From Bacteroidota bacterium (lineage in GTDB: Bacteria > Bacteroidota > Bacteroidia > Chitinophagales > Chitinophagaceae), in the NCBI GenBank assembly GCA_013285905.1, contig JABDGU010000003.1:1-64000 (forward strand): a stretch of 64,000 bases of DNA, read 5' to 3'. Both the position numbers and the translations under genes were made by a program. Within the stretch, counting starts at the first letter, position 1; every line of letters starts with the position of its first letter. Below the pieces are notes generated by a model, which saw only the letters and a list, made by a program, of their open reading frames with translations, made no database searches and was not told the DNA's origin. This document shows positions 1-64,000 of this stretch, piece after piece.

Positions 1-3000
1 TGTAGAGAAACCATTAACCGTTGGAGTTGGCTTAACTGTGATGCTGAAATTTGAAGAAGTTCCATTGCACGTAAGTGCGTTATTTGTGAATGACGGAATA
101 ACATTGATCGTCGCTGAGATAGCTGAATTGCCGGAGTTCGTAGCATTAAATGAAGATATATTCCCGCTGCCACTTGCTGCCAGACCAATTGCAGTATTAT
201 TATTTGTCCAGTTATAAATGGTGCCGGTAACAGGCGAACCGGAGAAACTGAAAGAGTTGGTGGCCACATTATTGCACAAGGTCTGGCTTTGGCTTGTCAA
301 ACTGCTTATACCTGGAATCGGGTTGACTGTTATTGTAAATACCTGGGGGGTACCCGTGCAGGTAGTTCCCGCATTTGTGTAAGAAGGTGTTACGGTTATA
401 GTAGCAGTAACTACTGTGCTGCCGCTATTAAGCGCCGTAAAGGCCGAGATATTTCCAGACCCACTCGCCGCAAGACCGATTGATGTTGTATTATTAGTCC
501 AGTTAAATACTGTTCCAATTATCGCTCCGCTAAATGTTACGGCAGCAGTTTGTACACCACTACAGATAGTTTGGTTAGATGGCTGAACAACTGTCGGAGA
601 CGGATTATCTGTAATGGTGAAACTTACCGGTGCACCATTACAACTGTTTGCAGTAGGTATATAAGTAATCGTTGCAGATACTGGGCTTGCGCCGGAATTA
701 GTGGTGGCAAAAGAGCTTATCGTTCCCGAACCACTGCTCGCAAGGCCTATACCGGTATTTGTATTGGCCCAGTTATAGATAGTTCCACCCACTGCTCCTC
801 CCGGAGTAACCGTAGCGGTAAGCGAACCGTGACAAATAGCCTGGCTAGATATGCTATTCATAACAGGGACTGCATTCACAGTGACACTGATAGGTGAAAC
901 TGTACTGCCACATGTATTGGCATTTTGCACTGTAAGCGTACCCGCATAGACTGCAGCGGGTGCTGTAGCCGGAACTGTGAGGCTGATCGGTGATGCAGGC
1001 AACGACAGGTTCGTTACATTGGCAAAACCGGCATTTGTTGCTGCAGCACTCCATGCTACACTATATGCAGTAGGTGTGCCCGTTGTGGCAGAATAAGTAA
1101 GGCTGACACTTGTTGCACCGGCACACGCACTTGGGTTGGAACCGAGTGTAATAGTTGGGCTTGCATTTACAGTAATACTGATAGGCGAATTTGTGCTCGT
1201 ACACCCGTTTACATTACTTACGGTAAGGGTTCCTGCATAAGTTGCAGCAGCTGCACCTGAAGGCACAACCAATGCAATTTGTGACGGATTCAATGTTGCA
1301 TTTGTGACATCTGTAAAACCGGCAGTATGAGCAGCCGCACTATACACTACGCTATAAGTAGTAGGCGTGTTTGTGACAGCAGAGTAAGTAAGATTGGCAC
1401 TTGTAGTTCCGGAACATACAGTTGGATTAGAACCCAAACTTATTGTTGGCAAAGGATTAATAGTAATAATAACACTATTGCCTGTGCTGGCACAGGTACC
1501 ATTACTAACTCTAAGGTCACCGGTATAAGTGTTAGGCGTGGATGTTGGTATGTTCAATACAATAGGAGATACAGGAAGGCTTGCACCTACTATATCCGTA
1601 AAACCCGCAGTATGTGCAGCTGTGCCATATATAATTGTATAGGTACTTGGGCTGCCGCTTGTTGTTGAGTATGATAAATTGGCGCTTGTAAGTCCTGAAC
1701 AAAAGGTAGGGTTAGAGACAAGCGTAATAGTTGGATTTGGGTTGATGGTAACGCTTATCGGATAGCCTGTGCTGACACATGTATTGGCATTTTGGACGGT
1801 TAACGTACCTGAATAAACAGCCGCAGTTGCAGCACCAGGTACGGCCAATGTTATTTGTGCCGGGTTTAAACTTGCATTTGTAACATCTGTAAAGCCAGCA
1901 CTATGTGCCGAAGCGCTATACACTATACTATAAGTCGTTGGACTGTTGGTAGTAGTTGAGTAATTGATGGCAACACTGGTAATACCGGCGCATACACTTG
2001 GGTTAGCCCCGAGTGTTATGGTTGGCAAAGGAGTTACATTAATACTCATTGCTGTTGTCGTGCTGGTACAGCTTGCGTTGCTGACACTGAATGTGCCATT
2101 GTAAGTACCGGACCCGGCGGCGGCAGGCACAGGCAGCGGAATTGGCGATACACTTGGCATTGCCGCATTTGTAATATCCGTAAAGCCTGCAGTATGTGCT
2201 GATGCGCTATATACTATGCTATATGTTGTTGGACTAAATGCGCTGGCCCCTAAAGGCAAGTCAGCAACAGTAGTACCGGAGCATACACTCGGGCTAGCAC
2301 CTAAGTTTTGAACCGGTATGGGATTTACTGTAACGCTAATAGTTTGGCCAACAGTTGTAACACAGGCGTTGCTTACGGTCAATGTCCCGCTATATGTATT
2401 TCCATTTGCACCACCGGGTACGTTGATCACAATCGGCGATGAACTAAGTATAGCATTGCTCACGTCTGTAAAACCTATACTTGAAGCTGCAGCCCCCCAC
2501 GCTATACTATAGTTCGTAGGATCCGCAGTCTGAGTATAAGTAACATTTGCAGAACTTGCACCTGCGCAAACTATCGGGGTACTTCCCAAATTTATACTAA
2601 GCACCGCGCCTACCACCAAATTCACGGTCATACTGGCAGTTGCAGTACCGTCGCTTACCTGTATAATAAATTGATCAGTACCGCTGTAACCGTTATTAGG
2701 TGTATAAGTTAAACCACTTGGAGTAATGCTTGTACTTCCTGAGGCGGCTGTTGCGCCGGCAAAGCTACTCAAGGTCCCGTTTGTAGGCGCTGTAGTAACC
2801 GTCCATGTTTCCGTTTGGGCGAGGTCAACATCACTTACTGTTAGTAAAGAATTAATTGGTGTTGCAATGGCATTCAGGCAAACATTAAATGTTTGCGGGC
2901 TGTTATTTGTAAAAACCGGAGCGGTATTATTATTTACAGTCAACAGTGCACCTGTGCTTGTTGCGCCTGGTGTGCAAGTACCTGTTACTACACACTGATA

Positions 3001-6000
3001 ATAGAAGCCATTCTCAACTCCCGTTGCAGCAGTGAGGTTTAATGTTGGTGTCGTGGCATTGCTATAAATACCTCCATTGTTTACATTGTTATATGTCGAG
3101 CCGCCATCAGTGCTCACTTTCCACTGATAGCTTAAGCTTGCTCCTGTAGCTATAACACTGAAACTGGTATTATTGCCGGAGTTCATTATACTATTCACAG
3201 GATTAACAGTAATAAAAGGTGCGGTATTTACAGTTAGCGTAACTGCTGCACTTGTTGCTCCTGGTGTACAGGTGCCACCAACAACACATTGATACATATA
3301 TCCGTTTTCTGTAGCCGTTGCCCCTGTCAGGTTAAGATTGGATGTGGTAGCATTGCTGTAGATACCTGTATTCGTAACATTATTATAAGTAATGCCGCCG
3401 TCCGTGCTCACTTGCCATTGGTAGTTCAATGTAGTCCCGCTAGCTGTTACGCTAAAGCTGGCATTACTGCCGGAACAGATCGTTCTACTGACTGGATCGG
3501 TGCCAATAATTGGCGCTGTATTAATAGTTAAAGTAGCAGGTGCGCTGGTCGTACTCGTTGGTGCACAAGTGCCACTCACTACACATTCATATTTATATCC
3601 GTTAACTGTACTTGTTGCATTCGTCAGGTTCAGGGTTGCAGTGGTAGCGTTAGTATAAATACCGCCATTGTTTACATTATTATATGTCGATCCCCCATCT
3701 ATACTCACTTTCCATTGGTAACTTAATCCAGCCCCGGTTGCTGTTACACTGAAGCTTGTATTGTTGCCTGCACAAATACCAATGCTCGATGGATTCACTG
3801 TAACGGCTGGTGCTGTGTTAACTGTAAGTGTTGCAGGATTACTTATAACACTTGGGGTACAAGTACCACTTACCACGCATTGATATAAAAAGCCATTTAC
3901 ATTAGCTCCCGCAGCAGTTAAGTTCAACGTAGATGCTGTAACATTAGTATAAATACCCGCATTAGTCAGGTTATTATATGAAATCCCACCGTCGGTACTT
4001 ACTTGCCATTGATAAGTCACGCCCAGACCGCTGGCACTTACACTAAAAGTAGTATTAGTACCCGCACAGATCGTACTATTAGAAGGACTGGCACTTACAA
4101 ATGGGGTTGTGTTAATTGTCAAAGTGGCAGCAGTGCTTGTTGTAGTCGGCGTACAAGTTCCGCTAACTACACATTGATATTTATAAGTATTTACACCGGT
4201 AGTAACACCGGTCAGATTCAGCGTACTTGTGGTAACATTAATATAAATACCTCCGTTGCTAATATTATTATAAGTAATACCGCCATCCGTGCTTACTTGC
4301 CATTGGTAAGTCGGCGCAGTACCGGTTGCAGTTACACTAAAGCTGGCATTCCCGCCGGGGCATGCTGCAGCATTGCTTGGGTTTACGGTAACCGCAGGCG
4401 CTGTATTAATGGTCAGTGTCGCAGGCGTACTTGTGAAGCTTGGTGTGCATGTACCACTTACCACACATTCATATTTGTATCCGTTTGCAGCAATAGTTGC
4501 CCCCGTAAGGTTCAACGTAGCTGTTGTTACATTTGTATAAATACCCGAGTTAGTTAAATTATTATAAGTAGTGCCGCCATCTGTGCTTACTTTCCATTGA
4601 TAAGTCGGCGCAGTGCCTGTTGCTGTGACACTAAAGCTGGTATTATTGCCGGAACATATTGTACTGTTAACCGGGTTAACAGTTACACTCGGTGCTGTAT
4701 TGATCGTCAAGGTAGCCGGGTTGCTCGTGGCGCTTGGTGCGCAAGTACCACTTACAACACATTCATACAAATACCCAGTTACCGCAATTGTTGCACCAGT
4801 GAGATTTAGTGTGCTTGCAGTAACATTAGTATAAATACCTCCGTTGCTTAAAGAAGTATAACTTATACCTCCATCCGTACTCACTTGCCATTGGTAAGTA
4901 AGTCCCAGACCTGTTGCAGTTACACTAAAGCTGGTGTTATTGCCTGAGCATATGGTACTGCTTACCGGATTCGTACTTACAGCAGGTACTGCATTTATCG
5001 TTAAGGTAGCAGCCGTGCTGGTTGCACTTGGTGTACAAGTACCGCTTACCACACATTGATACTTGTATCCGTTCGCGGTACTTGTTGCACCGGTCAGATT
5101 CAAGGTACTTGTAGTAGCATTACTGTAAATACCTCCATTACTTATATTATTATAGGTCGTGCCGCCATCTGTGCTCAGTTGCCATTGGTAAGTCGGCGCG
5201 GTTCCGGTTGCCGTTACGCTGAAGCTTGTATTGCCGGGACATATTGTGCTATTGCTTGGGTTCCCGGAAACGGAAGGAGCAGTATTAATGGTCAGTGTTG
5301 CGCCCGTACTCGTAGTATTTGGTGTGCAACTGCCGCTTACCACACATGCATACATAAAATTATTTACTGCAAAAGTGGCGCCTGTAAGGTTCAATGTGCT
5401 TGTAGTAGCATTACTGTAAATACCTCCGTTGTTTACATTATTATAAGTAGTGCCGCCATCAGTGCTAACTAGCCATTGGTAAGTCAGTCCCGCGCCGGTA
5501 GCTGTTATGCTAAAGCTTGTATTATTGCCGGAACATATTGTACTGTTTGATGGATTTACTGTAACTGCAGGTGCTGTGTTCACATTTACGTTCACGGTCA
5601 TACTGTTCGTATTTGTGCCATCGCTTACCTGTATAATAAATTGGTCTGCACCGTTGTAATTATTTGTTGGTGTATAAGTTAATCCTGTTGGTGTAATAGA
5701 TGTGCTTCCGGATGCATGACTAGCACCTGCAAAGCTTGATAACGTGCCGTGTGTCGGCGCCGTGCTTACTGTCCAGGTATCTGTTTTGGCTGCTTGCAGA
5801 TCGCTTATTGTCAGTAATGTATTAATAGGTGTTGCACTTGCGTTTTTACAAACATTAAAAGTCTGCGGGCTGGTATTGGTGAATGTAGGGACGGTATTGG
5901 TAACCATCGTATTCAGGTAAGACGAAATATTAGTTCCCTGGTAATTGGTAGCCACCATATCCGGTTTATTATCCCCGTCCATGTCCACGCCAACCACGCC

Positions 6001-9000
6001 CCAAACCTGGGAGCTGAGGCTTGCGAAATCCGTATTAGATGAGAAAGATATATTGCCTGATGTGGAAGTGTTGCGGTATATTGAAATTACATTATTGTTA
6101 ATACCGTCAGAATTCACATACGCGATATCCGGTTTACCATGCCCCGTAAAATCCGCCAGGCATACACCGTAGCCACCACCATTACTGGCCAGTTGCTGTG
6201 CCGCACCAAATGATATATTACCAATACTGCTGGTATTCGGCAATATGGTTGCATAGCTGTTGGTATTGCTACTTGTCACAATATCGGCCTTGCCGTCACC
6301 ATCCAGGTCGCCGACAGCTATATAATAAATATATTGGGGAGCGGAGGATGTTACAGCCGACGCAAATGAAATAGAACCCGGAGCAGAGCTTGTATTTCTG
6401 AATACTTGCAAGTTGTCAACATTGCTTGATAGTGTGCCAACTATTACATCCTGCTTTCCGTCTCCATCAATATCCCCAATTGCCACAGATAGCACCTCTT
6501 GGCTACTTGGTACATTCACATCCACTTTGGTTGCGAACGACGTTGAGTTAAAAGCAGATGATCCATTATAAATATTCCGGAAATAAGACCATTTCTGCTG
6601 GTCATCACCTGCCACTATTATCTCAGGCCTTCCGTCTCCATCCAGATCCGCAACTTTTACCTGCCATGGGTGTGTAACCGAATATTTCACCCTGGTGGCA
6701 AAAGATATGCTCCCAGATGTACTGGTATTAATATATACATCTATTTTGCTGGAGTCGCGATCGGATACAACAATGTCCGGCTTACCATCACGATTCAGAT
6801 CGCCTACTGCTATACCCCATATAGATTGTCCGTTTGGCCCTTCAGTAAAGGTTGTGCCCGAGCCATAAGTTATACTTCCAGTTGTACTTGTATTACGGAA
6901 GACGGTCCAGTTTCCTCCCTGCCCGTTTGTTACAGCAATATCAGCTTTACCGTCACCGTCAAAATCTGCACTTACTATGTCAAAAGGATTATTACCTGCT
7001 GTTGTTGTAGTGTATGGATTAAACGATGGTGTAGTTGCAGAGCCTGCAAAATTTGGCAGGAAAGAATATTGCGCAAATCCCATCAGTTTACAACCCAGGT
7101 TCGAGATACTGATACGGTCATAAATACCACCGCTTGGTGTTGATACACTTAGTGAAGTTGCTGATGCCGTATTTACTGTGGCCATGGTAGAACCAAAGAA
7201 CACAATATCATTTGTCGAAGTAGTATTGAATCCTGTCCCCGTAATAGTAACAGTAGCAGTAGGCCCTGCTGTTAATGGACTCACACCTGTAATAGTTGGT
7301 GGCGCAGTTACCGTCAAAGTAGCGCTCGTGCTGGTAGCAGGCGTTCCGCAGGTACCCGTAACAACAACCTCGTACATGTAGCCATTATTTGCAACAGTAG
7401 TCTGTGTCAGTGTAAGTGTAGCGGTTGTAGAGCCAGTATAAATACCGGTGTTGGTCACATTATTATAAGTAGTACCACCGTCTGTACTTACTTTCCATTG
7501 GTAGGTAATGCCGGTACCTGCTGCAGTAACACTGAAAGTAGTAGTACTTGCGCCAGCACATATGGTCTGGCTGCCCGGGCTTACTGATATAGAAGGATTT
7601 GATTGAATAGTTGCAGAGAATACATTTCCCGTGCTGCTGCATAGGTTGGCATTAGAAACTGTTAGGGTACCGCTATAGGTAGCCGGGGCACCTGCAGCAG
7701 GCACAGTTAATGTTATAGGGTTGGCCGGGAGCGATACATTGGTTACAGGCGCGAAACCCGCAGCTGTGGCGGCAGCGCTCCAGGCAATGCTATAACTTGT
7801 CGGCGACTGTGTTGTTGCTGAGAATGTAAGGTTGGCACTTGTAGCACCGGTACACACAGCAGGGTTGGATCCCAAGGTGATGCTAGGCAATGCATTTATC
7901 GTTACGGTGAATGCATTATTCGTACTGGTACAGATTCCGTTGCTTACGGTGAGTGTGCCGCTATAAGTAGCTGCAGCTGCCGCACCGGGAACAGTGATTG
8001 TTATGGTACCGGCAGTTAAGGTTACATTGTTGACGGCCGTAAAACCAGCTGTTGTAGCTGATGAACTCCATGATATACTATAAGTAGTTGGAGAACCCGT
8101 TGTTGCAGAATATGGTAAGGCTGCGCTGGTACTACCCGAGCATACGCTCGGGCTGCTACCCAAAGTAATAGTGGGTGTTGCATTTATGGTCAGTGTGGCA
8201 CCAGTGCTGTTTGCAACCGGCGTGCAGGTGCCGCTCACTGCGCAACGGTATAAATTACCACTCAAGGCTGTTGTCGGCGCCGTAAGGTTTAAGGTTGCTG
8301 TAGTAGCATTGCTGTAAACAGCTCCGCTTACATTATTATAGGTACTACCGTTGTCGGTACTAACCTGCCACTGGTAAGTAAGGTTTGTTCCTGTAGCTGC
8401 AACACCAAAACTTGTGTTTGCGCCGGAGCAGAAACTTACGTTGGATGGATTTGTTGTTATTGCAGGCGCAGCATTTACTGTCAATGTTGCGGGAAGGCTG
8501 TTCGCACTTGGGGTGCAGGTACCGCTAACAACGCAACGATACAGATTACCATTCACCGCCGTTGTTGCCCCTGTCAGGTTTAGAGTCGATGAGGTAACAT
8601 TACCGCCATATATACCACCGGTTGACAGATTGCTGTAAGAACTACCATTATTAATACTTACTTGCCATTGATACGTTGGGTTCGCCCCACCCGCTGTTAC
8701 GCTAAAGCTTGTATTGTTGCCCGAACAGATCGTGCTGTTTGATGGATTAACACTTACAGATGGCAATGCGTTTACAGTTAGCGTAACGGGTGTAGTGGTT
8801 ACACTTGGTGTACAAGTGCCGCTCACAATACATTCGTACAAGGCACCGCTCAACGAAGTTGAAGCCCCAGTTAGGGTCAGTGTCCCTGTAGTAGCACCGG
8901 TATATATACCACCGTTGCTTACCGTAGTATAGCTGCTGCCACCATTCGTACTTACCTTCCACACATATGTTAATCCCGCACCTGTAGCGGCTACAGCAAA

Positions 9001-11022
9001 ACTGGTATTGGCTCCTGAGCATATCGTGCTGTTTGATGGGTTGCCTGTAATTGAGGGAAGACCATTCACAGTTAGTGTTGCTCCTGTGCTGTTTACACTT
9101 GGTGTGCAGGTACCGCCCACCACGCAACGATACAAATTACCGCTCAGCGCTGTTGTTGGCGAGGTCAGCGTTAAGGTTGCCGTCGTAGCATTACTATATA
9201 CGGCACCACTTACATTATTGTAAGAAGTACCGCCATTGGTGCTTACCTGCCATTGGTAAGTCGGGTTGTTTCCGCTGACTCCTACAGAAAAATTTGTATT
9301 GGCACCTACGCAGATCGAGCTGTTTGAAGGATTTCCCGTAACGGCTGGAAGGGCGAAAACCGTTAAGCTTGCAGGCGCGGATGGAGACGATGTGCCCCCG
9401 GCATTAGTTGCAGTAGCCCTGTAGAAATTACCAGCGAGGCCAGCCACATTGCTTATGCTTAACGTGGCTGTGGTTACGTTATTATATACCCCACCATTAC
9501 TTAAATTGGTATAAGTGCTGCCATTGTTGGTTGACACCGCCCATTGGTAACTTGTAGGGCTATTGCTGGCAGCTACAGTAAACGTAGTTCCGCTGCCGCT
9601 GCATATTGAGGCATTCGATGGACTGCTGGTTATGACCGGTGGGGGTGAACATGAAACTGCCCATTTCATAGCATCCAGGGCTACATAAGGCATATTGCTT
9701 GCTGTGGTAACAACAAAATGGTCAATTAAGGCAGTTGAATTATTGGCACCGCCAAAACTGGTCATATTAATTAAATTAAACCCGTTATTCGAAGTAAAGC
9801 CTGTATTCCAACCCGAACTAGCTGAAGCTGTGAAGACGGTATTACTACCCAGTTTCCCGACTATGCTTACTAATCCGCTTCCCTGTTGCGTGTAACTATT
9901 AGCACCGGTGCTTCCCAGGTATAGATACAAGCTTTGCAATTGAAAGCTTGAAGCCGGGCTAGTTGAAACAGTAAACTGGCAACCTGTTCCCGTCACGGCA
10001 TTGATGTCATTATCAATATATTGGTTATCGGCGGCACTTCCGTTCCATCCACATCCCGAACAGTCATTGTCTATATAAAAAGGCCCTCCCGATTGGCTCG
10101 TAATGGTAAATGCCTGCCCGTAACTGGTGAATGTCGTAGCATTGGGTGTTGCTCCTTCAAATGCTTCTGTATTGGACACAGAACTTCCGGTCGTTACATT
10201 CACCACCATATTCGCCGTCCCTCCGGCGCCATCACTCACATGCACCGTAAACGCGTCTGTACCTGAATAGCCATTGGTAGGCGTATAAGTCATCGTTCCG
10301 CCCGGGGTAATGTTGCTGCTGCCTGAACTGGCCGTCGCAGATGTTATAGTAAGTGTGCCGTGAGATGGCGCTGCTTGTTGGCTCCATGTTTCAGTTTGGC
10401 CTGTGTTGGCATCACTTACGTGCATCAGAGATTTGAGATCAACAGCGCTCGCGCTTGTACATAAACTTAATGATTGAGGGCTGCTGCTGACAAATGTAGG
10501 TGCAATATTAGGAGGTGTGTAAACTATAGCAGTTATGGTTATAGTCCACTGTGTACCTGTAGAAAAATTGGCAAATACCCAAACCATCAAATTATCACCT
10601 TGCAGTATCGGCAGGCTCACAGAACCTCCGCTGAATATGCTCCCACTGCCATTACCGGAGTTGTCAAAAGAGCCTGGCCAGGACATCCCAAAATCGGAAG
10701 ACGGATTACTACCCGAACCCGTCACAGTATACGTCGCATTGCTTATCTCAAATCCTGTACCAACAGGCACTATAAAGCGTGCGCCTGATGTTGCCTGGCT
10801 TGAAGTATTAAGGGTACCCTTTACAAGATAGGTGCCTGCAGCATTAATTGTAGCAAGGGTCTGTCCATTACTTCCGGAATAATTGGAAGGCAGGTTGCCT
10901 TGCGTAGATTCATTCCAAAGTGTGGTCTGCGCCATACTGCCCACAGAACTTAACATAAGCACACTAAACAATAACACATTCATTGCTAAACGCAATGGCC
11001 TTGCACAGTAGATCTTTCCCAT
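1..11022 (-). CDS. Giant secreted modular Ig/PKD/FG-GAP repeat protein, C-terminus beyond left edge
   Basis: The minus frame is open for 3674 codons from an ATG at 11022 to base 1, with no stop. Residues 1-31 form a signal peptide (basic start, hydrophobic core, end near SMAQ). In order follow: an unassigned N-terminal domain; a cadherin-like module (about 175-275); a segment with DNDCSGCGW (about 320); five Ig-like repeats (about 460-950); two repeats of the VCSGxTSA type; one Ig repeat; an IPT/TIG domain (about 1240-1300); seven FG-GAP/VCBS units with DxDGDGxxD calcium loops (about 1310-1700); a cadherin-like module; nine Ig repeats (about 1810-2690); a third cadherin-like module; six VCSGxTSA repeats; and three PKD-like repeats up to the edge. 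Such proteins are extracellular adhesins or sheath proteins. Export by type IX secretion is inferred and would need a C-terminal sorting domain outside the window. The frame is certain, the role is not. Confidence 0.93.
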   Translation of the reverse strand, partial: MGKIYCARPLRLAMNVLLFSVLMLSSVGSMAQTTLWNESTQGNLPSNYSGSNGQTLATINAAGTYLVKGTLNTSSQATSGARFIVPVGTGFEISNATYTVTGSGSNPSSDFGMSWPGSFDNSGNGSGSIFSGGSVSLPILQGDNLMVWVFANFSTGTQWTITITAIVYTPPNIAPTFVSSSPQSLSLCTSASAVDLKSLMHVSDANTGQTETWSQQAAPSHGTLTITSATASSGSSNITPGGTMTYTPTNGYSGTDAFTVHVSDGAGGTANMVVNVTTGSSVSNTEAFEGATPNATTFTSYGQAFTITSQSGGPFYIDNDCSGCGWNGSAADNQYIDNDINAVTGTGCQFTVSTSPASSFQLQSLYLYLGSTGANSYTQQGSGLVSIVGKLGSNTVFTASASSGWNTGFTSNNGFNLINMTSFGGANNSTALIDHFVVTTASNMPYVALDAMKWAVSCSPPPVITSSPSNASICSGSGTTFTVAASNSPTSYQWAVSTNNGSTYTNLSNGGVYNNVTTATLSISNVAGLAGNFYRATATNAGGTSSPSAPASLTVFALPAVTGNPSNSSICVGANTNFSVGVSGNNPTYQWQVSTNGGTSYNNVSGAVYSNATTATLTLTSPTTALSGNLYRCVVGGTCTPSVNSTGATLTVNGLPSITGNPSNSTICSGANTSFAVAATGAGLTYVWKVSTNGGSSYTTVSNGGIYTGATTGTLTLTGASTSLSGALYECIVSGTCTPSVTTTPVTLTVNALPSVSVNPSNSTICSGNNTSFSVTAGGANPTYQWQVSINNGSSYSNLSTGGIYGGNVTSSTLNLTGATTAVNGNLYRCVVSGTCTPSANSLPATLTVNAAPAITTNPSNVSFCSGANTSFGVAATGTNLTYQWQVSTDNGSTYNNVSGAVYSNATTATLNLTAPTTALSGNLYRCAVSGTCTPVANSTGATLTINATPTITLGSSPSVCSGSTSAALPYSATTGSPTTYSISWSSSATTAGFTAVNNVTLTAGTITITVPGAAAAATYSGTLTVSNGICTSTNNAFTVTINALPSITLGSNPAVCTGATSANLTFSATTQSPTSYSIAWSAAATAAGFAPVTNVSLPANPITLTVPAAGAPATYSGTLTVSNANLCSSTGNVFSATIQSNPSISVSPGSQTICAGASTTTFSVTAAGTGITYQWKVSTDGGTTYNNVTNTGIYTGSTTATLTLTQTTVANNGYMYEVVVTGTCGTPATSTSATLTVTAPPTITGVSPLTAGPTATVTITGTGFNTTSTNDIVFFGSTMATVNTASATSLSVSTPSGGIYDRISISNLGCKLMGFAQYSFLPNFAGSATTPSFNPYTTTTAGNNPFDIVSADFDGDGKADIAVTNGQGGNWTVFRNTSTTGSITYGSGTTFTEGPNGQSIWGIAVGDLNRDGKPDIVVSDRDSSKIDVYINTSTSGSISFATRVKYSVTHPWQVKVADLDGDGRPEIIVAGDDQQKWSYFRNIYNGSSAFNSTSFATKVDVNVPSSQEVLSVAIGDIDGDGKQDVIVGTLSSNVDNLQVFRNTSSAPGSISFASAVTSSAPQYIYYIAVGDLDGDGKADIVTSSNTNSYATILPNTSSIGNISFGAAQQLASNGGGYGVCLADFTGHGKPDIAYVNSDGINNNVISIYRNTSTSGNISFSSNTDFASLSSQVWGVVGVDMDGDNKPDMVATNYQGTNISSYLNTMVTNTVPTFTNTSPQTFNVCKNASATPINTLLTISDLQAAKTDTWTVSTAPTHGTLSSFAGASHASGSTSITPTGLTYTPTNNYNGADQFIIQVSDGTNTNSMTVNVNVNTAPAVTVNPSNSTICSGNNTSFSITATGAGLTYQWLVSTDGGTTYNNVNNGGIYSNATTSTLNLTGATFAVNNFMYACVVSGSCTPNTTSTGATLTINTAPSVSGNPSNSTICPGNTSFSVTATGTAPTYQWQLSTDGGTTYNNISNGGIYSNATTSTLNLTGATSTANGYKYQCVVSGTCTPSATSTAATLTINAVPAVSTNPVSSTICSGNNTSFSVTATGLGLTYQWQVSTDGGISYTSLSNGGIYTNVTASTLNLTGATIAVTGYLYECVVSGTCAPSATSNPATLTINTAPSVTVNPVNSTICSGNNTSFSVTATGTAPTYQWKVSTDGGTTYNNLTNSGIYTNVTTATLNLTGATIAANGYKYECVVSGTCTPSFTSTPATLTINTAPAVTVNPSNAAACPGGNASFSVTATGTAPTYQWQVSTDGGITYNNISNGGIYINVTTSTLNLTGVTTGVNTYKYQCVVSGTCTPTTTSTAATLTINTTPFVSASPSNSTICAGTNTTFSVSASGLGVTYQWQVSTDGGISYNNLTNAGIYTNVTASTLNLTAAGANVNGFLYQCVVSGTCTPSVISNPATLTVNTAPAVTVNPSSIGICAGNNTSFSVTATGAGLSYQWKVSIDGGSTYNNVNNGGIYTNATTATLNLTNATSTVNGYKYECVVSGTCAPTSTTSAPATLTINTAPIIGTDPVSRTICSGSNASFSVTASGTTLNYQWQVSTDGGITYNNVTNTGIYSNATTSNLNLTGATATENGYMYQCVVGGTCTPGATSAAVTLTVNTAPFITVNPVNSIMNSGNNTSFSVIATGASLSYQWKVSTDGGSTYNNVNNGGIYSNATTPTLNLTAATGVENGFYYQCVVTGTCTPGATSTGALLTVNNNTAPVFTNNSPQTFNVCLNAIATPINSLLTVSDVDLAQTETWTVTTAPTNGTLSSFAGATAASGSTSITPSGLTYTPNNGYSGTDQFIIQVSDGTATASMTVNLVVGAVLSINLGSTPIVCAGASSANVTYTQTADPTNYSIAWGAAASSIGFTDVSNAILSSSPIVINVPGGANGNTYSGTLTVSNACVTTVGQTISVTVNPIPVQNLGASPSVCSGTTVADLPLGASAFSPTTYSIVYSASAHTAGFTDITNAAMPSVSPIPLPVPAAAGSGTYNGTFSVSNASCTSTTTAMSINVTPLPTITLGANPSVCAGITSVAINYSTTTNSPTTYSIVYSASAHSAGFTDVTNASLNPAQITLAVPGAATAAVYSGTLTVQNANTCVSTGYPISVTINPNPTITLVSNPTFCSGLTSANLSYSTTSGSPSTYTIIYGTAAHTAGFTDIVGASLPVSPIVLNIPTSTPNTYTGDLRVSNGTCASTGNSVIITINPLPTISLGSNPTVCSGTTSANLTYSAVTNTPTTYSVVYSAAAHTAGFTDVTNATLNPSQIALVVPSGAAAATYAGTLTVSNVNGCTSTNSPISITVNASPTITLGSNPSACAGATSVSLTYSATTGTPTAYSVAWSAAATNAGFANVTNLSLPASPISLTVPATAPAAVYAGTLTVQNANTCGSTVSPISVTVNAVPVMNSISSQAICHGSLTATVTPGGAVGGTIYNWANTNTGIGLASSGSGTISSFATTNSGASPVSATITYIPTANSCNGAPVSFTITDNPSPTVVQPSNQTICSGVQTAAVTFSGAIIGTVFNWTNNTTSIGLAASGSGNISAFTALNSGSTVVTATITVTPSYTNAGTTCTGTPQVFTITVNPIPGISSLTSQSQTLCNNVATNSFSFSGSPVTGTIYNWTNNNTAIGLAASGSGNISSFNATNSGNSAISATINVIPSFTNNALTCNGTSSNFSITVKPTPTVNGFST
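870..2620 (-). repeat. Six tandem repeats of the VCSGxTSA / YSIxYSAxAHTAGF type
   Basis: About 290 bp (95-97 residues) per unit. Each unit has SNPxVCxGxTSA, TYSIVYSAxAHxAGF, a VPxxAxAATYSGTLTV strand and a closing SITVNPxP. Two more copies lie at about 7600-8190. I do not know a firm family name. They resemble bacterial PKD/Ig-like beta-sandwich repeats. Confidence 0.8.
2940..5586 (-). repeat. Tandem array of nine Ig-like repeats, period 291-297 bp
   Basis: The conserved Tyr-Gln-Trp codons (CCATTGGTA or close variants on the plus strand) start at 5473, 5182, 4888, 4594, 4300, 4006, 3712, 3415 and 3121. The spacing is 291-297 bp, mostly exactly 294, that is 97-99 residues. Each unit reads roughly as ICSGNNTSFSV, then YQWQVSTDGG, then YNNxxNGGIYTN, then ECVVSGTCTPS. 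The copies are also similar at DNA level, so unequal recombination could change the copy number. Confidence 0.93.
8190..9650 (-). repeat. Tandem array of five Ig-like repeats in the giant protein
   Basis: Tyr-(Gln/Val)-Trp codons begin at 9541, 9250, 8959, 8665 and 8368, spaced 291, 291, 294 and 297 bp. The units belong to the same family as the nine-copy array at 2940-5586 but carry YRCVVGGTCTPS-type ends. A lone further copy has its YQW at 7495. Confidence 0.9.
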
Positions 11023-11532
11023 AAAATTGCTTGAACGATTATTTAAAAAAGAAAATAAATTTTTGCATTTGCCGCTTGTAACCTTAGCGGTTTTGTCAAA
11101 AGATAATAATGTCAGGGCAACAACTGCCTTCTCACGTAAAACTGATTTCATATTGCGTATTTTCGGACTTTTCTCTTCCCTTAAACCTTTACTTTCCAAA
11201 CCAGAATAACACAAGCCGGCAGGGAAATTTTACAAATAATACTGTAAAGTAAACCCACAAAAGCGGAGGCGCCATTATGTAATACCTCATCAATATATTT
11301 ATACTGTAGTCAAACATAGCTATTTACCTACTATAATACAAATATCTGCACACCTAATTTTAAAAAAATGCCCTTTTGTGTATATCTTTTGTTTTTACTG
11401 TGGAAAAGCACTCAATAACCATCTCAATATTCAACAATAAATACATCTATATGCTACTACCTTTCAATATTAATTTTATATTTTTTATTTTCTTCACCCT
11501 TCGCTGAGGTTTTTTATTGTTCAGGCACAAAA
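11023..11532. other. Intergenic region upstream of the giant gene
   Basis: About 510 bp of AT-rich sequence separate the start of the giant surface protein from the msrA terminator. It must contain the promoter of the giant gene on the minus strand, but I found no clean TTTG/TAnnTTTG pair. Near 11090 there is a weak inverted repeat (CCGCT...AGCGG). A 60-codon plus-strand frame at 11027-11209 has no recognisable features and is not called. Confidence 0.5.
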
Positions 11533-11560
11533 AAAAGCCACGCTTTCTCGCATGGCTTTT
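11533..11560 (-). terminator. Rho-independent terminator of msrA
   Basis: Read on the minus strand, AAAAGCCATGC and GCGTGGCTTTT form an 11-bp stem with one G-U pair around a six-base loop, followed by a T run. It lies 25 bp after the msrA stop codon. Confidence 0.85.
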
Positions 11561-11584
11561 ACAAATCTTGTATCTAAGCGATGT

Positions 11585-12256
11585 CTATTTTTTCAACTTG
11601 TCCTTAAACACTTTCCTGAATTTCTCCAGTTTGGGTTGAATAACAAATGTGCAGTAAGGCTGTGAACCATTTTCATTGTAATAATCCTGGTGATAATCTT
11701 CTGCTTTATAAAATTTAGTAAATGGCTCAATAGCCGTTACTACATCACCGCTAAAAGCATGTTCTTTATTTAGCTGTGTTTTATATGCTTCCGATTTTGT
11801 TTTCTGTTCTTCGTTATGGTAAAAGATGATCGAGCGGTATTGTGTCCCGGCATCATTGCCCTGCCTGTTGAGGGTTGTTGGGTCATGACAGGTCCAGAAG
11901 GCGGCCAGCAATTCATCAAAACTTATCTTGGCCGGGTCGTAATATACATTACAAACTTCTGCATGACCCGTAGTGCCTGTACATACTTCATGATAGGTCG
12001 GGTTTACCGTATGCCCGCCGCTATAGCCCGACTCTACTTTCACCACTCCGTTTAATTGCTGAAACTGCGCTTCCGTGCACCAAAAACATCCGGCGCCAAA
12101 AGTGGCTGTGTCAGTTTTGTGTTCCGTCGTAACGGGCTCTTTTGTATTCATGTCTTTAAATGTTTTTGAGTGAGAATAATTTTCATTTTGCGCACATGCG
12201 CTGAACTGTATGGCTAACAGTGAAAGCATTAAACTTGTTTTGAGTGCCTGGAGCAT
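11585..12256 (-). CDS. msrA: Peptide-methionine (S)-S-oxide reductase, lipoprotein form
   Basis: Reduces the S epimer of methionine sulfoxide in proteins, using thioredoxin-type reductants. The catalytic motif GAGCFWCTE (Cys57 nucleophile) is followed by YSGG, GHAEVCNVYYDP, the CHDPTTLNRQGNDAGTQYRS block and the C-terminal QPYCTFVIQPK block, all typical of MsrA. The N-terminus has a hydrophobic stretch and a lipobox-like FSAC (Cys21), so the enzyme probably sits in the envelope. I chose the ATG at 12256 rather than the in-frame TTG three codons upstream because it opens directly into the signal peptide. It is a single gene with its own terminator. The family is certain; the lipoprotein status is likely. 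Confidence 0.95.
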   Translation of the reverse strand: MLQALKTSLMLSLLAIQFSACAQNENYSHSKTFKDMNTKEPVTTEHKTDTATFGAGCFWCTEAQFQQLNGVVKVESGYSGGHTVNPTYHEVCTGTTGHAEVCNVYYDPAKISFDELLAAFWTCHDPTTLNRQGNDAGTQYRSIIFYHNEEQKTKSEAYKTQLNKEHAFSGDVVTAIEPFTKFYKAEDYHQDYYNENGSQPYCTFVIQPKLEKFRKVFKDKLKK

Positions 12257-12314
12257 GATTTTCAAATTTACAATTAGATACGCCCCCTTGTGTAAAAAGG
12301 TTTTTAAGCCGCTG

Positions 12315-12322
12315 CAAAATTA
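12315..12322 (-). promoter_or_regulatory. Possible -7 box for msrA
   Basis: TAATTTTG on the minus strand matches the Bacteroidota TAnnTTTG box, about 60 bp before the msrA ATG. No TTTG is seen at the expected upstream distance, so the call is weak. Confidence 0.35.
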
Positions 12323-12373
12323 GACCGTTTTAACATAGCATTAGAATATATATAGGCTAAGTCAAAAAAACTT

Positions 12374-12403
12374 TTTGATAATTGCCCGGCTTACCTAATT
12401 TTG
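12374..12403 (+). promoter_or_regulatory. Promoter of tRNA-Ser
   Basis: TTTG at 12374-12377, an 18-base spacer and TAATTTTG at 12396-12403 match the Bacteroidota -33/-7 consensus. The -7 box ends five bases before the mature tRNA, so transcription would start close to its 5' end. Confidence 0.75.
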
Positions 12404-12408
12404 CGCCC

Positions 12409-12493
12409 GGAGAGATGGCAGAGTGGTCGAACGCGGCGGTCTTGAAAACCGTTGACTGTTAAAGGTCCGGGGGTTCGAATCCCTCTCTCTCCG
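12409..12493 (+). tRNA. tRNA-Ser (anticodon UGA)
   Basis: Class II tRNA of 85 nt. The acceptor stem pairs GGAGAGA with TCTCTCC. The anticodon loop CTTGAAA carries TGA, there is a long variable arm, and the T loop is GTTCGAATC. CCA is not encoded. The 3' end is the integration site of the island to the right (17-bp duplication at 17853). The tRNA gene itself remains intact. Confidence 0.97.
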
Positions 12494-12494
12494 C
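12478..12494 (+). repeat. attL: 17-bp tRNA 3'-end direct repeat
   Basis: AATCCCTCTCTCTCCGC spans the T-arm 3' strand and the acceptor end of tRNA-Ser. It is repeated exactly at 17853-17869 in the same orientation. The bases on either side differ, which delimits the core. This is the usual signature of tyrosine-integrase insertion at a tRNA gene. Confidence 0.9.
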
Positions 12495-12500
12495 ATAAAG

Positions 12501-12526
12501 AAAAAGCTCCATTGTTGGAGCTTTTT
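12501..12526 (+). terminator. Terminator just after tRNA-Ser, carried by the island
   Basis: AAAAAGCTCCA, loop TTGT, TGGAGCTTTTT: a perfect 11-bp stem ending in T7. It lies 7 bp past attL and therefore belongs to the inserted element, replacing the terminator that lay downstream before insertion. Confidence 0.85.
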
Positions 12527-12528
12527 TT

Positions 12529-12540
12529 ATTGATAATCAT
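12529..12540. repeat. Left copy of 12-bp inverted repeat of the island
   Basis: ATTGATAATCAT is the reverse complement of 17820-17831. It lies 34 bp inside attL, while the partner lies 21 bp inside attR. Possibly an integrase or accessory-factor site. Confidence 0.55.
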
Positions 12541-12586
12541 ATAATTACAGATTGTGTTTGTTTTATCAAAACTGTATTTTAAGTAG

Positions 12587-12608
12587 TATTTAGCACTGTT
12601 TTAGCACC
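12587..12608 (+). repeat. Left copy of 22-bp direct repeat (putative arm-type site)
   Basis: A 22-bp sequence starting TATTTAGCAC and ending TTTTAGCACC occurs here and at 17771-17792 without mismatch. Inside it TTTAGCAC occurs twice, 12 bp apart. The paired positions near both att sites fit integrase arm sites. Confidence 0.65.
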
Positions 12609-12643
12609 GTGTTTTTGGGCTAAATCTTTAACAGGCAAGGATT

Positions 12644-13126
12644 TCATTTATCTTTAGCAGTGTTTTTTCTAATTAATGCTAAAGCTCGCTGCTTACTAAC
12701 CTTTTCCGCATCTGCTTTTTTCTTTTCTAACTTGGTTTGTTTGACTGCCTTTTCAGGGTTAAAAACTTCTTTCAATACCTCTTTAACCAAATCTATTGCA
12801 GATGGAGATTCAGATTCCCTCAATTTGTGGTTAATGGTATAGATTTTCCTATTTGACGGACGGACACTAAAAACCTCCTGGTATTTATCCAGAATTTGAT
12901 TAAATAGGTTTTGCACATGTATTACATCTTCCAATGTAATTTCCACTCCTACATGGACATCACTAAATTGATTAAGTTCTATCTTGTTTTTCAAATCATC
13001 TAACTTAATTCCCAACACATCAACATTACTTGTATTGAAATCAATGCCGTATTTTACTCTGGCGGTGTGTTGGAATGAAGTTGAATAGCTTGATTCAAAA
13101 TCCGCGATTATTAATCCGATTCTCAT
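12644..13126 (-). CDS. Hypothetical protein of the tRNA-Ser island
   Basis: 160 residues, ATG start, no family recognised. The N-terminal half (MRIGLIIADFESSYS onward) alternates hydrophobic and polar residues like an alpha/beta domain. The C-terminal 40 residues are a basic Lys/Glu-rich helix (KLEKKKADAEKVSKQRA) that could bind nucleic acid or form a coiled coil. There is no signal peptide or membrane segment. It reads towards attL and ends 36 bp after the left 22-bp repeat, the place where excisionases or cargo genes often lie, but there is no sequence support for an excisionase role. Confidence 0.6.
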   Translation of the reverse strand: MRIGLIIADFESSYSTSFQHTARVKYGIDFNTSNVDVLGIKLDDLKNKIELNQFSDVHVGVEITLEDVIHVQNLFNQILDKYQEVFSVRPSNRKIYTINHKLRESESPSAIDLVKEVLKEVFNPEKAVKQTKLEKKKADAEKVSKQRALALIRKNTAKDK

Positions 13127-13588
13127 GTCACGAAAATATACCTAAAAGCGGATTTTTGTTGGTTTGGCTCAACGATTGGCATTTACATTCTCCTCGACTG
13201 AAAATAAAGCAAAAAAATAATGGTTAATTATACATTGCCTTCTCTTCAATTGTGCTTTTTCCTTGTAATCATAACACTATATAAAAGCTATCATTTTATT
13301 TTTTCGACTATTTATATTTATGGACACAATTTCAACCAAGAAAGAAATAATATTTACCGCAGCTGCATTAACAATAAATGCGAGGGCTTCCCATTCTACA
13401 GAAACTTCGAACAAAATCTAGTATCGGTGCTGTTCATTGTCCAAAATTACATAGTGTATCAAATATCGCACTACTGCTTTAAAGTATACCCCATGTAGTA
13501 GTAAATTATACAGCTCCAATTTTTTGGAAATAAGGTAAAATACTACTACTTTTGGGTCATTATATATCCACCCTTAAGTAGTATCAAA
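13127..13588. other. Intergenic region with possible TetR-type gene remnant
   Basis: 460 bp between two divergent genes. A 33-codon plus-strand frame at 13321-13422 encodes STKKEIIFTAAALTINARA followed by SHSTETSNKI. This resembles the first helices of TetR-family regulators (STKKEIIxxA, then a small loop, then TxTS.I), but it stops before the recognition helix. It may be a decayed regulator gene. The 3' part (13495-13588) holds the promoter and inverted repeat of the serine recombinase gene. A longer plus frame at 13220-13498 is AT-rich and looks non-coding. Confidence 0.35.
13495..13554 (+). promoter_or_regulatory. Promoter with overlapping inverted repeat for the recombinase-channel operon
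   Basis: TTTG at 13523-13526, a 20-base spacer and TACTTTTG at 13547-13554 match the Bacteroidota promoter, 34 bp before the recombinase ATG. GTAGTAGTA at 13495-13503 and TACTACTAC at 13541-13549 are a 9-bp inverted repeat flanking the promoter, the right half overlapping the -7 box. It could be an operator, for example for autoregulation. Confidence 0.6.
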
Positions 13589-14212
13589 ATGAAGGTTTTT
13601 TATTCCAGGGTTTCCAGTGCCGACGGTTCCCAAAATCCCGAACGCCAGCTTCAAAACATTGAAGGATTTGATTATGTATTGACAGACAAGTGTTCTGGTA
13701 CTATCGGACTATACGAAAGACCATATGGCTCCCAGATAAAAAAACTAATTGATACTGGTAAGTTGAAACACCTGGAAGTTCACTCTATAGATAGGCTGGG
13801 GCGAAATACCCTGGACATACTAAGTGTCTATAGGGAACTTACTGATAAAGGCATAACTATTGTTAGCCGTAACCCCATGATTCGCAACATTGGTGAAAAT
13901 GGTAAACCTGATCCGTTCTCCGAACTGCTTTTAAATCTCCTGGCATCGTTGTCCAGTTATGAAAAGTCGCTTATCCGTGAACGGCAACTTGAAGGTATTG
14001 CCATAAGAAAAGCAGCTAACCTATATAGGGGGCGTGCAATTGATACAAAGGATACTCCAGAAAAATATGTTGATAAAAAGAGGATCAAAAAAATACTTAG
14101 TTATATTGATGACGGGTATCCCCACCATGAGATTGTGAAAATTATAAAGTGCAGTGCGTCTACCGTTGTGAAGGCGGTTAGGATGAGGGAAAAGGTAACA
14201 AATCCTATGTAG
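13589..14212 (+). CDS. Serine recombinase (resolvase/invertase family)
   Basis: 207 residues. The N-terminal catalytic domain starts KVFYSRVSS, with Ser9 of the RVS motif as the expected nucleophile, and has the conserved SIDRLGRN block and an ER pair in the long helix region (SLIRERQLEG). The C-terminal 45 residues (KKRIKKILSYIDDGYP... SASTVVKAVR) look like a helix-turn-helix. The size fits the small resolvase/invertase group rather than large phage integrases. It has its own promoter and is followed after 46 bp by the K+ channel gene, probably in one transcript. It may resolve, invert or regulate; no inverted crossover pair was identified. Confidence 0.92.
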   Translation: MKVFYSRVSSADGSQNPERQLQNIEGFDYVLTDKCSGTIGLYERPYGSQIKKLIDTGKLKHLEVHSIDRLGRNTLDILSVYRELTDKGITIVSRNPMIRNIGENGKPDPFSELLLNLLASLSSYEKSLIRERQLEGIAIRKAANLYRGRAIDTKDTPEKYVDKKRIKKILSYIDDGYPHHEIVKIIKCSASTVVKAVRMREKVTNPM

Positions 14213-14258
14213 GGAGTTGCCTGTCAATCCAATTCAACTTAGATTTAACAAAGAACTT

Positions 14259-15059
14259 ATGGAGAACCTTATAGTATACCTTTTTTTCGCATTAATCTTT
14301 TGGTTGGTCATGAAAAGACACGTAGGAACTATCAAAACCCTCTTTGCAAATAGTTCTAATTTTAGGCTGATGATTATTTGTGCAGTTTATATAATGCTCA
14401 TTTTTTTATTCGCAAAAATTTATCAAAAAACATACAACGCAAATTCTCGATCATTTGTTTTCGCTTCCGATATTGCAAAAACAAATATCGAAGAACTAAA
14501 TAGAAATGATAGCAGCGTAACAGCAGACTTACAATATCAGCAATATTTCTGCGATTCGGTAAATCAAATGGTCTTCTTAAAAAGGCAGCCAATAATATTA
14601 GAGCCGCCTGGTACATATGAAAGGACATTCAGATATAGGGTAGGGAGTGTCTTTGTTGATATCGACATAAATGAGTTATACTGTCACAAAGGAATAAAAA
14701 ATACCAAGCATGGAATTTGCATTTGGGATTCTACGAGAAATTATTTTCCAAAAGAAATTTTTCTTGATCAAACAATTGATACAATACCGTATGACACGTT
14801 TGCAGTTCTTCATTCCCTGTTGTCAAAACGGTTATCACAAATAATATCTCAAATAAAGAATAGCACCCCAAATATTGTTCCAAAATGGACTTACCTGGAT
14901 TTTCTCTATTTCAGTACAATTACCCAAGCTACCGTCGGTTATGGCGACATGCTGCCAAATTCAAAAACAGTTAGATTTCTTGTAACAATCCAAACACTGT
15001 TAGGCGTTTTTTTAACAGTATTCTTGATTGCCTCTTCTTTGTGGAAAGTCAAGGAATAG
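14259..15059 (+). CDS. Potassium channel protein with large extracytoplasmic insertion
   Basis: 266 residues. The selectivity filter TVGYGD (225-230) in TITQATVGYGD identifies a K+ channel pore, followed by the inner helix (about 238-258, FLVTIQTLLGVFLTVFLIAS). Two membrane helices precede it (about 4-18 and 35-55). Between the second helix and the pore helix lie about 150 polar residues instead of the usual short turret, so a folded domain is expected outside the membrane. No C-terminal RCK or cyclic-nucleotide domain is present; the protein ends KVKE just after the inner helix. I chose the ATG at 14259 over an in-frame TTG at 14217. It follows the serine recombinase gene. In an island of this type a role in phage defence by membrane depolarisation is possible but not shown. 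Confidence 0.88.
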   Translation: MENLIVYLFFALIFWLVMKRHVGTIKTLFANSSNFRLMIICAVYIMLIFLFAKIYQKTYNANSRSFVFASDIAKTNIEELNRNDSSVTADLQYQQYFCDSVNQMVFLKRQPIILEPPGTYERTFRYRVGSVFVDIDINELYCHKGIKNTKHGICIWDSTRNYFPKEIFLDQTIDTIPYDTFAVLHSLLSKRLSQIISQIKNSTPNIVPKWTYLDFLYFSTITQATVGYGDMLPNSKTVRFLVTIQTLLGVFLTVFLIASSLWKVKE

Positions 15060-15130
15060 CAGCTTTGCGTTGCCTAGAAACAATTGTTCAAATGTATAAG
15101 GCTGCAATAATATTTTTAGCTATGTGCTTT

Positions 15131-15895
15131 TCATGGCTTAAATATTCTAAATGTAAAAAGCCTATTGAGAAATTTACAAATTTTATCCAAGCCATGCCTT
15201 CTTTTTAATAGATAACTGTCCATATCCACTCCAGCAGATTTTTCAATTTCATTCTTAAAAGCTGCAATGTCGGCACAGGCAATCTCAAAGACAAGCCAAT
15301 ACTTATCAGGAATTTGTTTGGTCACGGGGATATGAATGGTGTCTATTGGCTGGTATAAAAAAAAGCCACTTTGAATTACAATCCTACTAACGCCGAGATT
15401 TTCTAAATCTATATTACTGTACGTTGAAGTGGGATGAATAAGATCAAGTTTATTGTGGGTGAATGGGGTGTAACCCGATCTTTTTAAATGTTCTTCCTGG
15501 CAAGCTCCACCGAAGGCTGCTTTGTTTAAACAATATATTCTTACGGACTTACCCGCTGAATCATTAAAAGCGAATTGAAAGGCTACAGTATCATCCTTTG
15601 AAAAATCCATAAGACGAGACTTCAAGCCGAAGTGTCTTGCCATGAACCACAAATTCCAATCATTTACGTCTCGAATTCTGTAGAATATAGACAAGACTTT
15701 AGCGAAGGCTCTTATCAAGTGCCGTTCATACTTTGGAAAATCCTTTATTTTATTTACTAAATCTGAATAACACATTGATGGTACCAATGGAAATTCGGCT
15801 CTAACCCCTCTATAGAAATAACCGTTGTCAGAACGTGGGAAACCACCGAAATGCTTTTTAAATTCCTTATAAGTTTTTATATGGATGATGTTCAT
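15131..15895 (-). CDS. FRG domain-containing protein
   Basis: 254 residues. FRG-domain landmarks are all present: YFYRG (26-30), ARHFGLKSRLMDFS (86-99, matching the family's QHxGxxTRLLDWS block) and QSGFFLYQP (175-183). There is no membrane segment. FRG domains are found in phage, island and toxin-like proteins; the biochemical activity is not firmly known. It is the second gene of a minus-strand pair with the HEPN-like gene 64 bp upstream and converges with the K+ channel gene. The context suggests the catalytic or effector partner of a two-gene module. Confidence 0.85.
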   Translation of the reverse strand: MNIIHIKTYKEFKKHFGGFPRSDNGYFYRGVRAEFPLVPSMCYSDLVNKIKDFPKYERHLIRAFAKVLSIFYRIRDVNDWNLWFMARHFGLKSRLMDFSKDDTVAFQFAFNDSAGKSVRIYCLNKAAFGGACQEEHLKRSGYTPFTHNKLDLIHPTSTYSNIDLENLGVSRIVIQSGFFLYQPIDTIHIPVTKQIPDKYWLVFEIACADIAAFKNEIEKSAGVDMDSYLLKRRHGLDKICKFLNRLFTFRIFKP

Positions 15896-15959
15896 ACTTT
15901 ATTCATACTTATAAATATTATAAATAATATATTTATGATTTTCCTTGCTGAATTTGTTC

Positions 15960-16439
15960 CTATCTTGAAGCTTCGGGAATGGCTGATATGGCGTTAGCAA
16001 CTTTGCCGCAACAATCTATTAGACGGTAATATTGTTCTGGTTCCTGATAAGGTATCATTTTCTGTATTTCATCAAAGTTCAATAACCTTTGATTTTCTCT
16101 GTTGTGGTGAGCCAATACGTAGTTCCTAAGCTTTCGCAGCATTGGGTTTTTAAATAGTTTATTCAAATCAGAAATACTTTTCCTAACCGTGTCTGTTTGT
16201 GTATGGTGATAGTTAGCCAAATAATGTTTTCTAAGTTCATCTTCAAAACCACAGGCTTTAATAATAATCATAGAAGCAATAGCACCAGACGTATATGCTT
16301 TGACGACTGGCGTTTCAAAGTCCGAACCATAATCCCTATTCGCTTCATCAACAGTTAGATCTAATGCTTTCCCGTAATATTCTAACTCTGTACGAATACT
16401 ACTCAGATTAAGTGCAATCAAAGCCAATTTGTCTGCCAT
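15960..16439 (-). CDS. HEPN-like (AbiU2-type) helical protein
   Basis: 159 residues, almost all predicted helical, no signal or membrane segment. LRKLRNYVLAHHNR (102-115) contains Arg105-Asn106-x4-His111, the R-polar-x4-H form of the HEPN ribonuclease motif, in the wording seen in AbiU2-like proteins (…LRDKVLAHR). I chose the ATG at 16439 over a TTG three codons upstream. It precedes the FRG gene by 64 bp and is likely cotranscribed with it. The inferred role is the RNase or regulatory half of an abortive-infection or toxin-antitoxin-like pair. The family call rests on the motif and shape, so it is moderate. Confidence 0.6.
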   Translation of the reverse strand: MADKLALIALNLSSIRTELEYYGKALDLTVDEANRDYGSDFETPVVKAYTSGAIASMIIIKACGFEDELRKHYLANYHHTQTDTVRKSISDLNKLFKNPMLRKLRNYVLAHHNRENQRLLNFDEIQKMIPYQEPEQYYRLIDCCGKVANAISAIPEASR

Positions 16440-16496
16440 ACTGCGCAATTAAAATGATTGTTGTAGGGTTATAATTAATTTGAGATTGTTTAATTA

Positions 16497-17744
16497 TCAA
16501 ATTGCAGGAACCACCTTTTTGCTTATATCCGTATCACGGTTGATTTGCTTTAAATACTTATCCGTCATAGATACACTACTGTGCCTATTTGCCTTCATAA
16601 TTTCCGCAATACTCCATCCAGCATTAAGTCGTTGCAAATTTGAATAATGTTTGAAAGAATAAAGCGTATACCCTTTCCCTTGTAATTCCAATGCCTTTAG
16701 TGCTTTAACGAAACGCTTGTATGCGGTGTTGCTGCCAATTGAACTCGCTCCAACTATTGTGTCTGAATTTGATGTTAGAAAATAGTCCGTCGGGTAATTT
16801 TCTAACTCCAATTTAACAATTTCTTTCAATAGATTCGGCTCTATATCAATTCTTTCCGTAGTAATTCTCTTTGTATTTTTAGTTGTATTTAACGGTACAA
16901 CAATTTGATTCTTTAGCAAGTCAATATCTTTAATTCTTAATTTACTCACTTCGTCTGGACGAAGGCAGGTAGAATTAATAAACCTACAAAAAAAAGCAGT
17001 CAGTGTGTCATGATTATCTAAAAATTCCATTAGCTTGACAACATCATCCTTAGTAAAGGGAATATGCCTGGGTTTAGTCTCAACTTCACTCCTTATTTTT
17101 TTTGCTTCTATTTTTGATGTTGGATTTTCTCCATTATAATAATTGTTATTGATGCACCACTGAAAAAAGGCTCTGAAAACACCCTTCGCAGATCTAACCG
17201 TATTACCTGCCCAGGGGATTGGTTTATTTAACTCAATACTCTTATTATTCATGAATAATTTAGCGGGTCGCGTATTATGAATCTTCCCATGAATGTATTT
17301 TTGAATATCGTTGGTTGTAAAATTTTTTACCTGCTTTTCGGGGTATGCCTCAATAAGATAGCGCAATTTACTATCGTAACTCTGTACCGTTTTAGGTCTG
17401 GCATAAGTTTTCAATTCTAATATATATTTTTGCACTGCGTCTTTAAGAGTAATATTATCCTGAATTATTTGTGCAAGAAAAGCTTCTGGGTTGCTGGGAT
17501 CATATCCATTTTTCAAGTCGTTCTTTATACTTAATAGAAGAACTTCCGCTTGATACGCCTTTTCCTTATAATCCTTAATGCGATTTAAGTCACCTTTTAC
17601 ACGATGCTGCTTCCCATTATAAGAATAATTAACATACCAGATTTTCTTTGCCCATTCTTTTTCGAGGGAAGAACCTTTCGGAATGCTCTTTGGTTTTTTA
17701 CCTTTTACAAGTTGTGGAATTGTATATCTACCGTCTACTTTCAT
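16497..17744 (-). CDS. Tyrosine integrase of the tRNA-Ser island
   Basis: 415 residues from the ATG at 17744 (an upstream TTG would overlap the 22-bp repeat). N-terminal arm-binding part, then a SAM-like core-binding domain (about 98-205), then the catalytic domain with STCLRPDEVSKLR (Arg262), a lysine-rich beta hairpin (NTTKNTKRITTE), YSFKHYS (362-368), NRHSSVSMTDKYL (His388, Tyr397 nucleophile). The usual HxxR of the family is YxxK here (Tyr362, Lys365), a form I associate with Bacteroidota island integrases. The gene lies just inside attR and reads inwards, as expected for the enzyme that catalyses site-specific integration at tRNA-Ser. Confidence 0.94.
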   Translation of the reverse strand: MKVDGRYTIPQLVKGKKPKSIPKGSSLEKEWAKKIWYVNYSYNGKQHRVKGDLNRIKDYKEKAYQAEVLLLSIKNDLKNGYDPSNPEAFLAQIIQDNITLKDAVQKYILELKTYARPKTVQSYDSKLRYLIEAYPEKQVKNFTTNDIQKYIHGKIHNTRPAKLFMNNKSIELNKPIPWAGNTVRSAKGVFRAFFQWCINNNYYNGENPTSKIEAKKIRSEVETKPRHIPFTKDDVVKLMEFLDNHDTLTAFFCRFINSTCLRPDEVSKLRIKDIDLLKNQIVVPLNTTKNTKRITTERIDIEPNLLKEIVKLELENYPTDYFLTSNSDTIVGASSIGSNTAYKRFVKALKALELQGKGYTLYSFKHYSNLQRLNAGWSIAEIMKANRHSSVSMTDKYLKQINRDTDISKKVVPAI

Positions 17745-17770
17745 AATACAAATATACGAACGAGTAGGAC

Positions 17771-17792
17771 TATTTAGCACTGTTTTAGCACC
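17771..17792 (+). repeat. Right copy of 22-bp direct repeat (putative arm-type site)
   Basis: Identical to 12587-12608 and in the same orientation. It lies just upstream of the integrase gene and 60 bp inside attR, so it could serve both recombination and control of integrase expression. Confidence 0.65.
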
Positions 17793-17819
17793 AAATAAAA
17801 AATACAATTAATCAACACA

Positions 17820-17831
17820 ATGATTATCAAT
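17820..17831. repeat. Right copy of 12-bp inverted repeat of the island
   Basis: ATGATTATCAAT is the exact reverse complement of 12529-12540. It ends 21 bp inside attR. Confidence 0.55.
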
Positions 17832-17852
17832 AAATTATGGCATAATGCGGAA

Positions 17853-17869
17853 AATCCCTCTCTCTCCGC
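17853..17869 (+). repeat. attR: second copy of the tRNA-Ser 3'-end repeat
   Basis: AATCCCTCTCTCTCCGC, identical to 12478-12494. Only the last 17 bases of the tRNA are duplicated. What follows is the sequence that stood downstream of tRNA-Ser before insertion. Confidence 0.9.
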
Positions 17870-17949
17870 TCTTACCCGCCGAAGCCATTTTCGACGAAGG
17901 CGGCTTGTTCATCGGTTAAATAATTGCCAACTGATCGAATACGTTTTTT

Positions 17950-17976
17950 CAAGGGGACTCTTATAGAGTCCCCTTG
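17950..17976 (+). terminator. Hairpin terminator displaced from tRNA-Ser
   Basis: CAAGGGGACTC, loop TTATA, GAGTCCCCTTG: a perfect 11-bp stem followed by TTATTTT. It lies about 80 bp beyond attR and probably was the terminator of tRNA-Ser before the island inserted. Confidence 0.7.
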
Positions 17977-17989
17977 TTATTTTAGCTAT

Positions 17990-18100
17990 ATGTGGCTCTA
18001 TGTATATATCATCGAACTCAAAAATGGCACACATTACGTCGGTTGCACAATAAATCTGAAAGAACGATTTGCGAAGCATAGTAAAGAGAATGTCCCTAGT
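17990..18100 (+). pseudogene. Truncated GIY-YIG endonuclease-like gene
   Basis: From an ATG at 17990 the frame encodes MWLYVYIIELKNGTHYVG followed by CTINLKERFAKHSKENVP, a clear GIY-YIG N-terminal half (YVYIIE, HYVGCT, LKERFxxH). After that the similarity stops. The frame continues through the arsR operator into the arsR gene, which cannot be a normal C-terminus. Intact members are 80-100 residues with a FEKYLK-type helix that is missing here. I read it as a 3'-truncated remnant whose end was replaced by the arsR promoter region. Confidence 0.6.
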
Positions 18101-18135
18101 AGCTATTTTCCCTTCAATCTGAAAGAAAAACTTGC

Positions 18136-18177
18136 GCAACTCAAAAGTTGCATATATATTTGCAACCTGAGGGTTGC
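18136..18177 (+). promoter_or_regulatory. Double palindromic operator and -7 box of the arsR operon
   Basis: Two 16-bp palindromes, GCAACTCAAAAGTTGC (18136-18151) and GCAACCTGAGGGTTGC (18162-18177), share GCAACY-N4-RGTTGC and have centres 26 bp apart. The sequence between them supplies TATATTTG (18155-18162), matching TAnnTTTG. The second palindrome ends 17 bp before the arsR ATG. The layout strongly suggests autorepression by the ArsR-type protein. Confidence 0.8.
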
Positions 18178-18194
18178 TCAATTAATGATCAAGA

Positions 18195-18518
18195 ATGAAA
18201 CAAGATATATTCCAGGCCATATCAGACCCAACACGCAGGGCTATTTTAACATTAATCGCTATCCGGGCATTAACACCAAATGCAATGGCGGAAAAATTTG
18301 ACATGACCCGCCAGGCTGTATCGAAACACATTAAGGTATTACACGAGTGCGAATTGATTAAACCCCAGCAGAGTGGCCGGGAAATTTATTATCACTTTAA
18401 TGCGAAAAAAATGCAGGAGTTTGACCATTGGTTAGCCCAATTCAGGCAAAACTGGGAAACTCAATTTAACCAACTTGAACAATTATTAACAACAATTAAA
18501 ACACAGACCACGAAGTAG
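18195..18518 (+). CDS. ArsR-family transcriptional repressor
   Basis: 107 residues, winged helix. DPTRRAILTLI (11-21) and the recognition helix region MAEKFDMTRQAVSKHIKVL (31-49) are typical of ArsR/SdpR regulators. The wing is SGREIYYHF. No cysteine metal-site motif (ELCVCDL) is present, so metal sensing is unlikely. It is first in an operon with an SRPBCC protein and a VOC protein, a common arrangement in Bacteroidota where the regulator controls its own operon. The double palindrome just upstream fits as its binding site. Confidence 0.93.
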   Translation: MKQDIFQAISDPTRRAILTLIAIRALTPNAMAEKFDMTRQAVSKHIKVLHECELIKPQQSGREIYYHFNAKKMQEFDHWLAQFRQNWETQFNQLEQLLTTIKTQTTK

Positions 18519-18559
18519 CATTGATCCCAATAAAATTATTAACTAACAATCAATAAATA

Positions 18560-19051
18560 ATGAACAACGATTTACTATTTGATTTTAACGTTGACAAAAC
18601 CGCGAAAACGGTTTATATAACCAGGGAGTTTAATGCCGGGCGATCTTTAGTATGGGATGCCTTTACCAAGGCCGAACTACTGGATCAATGGGTGGCACCT
18701 GCACCTATGCGCGCCAAAACCAAGTATATGAATTTTGAAGTAGGCGGGCGGCGGTTTTACGCCATGATAAGCCCCGACGGACAGGAGCGTTGGGCGGTGC
18801 AGGAATTTACATCCATTACCCCAAAAACCAATTTTAAGATGTACAACGCGTTTGCGGATAAAGACGAAAACCGTGAACTGCCGGGTTCTGAATGGGATTA
18901 CAATTTCAGCGAACAAAATGGCATAACAAAAGTGGACATTACCATTTTTAATGAATCGTTTGAGCGATTGGAAAAATTATTGGAGGGTTTCAAAATAGGT
19001 TTCACCATGAGCTTGAAAAACCTGGAAGAACTGTTGGCCTCCTTATCATAG
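18560..19051 (+). CDS. SRPBCC (AHSA1-like) domain protein
   Basis: 163 residues of a START-like hydrophobic-pocket fold. [27 protein letters not shown] is represented by [19 protein letters not shown] (positions about 24-42), followed by the conserved [11 protein letters not shown] and the C-terminal [17 protein letters not shown] helix. Members bind small lipophilic ligands or act on Hsp90-like partners; the ligand here is unknown. 41 bp after arsR and 46 bp before the VOC gene, so cotranscribed. Confidence 0.9.
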
Positions 19052-19097
19052 AAAACACAAAAAGAAAATTTACGATCACTTTTAAAAAATAAAAATT

Positions 19098-19538
19098 ATG
19101 AGAACAATTAATCCCTGGATCAACTTTAATGGAAATGCCGAAGAAGCATTCACTTTTTACAGATCAGTTTTTGGCGGCGAGTTCGGGAAGATCATTCGTT
19201 TTAAAGACCTGGCAAGCGATGCATTTCCCATACCGGAAGATGAAGCTAACAAAATAATGCGCATCGCCTTACCTATCGGTAAACACAATGTATTAATAGC
19301 CAATGACGTCCCCGGATTTTTGGGACGGGTAAGCGAAGAAGAAAACCGGTCGAAAATAGCAGTTAGCGCCGAAAGCCGCGAAGAAGCTGAAAAAATATTT
19401 AACGGCTTATCGGCGGGCGGATCTGTTGAAGGGCCCATTGGCGAAGGCCCCTGGGGTACATACGCCGGCATGTTAAGGGACAAATATGGTATTGAATGGA
19501 TAGTGGAGTTTGACCCGAATTATAAGGGGCAAATTTAA
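19098..19538 (+). CDS. VOC-superfamily (PhnB/YjdN-like) protein
   Basis: 146 residues. INPWINFNGNAEEAFTFYR, then SVFGGEF, at the N-terminus and GPWGTYAGMLRDKYGIEW near the C-terminus are the hallmarks of the PhnB-like branch of the glyoxalase/bleomycin-resistance fold. The metal-ligand pattern of true glyoxalases is not obvious. It is the third gene of the arsR operon. The substrate is unknown. Confidence 0.9.
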   Translation: MRTINPWINFNGNAEEAFTFYRSVFGGEFGKIIRFKDLASDAFPIPEDEANKIMRIALPIGKHNVLIANDVPGFLGRVSEEENRSKIAVSAESREEAEKIFNGLSAGGSVEGPIGEGPWGTYAGMLRDKYGIEWIVEFDPNYKGQI

Positions 19539-19671
19539 CCGGTTTACATTTTAAAAAGTCTCTAAAAAGGTCAAAAATGCTATAATGTGTTCCGAAGTTC
19601 TTTCTCACCATGGTTTTTAATCATGGAAACTTTAACTTTATAGACAGTACCAGGTAAATTTTGTCTTTTAT

Positions 19672-20100
19672 ATGAGCATACAAGAACAAATAAAGGAGTA
19701 TGTAAGCGGTCAACCTGAACCGAAACGCAATGACATGCAGAACTTGCATCAGCGCATACTTAACCTGTCGCCGGGATCTAAATTGTGGTTCCTTGATGGC
19801 AAGGATAGCAATAATAAAACTGTTAGCAACCCTAATATTGGATATGGGGTTCAGACAATAAAATATGCTGACGGAAAAACCAGGGACTTCTATCAAATTG
19901 GTCTGAGTGCCAACACAACAGGGATCTCCGTGTATATCCTTGGTATTGTGGATAAGAAATACCTGGCCCAAACCTATGGCAAAAAACTAGGCAAGGCAAG
20001 TGTCACCGGGTATTGCATCAAGTTCAAAACGCTAAAAGATATAAACATTGAGGTACTTGAAGCAGCAATACAATATGGGTTTGAGGTCACTGCCTGCTAA
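19672..20100 (+). CDS. DUF1801-type protein
   Basis: 142 residues. KRNDMQNLHQRILNLSPGSK (19-38), GYGVQTIKYADGKTRDFYQI, and SVYILGI match the DUF1801/YdhG-like fold. No catalytic residues are known for the family. It stands alone on the plus strand 130 bp after the VOC gene. DUF1801 proteins often sit with SRPBCC and VOC genes in Bacteroidota, as here. Confidence 0.8.
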   Translation: MSIQEQIKEYVSGQPEPKRNDMQNLHQRILNLSPGSKLWFLDGKDSNNKTVSNPNIGYGVQTIKYADGKTRDFYQIGLSANTTGISVYILGIVDKKYLAQTYGKKLGKASVTGYCIKFKTLKDINIEVLEAAIQYGFEVTAC

Positions 20101-20208
20101 GCAACTCGCCAGTGATAGCATCAGTTCATCCAAACTTGCCTTCTTAAATAATTAACGTTTCGAATAATAATTAATATTCACCCGCGTTATTATCTAAACC
20201 GCAGCATT

Positions 20209-20745
20209 ATGACCCGATCCCTTGCTTTCTTAGTAATAGCACCCGCTCTTTTTATAACTGCATGCCAAAAAAGCAACACCCCTGCCCCTCTAAAACCCCA
20301 AACAGGCCAGACAATAAATATTCACCCGGATAGTATACCCACGACTATCATGCTTCCTACTGATGTTTATTTTGATAAAACCAATAGTATCACTATGCAA
20401 GTTGCATATGATAGCTCAAAAAATGATTTGCTGTTTTGGGGTAATTTAATTTATCAGTATGAGCTTAACCCATGCCAAGAACATCAAATTTTATCTGCGG
20501 GAAATTATTCATTTTCAAGTGGCTGGTTGAATTATAATTCATCCAACACATATCGCAGCGGGAATTATACATTATACGACACAGCCTGGCTATATTATCC
20601 GCCTATTACTTACACCAGCAATATTTTTACACTGGTTCTGCGTAATGATAGTCTGATAATTTCGGGATATGATTGCAGCAATTTTGTAGAATTTTATTTT
20701 AATGGAAAAAAGCAATCCTCCACGCTCACAGAATTTCCTCTATAA
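20209..20745 (+). CDS. Hypothetical lipoprotein
   Basis: 178 residues. The signal ends in a lipobox FITAC with Cys19, followed by a Pro/Thr-rich linker (QKSNTPAPLKPQTGQ). The remainder is rich in Tyr, Asn and Ser and predicted beta (YELNPCQEHQILSAGNYSFS, then SGWLNYNSS). Two further cysteines (CQEH and YDCSN) could pair. No family recognised. Confidence 0.75.
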   Translation: MTRSLAFLVIAPALFITACQKSNTPAPLKPQTGQTINIHPDSIPTTIMLPTDVYFDKTNSITMQVAYDSSKNDLLFWGNLIYQYELNPCQEHQILSAGNYSFSSGWLNYNSSNTYRSGNYTLYDTAWLYYPPITYTSNIFTLVLRNDSLIISGYDCSNFVEFYFNGKKQSSTLTEFPL

Positions 20746-20846
20746 TGCTGAAAAGCTTGGATTACTGTTTGTTTAGGCCGATGCTTATTTTATTCTACAG
20801 TATTGGCACGGTTTTTAGGTAAATGCTATTAAAGATCCTTTGGGAA

Positions 20847-21275
20847 ATGAAAAATCAATTCGTAGCAAATAAAAAGGTCGCAATGAATGCGCCTGTCGCT
20901 AAAGTATGGAAAGCCATAACAGACCCTGCACAAATAAAAGTGTACTTTTTTGGCACGGACGTGCATACCGACTGGAAAAAAGGCAGCCCCCTTACCTATA
21001 CGGGTGTATGGGAAGGCAAACAGTATGAAGATAAAGGTGTAATAGTAGATATCGTTCCCGAAAAACTGTACCATAGCACCTACTATAGTCCACTATCGGG
21101 TCTTGAAGATAAACCTGAAAATTATAACAACGTCATTTGGGAATTAAGTGAGGAGAATGGCAAAACGACTGTTTCACTTACACAAGATAATATACCTACA
21201 GAAGAGAGCCGCCAGCATTCAGAAAAAAATTGGGAAATGGTCCTCAATAACATGAAAAATCTTATCGAGAAGTAA
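20847..21275 (+). CDS. SRPBCC (AHSA1-like) domain protein
   Basis: 142 residues from the ATG at 20847; an in-frame ATG eight codons upstream is less likely because conservation begins at MKNQFVANKKVAMNAP. The motifs AKVWKAITDPAQIKVYFFGT and WEGKQYEDKGVIVDIVPEK are typical of activator-of-Hsp90-homologue-like SRPBCC proteins. It is the second of three SRPBCC genes in 4 kb. It converges with the third and shares no operon with the first. Confidence 0.88.
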   Translation: MKNQFVANKKVAMNAPVAKVWKAITDPAQIKVYFFGTDVHTDWKKGSPLTYTGVWEGKQYEDKGVIVDIVPEKLYHSTYYSPLSGLEDKPENYNNVIWELSEENGKTTVSLTQDNIPTEESRQHSEKNWEMVLNNMKNLIEK

Positions 21276-21438
21276 AACCACATATCGACGTAAATGCTTT
21301 CAGCCTGATTTTGTTTTCTTAACCTGTTCCCATCTCCTTATCAATTCGGACTGTACAGGTAAAATAGCAATTCAACTTAGTATTTGTTACTGCTGCTAAT
21401 GTTAAGTCATTCAAACCAATATATTTTTACAGCAATAG

Positions 21439-21567
21439 TTATTCCTTGAAAGATGGACTTTTTTCTTTAATGTCACTCCATCCGGATTTGCCACCCTTGA
21501 CGGCAGCACGGCTTGAAAATGAGAAAGTGCCAAAACCTATAAAGGTTGGCATAAACATCTGTTTCAT
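21439..21567 (-). CDS. Small 42-residue ORF overlapping the SRPBCC stop codon
   Basis: An ATG overlaps the upstream TGA as ATGA (21564-21567), which would allow coupled translation. The product runs MKQMFMPTFIGFGTFSFSS then RAAVKGGKSGWSDIKEKS. It is basic, has a short hydrophobic N-terminus and no known family. The overlap and sensible composition argue for a real gene; the short length argues for caution. Confidence 0.35.
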   Translation of the reverse strand: MKQMFMPTFIGFGTFSFSSRAAVKGGKSGWSDIKEKSPSFKE

Positions 21568-22028
21568 TCAATTAAGCCTTTGGGAAATCTGTCAGCTACT
21601 AAATTAAGTTCTATATTATATTCAAGGTAAGCTTTAAGTCCAGCTAAAACCAATGCAAAACCTTCAGTTGACCCACGTACTTGCGAAATAATCTTTTCTG
21701 CGCCACCCTGAAATCCACTGTCCTCAATGCTTATAAAAGTTCCATCATTGCCTAAATCCTTAAAAATCCATTCCACAGTTGTAACAGCATCATAATTGCT
21801 CCATTCAATCACGATTTTTTTATTAACATCAATTTTTTTGGTGAAAATTGAAATAGAATGATTATACATTTCCCAAGTCCATTCAGTCGGTTTTCCTTCC
21901 TCGAGTTTTCCTGAGCTTTTCGTAAACCAGAATTTAGTTGTGATTTCGGGGTTTATAAATGCTTGAAAAACCTGTTCGATTGGCTTCCTGATTAGCATTT
22001 CAGCTTTTGCAAAGTGATTTGTATTCAT
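21564..22028 (-). CDS. SRPBCC (AHSA1-like) domain protein
   Basis: 154 residues from the ATG at 22028. FAKAEMLIRKPIEQVFQAFI and TKFWFTKSSGKLEEGKPTEW match the ATPase-activating SRPBCC family, and the end YNIELNLVADRFPKGLIE is the usual C-terminus. The region before this ATG (MLRRENLYFCLS) lacks family similarity, so I left it out. A small ORF overlaps its stop codon. Confidence 0.9.
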   Translation of the reverse strand: MNTNHFAKAEMLIRKPIEQVFQAFINPEITTKFWFTKSSGKLEEGKPTEWTWEMYNHSISIFTKKIDVNKKIVIEWSNYDAVTTVEWIFKDLGNDGTFISIEDSGFQGGAEKIISQVRGSTEGFALVLAGLKAYLEYNIELNLVADRFPKGLIE

Positions 22029-22091
22029 ACTTAGGCAAAAATATAAATTTTCTCTCCGTAGCATACAGAAGTAAAACTATCTGCAATGCTT

Positions 22092-22445
22092 TCATTTAGT
22101 AAAATCAAGAAGGGTATCTGTATTCAGCTCATCAAGATTATTGTGCTCATCCCCGCCTAAACTGTAATAGCTGTTCTCTTCATCTTCTTCACCTATCTCC
22201 TCATCAGCTTCGCTGGCTTCTATACCGGGTATGTCAAGGTCTTCTCCTGTCAGTATTTCATCGGGGGCCAGTTCATTCCAGGCATCATCCGCTACATTGG
22301 GGCTCTTTATTTCACTATTGTCATCCGGGTTTATACCATCCAGTTTTTTTGCCTTACTGTAAATATCCTCGCTTGCAGGGTAAATCGGGTAGCCGGGAAG
22401 TGTATCATCTGTTCCTTTATCCGGGATATTGTTTGTCTTTTTCAT
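22092..22445 (-). CDS. Conserved acidic protein of Bacteroidota
   Basis: 117 residues, very acidic and low in hydrophobics. IPDKGTDDTLPGYPIYPASE at the start and EEDEENSYYSLGGDEHNNL near the end are the conserved ends of a small family I have seen in Bacteroidota genomes; its function is unknown. The middle is variable Asp/Glu. Probably disordered and cytoplasmic. The ATG at 22445 is preferred to the adjacent upstream GTG. Confidence 0.75.
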   Translation of the reverse strand: MKKTNNIPDKGTDDTLPGYPIYPASEDIYSKAKKLDGINPDDNSEIKSPNVADDAWNELAPDEILTGEDLDIPGIEASEADEEIGEEDEENSYYSLGGDEHNNLDELNTDTLLDFTK

Positions 22446-22591
22446 CACACTAAGTATTTAATTTCAAAAAAATCAGTTTCAAGTTCGCCTCAAAAATACT
22501 ATCTTCTGTAAATGCAGGCAATGACCTTCATCATGCCTCAATTCAAATGCTGTCCCGATCTGTAATAAATAAGGATGACTATAAAGGTAGG

Positions 22592-23095
22592 CTATTTCAC
22601 CCTGTGAAAAATATCTGTTATTTCCGTGCTGTCAAAAAAATCTCTTTTGTCCATATTTTGGTTTATCCAGTCGCGCAGTTCTGCAGGGCTCGATATATCC
22701 ACATTGTTTTTTTCTGATACCCAGGAAGTTTTCAAAGTATTGCCGGAAGATGCAAAATCAAGCTTCAGCAAGTAGTAACCGTGTTTAGTAGTATCCCTAC
22801 TGAATACACTTAAAAATTCGCTACCCCCTACCCTGGACAAATACGCGTAATAGTAACGCACCTCATAAGCGTCAGAGTGCGCCTCCCTCCCTGTTATGGC
22901 ATACATGGTCGGGCTTTTTTTCATTACAGTGTATTCAGTGTAAACACCATCCTTCTTTTCTCCTCGCCACCTACCAAGCAATACAGTATCAATTTTATGA
23001 GGCTTCGCATCAACAGGCACTTGTGTTTGTAAGGGGCAACCATATAATACCAGGCACAAACAAGCAAGTAGGGACAACTGAAATAGCTTTTGCAT
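22592..23095 (-). CDS. Hypothetical lipoprotein
   Basis: 167 residues. Signal sequence with lipobox VLYGC (Cys20). The mature part has KIDTVLLGRWRGEKKDGVY, TMYAITGREAHSD, and a basic C-terminus. The pattern of LxGxW near the start of the mature part followed by beta strands resembles lipocalin-like small lipoproteins, but this is only a shape argument. Confidence 0.75.
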   Translation of the reverse strand: MQKLFQLSLLACLCLVLYGCPLQTQVPVDAKPHKIDTVLLGRWRGEKKDGVYTEYTVMKKSPTMYAITGREAHSDAYEVRYYYAYLSRVGGSEFLSVFSRDTTKHGYYLLKLDFASSGNTLKTSWVSEKNNVDISSPAELRDWINQNMDKRDFFDSTEITDIFHRVK

Positions 23096-23197
23096 ATTTT
23101 TGTTTTTTAGAAGATGGATATAAATGTAATTATTATTTATAAAAACTACTAAAGACGCTTAATATTACAGTCAAAATCAGGTAAGCCTTACCCTCTT

Positions 23198-23950
23198 ATG
23201 AAAATTCTTCTTTTGCTTCTTTGCTTATTAACAACACTTATCTCGTCGGCGCAAAAAAACACGATGCAATATCTTCTCTACTCTCCTGATACCCTGAACT
23301 ACGACATAAAAATAACAACGGACAACAAAGGTGATAAAATGGTATATGCCGACTTCGGTACATTCAATTTCAGTGATGAACCTTCCCTTAATTTTTATGC
23401 CTTGCCTGCCGACCACGCTTTCATCCTCGACAACGCTTTATGGAATGTGGCTTATCTTAAACCGGCCTATGACAAACACTACATGGTGTTGCCCGGAAAA
23501 AGTGGCAAGGTCTTAAGCCTTCAATACTATAGCAAATATAACAAGTATTATACAAGTCCCTTTAAGCAAACAACATCCGCGCATACCACTCACGGCAAAA
23601 TTTCTTTCGAGATCACAGGCTCTTATCTGCCTCAGTACATACATCTGGATACCCCTTCATTTTATCATTCGCACGCCATAACAGGCGACACCCTGACAGA
23701 CAGTTTTTCTGTTAAAAACACAGGGCATGCAGCACTGCTCCTGCAACTCACAAAATATGATGAGGGCATGCACTGCAGCGACACAGCAAGTATAACTATA
23801 TTGCCGGGTAAAGAAAGAAAATTGGCTATCAGCTATACCCCATTGCACAAAGGCCCTTTCAGCAGCCCGGCAGAGATCACATTTCATCTTGCTTCAGAAA
23901 AAACAAAACATACTGCCAAACTTAAAATAAGGGGACAGGCTGTTAAATGA
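23198..23950 (+). CDS. Secreted protein with C-terminal Ig-like (DUF1573-type) domain
   Basis: 250 residues with a signal peptide ending near ISSAQ. The C-terminal 110 residues (IHLDTPSFYHSHAITGDTL, then SFSVKNTGHAALLL, then GKERKLAISYTP) have the pattern of the DUF1573/ASPM-SPD2-Hydin beta sandwich: a kept NTG turn and the PG..L.ISYTP strand. The N-terminal part is unassigned. It converges with the M13 peptidase gene. Confidence 0.75.
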   Translation: MKILLLLLCLLTTLISSAQKNTMQYLLYSPDTLNYDIKITTDNKGDKMVYADFGTFNFSDEPSLNFYALPADHAFILDNALWNVAYLKPAYDKHYMVLPGKSGKVLSLQYYSKYNKYYTSPFKQTTSAHTTHGKISFEITGSYLPQYIHLDTPSFYHSHAITGDTLTDSFSVKNTGHAALLLQLTKYDEGMHCSDTASITILPGKERKLAISYTPLHKGPFSSPAEITFHLASEKTKHTAKLKIRGQAVK

Positions 23951-24029
23951 CCTTCTGTTTGTAATGCTTACAAAAGCACAACTTCATCGGCATAGCCGTA
24001 TCATTACGCTCGGTGTACTGTTTCTCGGC

Positions 24030-26066
24030 CTACCACAATTTTACCCTCAGGCTGTCAGGAATATACATTTTGTCACCCGGTTTGATGTTGAACGCATCAT
24101 AAAAATCGGGCACATTAGGGAAAGGTCCGTTTACCCTGTTTTTGGCAGGCGCATGCACGTCGGTCAATATCTGGCTGGCCAATTGCTCTTTCCTTATTTC
24201 TAATAACCAACCTACGGAATAGCCCAGGAAGAAACGTTGCAGAGGGGTTTGGCCGTTTATTTTTTCTCCTTTTTTGTAAGTGTCTGTTTGTTTGAAAGCA
24301 TCGAGGCCGATTAAAATACCGCCAAGGTCAGCGAGATTTTCGCCGAGTGAGGCTTTACCATTGATATGCAAAGTATCTACAGCAACCATTTTATTAAATT
24401 GCTGCACCAATACATCGGCGCGTTTATTGAACTGGATCTCGTCCTCTTTGCTCCACCAATTGCGTAGGTTGCCTTTTTCATCAAACTGGCGGCCTTCATC
24501 ATCAAAGCCGTGTGTCATTTCGTGGCCAATAGTAGAAGCTGCGGCATAGCCATAAACCAGGGCGTCATCCAGTTCTTCATCGCGGAAGCCGGGCACAGTA
24601 AGTCCACCTGCTGGCAATACGATCTCATTGTTAGAAGGGTTATAATAGGCATTATAAGTTTGTGGCGTCATATCCCATTCTTCCCTGTCCACGGGTTTGC
24701 CTAATTTGTTCATGCCGTAATTGTTCCACCATTCGTTAGCATGCATCATATTGGTAGCAAAAGCGCTGCGGTCTATTTTAAGTGCAGAAAAATCTTTCCA
24801 TTTATCAGGATAGCCCACTTTTTTGCGGATGCTGGCGAGTTTGTGTAAGGCTTTTTGTTTAGTGCTATCGCTCATCCAGTCCAGCTTTTCCATACGTGCT
24901 TTATAAGCGGAACGTACATTTTCTACCAATTGCTCATAGCGCTTTTTGGCAGTTTCGCTAAAATATTCTTTTACAAAGAGCTGGCCTAAAGCTTCGCCCA
25001 TAGCGCCTTCTTCGGCATCCAATACACGTTTCCAGCGGGGTCGCTGTTCTTTTGCCCCGTGAATGAGTTTGCTGTAAAAATTGAAACTGGCGTCTGCAAA
25101 GGGTTTGCCGAGATAAGGCGCAAATGAACTTACCAGGTGGTAGGACATATAATCCTTAAGCGTTTGCATATTTTCGCCGGCTATCACTTTGTCCAAAGCT
25201 GTGTAGAATTCAGGTTGACCAACAATAACACTATCCACATTCTTCGCGCCCATTGCTTTTATATAAACCGGCCACTCTATGCTGGGAGATATTTTATTGA
25301 GTGAGCTAACGGCCATTTTATTGTAGTTCTTGTAAGGATCGCGCAAGTCTTCCAATTTGCGGGATGCCTGGGCCAGTTTTGTTTCCAGCGCGATAACTGC
25401 AGTGGCTTTTGCATTGGCCTGTATGCTATCGATGCCCATTAAACGGAAAATGCCTGCTACATAAGCAGGGTAAGCGTTGCGTATAGCGGTGGTACGCTCA
25501 TCGGTTTTGAAATAATAATCCCTGTTGGGTAAGCCAAGGCCACCCTGGCCCATGTGATAGGCATTAATATCACTGTTCTTTTCGTCCTGCGAAACACCTT
25601 CATCAAAAAACACCGAAGACCCGTAGGTATGCATGTGTGCTGCTTGCGCCATCACATCTTTGGGCGTTTGCATGGCAGCAATTTTATTAAGTTCTTCGCT
25701 TAACGGTTTTACGCCTTGCTGGTCTATGGAAACCGTATCCATACCTGCAAACCAGAAGTCCCCTATTTGCTGATCAACACCGGTTTTTGCGCCGGCTGCC
25801 AGTGCTTTTTCATTTATGCTTTTCAGGCGGTCGTATAACTCGTTCTGCACCAGTTTGCCGATGCCCCAGCTTGTCTCATCAGATGGAATCGGATTCTTTT
25901 TTATCCAGCCACCGTTTGCATAATCAAAGAAATCATCGGCAGGGTTCACCGTCGTATCAAGATCAGCCTTAAGGATGTCTTCTTTTGCAGCGGCTTTCTG
26001 AGATGGCTGATTACAGGCCGCAAATGAGCTTGCAGTAAGAAGGATGGCAATTAATTGTTTATTCAT
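24030..26066 (-). CDS. M13-family (neprilysin/PepO-like) zinc metallopeptidase, lipoprotein
   Basis: 678 residues, full length for M13. The zinc motif HEMTH lies in ASTIGHEMTHGFDDEGRQF, and the third ligand Glu and partner Asp lie in GENLADLGG. NAYYNPSNNEIVLPAGGL is the substrate-strand motif, and the C-terminal VKLW matches the family end. The N-terminus has a lipobox FAAC (Cys18), so it is envelope-anchored, probably in the periplasm or outer membrane. It degrades oligopeptides. Monocistronic by context. Confidence 0.96.
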   Translation of the reverse strand: MNKQLIAILLTASSFAACNQPSQKAAAKEDILKADLDTTVNPADDFFDYANGGWIKKNPIPSDETSWGIGKLVQNELYDRLKSINEKALAAGAKTGVDQQIGDFWFAGMDTVSIDQQGVKPLSEELNKIAAMQTPKDVMAQAAHMHTYGSSVFFDEGVSQDEKNSDINAYHMGQGGLGLPNRDYYFKTDERTTAIRNAYPAYVAGIFRLMGIDSIQANAKATAVIALETKLAQASRKLEDLRDPYKNYNKMAVSSLNKISPSIEWPVYIKAMGAKNVDSVIVGQPEFYTALDKVIAGENMQTLKDYMSYHLVSSFAPYLGKPFADASFNFYSKLIHGAKEQRPRWKRVLDAEEGAMGEALGQLFVKEYFSETAKKRYEQLVENVRSAYKARMEKLDWMSDSTKQKALHKLASIRKKVGYPDKWKDFSALKIDRSAFATNMMHANEWWNNYGMNKLGKPVDREEWDMTPQTYNAYYNPSNNEIVLPAGGLTVPGFRDEELDDALVYGYAAASTIGHEMTHGFDDEGRQFDEKGNLRNWWSKEDEIQFNKRADVLVQQFNKMVAVDTLHINGKASLGENLADLGGILIGLDAFKQTDTYKKGEKINGQTPLQRFFLGYSVGWLLEIRKEQLASQILTDVHAPAKNRVNGPFPNVPDFYDAFNIKPGDKMYIPDSLRVKLW

Positions 26067-26193
26067 AAATATGTACTGAGATTATATTAAGCGGTAAAAG
26101 TAATATGTTTTCGGTATAATTATCTAACGCTTATCAGGGGATAAATTAACATGAGCATTTGCACATCTGCTAATTTGCACATTTGCACGTTAA

Positions 26194-27474
26194 TCAGGTT
26201 TTCCGGGGTTTCTTCTTTGCTGCCGGGAACAAGACATTGTTCAATATCAGCCTGTAGCCGGGGGAATTGGGATGTAAGGAAAGGTCGGTAACGGGGTCAT
26301 AAATGGCGTGTTGGTAGTCTTCCGGGTCGTGGCCGCTATAGAAGGTCCAGGTGCCTTTACCGTATTCGCCATGTATATAGCGCGCCTCGTTGGCAGCCTT
26401 ATTTTCTGCCATTATCAAGACGCTCGATTTAATGACTTCTTTACGGAAAGCAGTTGTCTGACCCATGAAACCTTTGATGGTAGTGGTATGGTCCTGGCAA
26501 AGCATGGTAGGCACGGGGTCGAACTTGGCAGAGAAGGTGAATAGTGTGAAATAATCCAGGGACATGGGGACCTTACGGTAATTGGTATTGTCAATATCTG
26601 ATTTTTGATAGACGTAGGGGTTGGTGATGAGATTAAAATCTTTGAAAGCGAAACATTTTGTGAAATCTAGTTTTTGCTGGTAATCTGGAGCAATAGGGTC
26701 GCCATCGAAAACGGCATCACAGATGTCAGTATTCTCCGCAGCCAGTGCTATGTCGTAAGAATCGGGTGCAGAACACATAGCAAACATATAACCGCCGCCT
26801 GCAACAAAATCCCTGATCCGTTTGGCAACAGCCAGTTTAAGCTGAGAAACCTTATTAAAGCCATGGCTCTTTGCACATGCCTCTGCCATTTCTTTATCCT
26901 TTAGGTACCACGGAGCATTATGATAAGCGCCATAAAATTTTCCGTATTGGCCTGTAAAATCCTCATGGTGCAGGTGCAACCAGTCGTATTCGGGCAGTTT
27001 GCCGGCAAGTACTTTATCGTCAAATAAGGTATCATAAGGTATTTCTGCATAAGTCAGGGCCATTGTCACTGCATCATCCCAGGGCTCTTTTGAGTTGGGG
27101 GTATAAACAGCCACTTTAGGTGCTTTTTCCAGTTTTATCACATCGCCATTAAAATCGGGGTTGGCAATGGTGGTGAGAATGCCGCCATATTGGGCATCGC
27201 TCATCACTTCATAAGTTACGCCGCGTAGTTTGCATAGCCGCTCTATAGAGGCTACCTGGTCTATACCGAAACTGCCACCTTTATAATTCAGCAGCCAATC
27301 CACAGGCACATTCTCCAAAAGGGCCTGGTAGGCGATGCCATAGGCCTTTAGGTGGTTGGCCTGGCCTTCGGCATCCATAGGTATAAAGATCTTGGCGGCG
27401 AATGCGGAAGGCAGCAGCGCAAAGCAGGCAAACAGGTAAATAGCTAAAAAGCGGTATTTCATCTTAAAATTCAT
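26194..27474 (-). CDS. Conserved periplasmic protein often labelled asparagine synthetase B
   Basis: 426 residues. A signal peptide (YRFLAIYLFACFALLPSAFA) is followed by AKIFIPMDAEGQANHLKAYG. Blocks such as YDWLHLHHEDFTGQYGKFYG, GGYMFAMCSAPDSYDIALAA, ARYIHGEYGKGTWTFYSGHD and LHPNSPGYRLILNNVLFP are strongly conserved in Bacteroidota. The GGG-(Y/F)-xFAMC and HGxxDPEDYQH surroundings suggest a glutamine-amidotransferase-like or ThuA-like fold. None of the AsnB glutaminase or synthetase motifs is present, and the protein is exported, so the database name is not supported. The true role is unknown. ATG at 27474 or, just as possible, at 27462. Confidence 0.85.
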   Translation of the reverse strand: MNFKMKYRFLAIYLFACFALLPSAFAAKIFIPMDAEGQANHLKAYGIAYQALLENVPVDWLLNYKGGSFGIDQVASIERLCKLRGVTYEVMSDAQYGGILTTIANPDFNGDVIKLEKAPKVAVYTPNSKEPWDDAVTMALTYAEIPYDTLFDDKVLAGKLPEYDWLHLHHEDFTGQYGKFYGAYHNAPWYLKDKEMAEACAKSHGFNKVSQLKLAVAKRIRDFVAGGGYMFAMCSAPDSYDIALAAENTDICDAVFDGDPIAPDYQQKLDFTKCFAFKDFNLITNPYVYQKSDIDNTNYRKVPMSLDYFTLFTFSAKFDPVPTMLCQDHTTTIKGFMGQTTAFRKEVIKSSVLIMAENKAANEARYIHGEYGKGTWTFYSGHDPEDYQHAIYDPVTDLSLHPNSPGYRLILNNVLFPAAKKKPRKT

Positions 27475-27629
27475 GTGCAAGTAAAGCTATGTAATTTACT
27501 TAGTTCGTGGCATATAGCGTTTTGTGGATATGTCTTTTAACAAGAAATTGCGGGATTTCAGGGTTTAGGAATTTGGGATTGGGGATTTGGAATTGGGGTC
27601 CCCAAAAAACTTCGCCCTTGGCGGAAAAA

Positions 27630-28415
27630 CTATTTTATGGGCGCAGGCCAGTGTAGAAGATATTGGCTGTCATATCTTACGGGTGTGTAATGAAAGATAT
27701 TATTGGGATTTACTTCATTGTTTGTTCCATGTAATAATTTGTACCACTCTGAATCCATAGTACCAACCTTAATCATCCCGTAGTTGTTTTTATAAAGCAA
27801 AGAGTTATTATTATCATTCAATAATGAAGATTGAAAAGGGTTATTTGCACCTATTTGTACATATCCATTGCTATTTAACCAAGAAGGTTTCTGATTATCT
27901 GTTTCTATTTTTTTGTATAAGTCCAAAATTTGTTTTGCCGTATTTTGATTTATGACATCACTGTTTTTTAATTTACTAATCACGGATGGAAAAGTTGAAT
28001 CCATCTTATATTTAATAATAGCCAACTCTCTTTCTTTGAAAATTAAGGTGTTTGACAAAGAATCAATAAATCTAATCTTTACTCTTAATTCTAAAGAATC
28101 ACTTACTAACCTTTGTTCTCTATCAAACAATATTTTTGCCACCCTTTCATTATCAAGTTTTAGGTGCATATTTTCGACCTGAAAAGCTGGTACAACAGCA
28201 TACGATATATAAAAACCTAGAAACCCTAACCCTATTATTCCAGGTATGATATTTTGTCTTACTTTGGTAGTCCACCACCACGGTCTTTTGCTTTCTTTTA
28301 TTGCTTCTTCCGTTTCGTGAAGAACTTTATTCCTTTCGGCGTTTGTTTTCTCAATCTCAGCTAAAAACTTATCTCTTTTTGCTTGTTTTATTTCGTCATC
28401 TAAGGTTGAGGGCAT
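27630..28415 (-). CDS. Membrane-anchored coiled-coil protein
   Basis: 261 residues, AT-rich gene. Residues 1-45 are a highly charged helix (KQAKRDKFLAEIEKTNAERN), then a Trp-rich junction (RPWWWTTK) and one membrane segment (IIPGIIGLGFLGFYISYAVV, about 54-73). A predicted coiled coil follows (about 80-140) and then an Asn-rich C-terminal half with SNGYVQIGANNPFQSSLLND. No family recognised. It lies 70 bp after the J-domain gene on the same strand and shares its base composition, so they may form an operon. Confidence 0.7.
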   Translation of the reverse strand: MPSTLDDEIKQAKRDKFLAEIEKTNAERNKVLHETEEAIKESKRPWWWTTKVRQNIIPGIIGLGFLGFYISYAVVPAFQVENMHLKLDNERVAKILFDREQRLVSDSLELRVKIRFIDSLSNTLIFKERELAIIKYKMDSTFPSVISKLKNSDVINQNTAKQILDLYKKIETDNQKPSWLNSNGYVQIGANNPFQSSLLNDNNNSLLYKNNYGMIKVGTMDSEWYKLLHGTNNEVNPNNIFHYTPVRYDSQYLLHWPAPIK

Positions 28416-28485
28416 ATAATCGTTATTTAAAGAAATTATTTTTTCTTTTTGTTGGTTGTCAACGATATTATGCGTTTAATGAATT

Positions 28486-29058
28486 CTATGCAGCCATTTT
28501 TCTAATTGGTCGCTTCTTATGTTTATTAATCCATTCGCAGACTTCTTTGGGTAACTGACCAGTGAAATTGTTTAGGTCTATTTCCGTAATAAAATGCCGT
28601 TTATTAGGCATTCGTATTTTTACAAATTCTTTTAAGACACGTATATCCACGTTACCATTTACAACAACAAGAAAAGAAGTGGCTAAAAGATATTTATAGT
28701 CTAAGATTCCTTTTTCGCGTCTTAATATATAATTAAAATTATTGGGGTCATTAACTGACAAAACATTTATTAATATTTCGGCGTTAAAATTTATTAAAAA
28801 TACTTTTCTTGTTTTCTTTAATTTTTCTTGGTTTAAGCTTTCAATGTGCTGTTTTAATTTAATGTCATACTTAGCTCGTTCTGACGAATCTGATAGAGTT
28901 TCCCAAGCTTCAAGAATATCTCTAACTTTTGAATCAGCCAACGGGTCGTTTGGGTTTTTGTCAGCATGGTGCATTTTTAATTTCAAATGATAGGCTCTTT
29001 TTACCTCTGCGTATGTTGCGGTAGGCTCCACACCAAGTATTGAGTAATAATTTTTCAT
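28486..29058 (-). CDS. J-domain protein with HAD in place of HPD
   Basis: 190 residues. The J domain is clear: YYSILGVEPTATYAEVKRAY (4-23), helix II, the loop HHADKNPNDP (30-39) and the ILEAWETLSDSSERAKYD helix III/IV. The central HPD tripeptide, needed to stimulate Hsp70 ATPase, is His31-Ala32-Asp33. The rest (about 75-190) is unassigned and ends in a basic HKKRPIRK tail. I started at the ATG before KNYYSILG. The neighbouring gene encodes a membrane coiled-coil protein. It may act as a J-like scaffold rather than a normal co-chaperone. Confidence 0.82.
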   Translation of the reverse strand: MKNYYSILGVEPTATYAEVKRAYHLKLKMHHADKNPNDPLADSKVRDILEAWETLSDSSERAKYDIKLKQHIESLNQEKLKKTRKVFLINFNAEILINVLSVNDPNNFNYILRREKGILDYKYLLATSFLVVVNGNVDIRVLKEFVKIRMPNKRHFITEIDLNNFTGQLPKEVCEWINKHKKRPIRKMAA

Positions 29059-29310
29059 GCTTTGTAAATTAAATGTTAAAATAATACTCCATCGAAGAGT
29101 AAGCCAAACTCTTTTTTTAGGACATAATGTCATGGATTTTTGCTTCGGGGTGTTATTGTAGACAACATTCTGCCATTACTGGTACTTCTAGTACTGTAGG
29201 AGTGAAAATCCCCTACTGGTTTCAGTGTTCCAAAGGACCACTGAAATCTGCCAATAATAAGAAGGTCTGCGACCGGCAGCATTGGACTATGGCCCAATAT
29301 CAAACCCTGC

Positions 29311-29421
29311 CCAGTTAAGCGTAGTCTTATAAAAAACAAGCCGCTCGGCGCCAATCTCCGATTGCGTCGTGGAGGAGAGCAATCTCAAGATTGCCGTCTG
29401 CGCTACCTTCCAGCCCATTAA
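29311..29421. repeat. Intergenic repeat, copy 1 (uninterrupted)
   Basis: A 44-bp block (starts CCAGTTAAGCGTAGTCTTAT) joined directly to a 67-bp block (starts TCTCCGATTGCGTCGTGG) that contains the palindrome GCAATCTCAAGATTGC. Copy 2 has the same two blocks with three mismatches in total. Similarity to copy 2 continues past 29421 to about 29475, beyond the point where the insertion sequence sits in copy 2. Confidence 0.9.
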
Positions 29422-29631
29422 CAAATTCTTCCCCTTACCTACAGCCACTTTCAGAGAAAAATTTGGATTCAGGCATCCCGATTTCGTAACTTTACACAGA
29501 ATTTTGACTCAATTATTAAGGTCAAACTTCTTTAGTTCTTTGAAAACGTTTTTTAAACCTCAAATTTTTAAACAAATGGGCAATGAATGTCAATTAACAT
29601 ATTGGTTGTCAATTGTTTGAGTGAAAAACAG

Positions 29632-29706
29632 TGGACAATAAGTGAGCAATAATGGGCAGAAACTGAGCAGAAACTGGGCAACAAATGAGCCACTTTGGGC
29701 AACACG
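29632..29706. repeat. 11-bp minisatellite, seven units
   Basis: Units of 10-11 bp: TGGACAATAAG, TGAGCAATAA, TGGGCAGAAAC, TGAGCAGAAAC, TGGGCAACAAA, TGAGCCACTT, TGGGCAACACG. The TGGGC-type and TGAGC-type units alternate, giving a 21-22 bp higher-order period, close to two helical turns. Confidence 0.8.
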
Positions 29707-29942
29707 AAACGAAGAAGTTTTTTTCCGCTCTATAAGCCTTGTGTACTTAGTGCGAACTTCGTCAACTTAGTGGTAAAAAAAGCAGCGCCCGGCAGGCAAT
29801 AAATGCCCGATTTATCATAAAATCAACAGAAACAGGGCATAAAATGTCCGATTTAATGTCCGGTGTTTTTATTGATAATCAATCATTTACGTTCAAAATG
29901 TCCGGATATTTGCAAAAAAATAGGACATCGGGCATTTTCACC

Positions 29943-30096
29943 CCAGTTAAGCGTAGTCTTATAAGAAACAAGCCGCTCGGCGCCAACAGTTTCAATGAGG
30001 CAATTTTCAAATCATTGTTATCGAATTAATCTCCGATTGCGTCGTGGAGGAGAGCAATCTCAAGATTGCCGTCTGAGCTACCCTCCAGCCCATTAA
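29943..30096. repeat. Intergenic repeat, copy 2 (43-bp insertion, then IS630)
   Basis: The 44-bp block (29943-29986) and the 67-bp block (30030-30096) are separated by 43 bp (29987-30029) absent from copy 1. The copy is then split by the IS630 element and resumes at 31239 (ACAAATT, then CAGCCACTTTC and AAAAATTTGGATTC), matching copy 1 from 29422 on. Confidence 0.88.
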
Positions 30097-30099
30097 TAA

Positions 30100-30687
30100 T
30101 TAACCGCCATCAATTTTGTTAAAAAAGGAATATCCATTTGCTAATCGTTTTACTGCATCAGTATTATTGTGATAGTCAGCTAAAGCGACAACCAAATTGT
30201 CTTCTACATCATCAAGACTGTTGAATATTTTGTTGTGGAAGAATTTTCTTCTGATTTCTCTCCAAAGAAGTTCAACCGGGTTTAACTCTGGTGAATATGG
30301 CGGTAAATGCATTAGGAACAGATTATCAGGCAGGCGGATATTTTTACTGATATGCCAACCTGCTTTGTCGAGTATGAGTACAATTCTATAGTGGCTATAT
30401 TGAACAGCAAGCTGTTGCAGGAAACAATTCATTGCCTCTGTGTTGCAATACGGCGCTATCATTGAAAAACAATCACCAGTTTGTGGCGCTATTGCACTAT
30501 AGGCATAAATGTATTCCCGGATCATTTGTCTGGCAACAGAGGGAACCATTTCTTTCTTTACCCAACAATACATTTCACGGCTTATTCTGCCGAAGCGACC
30601 TTCGTCTTCAAAAAATACAATTACAGGTTTGTTGTCACTTACTTTTGTTATGCGCCATGAGATGGAAGCCAGACGGTCGGGGAGTTT
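30100..30687 (-). CDS. IS630 transposase, catalytic part (orfB frame)
   Basis: DDE domain read in the -1 frame after the A8 tract. VIVFFEDEGRFG holds the first Asp, VLILDKAGWH the second, and SPELNPVELLWREIRR the Glu. These are the IS630 signature blocks. The first Met in this frame (30573) comes after the first Asp, so independent initiation would give an inactive protein. Translation probably arises by frameshift from orfA, making a protein of about 363 residues. Confidence 0.88.
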   Translation of the reverse strand, partial: KLPDRLASISWRITKVSDNKPVIVFFEDEGRFGRISREMYCWVKKEMVPSVARQMIREYIYAYSAIAPQTGDCFSMIAPYCNTEAMNCFLQQLAVQYSHYRIVLILDKAGWHISKNIRLPDNLFLMHLPPYSPELNPVELLWREIRRKFFHNKIFNSLDDVEDNLVVALADYHNNTDAVKRLANGYSFFNKIDGG

Positions 30688-31190
30688 TTTTTAAACTCCT
30701 GTTGTTCGGGCATATTTCTTTTGGGATGGTGTGGGCGTGGCATCTTCTTTTTCCAACCATTACGATTGAGCAAATCCCATAAGTAATCATCAGATACCGC
30801 TTTTCCTACTTTTGCTTCAACAATAATTCTTATGTCGTTAGCAGTTTTGACCAAGCCCTTTGCCGCCTTTTGCTCAATGGCATTCAATAATTCGGCTTCG
30901 TCTGAACTGCTTAACAATGACCGTCTTCTGCCTCCACGAAGAATATACTTAATACCTTTAGTGCCTTCTTTATTGTATTGTTCTACAATTTTGTAAATAC
31001 TGGATTTGGATAAATTTACCAAGGGTGAAATAATTGCTGCAGAATGAATCCCGGCAACTTGAACCATATATAAAATCTGCCATCTGCTAAATTCTGGTTT
31101 GCCTGCACAAGTTCCAAGTTGTTCTTTTAACTGAGCATCTGTAAGATGATTTACTAACTCTAAGGTTCGCATAAAAAGCAATTTGAACAT
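30648..31190 (-). CDS. IS630 transposase, DNA-binding part (orfA)
   Basis: 180 residues as read in frame. N-terminal helix-turn-helix region with VNLSKSSIYKIVEQYNKEG and a second helical domain with GLVKTANDIRIIVEAKVGK and SDDYLWDLLNRNGWKKKMPR. These are the IS630 leader blocks. Ends 13 codons after an A8 run at 30692-30685, where a -1 slip joins the catalytic frame. Start at the ATG 31190; a second ATG lies six codons on. Confidence 0.88.
   Translation of the reverse strand: MFKLLFMRTLELVNHLTDAQLKEQLGTCAGKPEFSRWQILYMVQVAGIHSAAIISPLVNLSKSSIYKIVEQYNKEGTKGIKYILRGGRRRSLLSSSDEAELLNAIEQKAAKGLVKTANDIRIIVEAKVGKAVSDDYLWDLLNRNGWKKKMPRPHHPKRNMPEQQEFKKNSPTVWLPSHGA
30685..30692 (-). promoter_or_regulatory. 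A8 slippery site, probable -1 frameshift in IS630 transposase
   Basis: Eight A residues on the coding strand (TTT AAA AAA AAC). A -1 slip continues as AAA CTC CCC GAC into the catalytic frame with no stop between. Programmed -1 frameshifting on A runs is known for IS630 relatives. A simple inactivating indel in the run cannot be excluded. Confidence 0.65.
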
Positions 31191-31238
31191 AAAGATAGTA
31201 AAATATTATTTTATCAATTTTGATAGCGGGTTATTATA

Positions 31239-32135
31239 ACAAATTATTTCCCGCGCCCACAGCCACTTTCAAACAAAAATTTGGATTCGCCTACCCTCAT
31301 TTTGTATCTTTATCTCAAATTTGAACGCAGTAACTATTTCAATCATTCAACACATTCAACTTATCAAAAAAACAAGTAAAAACTGGAAATTAAAACCCGC
31401 AAAAAGATACCCAAACAGCCCAAAACGGAAACCCAATGTCCCTAACCGGAAGAAAAGCGGAAAAAATATTTTAGATCAAAAAGTGGCTGTAAATGATTGA
31501 TAATCAATATAATAACACATATCAATCTCGAAAAAACAACCCAAAAGCGGAAAAAATATTGAACGGAAAAATCAGAAAAATATTTGCATTGGAAATCTAA
31601 AGCTGAGAATTTGCAAAGGCACCTTTTTTCGCGCCTGAGATGAGCAATACGTTAAATCGAAGAGCCAAAATTATCGTCTGCAAAAAGGTAAATAGCGATA
31701 CAAGCGAACTACTTCTTGAACACAAACAAAAAAAATAATAATGAAGTTCAAAAAAGCCAGTGCCCCAAAATCGGAGTTACCTGCGCTACATGCCGCCAAG
31801 CTATACTTCTGATACGCGGAGCGATTTATCAGAAGGTGGCCTTTTCTTTGTTTCGTTTCTGGCGCCTGTCCCGCAACTGCGGGAGCCACCCAAAAGAAAT
31901 GAAAACTCGCGAAGGACAAGTGTTGACGTGAGATTGCTTCTCCCGATAACTATCGGGATCACAATGACGAACGCGAGAAACATTTGCATACGCAACAGAT
32001 GAGATTGTGGCTCGGAGGATCGCTATGACAAAAGCGAGAAACAAAAAAAGCTTACTGCAATTCAAGCTAATCCTTAAACTCTTTTCACCGAGACAATGGG
32101 TTCTTATGAACGAGGTAATCAGCTTAATCAGCGGT
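31239..32135. other. Non-coding, repeat-containing region
   Basis: About 0.9 kb without a convincing gene. 31239-31330 is the right remainder of repeat copy 2. ATTGATAATCAAT recurs at 31496-31508. GCGGAAAAAATATT occurs twice (about 31456 and 31548). Two perfect hairpins with similar layout, CCCGCAACTGCGGG (31870-31883) and CCCGATAACTATCGGG (31942-31957), look like dispersed extragenic palindromes. Short overlapping frames on both strands at 31671-32065 appear to be shadows of this repeat. Confidence 0.65.
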
Positions 32136-34796
32136 TCAGATATTCTTATACATGCGCTTATACTCCTTCACATTGCCCGGGTCTTTTTCCGCATCAATGA
32201 TCTTTTGGATATAGTCCTTAATAAGGTCTAAACGCTCTTTGTCGAAGTTTGTTTCTTCCTTGGTGCTGCTTGCGGCCAGCCTGCCTTTGTAGTCCTTTGC
32301 AAGCTCTATGATAGAAGAAAAATAGCCTGTGCGGTAGCCCGAAATATTATCGTGCAGGATAAGGCCCTTCATTATTTGCAGCCCTTTTTCGAAGGATGCA
32401 TCATTGTTCACCCTTAAAAGATAATTGTATAGACCTCTATTAAAATACCCTTTTTTCGTGCCGTAATAGTAAGGCGCATGTTCGCGGAACAATGCGATAT
32501 CAGGGTCGTTGGCCTTTTTGCCGATTATTGACCATGTGTTGTTAAACAAGCTGCCCTGCGGGTTTGTTTGTAGGATCTGCTTCGCAAGGTCATATGCTTT
32601 GTCGGAATCTATTGCATACAAAGCCCCTAATGCTGCGCCGGCAACTGCATAAGAGCTGTCCCATATAGCATTCATCATGGTTTCTTTTTCAGTGCCCAGC
32701 TTCCACTGCCCCATCACGGCAAAGGCCGCAGCCCTTACATCATTACTGCCATCGTATTGTGCCAGGTATTCCACCTGCAATCGCCATTTTGCCTGCCATT
32801 TCTCCTTCCTTTGCAGGCTTAAAAGAGTGAGGGCCTGCTCCCTTATAAAAGAGATGCTGTCACTCAAAGCAAGCGTAAGTATGGTCTGTGATGCGGTGTC
32901 ACCCAGTTCATAGCCGGGAGCTATAAAGCATTTTCTTTTATCCCGGTAGTCGCCCGAACTTTGAAATTGCTGCAGCCATTGTGCCGGTTCCTTATTATCA
33001 GTTATGGAACCAACCAGCACATGGGTGTAGTCAGGTATTATCACGGGCCTGCGTCCGTCTTTGTAAGGATAAGCGTAAACCTCTTTCCGCTTCTTTATGT
33101 TCCAGTCAACAACGCTTTTATCGCGGCCATAATAAACAGCCGTTTTTAATGGCAACTGGTAAGTAAGAGAACTGTCCGGCTGAACCTGCAACACAGTAAC
33201 TTTCAGAACCTGTGCGCTGTCGTTGTAATTGTATTTAAGGTCCAGCGCGGGGTGGCCGCCATGGTAATACCATTCGTTAAAGAACCAGTTCCAGTCCTGC
33301 CCTGTAACCTCTTCTATGGCCAGGCGCCATTGCGTAGCTTCAGCAGAGTGCAAAGCATTTTTAGTAAGATAGACTTGCATGGACTTACTGAAAGCCGTGT
33401 CGCCCATCAAGCTATGCAGGTAATGCAATATGGCGCCACCCTTCTGGTAAGTGGTCCTGTCGAACATTTTTTCTCTGTCACTATAATAAAACCTTACCAG
33501 GTTAGGATCGGAATAAGTGGCGGCAGAGAGGTATTGTTGCAGGTCATCAGCAGCTAATTTCTCTGCATAAGTTTTGCCATACTTATAGCCTCGCCATAAC
33601 TGCTCGCCATAATTGGCAAAAGACTCATTGAGCGTAAGGTTAGACCATGATTCGCAGGTAACATAATCTCCAAACCATTGATGAAACAACTCATGAGACA
33701 CAACATCTTCATTACCCTTATCAGCTATCTCCCGGAAGTTCTGGTTCACGAACTCTCCCAGCAAAGTAGCAGAGGTATTTTCCATAGCACCCGACACATA
33801 ATCCCTTACAACCACCTGGCTATACTTGTTCCACGGATACAGCACCCCTGTAACATTCGAAAAGTATTCTATCATTTCGGGAGTGTGGTTGAACATCTTG
33901 CTTGCATAAGGCGCATAGGCAGGCTCCACATAATAGTTTACTTCCTTGTCCTTCCAATGCTCTTTAATAACCGAGAACTTACCTATGGCGAACATAATGG
34001 CGTAGTCCTGTATGGGCAGGTCCATCTTCCATATATCGGTGCGTTGGGCGTCTTTTTCTTTTAAGCTTTTGGCCAGGTAACCATTGCTCAGCGTTACCAT
34101 GGTATCGGGCACTGTAAGCTCTATCTGCGTGGTGAAACGGGTATTGGGTTTGTCAATAGTAGGCAACCAGTGGGAATTGGATTCGGTCTCACCCTGCGTC
34201 CATATCTGCACAGGTTTGCCGGGAATGCCCTGGTCGGTGTTGATAAAGTAAAGGCCTCTATCCTCGGTAATAGCAGCGCTGCCACCCGCAGCTTCTGCAT
34301 AAGGCATGGCCAGGTATTTGACATACAATTGTATGGTATCAGTATTTTGAAGTTTGTTTTTAAATTTTATTTTCAGCTGGTCATCCTTATATGTATAACT
34401 CGAAATTTCAGATTTCTCACTAAATACAGGAACTGACCCCTCGTTAATTGCCCTGCCAGCACCAAGATATATTTGCACATGACATTTAGAATAAACCGAA
34501 TCTATTCGCATCCCTTTCGCATCCAGCACCAGGCTGTCAGTGGCGTAGAAATAAGGATGCAGATCTATCCACACCTGCCCGTTCGCTGTTTTTTCTTTCC
34601 AGTTGAAAGACAGTGCAGCGCGGGTATGGGTTATATCCCAGGTATGAGTAGCAGAAGCCCTGTATTCGTACTCCTCAGGCTTGCCAACTTTTACATCCAG
34701 GGTATCGAGTACAGTGTGTTGTTTTATTGTTTTTCTGCTGTGAATGCATGATTGCAAAAGGAACAGGCTTAGAAATAAGAACAGCAGTCGCTTCAT
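32136..34796 (-). CDS. M1-family aminopeptidase, lipoprotein, with HEAT-like C-terminus
   Basis: 886 residues. GAMENTSATLLGE is the substrate-binding motif. HELFHQWFGDYVTCESWSNL then TLNESFA gives HExxH-x18-E for zinc. The catalytic Tyr region lies downstream (RTTYQKGGAILHYL). The C-terminal 300 residues are helical repeats of the ERAP/HEAT type. Lipobox LQSC (Cys17) places it in the envelope. Removes N-terminal residues from peptides. Monocistronic. Confidence 0.96.
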   Translation of the reverse strand: MKRLLFLFLSLFLLQSCIHSRKTIKQHTVLDTLDVKVGKPEEYEYRASATHTWDITHTRAALSFNWKEKTANGQVWIDLHPYFYATDSLVLDAKGMRIDSVYSKCHVQIYLGAGRAINEGSVPVFSEKSEISSYTYKDDQLKIKFKNKLQNTDTIQLYVKYLAMPYAEAAGGSAAITEDRGLYFINTDQGIPGKPVQIWTQGETESNSHWLPTIDKPNTRFTTQIELTVPDTMVTLSNGYLAKSLKEKDAQRTDIWKMDLPIQDYAIMFAIGKFSVIKEHWKDKEVNYYVEPAYAPYASKMFNHTPEMIEYFSNVTGVLYPWNKYSQVVVRDYVSGAMENTSATLLGEFVNQNFREIADKGNEDVVSHELFHQWFGDYVTCESWSNLTLNESFANYGEQLWRGYKYGKTYAEKLAADDLQQYLSAATYSDPNLVRFYYSDREKMFDRTTYQKGGAILHYLHSLMGDTAFSKSMQVYLTKNALHSAEATQWRLAIEEVTGQDWNWFFNEWYYHGGHPALDLKYNYNDSAQVLKVTVLQVQPDSSLTYQLPLKTAVYYGRDKSVVDWNIKKRKEVYAYPYKDGRRPVIIPDYTHVLVGSITDNKEPAQWLQQFQSSGDYRDKRKCFIAPGYELGDTASQTILTLALSDSISFIREQALTLLSLQRKEKWQAKWRLQVEYLAQYDGSNDVRAAAFAVMGQWKLGTEKETMMNAIWDSSYAVAGAALGALYAIDSDKAYDLAKQILQTNPQGSLFNNTWSIIGKKANDPDIALFREHAPYYYGTKKGYFNRGLYNYLLRVNNDASFEKGLQIMKGLILHDNISGYRTGYFSSIIELAKDYKGRLAASSTKEETNFDKERLDLIKDYIQKIIDAEKDPGNVKEYKRMYKNI

Positions 34797-35002
34797 ATAT
34801 TATTCATGTAGTATTAAGAGTTGGGCGAAAATAAGATATATGAACGGGATATTTATCACCCTGTTTTATACCCTATTAGAGCATTCATAATATTAAATAA
34901 TTACCAAATGGCACAAATAGCTTAGGATTGCCGTAAATTTATTATCCACTCTGTCCGCTTTTCATTATTTCATTCGTTATTAATCAAACAAAATATAAAA
35001 TC

Positions 35003-35512
35003 ATGTCAGCAAAAAAAGTATTACTCGCGCAGTATGACCTGCACAATGTTCTTTACAACAATACCACTGACCAGATAAGTGATGAAGAGTCGAACAGCAG
35101 CGTAAAAGCGCCTATGAACAGCATGAAATGGATAGCGGGACATTTATTGATATGCCAGGGCCACTTAGCCAGGATAGGCGGCGCCAATGTTTCCATTCCA
35201 TGGGAAGATCATTTCCCTGCCGGCCCCGGAGCTCCAAAACCTGCTGAAGGTGTAAAAAGTGAGTTCCCAAGCCTGGCGCAAATCAGGACTAAGTGGAATG
35301 AACTACACCCGGTTATAAGGCAAGGCCTAGAAAACCTGCCTGAAGAGGCCCTTGCGACACCAATTGAAGCCAAACACCCGATTTCTCCATTTGACAATAC
35401 TCTTGGTGGACTTTGGGCTTTCATTAACCATCACCAGGCACTACATATTGGCCAAATGAGCGTGCTAAGAAGAGGTTTGAACAAAGAGCCGATGAAGTTT
35501 ACTGCGCAATAG
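35003..35512 (+). CDS. DinB-like (four-helix, metal-binding) protein
   Basis: 169 residues. NSMKWIAGHLLICQGHLARI (39-58) and NHHQALHIGQMSVLRRGL (about 142-159) carry the two histidine regions of DinB/YfiT-like proteins, which bind a divalent metal and may act as thiol-dependent transferases. The substrate is unknown. Monocistronic, ends at a strong bidirectional terminator. Confidence 0.88.
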   Translation: MSAKKVLLAQYDLHNVLYNNTTDQISDEESNSSVKAPMNSMKWIAGHLLICQGHLARIGGANVSIPWEDHFPAGPGAPKPAEGVKSEFPSLAQIRTKWNELHPVIRQGLENLPEEALATPIEAKHPISPFDNTLGGLWAFINHHQALHIGQMSVLRRGLNKEPMKFTAQ

Positions 35513-35542
35513 CTTATTTGTGCAATTGAATAGATTTTATAT

Positions 35543-35573
35543 AAAAACAGCGAAAATGATTTTCGCTGTTTTT
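35543..35573. terminator. Bidirectional terminator between convergent genes
   Basis: A perfect 14-bp stem (AAAAACAGCGAAAA) around a TGA loop, with A5 and T5 ends so that it can work on both strands. It lies between the DinB-like gene and the HEAT-like gene. Confidence 0.92.
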
Positions 35574-35591
35574 ATACGACTTATGAGATAG

Positions 35592-36218
35592 CTATTTAGC
35601 CAGTTTCTTTATTACCTTTTCCACCCGCTTTCTCTTGGTTTCTTTCTCTATATCGCCAAGCCGGGAACTTAGGGTTTTTATGAAGCTTGCTTTGTTCTTT
35701 TCATTAATTGCAGGCAGTGCATTCTCAGCATACATCGGCAACTGATTTGTCGGGCAGTTTAATAATTGTTCATTCAGCAGCGCAAAAGCATCATTTGCAT
35801 ACTGCTTTAGGGAGCATAGTTTTATTAAAATACTTACAGCCTGATCTTTTGTAATAACTGAGCCATTATCCGCAGCAGCAAGTATCCTTGTCATCGCTGA
35901 AAATATTACTTTGGGATTTTCTAAAGTAATGGCATTAAGCGCTGTCATACCACCCCATTGCAGGCGATTATTTTTACTGCCGAGTAGTGCAAGGAATTCT
36001 TTAGAATAATCTGCAATTAAACCAGGTTTGGTTTCCCCTATCTCATACAAAACCTTAATGCAGTCGTTCTGAACATCCTTATGTTTATTGCTGAGATTGG
36101 CAACAAGCTCCTTTACTGCGTTTCTATCATTTTTAGCCGCTATTTGTTTTGCGAGTTCCTGATTGGGGACTTCGTCCCGTCGGCCGAGCGATGAAGCCAG
36201 TTTGTCTAAGACGGTCAT
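35592..36218 (-). CDS. HEAT-like helical repeat protein
   Basis: 208 residues, no signal or membrane segment. Helical hairpins with spacing near 38 residues: DRNAVKELVANLSNKHKDVQ, IKVLYEIGETKPGLIADYSK, and MTALNAITLENPKVIFSAMT. Basic C-terminus (KETKRKRVEKVIKKLAK). No precise family. Likely a protein-protein scaffold. Between a terminator and tRNA-Gly. Confidence 0.75.
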   Translation of the reverse strand: MTVLDKLASSLGRRDEVPNQELAKQIAAKNDRNAVKELVANLSNKHKDVQNDCIKVLYEIGETKPGLIADYSKEFLALLGSKNNRLQWGGMTALNAITLENPKVIFSAMTRILAAADNGSVITKDQAVSILIKLCSLKQYANDAFALLNEQLLNCPTNQLPMYAENALPAINEKNKASFIKTLSSRLGDIEKETKRKRVEKVIKKLAK

Positions 36219-36249
36219 TGGTTTTGGGATAGCTACTTAGTGAAAAAAG

Positions 36250-36322
36250 AGCGGAAGACGAGACTCGAACCCGCGACCCTCAGCTTGGGAAGCTGATGCT
36301 CTACCAACTGAGCTACTTCCGC
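36250..36322 (-). tRNA. tRNA-Gly (anticodon CCC)
   Basis: 73 nt. Acceptor stem GCGGAAG/CTTCCGC, D arm GCTCAGTTGGTAGAGC, anticodon loop TTCCCAA (CCC), T loop GTTCGAGTC. CCA is not encoded. A T run follows directly on the minus strand and may terminate transcription. Confidence 0.95.
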
Positions 36323-36474
36323 ATTGTGGCTACGAAGATAAGAAAAGGGCTGATTCAGACAATATTAAAGATCATGAAGTAGTTTATAATTAAAAAATCT
36401 TATTATTGCCCTGCTGTTTTTGTGCCTCTGTTAAGGCCCAAAGGCTAACAAATAATACAGTGATAAAACAAATA

Positions 36475-36975
36475 ATGAAGTTTACTAATTATATAAAACT
36501 GAAAATATTATCGGCAATATTATTACTGTCTTTGAGCAGTCATGCCCAAAATTTAAGCGTTATTAAGCTGCCTAAACTATTGGAAATCATGACACCCCAG
36601 GATGACACTACTTATGTAATCAATTTTTGGGCAACGTGGTGTATGCCCTGTGTAATGGAGTTTAAAAACTTTCAGGATATTTCTAAAAAATATGGGGGCG
36701 AAAAAGTTAAGGTGGTATTTATAAACCTTGATTTTTTCAGAACTTATAAAAAATCGTTAATACCGTTCCTGAAAGCCCGCGATGTTACAGAACAAGTATA
36801 TTTGCTGAACGAACACGATTATAACAGTTGGATAGATAAGGTGGATAAAAACTGGGACGGAGAAATACCCGCAACTCTCTTTATTAATCATGCGAAAAAT
36901 ATAAAGCAATTTATTGCAAGGCCGTTTAATTATAAAGAACTGGAAGAAACAATTCAACCATTGATCTCAAAATAA
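36475..36975 (+). CDS. Thioredoxin-fold (TlpA/ResA-like) envelope protein
   Basis: 166 residues from the ATG at 36475 (the upstream TTG reading is unlikely). Signal peptide IKLKILSAILLLSLSSHAQ. Catalytic WATWCMPC in the CxxC position, then a KVVFINLDF strand and the cis-Pro region GEIPATLFIN. A periplasmic disulfide reductase or thiol carrier. Six bases before a second redoxin gene, so one operon. Confidence 0.92.
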   Translation: MKFTNYIKLKILSAILLLSLSSHAQNLSVIKLPKLLEIMTPQDDTTYVINFWATWCMPCVMEFKNFQDISKKYGGEKVKVVFINLDFFRTYKKSLIPFLKARDVTEQVYLLNEHDYNSWIDKVDKNWDGEIPATLFINHAKNIKQFIARPFNYKELEETIQPLISK

Positions 36976-36981
36976 ACAAAC

Positions 36982-37611
36982 ATGAAACATTTATCAAAAA
37001 TCGTATTAATTCTAATTGCCGTCAGCACAGTCGCGTTGCAGAGCTTTGCTCCAGCCACCTCGTCTTACAAGATCGGAGATGCTGTTGCAAATTTTTCTCT
37101 TAAAAATGTAAATGGCAAAATGGTATCATTGAGCGATTATAAAAGCAAACGGGGCCTTATTGTTGTATTTACATGCAACCATTGCCCTTTTGCAAAAAAA
37201 TACCAGGATAGAATAAACGAGCTGAACAAAAAATACATGATGAGGGGCTTTCCTGTTGTAGCTATCAGTGCGAATGATGCACAAGCTGTGCCTGAAGATT
37301 CTTACGGAGAAATGATAAGCCGGGCTAAAGAAAAAAAATATTCTTTCCCCTATTTATATGATGAAAGCCAGGTTGTTGCAACAGCATTTGGTGCTGTAAA
37401 GACGCCTCATGCTTTTGTATTGCTGAATCAGCCCGGCACTGGAAATTTTATATTAGAATATGCAGGTGCAATAGATGACAACTGCGATGAACCGGAAAAA
37501 GTGCAGAATAAATATGTGGAGAATGCAGTTAATGCCCTGCTGGAAGGCAAACAGGTTGCAGTGACAGAAACAAAATCGATAGGCTGCGGGATAAAATGGA
37601 AAAATAAATAA
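36982..37611 (+). CDS. Secreted redoxin (AhpC/TSA-type thioredoxin fold)
   Basis: 209 residues with a signal peptide (IVLILIAVSTVALQSFA). KIGDAVANFSLKNVNGKMVS followed by VVFTCNHCPFAKKYQDR, with the CNHC motif in place of WCxxC, is a known Bacteroidota redoxin subgroup. TPHAFVLLNQ contains the cis-Pro. The C-terminus has a lone Cys in IGCGIKWKN, also usual for the subgroup. Second gene of the pair, ends at a strong terminator. Confidence 0.92.
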   Translation: MKHLSKIVLILIAVSTVALQSFAPATSSYKIGDAVANFSLKNVNGKMVSLSDYKSKRGLIVVFTCNHCPFAKKYQDRINELNKKYMMRGFPVVAISANDAQAVPEDSYGEMISRAKEKKYSFPYLYDESQVVATAFGAVKTPHAFVLLNQPGTGNFILEYAGAIDDNCDEPEKVQNKYVENAVNALLEGKQVAVTETKSIGCGIKWKNK

Positions 37612-37632
37612 GAAATATTTATTGGCAGTAAT

Positions 37633-37668
37633 AAAAAAGTTCCGGTAACAGTTACCGGAACTTTTTTT
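37633..37668. terminator. Bidirectional terminator at the end of the polysaccharide locus
   Basis: AAAAAAGTTCCGGTAA, loop CAG, TTACCGGAACTTTTTTT: a perfect stem with A and T runs, between the redoxin gene (plus) and the aminotransferase gene (minus). It closes both transcripts. Confidence 0.93.
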
Positions 37669-37689
37669 ACTGAAGCAGAGAACTTTTTG

Positions 37690-38844
37690 TTACTGGGCTT
37701 TTACAGAAGCATTTTGCCAAACAGCATCTAAAACATTAAATATCCTGGTCATCTCCGCGTCGGTAAGATTGGAACCTGAAGGCAGGCAAAGACCGTTCTC
37801 AAAAAATCTTTCCGCAGTGCCATCCCCATAAAAAGGAGTGCCTTTGAAAATGGGTTGCATGTGCATAGGCTTCCACAATGGGCGGGATTCTATATTGTCC
37901 TTTTCAAACTGACACCTTAGTGTTTCCCTGTTTATGCCACCCGATTGTTCAGGGTCGATAACTATTGTCGTTAGCCAACGATTGCTAAAATAGCCCTGAG
38001 GCTCAGTTACGAAACTGATGCCTGGCCAGGACGATAGCTTTTCTGAGTACTTTTGATAAATAGCACGCCTTTGTGCGATACGCTCCGGAAGAACAATCAT
38101 TTGCCCGCGACCTATACCTGCACAAATATTGCTCATGCGGTAATTGTAACCTATATGTGAGTGCTGGTAATGTGGCGCAGGATCGCGGGCCTGAGTTGCC
38201 AGGAAACGAGCTTTATCTACATATTCTTTTTTACCCGAAACCAATGCTCCCCCACCAGATGTGGTTATTATTTTATTACCGTTGAAAGACAAGACAGCAA
38301 TTTCTCCGAAGGAACCACACATTTTCCCATTTATCGAAGAACCCAAGGCCTCAGCGGCATCTTCCAGAACAGGAATGCCGAACTTATCTGCAATAGTCAT
38401 GATCTCACGCATATTGGCGGGCATGCCATATAAATGAACAGGTATAATTGCTTTGGGCTTTTTGCCTTTTGCCATGCGGCCGACTATCGCTTCTTCCAGA
38501 AAGCGGGGTGACATATTCCATGTTTCAGGCTCACTATCGATAAAAACGGGGGTTGCGCCTAAATAAACGATAGGATTGGCCGATGCTGAGAAAGTCATGC
38601 TTTGACAAATAACTTCATCGCCAGCCTGTACACCCAATAATATTAAACCTAAATGAAGCGCCGCAGTGCCGGAACTGAGGGCACCGATATGCACATTATT
38701 TCCCACAAAGGTTTGCAAATCTGACTCAAGCCCATCTACATTCGGGCCCAAGGGAGCCAGCCAATTACCATCAAAAGCATCATTGATGAAATCTATTTCT
38801 TTGCCACCCATATGCGGGGATGATAACCAAATTTTACTGTTCAT
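37690..38844 (-). CDS. PLP-dependent sugar aminotransferase (DegT/DnrJ/EryC1/StrS)
   Basis: 384 residues. GALSSGTAALHLGLILLGV (54-72), VLEDAAEALGS and SFNGNKIITTSGGGALV with Lys191 as the likely PLP lysine define the family. The IIPVHLYG and HIGYNYRMSN blocks are also kept. It transfers an amino group from glutamate to a keto-sugar nucleotide. Last gene of the long minus-strand locus, 1 bp after the SDR gene, so it probably acts on the SDR product or a neighbour's. Confidence 0.95.
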   Translation of the reverse strand: MNSKIWLSSPHMGGKEIDFINDAFDGNWLAPLGPNVDGLESDLQTFVGNNVHIGALSSGTAALHLGLILLGVQAGDEVICQSMTFSASANPIVYLGATPVFIDSEPETWNMSPRFLEEAIVGRMAKGKKPKAIIPVHLYGMPANMREIMTIADKFGIPVLEDAAEALGSSINGKMCGSFGEIAVLSFNGNKIITTSGGGALVSGKKEYVDKARFLATQARDPAPHYQHSHIGYNYRMSNICAGIGRGQMIVLPERIAQRRAIYQKYSEKLSSWPGISFVTEPQGYFSNRWLTTIVIDPEQSGGINRETLRCQFEKDNIESRPLWKPMHMQPIFKGTPFYGDGTAERFFENGLCLPSGSNLTDAEMTRIFNVLDAVWQNASVKAQ

Positions 38845-38845
38845 A

Positions 38846-39748
38846 TTAGTGCTCAGATGTTTGTCTATACTTTATTGTTGTCTGCAAAGCTGCAACAAAA
38901 TCCGTGTTTTTAAAAGTCGGTTCCAGATACTTTAACTTGCTAATATCAATTACAGCCCGATTATAATCCCCTGCCGTTTCTATATTAGTCAATTTATCCA
39001 ATTTATTTCCGCTGGCATTCAATATGAATTTGGCGAGATCAGACAAATACACTTCTTCGCCAGATGCAATATTTATTACACCTTCTGCTTCTTTTTTTAC
39101 CAGAGTGGTAAAATGCCTGCAAACATCAGTTACGTAAATAAAATCAGCGCTTACTTTCGTTCCCTTGGAGAGCGTGATAGGCTCTTGTTTCAAAGCTTTG
39201 TCAATCAAAGAACACATTATTCCTATCCATGCCATATTGGGGCCAAATAAAGCCGAAAGCCGCGCATGTGCAAATTTTACAGGGTGTGAAAACTGAAAGC
39301 TATTGATAAGCACTTCCTGATTGAGTTTTGATAAACTATACAATGCGTGGGGGCCTGAAGGATAAGCGGAACTATCCTCTTTTAAGGGTATAGGCCATGG
39401 TTTGCCAATGACAGACAATGATGAAACGTTTAGGATATATTTTACGGAAATCGTTTTATCTACCCATTTGCACAAATTGTAAGCTCCGAGACAATTTGTA
39501 TTAAAAAGGCTTCTCACATAATTTTCATCTCCAGCATTCCCGCCGGGTAGTATGGCTGCGCAATTAATAATAATTTCCGGCTCAAAGTCAAGCTGATCCC
39601 ATGCTGCCGAATCTGCAATATCAATTCTGTAATCAATGTTGTCCCCTGTCCTCGACAGGGTCTTTACTTCAAATCCGTCAGCTACGAAATGCGAGTAAAG
39701 GTGCTTGCCCAGAAAACCATTAGCACCAGTTAATAAGACCTTATTCAC
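38846..39748 (-). CDS. NAD-dependent epimerase/dehydratase
   Basis: 300 residues, extended SDR. NAD-binding TGANGFLG (7-14). Active-site Tyr137 and Lys141 in ALYSLSK. Substrate-binding HARLSALFGP. Acts on a nucleotide sugar or a lipid-linked sugar. Its start overlaps the stop of the ATP-grasp gene by 4 bp (ATGA), and it is followed at once by the aminotransferase. Confidence 0.93.
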   Translation of the reverse strand: MNKVLLTGANGFLGKHLYSHFVADGFEVKTLSRTGDNIDYRIDIADSAAWDQLDFEPEIIINCAAILPGGNAGDENYVRSLFNTNCLGAYNLCKWVDKTISVKYILNVSSLSVIGKPWPIPLKEDSSAYPSGPHALYSLSKLNQEVLINSFQFSHPVKFAHARLSALFGPNMAWIGIMCSLIDKALKQEPITLSKGTKVSADFIYVTDVCRHFTTLVKKEAEGVINIASGEEVYLSDLAKFILNASGNKLDKLTNIETAGDYNRAVIDISKLKYLEPTFKNTDFVAALQTTIKYRQTSEH

Positions 39749-40779
39749 GGACGAAAAGGATATTGTTGGCTATGAGGTTTATCGAGAGATCCTCTGTCTT
39801 TGAATTCCTCAAGTTCCTCATTTGAGACCATAATGTCTGAATATGCCCGCATTACTATTCCTTCTTTTAACACGGGTGGAACAATTTCTTTTTTATTGAC
39901 AACATACTCAATGAAAGCTTCAACTTCATTAAATCCATAAAAACATCTAATTGGCGTTGTTCCACTGAAACGAGAATTAATTTCGAAAATAATCGGTTTG
40001 CCGTCTTTAATTCTGAATTGAAAATTGCAAGGCCCTTCAACACCAAGTTTTTCCGCTACTTCAACTATTGTATTGTCGTATTTAGCGGTATCGGCATCCC
40101 TATATGTGCGGTAGGTATTTCCATCTCTCAAATCGCGTTTTAAAGTAACTATTGCTTTACATTTCCCATTATAGACAATGCAGCCGGAGGTATACTCGCC
40201 CTCATTATCATTTAAATATTCCTGTATAACCAGGTTATTAGAATAGGACGTCAATTGACTTATTCTTTCGTCTGTATTAATGATCTCGAAACCCACGGAA
40301 CGGGCACCATCTACAGGCTTAGCTATTAAAGGCAGGCCGTTTTGCTGCCTCAGTTTCTCGACTGATCGCTTATCAGTTGTCAATGCCGATAAGGGATAAG
40401 GGAAGTTGTTTGCCCTTAGAAACTCCGCAGTCAGCCATTTATCGTTAGCAATACCAATTACCCGTGCAGATGCCACAATAATCGTAACTGGAAACGAGGA
40501 CTCTAACTCTGTTTTATATTGGGCAAATTTCGGCAGCTCAACATCCGTACCCACTAACACAATGTCTATTTTCTCTTCGAGAATAATCTTAGCAATTGCG
40601 GGAACATAGGCATGGTCGTTTGCCATCGGTATTTCATAGGCTTTGTCGCCGAGCCAATTACCACTTGACAAAGGATTAGGATCGGCGGTAATTATCCTGT
40701 ATTTGTTGTCTGAAAACCTGATGCATCTTAGTATGCCCTGACCCAGCAAAGCTCCTGCACCCGTAACAAGAATATTCAT
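39745..40779 (-). CDS. ATP-grasp ligase (carbamoyl-phosphate-synthase-like)
   Basis: 344 residues. N-terminal Rossmann part (VTGAGALLGQGILRCI), an ATP-grasp core with LIAKPVDGARSVGFEII and the metal site in PIIFEINSRFSGTTP. Such proteins join a carboxylate to an amine or activate formate/bicarbonate. In sugar loci they may ligate amino acids to amino sugars. It overlaps by 4 bp with the genes on both sides (ATGA), which suggests a tight functional unit with the sugar transferase, SDR and aminotransferase. Confidence 0.92.
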   Translation of the reverse strand: MNILVTGAGALLGQGILRCIRFSDNKYRIITADPNPLSSGNWLGDKAYEIPMANDHAYVPAIAKIILEEKIDIVLVGTDVELPKFAQYKTELESSFPVTIIVASARVIGIANDKWLTAEFLRANNFPYPLSALTTDKRSVEKLRQQNGLPLIAKPVDGARSVGFEIINTDERISQLTSYSNNLVIQEYLNDNEGEYTSGCIVYNGKCKAIVTLKRDLRDGNTYRTYRDADTAKYDNTIVEVAEKLGVEGPCNFQFRIKDGKPIIFEINSRFSGTTPIRCFYGFNEVEAFIEYVVNKKEIVPPVLKEGIVMRAYSDIMVSNEELEEFKDRGSLDKPHSQQYPFRP

Positions 40780-41405
40780 AAAATATTGTTCATTTTACGC
40801 TTCATTTCATCGGAGAATTTTGGCATTGTGGCATGCCCATCTGCAGAAATACCAGAAGCTGTAAAAATGTTTTTTATTGTAAGGAAAAAAATCTTTAAGT
40901 CCGTGATAAAAGAAAGATGCTCAACATACCAGACGTCTAGTTCGAACTTTTCGGACCAAGAAATTGAATTTCTTCCATTAATCTGTGCCCATCCTGTAAT
41001 ACCTGGTTTTATGGAATGTCTTTTTTTCTGTATTTCGCTATAATAGGGCAAATACTCGATCATCAAAGGCCTGGGGCCAATCAAGCTCATATCACCTTTC
41101 AATACATTAATTAATTGCGGTAATTCATCAATAGAGGTTTTGCGGACGAATCTGCCGATCCAGGTAAGTCTTTCTGCATCTGGCAATAATTCTCCATGTT
41201 CGTTCTTTTTATCATTCATGGTCTTAAATTTCACCACTTTAAAGATACGTTCATTTTTACCTGGCCTTGCATGTAAGAAAAACGGCCTGCCATTATTTGC
41301 AATGCTTAATAAGATGGTTACGAGCAAAATTATTGGAGAGGCAATAAGAAGTATAATAAAGGCAACAGTAACGTCAATAAACTGCTTAAAAAAGCTACGA
41401 TACAT
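40776..41405 (-). CDS. Phosphoglycosyl transferase (initiating sugar transferase)
   Basis: 209 residues, the small PglC-like form. One re-entrant hydrophobic segment (about 10-33), then KVVKFKTMND (57-65), TSIDELPQLINVLKGDMSL (90-108) with the catalytic Asp93-Glu94, IGPRP, and PGITGWAQINGRNS. It transfers a sugar-1-phosphate from UDP-sugar to undecaprenyl phosphate, starting the repeat unit. Overlaps the glycosyltransferase gene upstream by 11 bp and the ATP-grasp gene downstream by 4 bp. Confidence 0.96.
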   Translation of the reverse strand: MYRSFFKQFIDVTVAFIILLIASPIILLVTILLSIANNGRPFFLHARPGKNERIFKVVKFKTMNDKKNEHGELLPDAERLTWIGRFVRKTSIDELPQLINVLKGDMSLIGPRPLMIEYLPYYSEIQKKRHSIKPGITGWAQINGRNSISWSEKFELDVWYVEHLSFITDLKIFFLTIKNIFTASGISADGHATMPKFSDEMKRKMNNIL

Positions 41406-42564
41406 GAATATTATTGTTTAGCAGGGCTTTATATTTATCCGCGTTTGCGGGAGTATAAAAAAAAGACGCTTTACGTGCGTTTGTTTTCATGTCGATAAGT
41501 CTTGCCGGATTAGTCTTCATTTCATTAAGAAAATCCTGCATCTTTGAAAGTTCATTTTCCTGAAAGCTCCGGCCACAATCATACTTATTAATCAGTTTTG
41601 ACAGTTCCGAACCTGGGGAAGCTATTACCATCAAAGCTGCTCCTGCTGCAAGAAGATTATAGGTTTTGCTGGGTACTGAAAGATCTTCGGCGCCTGAGCT
41701 AAGCGTAACCACACCTATATCCGCGCAAGCTAAAGAATAAGGCAGCAGATCCGCAGACTGATATGGAAGAATAGTCAGATTGTAAAGATCTTGCTCCTTT
41801 TGCGTGATTTCGATGGACAATTTTTTACTGCCGTCGCCAATGAGCAAGAACTCGAAAGCTCCATCGCCTTTGACCAGTGCTGCAAGTTCCGCAATTTTTT
41901 CGACTGCATGTGTTGCACCCATATTGCCTGAATACATTATTGTAATTTTATTAAGCTGGTTATATTGTTTCGCAAATGGATTCTCATTTTTGTTTATCGG
42001 CCGAATAAATGAAGTATCGGCCCAATTGGGAATTATCTCGACCTTAGTAGCGGGATCATATTTTTTTATTAAAGCAACCATGCCGTCACTTAATGTATAA
42101 ATAGTGTTGGCCTTAGCATATAAACGAGCATTTCTTTTTGCCCAAAATTTCTCAAAAAAGCTTCCTTTTTTTATTATTCCAAAATTGACGAGCGCATCAG
42201 GATAGACATCATAAATAAGAAGGTGGTAATTGATCTTTTTAAGCTTGCTGAGAAAATAACCGATAAAAGGTGCAAAAGGAGGATTGCTGACTATAAACAA
42301 TTCGAATTTGCCTCTTTTAAATAATAAACTAAAAAAAACCCGGCATGTGAATATGAGCCATGTGGCTATTCTTTTATAAGGCAGATTCCTGTTATACCGA
42401 ATAAACTGCCTGTATTTTACGGATGGCTTCAAAGCCGCATAAGCCGGATCGAGCTGGCCTGCATATAGGCAGCAATCATAGTCATCAGCAAATGCATTTA
42501 TGACATCGATAAACAAATAACCGGTTACCTGATTTATGAATATTAGTTTAGGCTTGGGTTGCAC
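41395..42564 (-). CDS. Glycosyltransferase (GT4-like, GT-B fold)
   Basis: 389 residues with a GTG start. C-terminal domain with KITIMYSGNMGATHAVEKI, then FLLIGDGSK and the donor-binding SVPSKTYNLLAAGAALMVIA. The pattern is that of GT4 enzymes of the WbuB type, which often act next to a PglC-like transferase. Likely adds the second sugar. Overlaps the sugar transferase gene. Confidence 0.92.
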   Translation of the reverse strand: MQPKPKLIFINQVTGYLFIDVINAFADDYDCCLYAGQLDPAYAALKPSVKYRQFIRYNRNLPYKRIATWLIFTCRVFFSLLFKRGKFELFIVSNPPFAPFIGYFLSKLKKINYHLLIYDVYPDALVNFGIIKKGSFFEKFWAKRNARLYAKANTIYTLSDGMVALIKKYDPATKVEIIPNWADTSFIRPINKNENPFAKQYNQLNKITIMYSGNMGATHAVEKIAELAALVKGDGAFEFLLIGDGSKKLSIEITQKEQDLYNLTILPYQSADLLPYSLACADIGVVTLSSGAEDLSVPSKTYNLLAAGAALMVIASPGSELSKLINKYDCGRSFQENELSKMQDFLNEMKTNPARLIDMKTNARKASFFYTPANADKYKALLNNNIHVS

Positions 42565-42591
42565 TCAGGATAAAATATTTTTATAGGCAAT

Positions 42592-44319
42592 TTATCTTTC
42601 AACAACGCAATTTTCCATAACCAGCATATCCATTCTAGTACGCAAAAAACAATCTAAAGCTTCGGCCGGTGTATTTACAATCGGTTCATTTTCATTGAAC
42701 GAGGTGTTCAGTAAAATAGGTACGCCGGTTTTCTGCCTGAAAGTGTCTATTAGCCTATAATATCTTGGCGATACACTTTTATCAACAGATTGCAAACGGC
42801 CTGTTCCATCAGCGTGTGTTACAGCCGGTATAATTGATTGCTTCTCCTTTCGGATAGGAAATACCTTTTCCATAAAGGGAACATCTTCCACCACCTCAAA
42901 AAATTCTGGAATGTAGTCTTTTAAAATAGAGGGAGCAAAGGGACGAAAACTTTCGCGGCGTTTAATTTTTGCGTTGAGAAGCTCTTTAGCATCCAAGCGA
43001 CGCGGATCGGCCAATATGGAACGTGCACCTAAGGCACGTGGCCCGAACTCCGCCCTACCCTGGAACCAACCAATAACACCGCTATCAATTAATCTGTCAG
43101 CAACTTTCTCGAAGAGTTCGGTATCACTATACTTCGTATAAGAAATATCACGCGATTTTAGGTAGGTTTCAATTTCATCGTTGCTGAATTTACTACCTGT
43201 GTAAGCGGAAAAGACAGGCTCTGCCCGTGGAAAGTCGAGCAGCTGATTATAAACATAATATGCCGCTCCCATTGATATCCCTGCATCATGGCCGGCAGAA
43301 GGAATATACAGATTTTCAAAACTACTATTCCTTAAAATCTTCCCATTAGCAACAGAATTCTGCGCGACGCCACCCGCAATACATAAATTCTTAAGGCCTG
43401 TGCGTTTTTGAAGGTGATTAACGATATGAAAAATCAATTCCTCGGTAAAACGTTGAACCGAGGCTGCCATATCCTTATGGTATTGAGTCAATTCCTCTCC
43501 TTTGGCACGCGCCTTTCCAAATTTCTCTTCTGTGTACTCAGTATAGAGCGGACTTACAAAAGGGATGTGATCATCCCCGTAGGTAACTACTACATCTTTT
43601 GCCGATTTAAAGTATTTATCATTCCAAGTGAATAAGCCGTTATCGGTAAGTTGAATAACGTCCCGGAGTTTCTCGACGTATTTTGGCTCCCCATAAGGTG
43701 CAAGGCCCATAACTTTGTATTCGTCGCCGTAATGCGGAAAGCCGAGAAGCTGAGTAAATGAAGTATAAAATGATCCGGCTGAAACCGGAAAATCAACAGA
43801 ATCTATCACTTCGATTTTATTTCCTTTGCCCACACCAATCATTGTTGTTGTAAAATCGCCTGAACCGTCAATTGAGAGTAAGGCTGCTTCGTCATAAGGG
43901 CTTGCAAAAAAAGCAGATGCTAAATGGCTCCTATGGTGCTCGACCTGGTGAATTTTGGGTCTAATAATGCTTTCATCTATACCTGTAATGGCAGCAAATT
44001 CATTTTCTAAAGAGGAAATTTTTTTTGAATTCTGCAATCTGTTCATTACAGTGCCAAAGCCACCCATCGGATTCCTGAGCAGGTACATTATTTTCCGGTT
44101 GAACTTTGCTTTGGGGTCGCGACCAATAGCTATATGATCCACCTGATCTAATGTAATACCGGCCTCTCTTAAACAAAACAAAATTGCCTGTGCAGGAAAA
44201 CCAGCCCAATGCTTTACGCGCGTAAACCTCTCTTCTTCTGTTGCCGCCAATAATTTGCCATCAACTATTATAGCGGCACTTGAGTCGGCATGATATGCAT
44301 TTATACCTAGGATAATCAT
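42592..44319 (-). CDS. O-carbamoyltransferase (NodU/CmcH/TobZ family)
   Basis: 575 residues, full length. N-terminal ILGINAYHADSSAAIIVDGK, the EEERFTRVKHWAGFP block, the metal-binding HHRSHLASAF (128-137), LSIDGSGD, and in the C-terminal YrdC-like part GWFQGRAEFGPRALGARSIL and ILLNTSFNENEPI. Makes carbamoyl-adenylate from carbamoyl phosphate and ATP and carbamoylates a hydroxyl, here most likely on the polysaccharide. 43 bp after the acyltransferase gene. Confidence 0.96.
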   Translation of the reverse strand: MIILGINAYHADSSAAIIVDGKLLAATEEERFTRVKHWAGFPAQAILFCLREAGITLDQVDHIAIGRDPKAKFNRKIMYLLRNPMGGFGTVMNRLQNSKKISSLENEFAAITGIDESIIRPKIHQVEHHRSHLASAFFASPYDEAALLSIDGSGDFTTTMIGVGKGNKIEVIDSVDFPVSAGSFYTSFTQLLGFPHYGDEYKVMGLAPYGEPKYVEKLRDVIQLTDNGLFTWNDKYFKSAKDVVVTYGDDHIPFVSPLYTEYTEEKFGKARAKGEELTQYHKDMAASVQRFTEELIFHIVNHLQKRTGLKNLCIAGGVAQNSVANGKILRNSSFENLYIPSAGHDAGISMGAAYYVYNQLLDFPRAEPVFSAYTGSKFSNDEIETYLKSRDISYTKYSDTELFEKVADRLIDSGVIGWFQGRAEFGPRALGARSILADPRRLDAKELLNAKIKRRESFRPFAPSILKDYIPEFFEVVEDVPFMEKVFPIRKEKQSIIPAVTHADGTGRLQSVDKSVSPRYYRLIDTFRQKTGVPILLNTSFNENEPIVNTPAEALDCFLRTRMDMLVMENCVVER

Positions 44320-44362
44320 TTAGTTATGTCGTTAATAGCCCGGAAATATTATTGTATTCATT

Positions 44363-45451
44363 TCAAATAATTTCGGGAGCCGGGACCAACTCCTCGTATT
44401 TGAACTTTTTCTTCAGTTTCAGAAATCTAATCTCAAAAAGGTAATAACTCGCAGTTGCGACCAGGTAGCAGAACAAGAAGCTTAAAATGAAATCCAAGAT
44501 CAAATACCTGCCATATAATTTGAAATGTGCCGCCAAAAAATCGAAACAGAACGGATGATAAATATACAAGCCATAACTTATTTTGCCAGTGTATTTAAAA
44601 GGACCCGTTTTTAATATTTTACTGAGAAAATTATCAGCACCTGCAGAAATAATATACCCAATAAAGGTATAGCACACTGCATTTATAAGAACATACTTTA
44701 TTGATTGCATTGCGATATTTCTTTCGCCACTGGTTAGGTATCCTAACACAAGGGTAACTATCAAAGAAATAAAGAAGCCTGACAGAAATTGTTTTTTGAT
44801 ACCGACATTCATCTTGTTCTCAAGCTCTATAATTGCCAGTAAAGCACCCATTGCCAAAGAATCGATGCGGGTGAAGGTGTTATAATAAACGTCTATACCC
44901 TTGCTACTTAATACGACCCTCAGCAGAAAAGCCAGGATGCAAATTGCGTAAACAGATTTTCGTATGTTGGTCTTAGCTAAATAAAATACCAGAATTGGCC
45001 AAAAGAAATAAAAATGTTCTTCCACAGCCAAAGACCAAAAATGCCCGGGGCCAATTTCCTGCCATTTAAACGAAATGGCAAAATTTTGCAAGTAAATCCA
45101 ATAACAAATCTGCTGACCAAAGGGAACAAAAGCTACGCTCGAAATGATAGGATAAACCAAGTACATTAAAATAAGGAAAAGATAATAGAGGGGAAATATG
45201 CGTAAAGCCCGCCTGATATAAAAATTCGAAAAGTAGTTATTGTTTTCTTTTGACGATAACAATATTCTCGTGATAAGGAACCCTGACAAAACAAAGAACA
45301 GTGTTACTCCAAATTCGCCCAAAAAAGAAAAACTGCTAATAAGTTTAAAGACTCTAGGGTCTTTAATAAAATAGCTGAAATGCAAAAGCATGACCATAAA
45401 TGCGGCAATGCCCCTAACCCCATCCAGTTCATTGTAATACTTAATCTTCAT
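44363..45451 (-). CDS. Membrane O-acyltransferase (acyltransferase 3 family)
   Basis: 362 residues, about ten membrane helices. YYNELDGVRGIAAFMVMLLH holds the conserved Arg and His of the family; GHFWSLAVEEHFYFFWPIL is the second conserved block. O-acetylates (or similar) sugars across the inner membrane. The first of two such proteins in the locus. Confidence 0.95.
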   Translation of the reverse strand: MKIKYYNELDGVRGIAAFMVMLLHFSYFIKDPRVFKLISSFSFLGEFGVTLFFVLSGFLITRILLSSKENNNYFSNFYIRRALRIFPLYYLFLILMYLVYPIISSVAFVPFGQQICYWIYLQNFAISFKWQEIGPGHFWSLAVEEHFYFFWPILVFYLAKTNIRKSVYAICILAFLLRVVLSSKGIDVYYNTFTRIDSLAMGALLAIIELENKMNVGIKKQFLSGFFISLIVTLVLGYLTSGERNIAMQSIKYVLINAVCYTFIGYIISAGADNFLSKILKTGPFKYTGKISYGLYIYHPFCFDFLAAHFKLYGRYLILDFILSFLFCYLVATASYYLFEIRFLKLKKKFKYEELVPAPEII

Positions 45452-45478
45452 TTTGTATAAAGCAGGCTTATCAGACTA

Positions 45479-46531
45479 TTATAGTTTATTAGCTTCTGCT
45501 ATTATCATAACGGGTATATTATTGATGACAGGGTAGAATACGCCTGCAGATCTAGACACAAGTTTCTGTTTGGTCGCATCAAGAGTAAGTTCGCCGCCGG
45601 AAATAGGACATCTTAAGAGGCTAACAATATTCAGGTTGTTGGCAGGGTCCAGCTTGTGTTGATCCAGAAATATTTTAACGACATTAGCAGGATTGGGCAC
45701 ACCCTCCTTAGTGCATTTTATATAGATACTGTCCGAAAAATATTTCAGAGGTGGAATAAGCCCACAAAGCCCGGACAGGAACAAGGAGAGAGCTGTTCCG
45801 AATTTATTTTTAAATCCTTTTACATAGTTCAAATCCCCAGGCAGCACTCCTATTCCTAAAAAGCTGTGGTTTTTGAAACTGAAATTTGAAAATATCGACT
45901 TAAATAAGTCTTTGTACTCTTTTATAGAATAATACCTAACATGCCATGAATTGTAATTGTCTCTGTATTTTTCGGCGTTCTTTACCGGGCCTAATGAATT
46001 TCTTAAACCCAATTTATTGGGAAATTCAAGAAAACAATATCCTGTATTCTTCAATATTCTATAAATATGCCCCACGCAACTCAACAACCTGTCTTTATGG
46101 GTATGCTGGATAACACTATAAGACCATACAACATCAAAGACATTATCCTTAAATGGTAACTCCTTCAGATCTGCGACAACAGTATAACCATTCAAAGCAT
46201 GATCATTTAAAACTATTCTCGCAGTTTCGCAAAACTCTAACCTGAGATCGCAACCTATAGGTATATACTTCTTTTTAGCTGCCGCAGTTAACCAACGTCC
46301 CCAGCCGCAACCAATATCAAGCATTAAAGCATTTGTATGCGCTTCCCCAATTGGAATTTCTGGTATCGGGTACTGATCCAGACGCCCAATGGATTCTGCA
46401 TAGTGTATGCCATTGGTAGCGGATATTTGTTGCTGCACTTTCCAGGGAACTTTGCTTGTGTATCCCTGAGGCTCCGGTGCATAATTTAACTTTTCATATA
46501 TCTTACTCTTATCAAATTCAGTATCCTGCAT
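45479..46531 (-). CDS. SAM-dependent methyltransferase with Trm112-like tail
   Basis: 350 residues. Class I methyltransferase core with LDIGCGWGRWL (71-81), GCDLRLEFCE and FDVVWSYSVIQHTHK. The C-terminal 50 residues (LLRCPISGGELTLD... SRSAGVFYPVINNIPVMI) resemble a Trm112/YcaR zinc-ribbon-like module that has lost most of its cysteines. Methylates a sugar or related group. The exact acceptor is unknown. Confidence 0.88.
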   Translation of the reverse strand: MQDTEFDKSKIYEKLNYAPEPQGYTSKVPWKVQQQISATNGIHYAESIGRLDQYPIPEIPIGEAHTNALMLDIGCGWGRWLTAAAKKKYIPIGCDLRLEFCETARIVLNDHALNGYTVVADLKELPFKDNVFDVVWSYSVIQHTHKDRLLSCVGHIYRILKNTGYCFLEFPNKLGLRNSLGPVKNAEKYRDNYNSWHVRYYSIKEYKDLFKSIFSNFSFKNHSFLGIGVLPGDLNYVKGFKNKFGTALSLFLSGLCGLIPPLKYFSDSIYIKCTKEGVPNPANVVKIFLDQHKLDPANNLNIVSLLRCPISGGELTLDATKQKLVSRSAGVFYPVINNIPVMIIAEANKL

Positions 46532-46541
46532 AAACTAATGG

Positions 46542-47687
46542 CTAATTAAACATTTTCATATAAGCCGATTCAAAATCGTTATTATTCCAATATTCCGATG
46601 CCAGATTATAGGCACACTCACATAATTTTTCGTATCGAGAGTGATCCATGTTGTACAATGAGGTAATCGCCTCTTTGTAATTTCGTCGGTTGTTTACAGC
46701 TATATCAAAGCCAGCATGTTGCTTTTCAAGATCTCTCCAAGGCGTTGTATCACTAATTATAACGGGCCGGCCAACACTCAAACACTCATATATCGCGTGT
46801 CCGAAATTCTCTCCATTTGTGGGCAAAAATAATGCATGGTAGTTTGAAAAAACGCCCTGAACCAGTGCAGGTTTAACATCTCCCATATATTTAACAGAGA
46901 TGTCCGAGGGCATGCTTTCTATTAATACCAGACAATCGTTCCAATATTTTTTGTCTTTAACGGGACCGTATATATCAAAAGTGAGCGGTAGCCCTAAATC
47001 TTTTATCAACTGAAGTGCAAGATGTAAATTCTTTTTAGCGACGATAAGCGAAAGGTATACGAGACGCAGGCCAGCGGCTTTCTTTTCAATGGGTTTTAAA
47101 ATATCAATAGGCCTTTTGGGAATATTTGGTGCAATACTGATACACGAATTATTTCCAAAATGGCGCCTTATATCTTCTGCTTCCTGAATATCTGTAGCAT
47201 GCCAGCTAATATTTTGAAAAAGGCCTAATAATTTCAGTCCATTAACAAAAAGAGTCTTTTTAAATGGTTTTACTTTTAATGCTCCCTCTTGCAGCATTCC
47301 ACGTGGCGACAATATAAGTTTCTTCTGTTTAGTAAAATAAATCTTCCAGACTAATAGAGGATACACCACAAAAGGCAAAGAAAAAAGACCATTTAAATAA
47401 ATAGTGTCTGCCGAGGATTCACTAATAAGCATTTTTATTTTCTTAAAAGTGTGTTCATTTTTGTTTAAATAGTAAGTTTGAGTACCTATAATATTGTTCC
47501 AATGACTCAGTTTAATTTCAGATAATTGACTTTTCATTTCATCCAGCTCATATCCACTGCAAATGACAGAAATGCTTATTTTACCTGATAGGGCGTATGC
47601 GAGATTAGTCAATGATTGAACAGGACCACCGGCTTTCCATGCAGGATAAAAATTATTGTAAAAGAAAAGTATTTTTTTCTTATCCAT
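46542..47687 (-). CDS. Glycosyltransferase (GT4-like)
   Basis: 381 residues, GT-B fold. N-terminal FFYNNFYPAWKAGGPVQSL is the acceptor-loop motif. C-terminal LFLPTNGENFGHAIYECLSV and GRPVIISDTTPWRDL bind the donor. 10 bp from both neighbours, within the main operon. Confidence 0.94.
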   Translation of the reverse strand: MDKKKILFFYNNFYPAWKAGGPVQSLTNLAYALSGKISISVICSGYELDEMKSQLSEIKLSHWNNIIGTQTYYLNKNEHTFKKIKMLISESSADTIYLNGLFSLPFVVYPLLVWKIYFTKQKKLILSPRGMLQEGALKVKPFKKTLFVNGLKLLGLFQNISWHATDIQEAEDIRRHFGNNSCISIAPNIPKRPIDILKPIEKKAAGLRLVYLSLIVAKKNLHLALQLIKDLGLPLTFDIYGPVKDKKYWNDCLVLIESMPSDISVKYMGDVKPALVQGVFSNYHALFLPTNGENFGHAIYECLSVGRPVIISDTTPWRDLEKQHAGFDIAVNNRRNYKEAITSLYNMDHSRYEKLCECAYNLASEYWNNNDFESAYMKMFN

Positions 47688-47696
47688 GAATTATCC

Positions 47697-48872
47697 TTAA
47701 TTAGCTAATATTTTTTCATAAACGGAAATTAACTGAGTCGCATACTGTTCCCAGTTTAAAGAACTTGTAGCCAATTTCCTTGCATTTTTCCCCATTCCAG
47801 CCGCCATTTCTCTGTCGTTGTATAATTGAAGTATTTTTTCGGCGAGAACATCGGGTTGTCTAATAGGTATTATGAAGCCCTCTTTACCTTCTGTAACCAA
47901 CTCACCAGAGCCTGTGTTTGTTGACAAAATAACCGGTACTCCGCATGACATTGCCTCTATCGGAGCAAAAGCGCAACCTTCCTCAACAGATGTCATTACA
48001 AAAACAGAAGAACGACTCAAGTTTTCAACAATCTCTTTGTGAGACAAGGTGCCCAGGTTTTTATAAAGCCCTTCATATTTTTTTAAAATCGGAACCATTT
48101 CCTCAGATAAGCTTCCTATAAATACCAGTTCTGCATTAGGTAGTTTCAATTTTTTCCAGGCTTCCAATAAATCAATATGCGCTTTGCGTGGAATGATCTG
48201 GCCAACATAGATGACTCTAAATATCTTGTTGTCATTTGCTACAGTCTGATCATCTAACCTTTTGAACTTTGCAACATCTACGCCAATAGGTATATTAAAT
48301 ATCTTATCTTCCGGAAAACCGTACATTATATAAGAATTTTTCACGAAATTAGAAGGAGTCAGGATAAAATCGAACAGCGCAGTTTCTTCAATCATCCTTT
48401 GCTGTGTGGCATGCAATACCATTTTCTTTTTTATTCCTAGACGCTCGTATTCCTCATCTAACAGGCTATTCATATAAAGGGGATGAGAATTGAGTGGCTC
48501 GCCTAACGTTTGTGCGTCATCTGACCTGTATTTTTTTAAGAGGCGCAAGGAAGTGCCATGATTCAGCACATGAAAAATGGAGGCTTTCCTATAGTAGAGC
48601 AATGAAACATCTTCCCACAAGTCCTGGTAAAATGTCATAAACTTCATTTTACTTTCGGTTCCTAAAAGTGTCTCGTGTAGAACAGCCAAATACTCTTTAA
48701 TAAAGCCGTTTACGGATTGGTCTTTTTTAATGCCAAGGCTTTGGGAATTTGTTGACAGCTTATGTGAGAAGTAAAAGCGCTGGAGCCACCCAGCAGCTTC
48801 AATAAATTTCACATAATTGGTGTAATGAAATTTGCCACAAACAGCAATAGAAACCTTTTTCTCTTTATTCAT
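47697..48872 (-). CDS. Glycosyltransferase (GT4-like)
   Basis: 391 residues. FRVIYVGQIIPRKAHIDLLE, SVEEGCAFAPIEAMSCGVPV with the E-x7-E element, and STNTGSGELVTEG fit GT4. Donor and acceptor cannot be told from sequence. 3 bp after the polymerase-like gene. Confidence 0.94.
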   Translation of the reverse strand: MNKEKKVSIAVCGKFHYTNYVKFIEAAGWLQRFYFSHKLSTNSQSLGIKKDQSVNGFIKEYLAVLHETLLGTESKMKFMTFYQDLWEDVSLLYYRKASIFHVLNHGTSLRLLKKYRSDDAQTLGEPLNSHPLYMNSLLDEEYERLGIKKKMVLHATQQRMIEETALFDFILTPSNFVKNSYIMYGFPEDKIFNIPIGVDVAKFKRLDDQTVANDNKIFRVIYVGQIIPRKAHIDLLEAWKKLKLPNAELVFIGSLSEEMVPILKKYEGLYKNLGTLSHKEIVENLSRSSVFVMTSVEEGCAFAPIEAMSCGVPVILSTNTGSGELVTEGKEGFIIPIRQPDVLAEKILQLYNDREMAAGMGKNARKLATSSLNWEQYATQLISVYEKILAN

Positions 48873-48875
48873 GAA

Positions 48876-50207
48876 TTATGCGACAAGCTGATTGGTAATA
48901 TTGTTTTTTTTAATAACTTGGTTTCTTTTGTTTATTTCTATTTGCTTTATACTTAAAGTTACTCCCAGACAGGTCCACCAAATGGCATTATCAACCCAGT
49001 TAACAACAGTTTGGCGATATAATGCAGGACCCCAAAATGCATAGAAAGCCAACAATAAACTTAAGTTTTTTAAGAACGGCGTTTTAACGAATTTATATAC
49101 GCTGAAGGAATAAATAAAAATAGCTAACGACATTATAAACCAAAGACAAAGACCGATAGGCCCAAGTTCAAGCCCAATTCTGTGTGCCTGATCTTCTGCA
49201 CCAGGTAAGTTACCTATTTTATTAAATCTTGATGAACCATTTTGATATGTACCTATTCCATAGCCCATTATTCCTCCTGAAGGAGTTAACAATACATCAT
49301 ATATTTCGCTGAACAAAGTGCTGTTACGAGATTCGTATTCATTATTATCGTTACCGGCCTCAAAACGGACATTCCATGTATCAAATGCTCTTCTACCCTG
49401 ATCTGTATATAATATTGTAATTGTTGTCAGAAATACCACTAAAGCCAGTCCCCCAAGTACTTTTGTATTACTAACGAAATATTGTGATTTAAAAAGAAGG
49501 AAGCCGGCAACAACAGAGACCGAAAGAAAAACAGTAGTTCTGGAACCTGTCATAAATAAATTGATTACGGCTAAACCAAATGAAAGGTAAACTAAGTTCC
49601 GAATCAATGCATTCTTTTGCCTTTCAAATAATAATGCAAAAATGAAAATAAAGCCGAACACCGCAAAGCTTGCATTACCGCTATGATACGAAAAAAGTGT
49701 TGTAACCCTTACAACATCGCTCCCTGCAAGGCCTGCAGTCGCAATATCAGACTCCTCGTTTGTAGCATACTTATTAATAAATGCGTCGTGAGGAGCGTTA
49801 TATTGCAAGATACCCAGGATACATACACCTATCGATATCATTGCAAGTATAACGGTTACTTTCTTTAATTTCTCTTCAGTATTTAAAAAGTATGGTAATC
49901 CCATTGCTGCGGGTATAAAAGACAGATATGCTATAATACCTAAAACTCCAACAAGAGGACTATTAATAACAGTTGTATAAAATAATGAAATGCAACAGTA
50001 AAGAACAAAAACTGAGATTGTAGTTCTGATTTCCGGATAAGGTGTTTTTTCTTTTTTGTACTCTCTTAATCTCACGAAAATAATCATGATCAACAAGTAC
50101 TTAACAAAGTACAATGCATCTGTTAAAGAAGGGAAAAGCCATTTCCTCACCGCTCCTTCTATCAGCATCCATATATAAAAAAACGCAAATAATCTCTGTA
50201 GCTTCAT
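48876..50207 (-). CDS. O-antigen polymerase/ligase-like membrane protein
   Basis: 443 residues, about eleven membrane helices with a longer external loop at about 270-330 (DTWNVRFEAGNDNNEYESRN). GSRTTVFLSVSVVAGFLLF and the EDQAHRIGLELGPIGLCLWF block before the last helices match Wzy/WaaL-type proteins (O-antigen ligase domain). It would polymerise repeat units or ligate the chain. It is the only such protein in the locus portion seen here. Confidence 0.88.
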   Translation of the reverse strand: MKLQRLFAFFYIWMLIEGAVRKWLFPSLTDALYFVKYLLIMIIFVRLREYKKEKTPYPEIRTTISVFVLYCCISLFYTTVINSPLVGVLGIIAYLSFIPAAMGLPYFLNTEEKLKKVTVILAMISIGVCILGILQYNAPHDAFINKYATNEESDIATAGLAGSDVVRVTTLFSYHSGNASFAVFGFIFIFALLFERQKNALIRNLVYLSFGLAVINLFMTGSRTTVFLSVSVVAGFLLFKSQYFVSNTKVLGGLALVVFLTTITILYTDQGRRAFDTWNVRFEAGNDNNEYESRNSTLFSEIYDVLLTPSGGIMGYGIGTYQNGSSRFNKIGNLPGAEDQAHRIGLELGPIGLCLWFIMSLAIFIYSFSVYKFVKTPFLKNLSLLLAFYAFWGPALYRQTVVNWVDNAIWWTCLGVTLSIKQIEINKRNQVIKKNNITNQLVA

Positions 50208-50215
50208 TTCTATAT

Positions 50216-51223
50216 TTAGCTTAGTTCATTTATTAATGCCAAATATTTATTAGATATTGATTCCAATGTGAATCCTTTTAGGTGCTTGCTAAGGTTCTGT
50301 TGCCCATAATTCTCAGTATCTAACATACATTTTCGTATTGCATCGGCTATTGCATTAGTATTTCCGTTTGGTATAGTAACGCCACATTCTCCGATAGCTT
50401 CTTTTAGTCCGCCGTCTTCTGAAACAATAAGTTTACAACCAGCTGCCAATCCTTCAAGTGCAACGATACCAAATGGTTCTTTCCATAAAGATGGCACAAC
50501 CATTACTTTATGCTGATTAAGTAAATCATTCAGGTTTTTACCCGAAACTGAGCCATAAAACTTCACAAAACTATTTAGTTGATATTTCTCAACGAGTGTA
50601 TGCAAATTGCTTTTTTCTGCACCATCACCAATAATACTCAATTTCACCTTAATGCCTTGTTTGTGTAATAAGCTAAGTGCCTCAACTAAAACATCACATC
50701 CTTTGTCGCTTACCAAGCGTCCTAAAAAAACAATATCCTGCTCCCTTTGTTGCCATGGTATGTCCGAATGAAAGATATCCTCATTGTACGGATTACCAAT
50801 AACCCTTTTATTTTTTATGATTTGATAAGCTACATATCCGGAACAACAAACATTGCATTTTGCAAAGGAAGCAATCAAGTATTTTAATCGTCCATTTAAA
50901 GTAATGGAACCATCGTTCTTGTAATAAGTATTTTGATGGTATATATAAAATGGTTTTCTAAAAAAAAGAAAGGGATAAATCCCTCTTAAACTTACATTCA
51001 TTTGCATATAGACATTACAAGACTTAAAAGCCTTGATATATGCCTTTATGCCGCCATTGCGAATAACTTTAAAAGCGAATTCATCGGTTTGCGTACTTGC
51101 AGTATCGGTTACAACTGTCACTTCGTGTCCTTTTTGTGTAAACTTATCTGCCAAACCTCTTGCAATAACTTCCACGCCGCCAATCCTTGGATAGAAATAT
51201 GGAGAGTAGATCAATATTCTCAT
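50216..51223 (-). CDS. Glycosyltransferase (GT4-like)
   Basis: 335 residues. IYSPYFYPRIGGVEVIARGL at the start, IVFLGRLVSDKGCDVLVEAL, VVPSLWKEPFGIVALEGLAA and GCKLIVSEDGGLKEAIG. A textbook GT4 retaining enzyme. 8 bp before the polymerase-like gene. Confidence 0.95.
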   Translation of the reverse strand: MRILIYSPYFYPRIGGVEVIARGLADKFTQKGHEVTVVTDTASTQTDEFAFKVIRNGGIKAYIKAFKSCNVYMQMNVSLRGIYPFLFFRKPFYIYHQNTYYKNDGSITLNGRLKYLIASFAKCNVCCSGYVAYQIIKNKRVIGNPYNEDIFHSDIPWQQREQDIVFLGRLVSDKGCDVLVEALSLLHKQGIKVKLSIIGDGAEKSNLHTLVEKYQLNSFVKFYGSVSGKNLNDLLNQHKVMVVPSLWKEPFGIVALEGLAAGCKLIVSEDGGLKEAIGECGVTIPNGNTNAIADAIRKCMLDTENYGQQNLSKHLKGFTLESISNKYLALINELS

Positions 51224-51242
51224 TGATTAATAAACAGGTTTT

Positions 51243-52415
51243 TCAACAGTTCGTAAATATGCATACGTGCCTGTCTGTAATTTTGCTCCAAGATAAATAT
51301 GAACTATAAAAAGACTGTGTTTTTAATCCGTATTCAATTCTTTTTTGCGGATTGTCAATCAAGTCTTTCAGAATAATCAAAAGTGAATTACTATCATTGG
51401 GGTCAAATAAAAGTAGTGGTACTTCGTTCGAAAAATTGTCGTCATTCAGATCGCCTCTTGTAGTTACAATGGGTATATTCGCAATAAATGAGGCAACTAA
51501 TGAACCACTCTTAAAAGATGCACCGCCTTCATTACCATTTTCTACTTTCTCAAAAGAAAATATTATATCACCAATAGACAGGTAGCAATATACCTCATCT
51601 TGTGATACAAGACCTGTTAAAATAATATTGTCGTGCAAGCCATATTTATTAATAAGGTTGGTGCAATTTTTCGCATGTGAGTCGCTAATATAGCCTACAA
51701 CAATGACTTTTACTTTATAGTTCTGTTTTAGTAGTTCATTTACATTCTCTATTAAAACAGAGTAGTTTCTATTACCAAACGATACAATAAGTAATTCGTT
51801 ATTCGGGGCAATTCTCTCCTTTAAAATTTTCCTGTATTTGTCATCGTGTTCTTTAGATAAGGGAGGTAGTATATTTGTCGCAATTGGTATTTTATCAACG
51901 ATATTGTTATACTTTTTTAATTGCCTGACATATCTGTCAATGCTTGTGATAGCAGACCTTGATGATTTAAGAATTATTACTGCTGCGATCCTTTGAGTGA
52001 TGGCTTGCAAAAATAACCATGGTTTAGTAAAGTTCCAACGAATATAGGTTTCATGAAAATTACTGATGACTTTTACCCCACTCAACTTTAACTTAAGAAC
52101 ATAATAAGGAGGTTGAAACGGGATGCCATTCCAGCCCCAGACAGTAGCTAAATAATGATATAATACAGTATCTATTTTTTCAGCCCTGATACTTGGTACA
52201 ACTTTCTTCCAAAAATCTTTCTTTGGAAAAGTGAACAGTCTAATATTATCAAAAGATTGCGCATTCTCTATATAATTACCGAAACAGTAATAGTAAATTT
52301 CAAAATTTCTTTTAGACAACTCAACAGCTAATAACCAGGTATAAATTCCCATTGCACTGTCAGGAGTATAACCTGCATTGTTTGCAATAAATGCTATCTT
52401 CTTCCTATCTATCAT
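51243..52415 (-). CDS. Glycosyltransferase-like protein (GT-B fold)
   Basis: 390 residues. N-terminal KIAFIANNAGYTPDSAMGIY and a C-terminal half with LLIVSFGNRNYSVLIENVNE, and GNEGGASFKSGSLVASFIAN where the usual E-x7-E donor motif is altered. Fits a divergent GT4-like enzyme. The function is less sure than for its neighbours. Confidence 0.8.
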   Translation of the reverse strand: MIDRKKIAFIANNAGYTPDSAMGIYTWLLAVELSKRNFEIYYYCFGNYIENAQSFDNIRLFTFPKKDFWKKVVPSIRAEKIDTVLYHYLATVWGWNGIPFQPPYYVLKLKLSGVKVISNFHETYIRWNFTKPWLFLQAITQRIAAVIILKSSRSAITSIDRYVRQLKKYNNIVDKIPIATNILPPLSKEHDDKYRKILKERIAPNNELLIVSFGNRNYSVLIENVNELLKQNYKVKVIVVGYISDSHAKNCTNLINKYGLHDNIILTGLVSQDEVYCYLSIGDIIFSFEKVENGNEGGASFKSGSLVASFIANIPIVTTRGDLNDDNFSNEVPLLLFDPNDSNSLLIILKDLIDNPQKRIEYGLKTQSFYSSYLSWSKITDRHVCIFTNC

Positions 52416-52430
52416 TTTTTAAAAAATATC

Positions 52431-53234
52431 CTATTTTTTAAAAACCACACATATGTTTGAGTGCAATTTTAACCGCAATTTTTCCGGTAATTTTCGCGAG
52501 ATTTTTTCTGCAAAATCTATAAGCGATTTAGGTATAAATTGCAATAAGCGATTGGTTTTCATATGCCCTTCGGTTAAAGGATTATTATAAACATCTATAA
52601 ATTTAATTTTCAGATCTATACTTGAAGCTATTTTCTCAATCTCCTCTTTGTATAATAAAAAAATGTGCCCATCACAATTAGGCTTAAATTGATTTTTTTC
52701 ATAAATGCTCGGATCAGAACATTCGGAAAATCGTGGTAGTTTGTTTGAATAATAGCTTCCTAATGGAGTGGTCATAAAAATATACCCTCCCTGTTTTACC
52801 ATTACAGCAACCTGTTTTAAAAAATTGTCAGGATGGGCAACATGTTCTATTATTTCCGTAATAATAACTGCGTCAAATTTATTCTCGAATCCAAGTTCAA
52901 AGGCATTTCCTACTTTATAATTAATATTGCCTTTTTCGTATTTTAGTTTTACATAATCAACTAACTCACCTCTAATGTCATTCCATGTCACATTATAACC
53001 GAGCTCAGCAAGCTTTAAGCTAAAATTCCCTTGGGCCGCTGCAATATCCAATATATTTGCAGAATGTATGTCAGGCAGATAATGTTTGACTTTCTCGATA
53101 ATGATATTAAGTCTGTTAGCATAAGCATATGAGTATCCCAATTGTGATTTATCGCCCCATATTTCCAGCTTATCATAAATATGCGATACTCTCCAACTTT
53201 CCGGCCATTCAGGTTTAATACTAAGTTCTTTCAT
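52431..53234 (-). CDS. SAM-dependent methyltransferase
   Basis: 267 residues. ILDIAAAQGNFSLKLAELGY (61-80) is the SAM-binding motif I, with AAAQG in place of the usual GxGxG. FDAVIITEIIEHVAHPDNFL (120-139) is motif IV of UbiG-like enzymes. Probably O-methylates a sugar. 15 bp from the glycosyltransferase-like gene. Confidence 0.9.
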   Translation of the reverse strand: MKELSIKPEWPESWRVSHIYDKLEIWGDKSQLGYSYAYANRLNIIIEKVKHYLPDIHSANILDIAAAQGNFSLKLAELGYNVTWNDIRGELVDYVKLKYEKGNINYKVGNAFELGFENKFDAVIITEIIEHVAHPDNFLKQVAVMVKQGGYIFMTTPLGSYYSNKLPRFSECSDPSIYEKNQFKPNCDGHIFLLYKEEIEKIASSIDLKIKFIDVYNNPLTEGHMKTNRLLQFIPKSLIDFAEKISRKLPEKLRLKLHSNICVVFKK

Positions 53235-53296
53235 ATACCTGGATTATTGCTTATTTGTAATTAACTTTTATGCTATTCACTCTTGATAAAATAAAA

Positions 53297-54277
53297 CTAA
53301 CCTTTCTTTGAACACATTCTTAAAACCCTTCTTCCTACATTATAATAATTTCTTCCTAAGTAATAGGTACGTTTAGAATCTCGGGTAATAAAAAAAGTGT
53401 ATTTTAATATTGTACATAGTATTTTTTCGGCTTTTCGACGGGGTAAATACTCGGAATTAATTAAGAAACTAAATTTATCCATGTCACTATAGTATAGGGC
53501 AGAAAGCAAACCAGATACCATTCTTTGCGAAATACAAAGTTGTTTATACACCATGTTACTTTTTGAGCAATCTGCATTAATTAAATAGTATAATAAAAGA
53601 TGGTATTTTAAACCATTACTTGTTTCGGATCGGTTATGAATTCTATAATAACTGACTATTTCTTTAGTAAAATAAAATTGCGAATTTATTTTGAAAAGCC
53701 TTAAAAACATTTCCTGCTCGGGAGTATTAAGTTCAGTATTAAATAATACTTTTTTCAACAGATCTGTTTTTATCAGGCTCCCTGTAATCGGTAACGAATT
53801 CGTCCAAATATATTTTTCCACGTTAGATACAAGCCCGTCCGGAATCTCATTCCGATGATAACGCTGGTTAGGGTCAAAGGATAATTGATCCCCATTTTCA
53901 TCTATAAAAATCTGGTTTCCAAAAACAACCGCAGGTTGGTATTCTATGTACTTTAATAATTCAGATATAGCACCAAGAGGAATAACATCGTCATCGCCAA
54001 TGATGATGATGTATTCACCTTTGGCATGTTTTACCAATTCATTCCAGTTTCCCGATAGCCCTTTATTATCAGCCTGTTTTATATACCTGACATTATGGTA
54101 TTGTCTTGAAGCATTCAAAGAATATTCTTCGATCCTATTAGCTTCTGCCCCACTATACAAATTCTGGCTTATTAATATCTCAATACCCTTGTAACTCTGG
54201 TTTAAAGCACTTTTCAGTGCCACATCAAGATACTGAAGTCTTTTATATACAGGGATACCTATAGTTATCAATGGCAC
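53297..54277 (-). CDS. Family 2 glycosyltransferase
   Basis: 326 residues with a GTG start. ITIGIPVYKRLQYLDVALKS, then the metal-binding DDD in YIIIGDDDVIPLGAISELL. GT-A fold inverting enzyme. The C-terminal 100 residues are helical and basic. No membrane helices. Confidence 0.92.
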   Translation of the reverse strand: MPLITIGIPVYKRLQYLDVALKSALNQSYKGIEILISQNLYSGAEANRIEEYSLNASRQYHNVRYIKQADNKGLSGNWNELVKHAKGEYIIIIGDDDVIPLGAISELLKYIEYQPAVVFGNQIFIDENGDQLSFDPNQRYHRNEIPDGLVSNVEKYIWTNSLPITGSLIKTDLLKKVLFNTELNTPEQEMFLRLFKINSQFYFTKEIVSYYRIHNRSETSNGLKYHLLLYYLINADCSKSNMVYKQLCISQRMVSGLLSALYYSDMDKFSFLINSEYLPRRKAEKILCTILKYTFFITRDSKRTYYLGRNYYNVGRRVLRMCSKKG

Positions 54278-54302
54278 GAAACGGCAAATTTAATTTGTTC
54301 TC

Positions 54303-55142
54303 CTATTTTTTTATATTGAAAAAAAATCTGACCGCAAGCCTTAAAGCAAAATAATTCTCCTGAAAAAAATTCTTTGTGCCTTTAAACTTCATTTTAGTTA
54401 ATAAAGCAAAGCGTTTCGGAATGGATGCGATAAAATATTTAAAATAAAGAAAACGCGAAGGTTTTAATGATAAATAATGCTTTTGATAAAAATAAATTGC
54501 ACTATCTATATTCTGACGATATCCATTCCATCCTCGTTTAGGGCGCCATGGATGAATGACGATAGCTTCATCTACAAATTTCACTGTAAAAGATCTGATC
54601 AACCTGGTACCCAAATCAATATCTTCCATATATGGATACGGAAACATCTCATCAAAGCCGGAAACACTAAAAAAAGCATTTCGATGAATGCAAATATTAC
54701 ATGACCAGAAAAGGTTTCCAGTTATATTAATAGGTGCCTGTTCATTAAATGTTCTTTGTTCCCTATCCGCAATAGTCTTACCCTCAAAAACAAGAATATC
54801 CGGGTAGCTGACAATTGCTTTGCGGTAACTGTCAATAAAATCGGTATCGGGCAGGCAATCATCATCTGTAAATAACAACCAATCGCTTTGAGCCAGTTTT
54901 GCCCCATTATTTCTATTTGCGGCCGGTCCCCGATGAGGTCCTTCGACAATACTGAGATGAAAATTGAATTTATGTCGGGATAAATATTTTTCTGTCTCTA
55001 AAATATCATCATCGTCTGTAACAATTACCTCGATTTCATTATTGTTGAAATGCTTTGCAGCTTCACTCAAATGCTTAAGACACTCAGATAAAGTATCCGG
55101 CCGTTTATACGTAGGTACTATGATGGAGAAAATGGGATTCAT
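54303..55142 (-). CDS. Family 2 glycosyltransferase
   Basis: 279 residues. FSIIVPTYKRPDTLSECLKH, NNGAKLAQSDWLLFTDDDCL with the DDD, and GFDEMFPYPYMEDIDLGTRL with the catalytic ED. I start at the ATG 55142 because it overlaps the upstream stop as ATGA; a longer reading exists but lacks family similarity. Confidence 0.94.
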   Translation of the reverse strand: MNPIFSIIVPTYKRPDTLSECLKHLSEAAKHFNNNEIEVIVTDDDDILETEKYLSRHKFNFHLSIVEGPHRGPAANRNNGAKLAQSDWLLFTDDDCLPDTDFIDSYRKAIVSYPDILVFEGKTIADREQRTFNEQAPINITGNLFWSCNICIHRNAFFSVSGFDEMFPYPYMEDIDLGTRLIRSFTVKFVDEAIVIHPWRPKRGWNGYRQNIDSAIYFYQKHYLSLKPSRFLYFKYFIASIPKRFALLTKMKFKGTKNFFQENYFALRLAVRFFFNIKK

Positions 55143-56209
55143 TTTGATATAGCAGGCCTTAGGCAGTCCATTAATTGGGAACAAAAAGTGTTGTAATTAA
55201 ACCGTGTGTTTCTAAGTCTTAAAGAATTTGCCGACATTTCTTTATAGACCTTGTCGTCACTTAATAAATCAAAGGCCTCTTTCCATGCTTCCGGCCTGGC
55301 AGGATCCACCCATATACCAATCCCTTCTTTTTCAATATCAATATCTATAAACTGATGCCGCGTCATGACTACAGGTTTGCCCATTCCAATAGCATCAGTT
55401 AAGCTTGTAAGACCTACCAGGCTTTGCTTTTCTTCATACAGCGGAACACAAATGGCCCTGGAACGCGCCATTATTTTCAAAGATTTATCGTATAAAAAAT
55501 CCTGCTCACTTTCCAGTTTCTTTATTTTTACTTTATCATTAGATGATGAAAGGTTTTTTGTATCGCCAACGTAATATAAAGAGAGTTCTTTATCTGCCAG
55601 TTGTGCGCCTTTCAGCATGGTGAGATAATCACGACCGGTTCTACCAGAACAAAAAAATCCAAGATCATTTGGATTGTCGTTCAGGATGAATTTATCATAA
55701 TATACATTATCCGGCCCCCAGGTCAATACGGGTGATTTAGGTTGTGACGCAAAAGCATTAATATAATCGGCTACTTTCCTACTTAACGCAGGAAAAAACA
55801 TAAGTCCTCTCACTTCGATCTTAAAGAATTTTTTCCTGATCTTTGCCATCTTGCCTTTTACAGGCATGTGATGAGCAATAGCTATAATTTTATTATTAAT
55901 GATTTGAAAGAACTTCAGATATGCTAATAAGCTGGTTTCAGTTTGACATGGAGCATATATAATATCGTTCTTTTTTAATAACCTAAGACAAGCAAACTGG
56001 TGCTGTACATCTCCAAAAAAATAATAGAGTACTCCTGCAATTTTACTTTTGCTTCTTTTCTTTAATTCATCGTAGGGAACTACAATTACATCAAATCCCT
56101 GTTTTCTTAAAAAATCAACACCGTATAAATGATGTGCAGGTTTCAAGCCTCTTTCTATCTCACTCATTACCCTCTCTAACGAATAATTTATTAAAATAAT
56201 GATCCTCAA
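55139..56209 (-). CDS. Glycosyltransferase-like protein (GT-B fold)
   Basis: 356 residues, apparently from a TTG that overlaps the previous stop (TTGA), since the first beta strand RIIILINYSLE would otherwise be lost; the next Met is at residue 15. LGFFCSGRTGRDYLTMLKGA is a donor-loop-like block, followed by RAICVPLYEEKQSLVGLTSL and DAIGMGKPVVMTR. A divergent GT4-like enzyme. Confidence 0.85.
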   Translation of the reverse strand: MRIIILINYSLERVMSEIERGLKPAHHLYGVDFLRKQGFDVIVVPYDELKKRSKSKIAGVLYYFFGDVQHQFACLRLLKKNDIIYAPCQTETSLLAYLKFFQIINNKIIAIAHHMPVKGKMAKIRKKFFKIEVRGLMFFPALSRKVADYINAFASQPKSPVLTWGPDNVYYDKFILNDNPNDLGFFCSGRTGRDYLTMLKGAQLADKELSLYYVGDTKNLSSSNDKVKIKKLESEQDFLYDKSLKIMARSRAICVPLYEEKQSLVGLTSLTDAIGMGKPVVMTRHQFIDIDIEKEGIGIWVDPARPEAWKEAFDLLSDDKVYKEMSANSLRLRNTRFNYNTFCSQLMDCLRPAISK

Positions 56210-57378
56210 TTACTGTCCTTATTTAAATGTTTGAAGTATGCTTGTTCCAATTTTTTTGAAATATTTAGCCATGAAAGTTCCTTTTCAAGGACCGTAAAAT
56301 TTATTTGAGCCAAATTATTATCTAATAATTTTTTTTCACTTTCCTCAAATGCTTTAAGCCAAGTCTCCTTTGTTTTTCCTGCATTTATATTCCATGGCAA
56401 AGATCTTCCAACGATACCAGACTGTCCAATGTCGGAATATAACACGATAGTCCCCATAGCCTGGTAATTGGCTAATTTGATAGGAAAACGAGACTGATTA
56501 AATGGTTCATCTTGAAGAGGTAAAAGGCCGATATCAATTGCGCATGCAAACATATCCGCTTTTTCAGGCGTAAGCATTCCGAGGTAATCAATCTTATCCT
56601 TTAACTCCGGTTCTAAATTATCCAGTATGTATGCTTCAGATCCACATATTGCCAACCTTATCGAATCATTTTTTTTAATAACTTCTCTCATCCCATCATA
56701 ACACCAATCAATTTCAGCGTGAGTGCGTCCCATGAAACCAAAATATATTGCCTGTTTATCCAAGCCAAATATTTCCCTTGCTTGCTTTTTATCCGGCAGA
56801 TCAATGGGCCAATAACCATTATAGATGACTTCAACATTTTTTGCTTGCTGTTTAATGGCCCTGTTTTTTAAAAAATCGGAACAAACCGTAACCATATCCG
56901 CTTTTGAAGGGAAGGTATTTTCAATTTTTTTCACCCAAAATCTAGACCAATATTCTGCGATTGAACTTGTTTTTGTGCTATAAATACCACCAGTCCATAA
57001 ATCATCCCAATCATATACATTAAGATCAGCATTTTTCATGTTTTTAAACCAAGACCAAGCTCCTGATAAAAATGGTTGAAACATGTGATTGACATTTGCA
57101 TACGGATATTTAATTTTACTTCTTTTATAAGAAGTAAAAGGATGAGATGGCTGACCAAATATAGATTGAAGCTTATTACCAGAGCTAATTATATAATTTA
57201 CCCCATCCCTGTTTTCTTCTATTTGCTCATCCGATTGTTTTGAATAATCGCAACCCCATATGGTAACGTTATGCCCAAGTTGCTGAAGGCCAATAGCCAG
57301 GTTATGAAACCTGAAATAGGTGCCTTGCTTATATACAAACTGAACAAAAAAATTAATGTTAAGTTTCTTTTCTCTCAT
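56206..57378 (-). CDS. Glycosyltransferase-like protein (GT-B fold)
   Basis: 390 residues. N-terminal VYKQGTYFRFHNLAIGLQQL, then IYFGFMGRTHAEIDWCYDGM and IGLLPLQDEPFNQSRFPIKL, where the SRFPIKLANYQAMG block binds donor. Overlaps the next gene by 4 bp. A hexosyltransferase of unknown specificity. Confidence 0.88.
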   Translation of the reverse strand: MREKKLNINFFVQFVYKQGTYFRFHNLAIGLQQLGHNVTIWGCDYSKQSDEQIEENRDGVNYIISSGNKLQSIFGQPSHPFTSYKRSKIKYPYANVNHMFQPFLSGAWSWFKNMKNADLNVYDWDDLWTGGIYSTKTSSIAEYWSRFWVKKIENTFPSKADMVTVCSDFLKNRAIKQQAKNVEVIYNGYWPIDLPDKKQAREIFGLDKQAIYFGFMGRTHAEIDWCYDGMREVIKKNDSIRLAICGSEAYILDNLEPELKDKIDYLGMLTPEKADMFACAIDIGLLPLQDEPFNQSRFPIKLANYQAMGTIVLYSDIGQSGIVGRSLPWNINAGKTKETWLKAFEESEKKLLDNNLAQINFTVLEKELSWLNISKKLEQAYFKHLNKDSN

Positions 57379-57419
57379 CTATGTTCTGGTAATTATTTTT
57401 CGGTAATGGATAAAAAAGC

Positions 57420-58490
57420 TCAGGCACTTATTTTTTTGAGGTATTCAATATTCGCGGTAGCATATTTCAGTATCTGGTCCAGCAGTTGGTGCGCCGTTAT
57501 AGTTGGCTGCCAATCCCAATGGAGCCGGGCCTGCCTGCAATCGGAGATATAAAGTGGAATGTCAAATTTTCTATTTTCAGAAACCTTATTTATTTGTTTG
57601 CCCCTGATAATATGTTCTTTACAAAATTGATCAAGCTGAGCAAGGCTTAATGCATTATCTAGCCCACCTCCGATATTTAATACCCTGGGTGCAGCGGAAT
57701 TACTGCCCGATATTTGTTTTTCAACAAGTCTGAAAACGTCATAGGGATGTATCATATCCCTTACCTGTTTACCAGTGCCACCAAAGCCAATAAACGACAA
57801 GGGTTTATTCAAAAGATATTGGTAAATCCAGAAAGAAAAAATGCCTTGATCAATTTTTCCGAACTGCCCCGGCCCAGCTATAACACCACATCTGTTTATC
57901 CAAACAGGAAATCCAAAAGTGTAATGGTATTCGAGCGCAAGCATTTCTGACGCGAGTTTAGTTGCTCCATATAAAGAAACAGGCGCAGCAATGCTAAAAT
58001 TCTCAGCTATGCCATATTCCGAAAAACCCTGCGGATATGCTGCATTTTTACGGATTGCCAAGGCATATTCATTTTCATCGATTGGTAAAGAAGCCAATTC
58101 ATTGATGCTATAAACGCGACTGGTGCTTAAAATTATAAAACCGCAATTGTCCCTACGGCATTTCTCCAGTAAAAAAATAGTTCCGGTAAGATTATTATTA
58201 ATGAGCGCCAGGGTGCCAGAATCAACTCCTGCAGTTACGGTTGGTATTGCAGCGCAATCCAATACCCAATCAACTTTAGGCAAGTCATCAATATCCTCTT
58301 TACAGCGAATATCGCCATGTATCACTTTACAGCCAAGTTCCTTCAGTTCAGCCAAGTTGGCTTCGCTGCCTCGCCTGGATAAGTTATCAATACCCATGAT
58401 ATCGATGTCGGCAAAATGTCCTTTAAAACTACGAGCCATATTGCAACCGACGAATCCCGCTATTCCTGTGATCAATATTTTAATTGGCAT
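57420..58490 (-). CDS. NAD-dependent epimerase (CDP-paratose-2-epimerase-like)
   Basis: 356 residues, extended SDR. ITGIAGFVGCNMARSF (7-22), GIDNLSRRGSEANLAELKEL (33-52), STSRVYSINEL, Tyr174/Lys178 in SLYGATK, and GGTGKQVRDMIHPYDVF typical of the tyvelose/paratose epimerase branch. Makes a deoxyhexose-type or related nucleotide sugar. A related gene is at 60657. Confidence 0.93.
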   Translation of the reverse strand: MPIKILITGIAGFVGCNMARSFKGHFADIDIMGIDNLSRRGSEANLAELKELGCKVIHGDIRCKEDIDDLPKVDWVLDCAAIPTVTAGVDSGTLALINNNLTGTIFLLEKCRRDNCGFIILSTSRVYSINELASLPIDENEYALAIRKNAAYPQGFSEYGIAENFSIAAPVSLYGATKLASEMLALEYHYTFGFPVWINRCGVIAGPGQFGKIDQGIFSFWIYQYLLNKPLSFIGFGGTGKQVRDMIHPYDVFRLVEKQISGSNSAAPRVLNIGGGLDNALSLAQLDQFCKEHIIRGKQINKVSENRKFDIPLYISDCRQARLHWDWQPTITAHQLLDQILKYATANIEYLKKISA

Positions 58491-58519
58491 TAGCTTTTAT
58501 TTTATTAGTCTAGTGACCT

Positions 58520-59689
58520 TTATGCAGTCTTTTCAACAAATATTTTGTCCCTGTAACTCATTATCGGATGTTCGAAATAGGTATAGAGGAAATAGGACAA
58601 GCCCGGCACCGCCACCCAGAATAGTATGTATATGAATACGGAACTAAGTATGCTTTCATTAGGTATCTTGCTAATGAAAGGAACATACAAAATAGAAAGA
58701 TTAATGAGGTAAACAGAATAGGAAATTTTGCTACCCATGACAACTGTCTTATTAAATAGTTTACTCCTAAACTCGCCTATGCTGCTTGCAAATGGTAAGC
58801 ACAAACTGAAAAACAGGGGCAACAAAGTAAATTCCGAGGAGTTGACGAAAAATCGGAAATACCTGTTTTTTTCATACAACATAAAAGCCGGGTGACTCCC
58901 TATATAAAGCACTAAGACAGTTACCACGACACCGGCTATGCCTAAACCCAAAAGTGTATTTTTGTATTTTAATAATTTTTGAGGCTTAAAATACATATAG
59001 TAGCCAATCAATACTCCATACATAACCGCATCCAGCCTTAAAAAGGTTGTAATTCTTATATCTCTTTCTGACATGTTATGCCCTGGATTAAAGGCATTAA
59101 AAAACCTGATGCAAAGAAAAATAAGTAAATAAGCAACAAATACCTTGAACAACAATTTTCTTTTATCATAGTTCCTAAATATTCTTGAACTAATAAAAAT
59201 GCACACCGGCAGTGTGAGGTAAAACCATTCCTCAATTGCCAGGCTCCAGGCGTCAGGAAAAAACACATGCTGGGGCTGGAAAAAATTCTGAATGAAAAAA
59301 TAATAGGAAGCCATAGACCAGCTGATACCCACCTTCAGCCTGATATGCCATATAAAAATGGCCAGTGTAAGTACCAGAAAATAATTGGGAATAGTCCTTA
59401 ACCATCTTCTCACCCAAAAGTTTTGTAATTCACCAAAACCAAAATGTTTCGCTTTCAAGTAAATTTTAATCAGGATTGTTCCAATCAGAAAGCCACTTAA
59501 AACAAAAAACAGCTCTACACCTAAATCTCCAAATGATTGCGTTGTCGCTAACATTTTTCCAAAATACTTTCCAAATACAGGTATTTGTAAAAACGGATTC
59601 AAAATGGCGGTGGAATGCTGCCACATTACAAGAAATATTGCAATTGACCTAAGCAAATCTAATCCAATAATTCTTTTCTTATACTCCAT
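58520..59689 (-). CDS. Membrane O-acyltransferase (acyltransferase 3 family)
   Basis: 389 residues from the ATG at 59689, 17 bp after the stop of the GT9 gene; a further ATG at 59713 would overlap that gene. RIIGLDLLRSIAIFLVMWQH holds the conserved Arg and His; DAWSLAIEEWFYLTLPVCI is the second block. About ten membrane helices. Second acyltransferase of the locus. Confidence 0.93.
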   Translation of the reverse strand: MEYKKRIIGLDLLRSIAIFLVMWQHSTAILNPFLQIPVFGKYFGKMLATTQSFGDLGVELFFVLSGFLIGTILIKIYLKAKHFGFGELQNFWVRRWLRTIPNYFLVLTLAIFIWHIRLKVGISWSMASYYFFIQNFFQPQHVFFPDAWSLAIEEWFYLTLPVCIFISSRIFRNYDKRKLLFKVFVAYLLIFLCIRFFNAFNPGHNMSERDIRITTFLRLDAVMYGVLIGYYMYFKPQKLLKYKNTLLGLGIAGVVVTVLVLYIGSHPAFMLYEKNRYFRFFVNSSEFTLLPLFFSLCLPFASSIGEFRSKLFNKTVVMGSKISYSVYLINLSILYVPFISKIPNESILSSVFIYILFWVAVPGLSYFLYTYFEHPIMSYRDKIFVEKTA

Positions 59690-59706
59690 AATACCGCAAG
59701 CCCCTA

Positions 59707-60624
59707 TTACCAACCATGTTTTAGAGGATCAAGAATAAAACTTTCCTTTACTGCATCATGCACGTCGGACAATTCTATGCTGTCTACGGCCTCGGGTATA
59801 TAATCTGTTTTGTAGAATGCTTTTTCAAGAAAAGGAGATACGATTTTTTTCATTCTGCTATAGCCGAAAATCTCCGCGGCACTCGTGCAAGTAAAAATGG
59901 CAATCACAGGTATCTTCAAGGCTAAAGCAATATGCATCCCAAGGGTATCACCGCCAATAAACAAGGAGACATCGCCTATGTCCTGCATATAATCTTTAAT
60001 ACTTTCCCGGTCTTTAAAAAAAACACATTGATACCCTTCTTTCTCCAATGCGATTGAAAGCTCACTATACTGATTCCATATTTTTGTTGGCCAGCGCGCG
60101 CCAGCCCTGGATTCAATGCCAATAATATTATTCTGTGCTTTTGAAATTATATCCTCAGGTATAAAATATTCTTCCCCTTTAAAATTGTAGCCCAGCATCC
60201 TAAATAAGATTTCCTGGTAAGAGCATTTATTCTCCCATTTTAACCGGTCTGCCCTTTCTCTGCCAAATCTTGAAGAAAGTCCCATATCAAACCACTCGTT
60301 TGAAGTATCGGTGTAGCATATTAAATTCCCTTTCGCATATGCACCAAACAATTTATTTGATTTGATACTAGCTGCCAGCTCGGCACATTTAAAATCATCA
60401 TCCAAAGAGATGACCAAATCAAAATGCTGGTCCAGAACATCTGTAGTGTCAATATCTTCCAGTGCAAGAACAGACCTTAAACTAGCTTGTTTGAAAGGCA
60501 ATACGGGAATATTATGCCTGGCAGTAATCCATGTAACCTCATCATTTTTATACAAATGCAACAGGACGGTCGTTCTAACTACATCCCCTGTAGCACCGAT
60601 CTTTATTATTGCAATTTTCGACAT
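59707..60624 (-). CDS. Family 9 glycosyltransferase (heptosyltransferase-like)
   Basis: 305 residues. IAIIKIGATGDVVRTTVLL at the start, GARWPTKIWNQYSELSIALE in the donor-binding middle part, and VSLFIGGDTLGMHIALALKI, the GDTGxxH-type block of GT9. Adds a heptose-like or related sugar. Between two epimerase genes, with an acyltransferase after it. Confidence 0.93.
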   Translation of the reverse strand: MSKIAIIKIGATGDVVRTTVLLHLYKNDEVTWITARHNIPVLPFKQASLRSVLALEDIDTTDVLDQHFDLVISLDDDFKCAELAASIKSNKLFGAYAKGNLICYTDTSNEWFDMGLSSRFGRERADRLKWENKCSYQEILFRMLGYNFKGEEYFIPEDIISKAQNNIIGIESRAGARWPTKIWNQYSELSIALEKEGYQCVFFKDRESIKDYMQDIGDVSLFIGGDTLGMHIALALKIPVIAIFTCTSAAEIFGYSRMKKIVSPFLEKAFYKTDYIPEAVDSIELSDVHDAVKESFILDPLKHGW

Positions 60625-60656
60625 TTTAGGTAAAGAAGATTAATAGATTATTTGAA

Positions 60657-61706
60657 TTATAGCCTCGTTTTCCAGTTATCAACTATTTGCCTTATCGTTT
60701 CTTTCAAGTCAATAGTTATATCCCATTTAGGAAAATGGGTTTTCATTTTTCTAAGATCACTGTAGTAACAAATGTGATCCCCTTCCCTATTCTTATCTGA
60801 ATATTCGAACACCTGCTTTCTCCCGCTAAACTCTTCCGTGATACTGAAAGCTTCGAGTATGGAGCAAGTGTTATTTTTCCCACCCCCCAGGTTGTATACT
60901 TCAGCTGTCCGGGGAGTATCAATAAATTCTTCCATAAACCTGGCTATATCATAAGAGTGAATATTGTCGCGCACTTGTTTGCCTTTGTAACCATAAATGA
61001 AATATTTTTTCCCCTCCAGATTGCATTTAATAAGATAGCTTAAGAAGCCATGCAACTCAACTCCACTATGGTTAGGCCCCGTTAAGCAACCGCCTCTAAG
61101 ACAAGTGGTCGGCATGTTGAAATACCTTCCATATTCCTGAACCATTACATCACCCGCAACTTTTGAAGCACCAAATAAAGAATGCTTGCTCTGATCTATT
61201 GTAAATGTCTCAGTAATACCGTGTGCAAAAGAACTATCATCATAGTCCCAGCGGGTATCCAGTTCTTTCATTTTTATCAAATTGGGAGCGTCACCATATA
61301 CTTTGTTTGTGCTCATGTAAACAAACGGGGATTCTGGACAGTGCCTTCGTGCGGCTTCGAGTATATTTAAGGTGCCCACTGCGTTTGTGTCAAAATCATC
61401 AAATGGTATTGCTGCCGCCCTGTCATGGCTGGGTTGGGCTGCAGTATGAACAATAGCATCAGGTTTTAAAGTTTTTATAAGATCAATGATGCCTTCCCTG
61501 TTGCGTATATCTATTTCATGATGATGAAAATTTTTAATTGTCGAGGCTAAACGTTGTTGATTCCAACGGGTATCGCCCTGCGGCCCAAAAAAAACGGCTC
61601 GCTGATTATTGTCAAGGCCATGAATTTCCCAGCCAATAGCAGCAAAGTGCATACAAACTTCTGAACCAACCAAACCTGAAGAACCTGTAACTAGTAATTT
61701 TTTCAT
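60657..61706 (-). CDS. NAD-dependent epimerase (CDP-paratose-2-epimerase-like), Tyr replaced by Phe
   Basis: 349 residues. [12 protein letters not shown] (6-17), [20 protein letters not shown] (89-108), [11 protein letters not shown], then HSLFGASK where the usual YxxxK is Phe178-x3-Lys182. [20 protein letters not shown] and [17 protein letters not shown] are typical of this branch. The sequence reads as a coherent subgroup, so the Phe may be normal for it. A Tyr elsewhere or a different chemistry is implied. Overlaps the next gene by 4 bp. Confidence 0.92.
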
Positions 61707-62680
61707 CTCAATTCCTTAGTGATTTTTCTTTTTATATAATTTGACGCCCTTTTAACATAGCTTATTGGTTTTTTCTTCTTTTTCGTTATTCCGTATAGAG
61801 GTTTAAGGTTTTTAAAAAAAGTATAGTTATTCCTTATTAAATGGGTTCTGTATATTTCAAACAAGGGCACAATATCCGGCCTGCTTTCAAAAGTGAATCT
61901 GTTTTGCCAATCTGCAATTTTTGATGGCATGTCGGGCTTATAAGTACTGAAATGAAAAAAAACTAAATTATTTTTATCATTAACAAGCCACTTGCCATCT
62001 TCCAGTTTAAAATACCTTTCATGGAAATTCCAATGTGCTGCATTTAAGCCCGGATTTTTGTCTACTAGGTAATTATCAAAATGACATATTGAAAGGTTCA
62101 TCCAAAGCTGGTCAACAAAATAACCGTCACTAAGATCATGAATACACTCATTATACAATTTCCTGCACCACCAATTAAGTAATTTATCTGCTGTATCGCC
62201 TCTTCTGACAGCAAAAAAGCCAAGATTGAAGATACCTGTATTTAATACTACTTTTTCACTCAGCCAGTGCTTATCATATATAGGTGTAAAAAAATGTGGC
62301 GTAAGTATAAAGTCGAATTTATCCAGGTTGTTTTCGATTGAGGAAATATTGTTAAAGAAATAAACATCCGGATCAAAATAAATTACTTTGTCAACATGCT
62401 TATAGGTATCAAAAAAGTGCTGAATGTAGTATGGTTTTACTGCAGTATTTAGTTCTACAATGGTGTACCTTGATTTCATATCTTCAAAGGAAGGATGACC
62501 AATAGTATCCATTTCGATAAACTCATAATTCTTAATGCTATCCTTTTCTTCCGGAAATAATTTATCAACTATCCCTATTATGGTAGTAACTCCCGGATTA
62601 TGCTTTTTAAACGAATCATAAAAAGTAGTTGCCTGCCCCAAATAATTTTTAGAACAAAGTGTGAATGCTAAAACACTCAT
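61703..62680 (-). CDS. GT-A glycosyltransferase with DPD metal motif
   Basis: 325 residues. [20 protein letters not shown] at the start, [20 protein letters not shown] with the Dx[16 protein letters not shown] and [16 protein letters not shown]. Resembles GT8-like nucleotide-diphospho-sugar transferases common in Bacteroidota EPS loci. 4-bp overlaps with the genes on both sides. Confidence 0.88.
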
Positions 62681-63459
62681 TTAAAAAAAAGTTTGAATTT
62701 TCTTAACAAATTAAGCGCTCTTCGTTTTTGCAAAATATAAAACGTAACTCTTTCATCACCGTTACTAAATATAAGCCCATTGCCTATACCAACTAGTTGT
62801 CCTGAATGCACCCTGTATTTAATCAAAGGTTCTTCGATAAAATATAAGCCACCGTTTTTTGCAGCATGCCATGCAATCCATGCATCGTGCCAATATCCTT
62901 CCTGGAGTTTAAAAGGTAGAATATCTTCTTTCAATTCCTTTTTAAAGACAATAGTTGCGCCCGTAACTCTATTGTTATTAACCGATAAATCACTATATGC
63001 ATGTTTATTATCTTTCCACAGTTCCCTCTGTGCTGTATTGAAACCCCATTCATCCCAAAGTGTGCTGTTTAAAGCTATTCCGTACTCATCAATAAGATCG
63101 CCATTGCTAAATATCAATTGAATATTCTTTTTCTTCGAGAATTGGTCGATCACCCTTTCAACTTTAGACGGTATCCATATATCATCCTGATCTGACAGAA
63201 AAATATAGTCGCCACTTGTAAGGGAAATGGCTTTTTCAAAATTGTATTTACTGCCTAATTTTTTCTGATTGATATGAAGCTGTATAATACCTGGATACTT
63301 AAAATCAAACTCTTTAATAATCTTTATCGTATTATCGGTTGACCTATCATCACAAATAACTATCTCATTTATTTTTAAGCTTTGGTCGAAGAGACTCTGT
63401 AACTGTTCTGTTAAAAAAGAGCCCCCATTGTATGTACATAATGCAACTGAAATTTTCAT
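62677..63459 (-). CDS. Family 2 glycosyltransferase (rhamnosyltransferase-like)
   Basis: 260 residues. SVALCTYNGGSFLTEQLQSL (4-23), ICDDRSTDNT, FLSDQDDIWIPSKVERVIDQ with the DQDD metal site, and GYWHDAWIAWHAAKNGGLYF, the HDxW block of the RfbN/WchF-like group. Often adds rhamnose. Confidence 0.94.
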   Translation of the reverse strand: MKISVALCTYNGGSFLTEQLQSLFDQSLKINEIVICDDRSTDNTIKIIKEFDFKYPGIIQLHINQKKLGSKYNFEKAISLTSGDYIFLSDQDDIWIPSKVERVIDQFSKKKNIQLIFSNGDLIDEYGIALNSTLWDEWGFNTAQRELWKDNKHAYSDLSVNNNRVTGATIVFKKELKEDILPFKLQEGYWHDAWIAWHAAKNGGLYFIEEPLIKYRVHSGQLVGIGNGLIFSNGDERVTFYILQKRRALNLLRKFKLFFK

Positions 63460-63507
63460 AAATTATCTCTGTTAATTTTCTTGTTTTTGTGTTGATAAAC
63501 AGAGAAA

Positions 63508-64000
63508 CTACCAATTTGCACCATCAATTATTTTTTTGTACAAATTCATGTATTCATTTGATATTACGATATGGTTCCAGTGATTATTTCCGTATGTAAA
63601 TGCGTCAATAGGGGAAGGAAAAGTTGATTGAAGCTTTAAAACATCGAGATTTTCGATTTCATCTTCCATTAATTGAATGCCGGTTTCCGGGACAACAATT
63701 TCCGCCAAACAACCATTTGTTGAACTTATTACGGGTGTACCGCAAGCTGCCGCTTCGCCTACGACTGTTGCACCCGGTTCGCACATTTTACCACCCCATG
63801 GCACATCGCCAAAACGGCTTAAAACAAAAAGCCCTTTTGCCCGTGCGAGCAAGTCAATTTTTTTTATCCCCGAAATCTCACCTATATAATCTACAATCTC
63901 CGGAAAGTCGGTTATTATTTTGTCAAAGTATTCTTTTTCCCAGGCAGGGCCAGCTATCACCAGTTTAGTATTCAGCTGTTTACAAATCTGTGCAGTTTCA
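63508..64000 (-). CDS. Glycosyltransferase (GT4-like), C-terminal part, start beyond right edge
   Basis: The frame is open through base 64000. The visible 163 residues begin ETAQICKQLNTKLVIAGPAW and continue with VDYIGEISGIKKIDLLARAK, LFVLSRFGDVPWGGKMCEPG and VVGEAAACGTPVISSTNG, the C-terminal donor-binding half of a GT4 enzyme. The usual start of the E-x7-E loop is replaced by WGGKMCEPGATVVGEA. Confidence 0.9.
   Translation of the reverse strand, partial: ETAQICKQLNTKLVIAGPAWEKEYFDKIITDFPEIVDYIGEISGIKKIDLLARAKGLFVLSRFGDVPWGGKMCEPGATVVGEAAACGTPVISSTNGCLAEIVVPETGIQLMEDEIENLDVLKLQSTFPSPIDAFTYGNNHWNHIVISNEYMNLYKKIIDGANW

Follow-up and report, generated by a model that had tools for sequence, protein, structure and literature searches.

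An IS630-family insertion sequence at a TA within a repeat carrying a putative promoter in a Chitinophagaceae genome

The window analysed here is a 64,000-nucleotide stretch from a Bacteroidota bacterium of the family Chitinophagaceae (assembly GCA_013285905.1, contig JABDGU010000003.1, positions 1 to 64,000 of the forward strand), part of a 2.5-Mb draft genome of 129 contigs estimated to be 60.78% complete. Between a DnaJ-domain gene on the left and an M1 peptidase gene on the right, both on the minus strand, lie two plus-strand copies of one repeat, the second of which contains a 1141-bp insertion sequence (IS) of the IS630 family (30096–31236, minus strand), identified by Pfam and NCBIfam matches and delimited with the help of its relatives' ends. 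A short tandem repeat with a period of about 22 bp (TGGGCAAAAAATGAGCAAAAA) occupies positions 29632–29690 between both copies.

Copy 1 (29310–29518) consists of a hairpin-rich left block and a promoter cassette, and in a copy-against-copy alignment it is contiguous across blocks 29310–29354, 29353–29424 and 29419–29518, reading CCCAT-TA-ACAAATT through an empty-site TA at 29419–29420. An initial annotation had also described this copy as uninterrupted, over 29311–29475. Copy 2 opens with a block 98% identical to copy 1 over 45 nt (29942–29986), continues with 41 bases that copy 1 lacks (29987–30027), and returns to a second block (30028–30095, left TA included) whose alignment to copy 1, extending to 30099, is 96% identical over 72 nt. 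The filled site then reads CCCAT-TA (30094–30095), the element, and TA (31237–31238) ACAAATT, after which the right half of the repeat resumes (31237–31336), with 72% identity to copy 1 over 100 nt; a genome search with copy 1 scored the same half at 78% over 76 nt (E = 1.4e-10). The similarity of the two copies is far beyond chance.

Searching the genome with copy 1 returned 19 matches, four of them within the window's own two copies, and revealed a bipartite repeat. Its left block, AAGCGTAGTCTT...CAATCTCCGATT, is also found by itself. In the right cassette, aligned from 25 of 26 hits (the weak hit L083, at 20.7 bits, was excluded), CCTTCCAGCCCATTAACAA, CCCGCTCCCACAGCCACTTTCA and AAAAATTTGG follow one another in that order, and a spacer that is constant among copies leads on to TAnnTTT; conservation reaches as much as 55 nt upstream of the −33 box. 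Bacteroidota promoters carry a TTTG box at −33, and the final two cassette elements are the predicted promoter boxes of this phylum. The corresponding −7 consensus is given as TAnnTTTG (PMC9723704). In copy 1 the putative promoter spans 29462–29494 by alignment and motif (TTTG at 29462–29465, TAACTTTA at 29487–29494), and in copy 2 the boxes lie at 31280–31283 (TTTG) and 31305–31312 (TATCTTTA).

A DNA search of 99 genomes located the cassette in two, this genome and a congener. A sequence model built from the 25 copies gave 21 matches here and 30 in the congener, including 12 strong copies (above 60 bits) in this incomplete genome and 20 in the congener, with all remaining matches below 55 bits. 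The model was also run, under stricter filters that lose some weak matches, on 59 further genomes of the family: two had a match, and neither exceeded 22.5 bits. Both promoter boxes, at a constant spacing, are present in 32 of 32 strong copies, a count that is partly circular because the model was built on 25 such sequences, which include most of the 32. Rfam yielded no hit in the repeat region, the one sub-threshold match being STnc410 at 21.2 bits against a threshold of 50, and six longer repeat loci, out of many, searched at gathering scores returned one tRNA only. Sequence 3’ of the cassettes is a mosaic of further repeats in which the cassette strand is rich in A (over 450 nt, the mean content in 30 copies is 0.38 for A and 0.28 for T). 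In this region, within 900 nt after the cassette in the two cassette-bearing genomes (G000 and G001), 12-letter noncoding words from AAAAGCGGAAAAAATAT and ATTGATAATCAAT recur, each in 9–11 of 32 stretches.

Many cassettes carry a second motif downstream of the putative promoter. The pattern [TC]TCTTT[GA] falls within 15–75 nt after the −7 box in 22 of the 32 strong copies, at 34–41 nt in 20 of them, compared with 5.0% of mononucleotide shuffles and 15 of 339 windows further downstream; it was chosen after viewing the alignment, a stricter first pattern having matched 3 of 32 at that distance, and because of their shared descent the copies should not be counted as 32 independent trials. Copy 1 bears GTTCTTTGA at 29535–29543 (plus strand), and a motif search of copy 2 found no such match at the usual distance from its promoter. 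This genome has 5 occurrences of a strict pattern combining the promoter with GTTCTTTGA, 3 of them in strong cassettes; the congener has 19, of which 13 are in strong cassettes; and 57 other genomes have 8 in total, while a reversed control gives 5 in all 59. Six further promoter-plus-motif hits were inspected: four precede a same-strand ORF at 235–715 nt, one meets a contig end and one is intra-ORF, so promoter and motif also occur together outside the cassette. The intra-ORF hit (L177) is probably due to chance.

We read the cassette motif as boxA-like and as a candidate antitermination signal, because 16S leaders in the same family show something similar. The occurrence of boxA at CRISPR arrays is reportedly the subject of a paper. 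The gamma-proteobacterial boxA consensus, GYTCTTTAANA (PMC5725501), is matched closely but imperfectly by GTTCTTTGA. In eight rRNA leaders from five genomes, [TC]TCTT[TA][GA], a pattern looser than that of the cassette and counted without a shuffle control, comes 25–67 nt after 13 of 21 candidate promoters. These leaders resemble the cassette in having TTTG or TTG, a spacer and TAnnTTTG, often with a boxA-like motif after. They differ from it, which counts against the boxA reading, in that the candidate promoter nearest the 16S gene lacks the motif in 6 of 8 leaders, and the strict cassette pattern is absent from three of the genomes whose leaders were read (G005, G019 and G023). The rRNA operons of the family seem to have two or three tandem candidate promoters upstream of the 16S gene (L142, L145 and L146), several of them followed by a boxA-like motif. 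We considered a derivation of the cassette from an rrn promoter and rejected it: the congener’s 16S leader has a promoter and a boxA-like motif in common with the cassette, but by eye lacks the conserved upstream block. A search for 16S in this genome found none, but since the search gave a signal in no more than 5 of the 12 genomes and in 9 of the 14 controls, its silence says little.

The position of the cassettes relative to genes bears on what the repeat is. In the window both neighbouring genes are on the minus strand; the cassettes are therefore directed towards the 3’ end of a gene read convergently, and copy 2 is followed by a listed plus-strand ORF only after 3.7 kb. By hand reading across the family, about 15 of the 24 copies for which a next substantial gene could be called have that gene on their own strand (one of these calls, C13, is doubtful), which is no strong bias; the remaining 8 of 32 were dropped from the count, one facing copy 2, six near contig ends and one uncertain. 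The repeat might simply be a conserved promoter that, together with a long leader, serves ordinary genes, as opposed to a dispersed element in its own right, a reading that we find quite possible, if short of probable. It would account for the same-strand genes, which begin about 0.3–1.4 kb away and presumably include rpsF, HU, porX, lepA and pckA (names read from their sequences), and for the four promoter-plus-motif hits ahead of same-strand ORFs. It fits less well with the roughly 9 of 24 copies that face an opposite-strand gene, the window’s copy 2 among them, with the conservation of sequence well upstream of the −33 box, and with the comparison to the congener. At the three loci compared (the window, the C1 HU locus and C6), matching sequence stops about 0.1–0.9 kb from the cassette and the cassette was found in 0 of 3 congener counterparts, indicating that at these loci the cassettes are placed differently in the two species. 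When the repeat was examined for MITE-like features, the left flank proved to be a mosaic, no common right end was seen, and none of the three loci offered a clean empty site.

The function of the cassette, like its mobility, is putative. A fuller proposal, which we regard as doubtful though worth stating, is that the repeats are genus-specific dispersed transcription units, each headed by an rrn-like promoter and in most cases marked by a boxA antitermination signal, many directed into noncoding DNA, that multiplied in two species of one genus, with an IS630 element in the upstream control region of one. The cassettes are possibly strong, antiterminated promoters spread between genes, or else a conserved promoter-leader type of ordinary genes; their promoters are predicted to fire. 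The cassette family departs further from expectation than the IS does. If boxA-marked promoters have indeed spread intergenically, Nus-factor antitermination would extend beyond rRNA in Bacteroidota. A literature search in which most subscription journals lay outside the scope returned no report of dispersed intergenic promoter repeats, of boxA in Bacteroidota, or of both together.

Turning to the interruption of copy 2, the junctions are exact relative to copy 1, in agreement with the initial annotation, which had the repeat split at TA, with TA on both sides, and resuming after the element. The annotation had also held that the window contains both the empty and the filled target; the two sites do align at the TA, but the empty one belongs to a diverged paralogue and is not an allele. 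It had not mentioned the 41 additional bases in copy 2, the divergence of the right half or the paralogy of copy 1. Copy 1 is, as judged by sequence comparison, a paralogous, diverged copy of the repeat and not the pre-insertion allele, so the original target could have differed from it by 1–2 bases; before insertion, the copy 2 site would read as unbroken CCCATTAACAAATT. An allelic empty site was sought in the single congener searched and none was found, synteny ending at the neighbouring peptidase gene. In another copy of the repeat (C4 of G000, L010), the hairpin block holds an AT-rich segment that by eye loosely resembles the 41 bp at 29987–30027, and a further insert of about 56 bp lies near the position of the IS target.

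The disparity between the two halves of copy 2 raises the possibility that the sequence resuming at 31237 belongs to a third, independent copy of the repeat, in which case rearrangement instead of simple insertion would have produced the arrangement. The left block is 96–98% identical to copy 1 and the right half only 72–78%, and the promoter part is found elsewhere without the left block. However, the interruption coincides precisely with a TA, which flanks the element on either side, and beyond it the repeat continues in register at ACAAATT. Relatives of the element show that these are its true ends, and other cassette copies are likewise only 72–85% identical to copy 1. We consider a third copy improbable, and take the two halves to be one repeat that was split by insertion of the element.

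The element is bounded by imperfect terminal inverted repeats of 22 nt, 17 of which are identical between the ends by a hand count (30097–30118, plus strand, and, by sequence comparison, 31215–31236, minus strand). Its transposase is encoded on the minus strand in two frames: orfA (30648–31190, 180 aa), identified as an ORF with winged-helix domains by Pfam (HTH_33, E = 1.2e-13), and orfB (30100–30690, with an ATG-started ORF at 30100–30573), which carries the DDE_3 catalytic domain (E = 1.9e-20) in a different frame. Joined by a −1 shift, orfA and orfB make a protein of 363 aa that scores 195.4 bits against the NCBIfam IS630 transposase model NF033545, above its cut-off of 100 bits and in keeping with the family originally assigned; singly, orfB scores 108.7 bits and orfA 64.5 bits, under the cut-off. 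The presumed catalytic residues, assigned by motif as D, D and E, are spaced D-78-D-31-E in all five elements compared. Transposase homology, TA duplication, terminal inverted repeats and a DDE triad are thus all present, and the element is apparently an ordinary, intact IS630-family IS; our confidence is high that it would stand as an additional member of this known family with the expected features.

ISY100, a studied IS630-family member of the Tc1/mariner superfamily, is a close known counterpart. It likewise targets and duplicates TA, has short imperfect terminal repeats and shows a two-domain transposase layout of N-terminal helix-turn-helix and C-terminal DDE domains (PMC2170065). In contrast to the two frames that overlap at an A run in the 1141-bp element described here, ISY100 has one gene and measures 947 bp (PMC2170065).

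The two frames join at TTT AAA AAA AAC, with a slip site A AAA AAC at 30684–30690 (minus strand) lying within a run of eight As (30685–30692). The orfB frame opens inside this run, directly after a TAA; this stop codon, which shares bases with the start of the run, closes the frame, so a shift must fall within the run or later. Slippage here would yield the orfA-orfB fusion, through either −1 ribosomal frameshifting or transcriptional slippage. RNA folding near the slip site does not exceed that of shuffled sequences (z = +1.43); it thus gives no evident stimulator of ribosomal frameshifting, and that route is not favoured over transcriptional slippage. Runs of nine As, or eight in some homologues, are described for IS elements expressed by transcriptional slippage (PMC1088944). 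The likeness is an orfA/orfB overlap at a conserved A run; the difference is that those elements are not placed in IS630 in that text, where the term does not appear (PMC1088944), and that slippage in the present element is proposed from its sequence.

Relatives of the element support this arrangement. A scan of genome contigs with the ATG-started orfB protein, which detects close relatives only, found eight loci: two in one Niabella MAG, one each in Terrimonas, a Ferruginibacter MAG and a Chitinophagaceae MAG, and three weaker proteobacterial loci that were left out of the reading. All five Chitinophagaceae-type relatives read carry the A8 run at the same place; one of them (L063) is decayed. 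The other four (two from Niabella, with Terrimonas and Ferruginibacter), at 66–74% nucleotide identity to the element, have matching terminal repeats, lengths of 1141, 1141, 1141 and 1145 bp between hand-chosen end strings, and a joined transposase frame open to the element end. Lying at other sites, they share the ends of the element, in agreement with the initial annotation, and TA flanks both ends in register in three of the four, the left TA of L059 lying one base further out; different ends or a missing TA duplication did not turn up in this alignment. Very unlikely, in our view, is that the transposase is a pseudogene and the IS dead, the A8 run being a frameshift mutation: the frames fail to join without slippage, the element is single-copy in its genome and a decayed relative exists, but the same A run and −1 arrangement recur in five relatives, four of them open; a shared dead allele would not remain so intact, and A9 and A8 runs at two-ORF overlaps are reported in IS elements (PMC1088944).

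We therefore return to insertion of an intact element, and consider it very probable that an IS630-family IS moved by cut-and-paste into the TA of a dispersed promoter-bearing repeat of a Bacteroidota genus, duplicating the TA, with its transposase made as a slippage fusion at the conserved A run and the promoter core of the repeat left intact. The insertion point lies 41 bp upstream of the −33 box; as the core is spared, any effect on the cassette would act through the loss of upstream sequence. The element presumably is or was active; its single copy means that a direct sign of activity is absent in this genome. Scoring at most four candidates per genome, 98 other genomes gave two short partial matches only (129 and 40 nt), and the element was not found in the one congener. 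The locus thus provides, for Bacteroidota, an IS630 member whose ends are cleanly defined and whose slip site is conserved.

Elsewhere in the window, positions 3379–5547 hold a tandem array of period 294 with 7.4 copies and 68% matches, possibly, at a guess, the gene of a repetitive surface protein.
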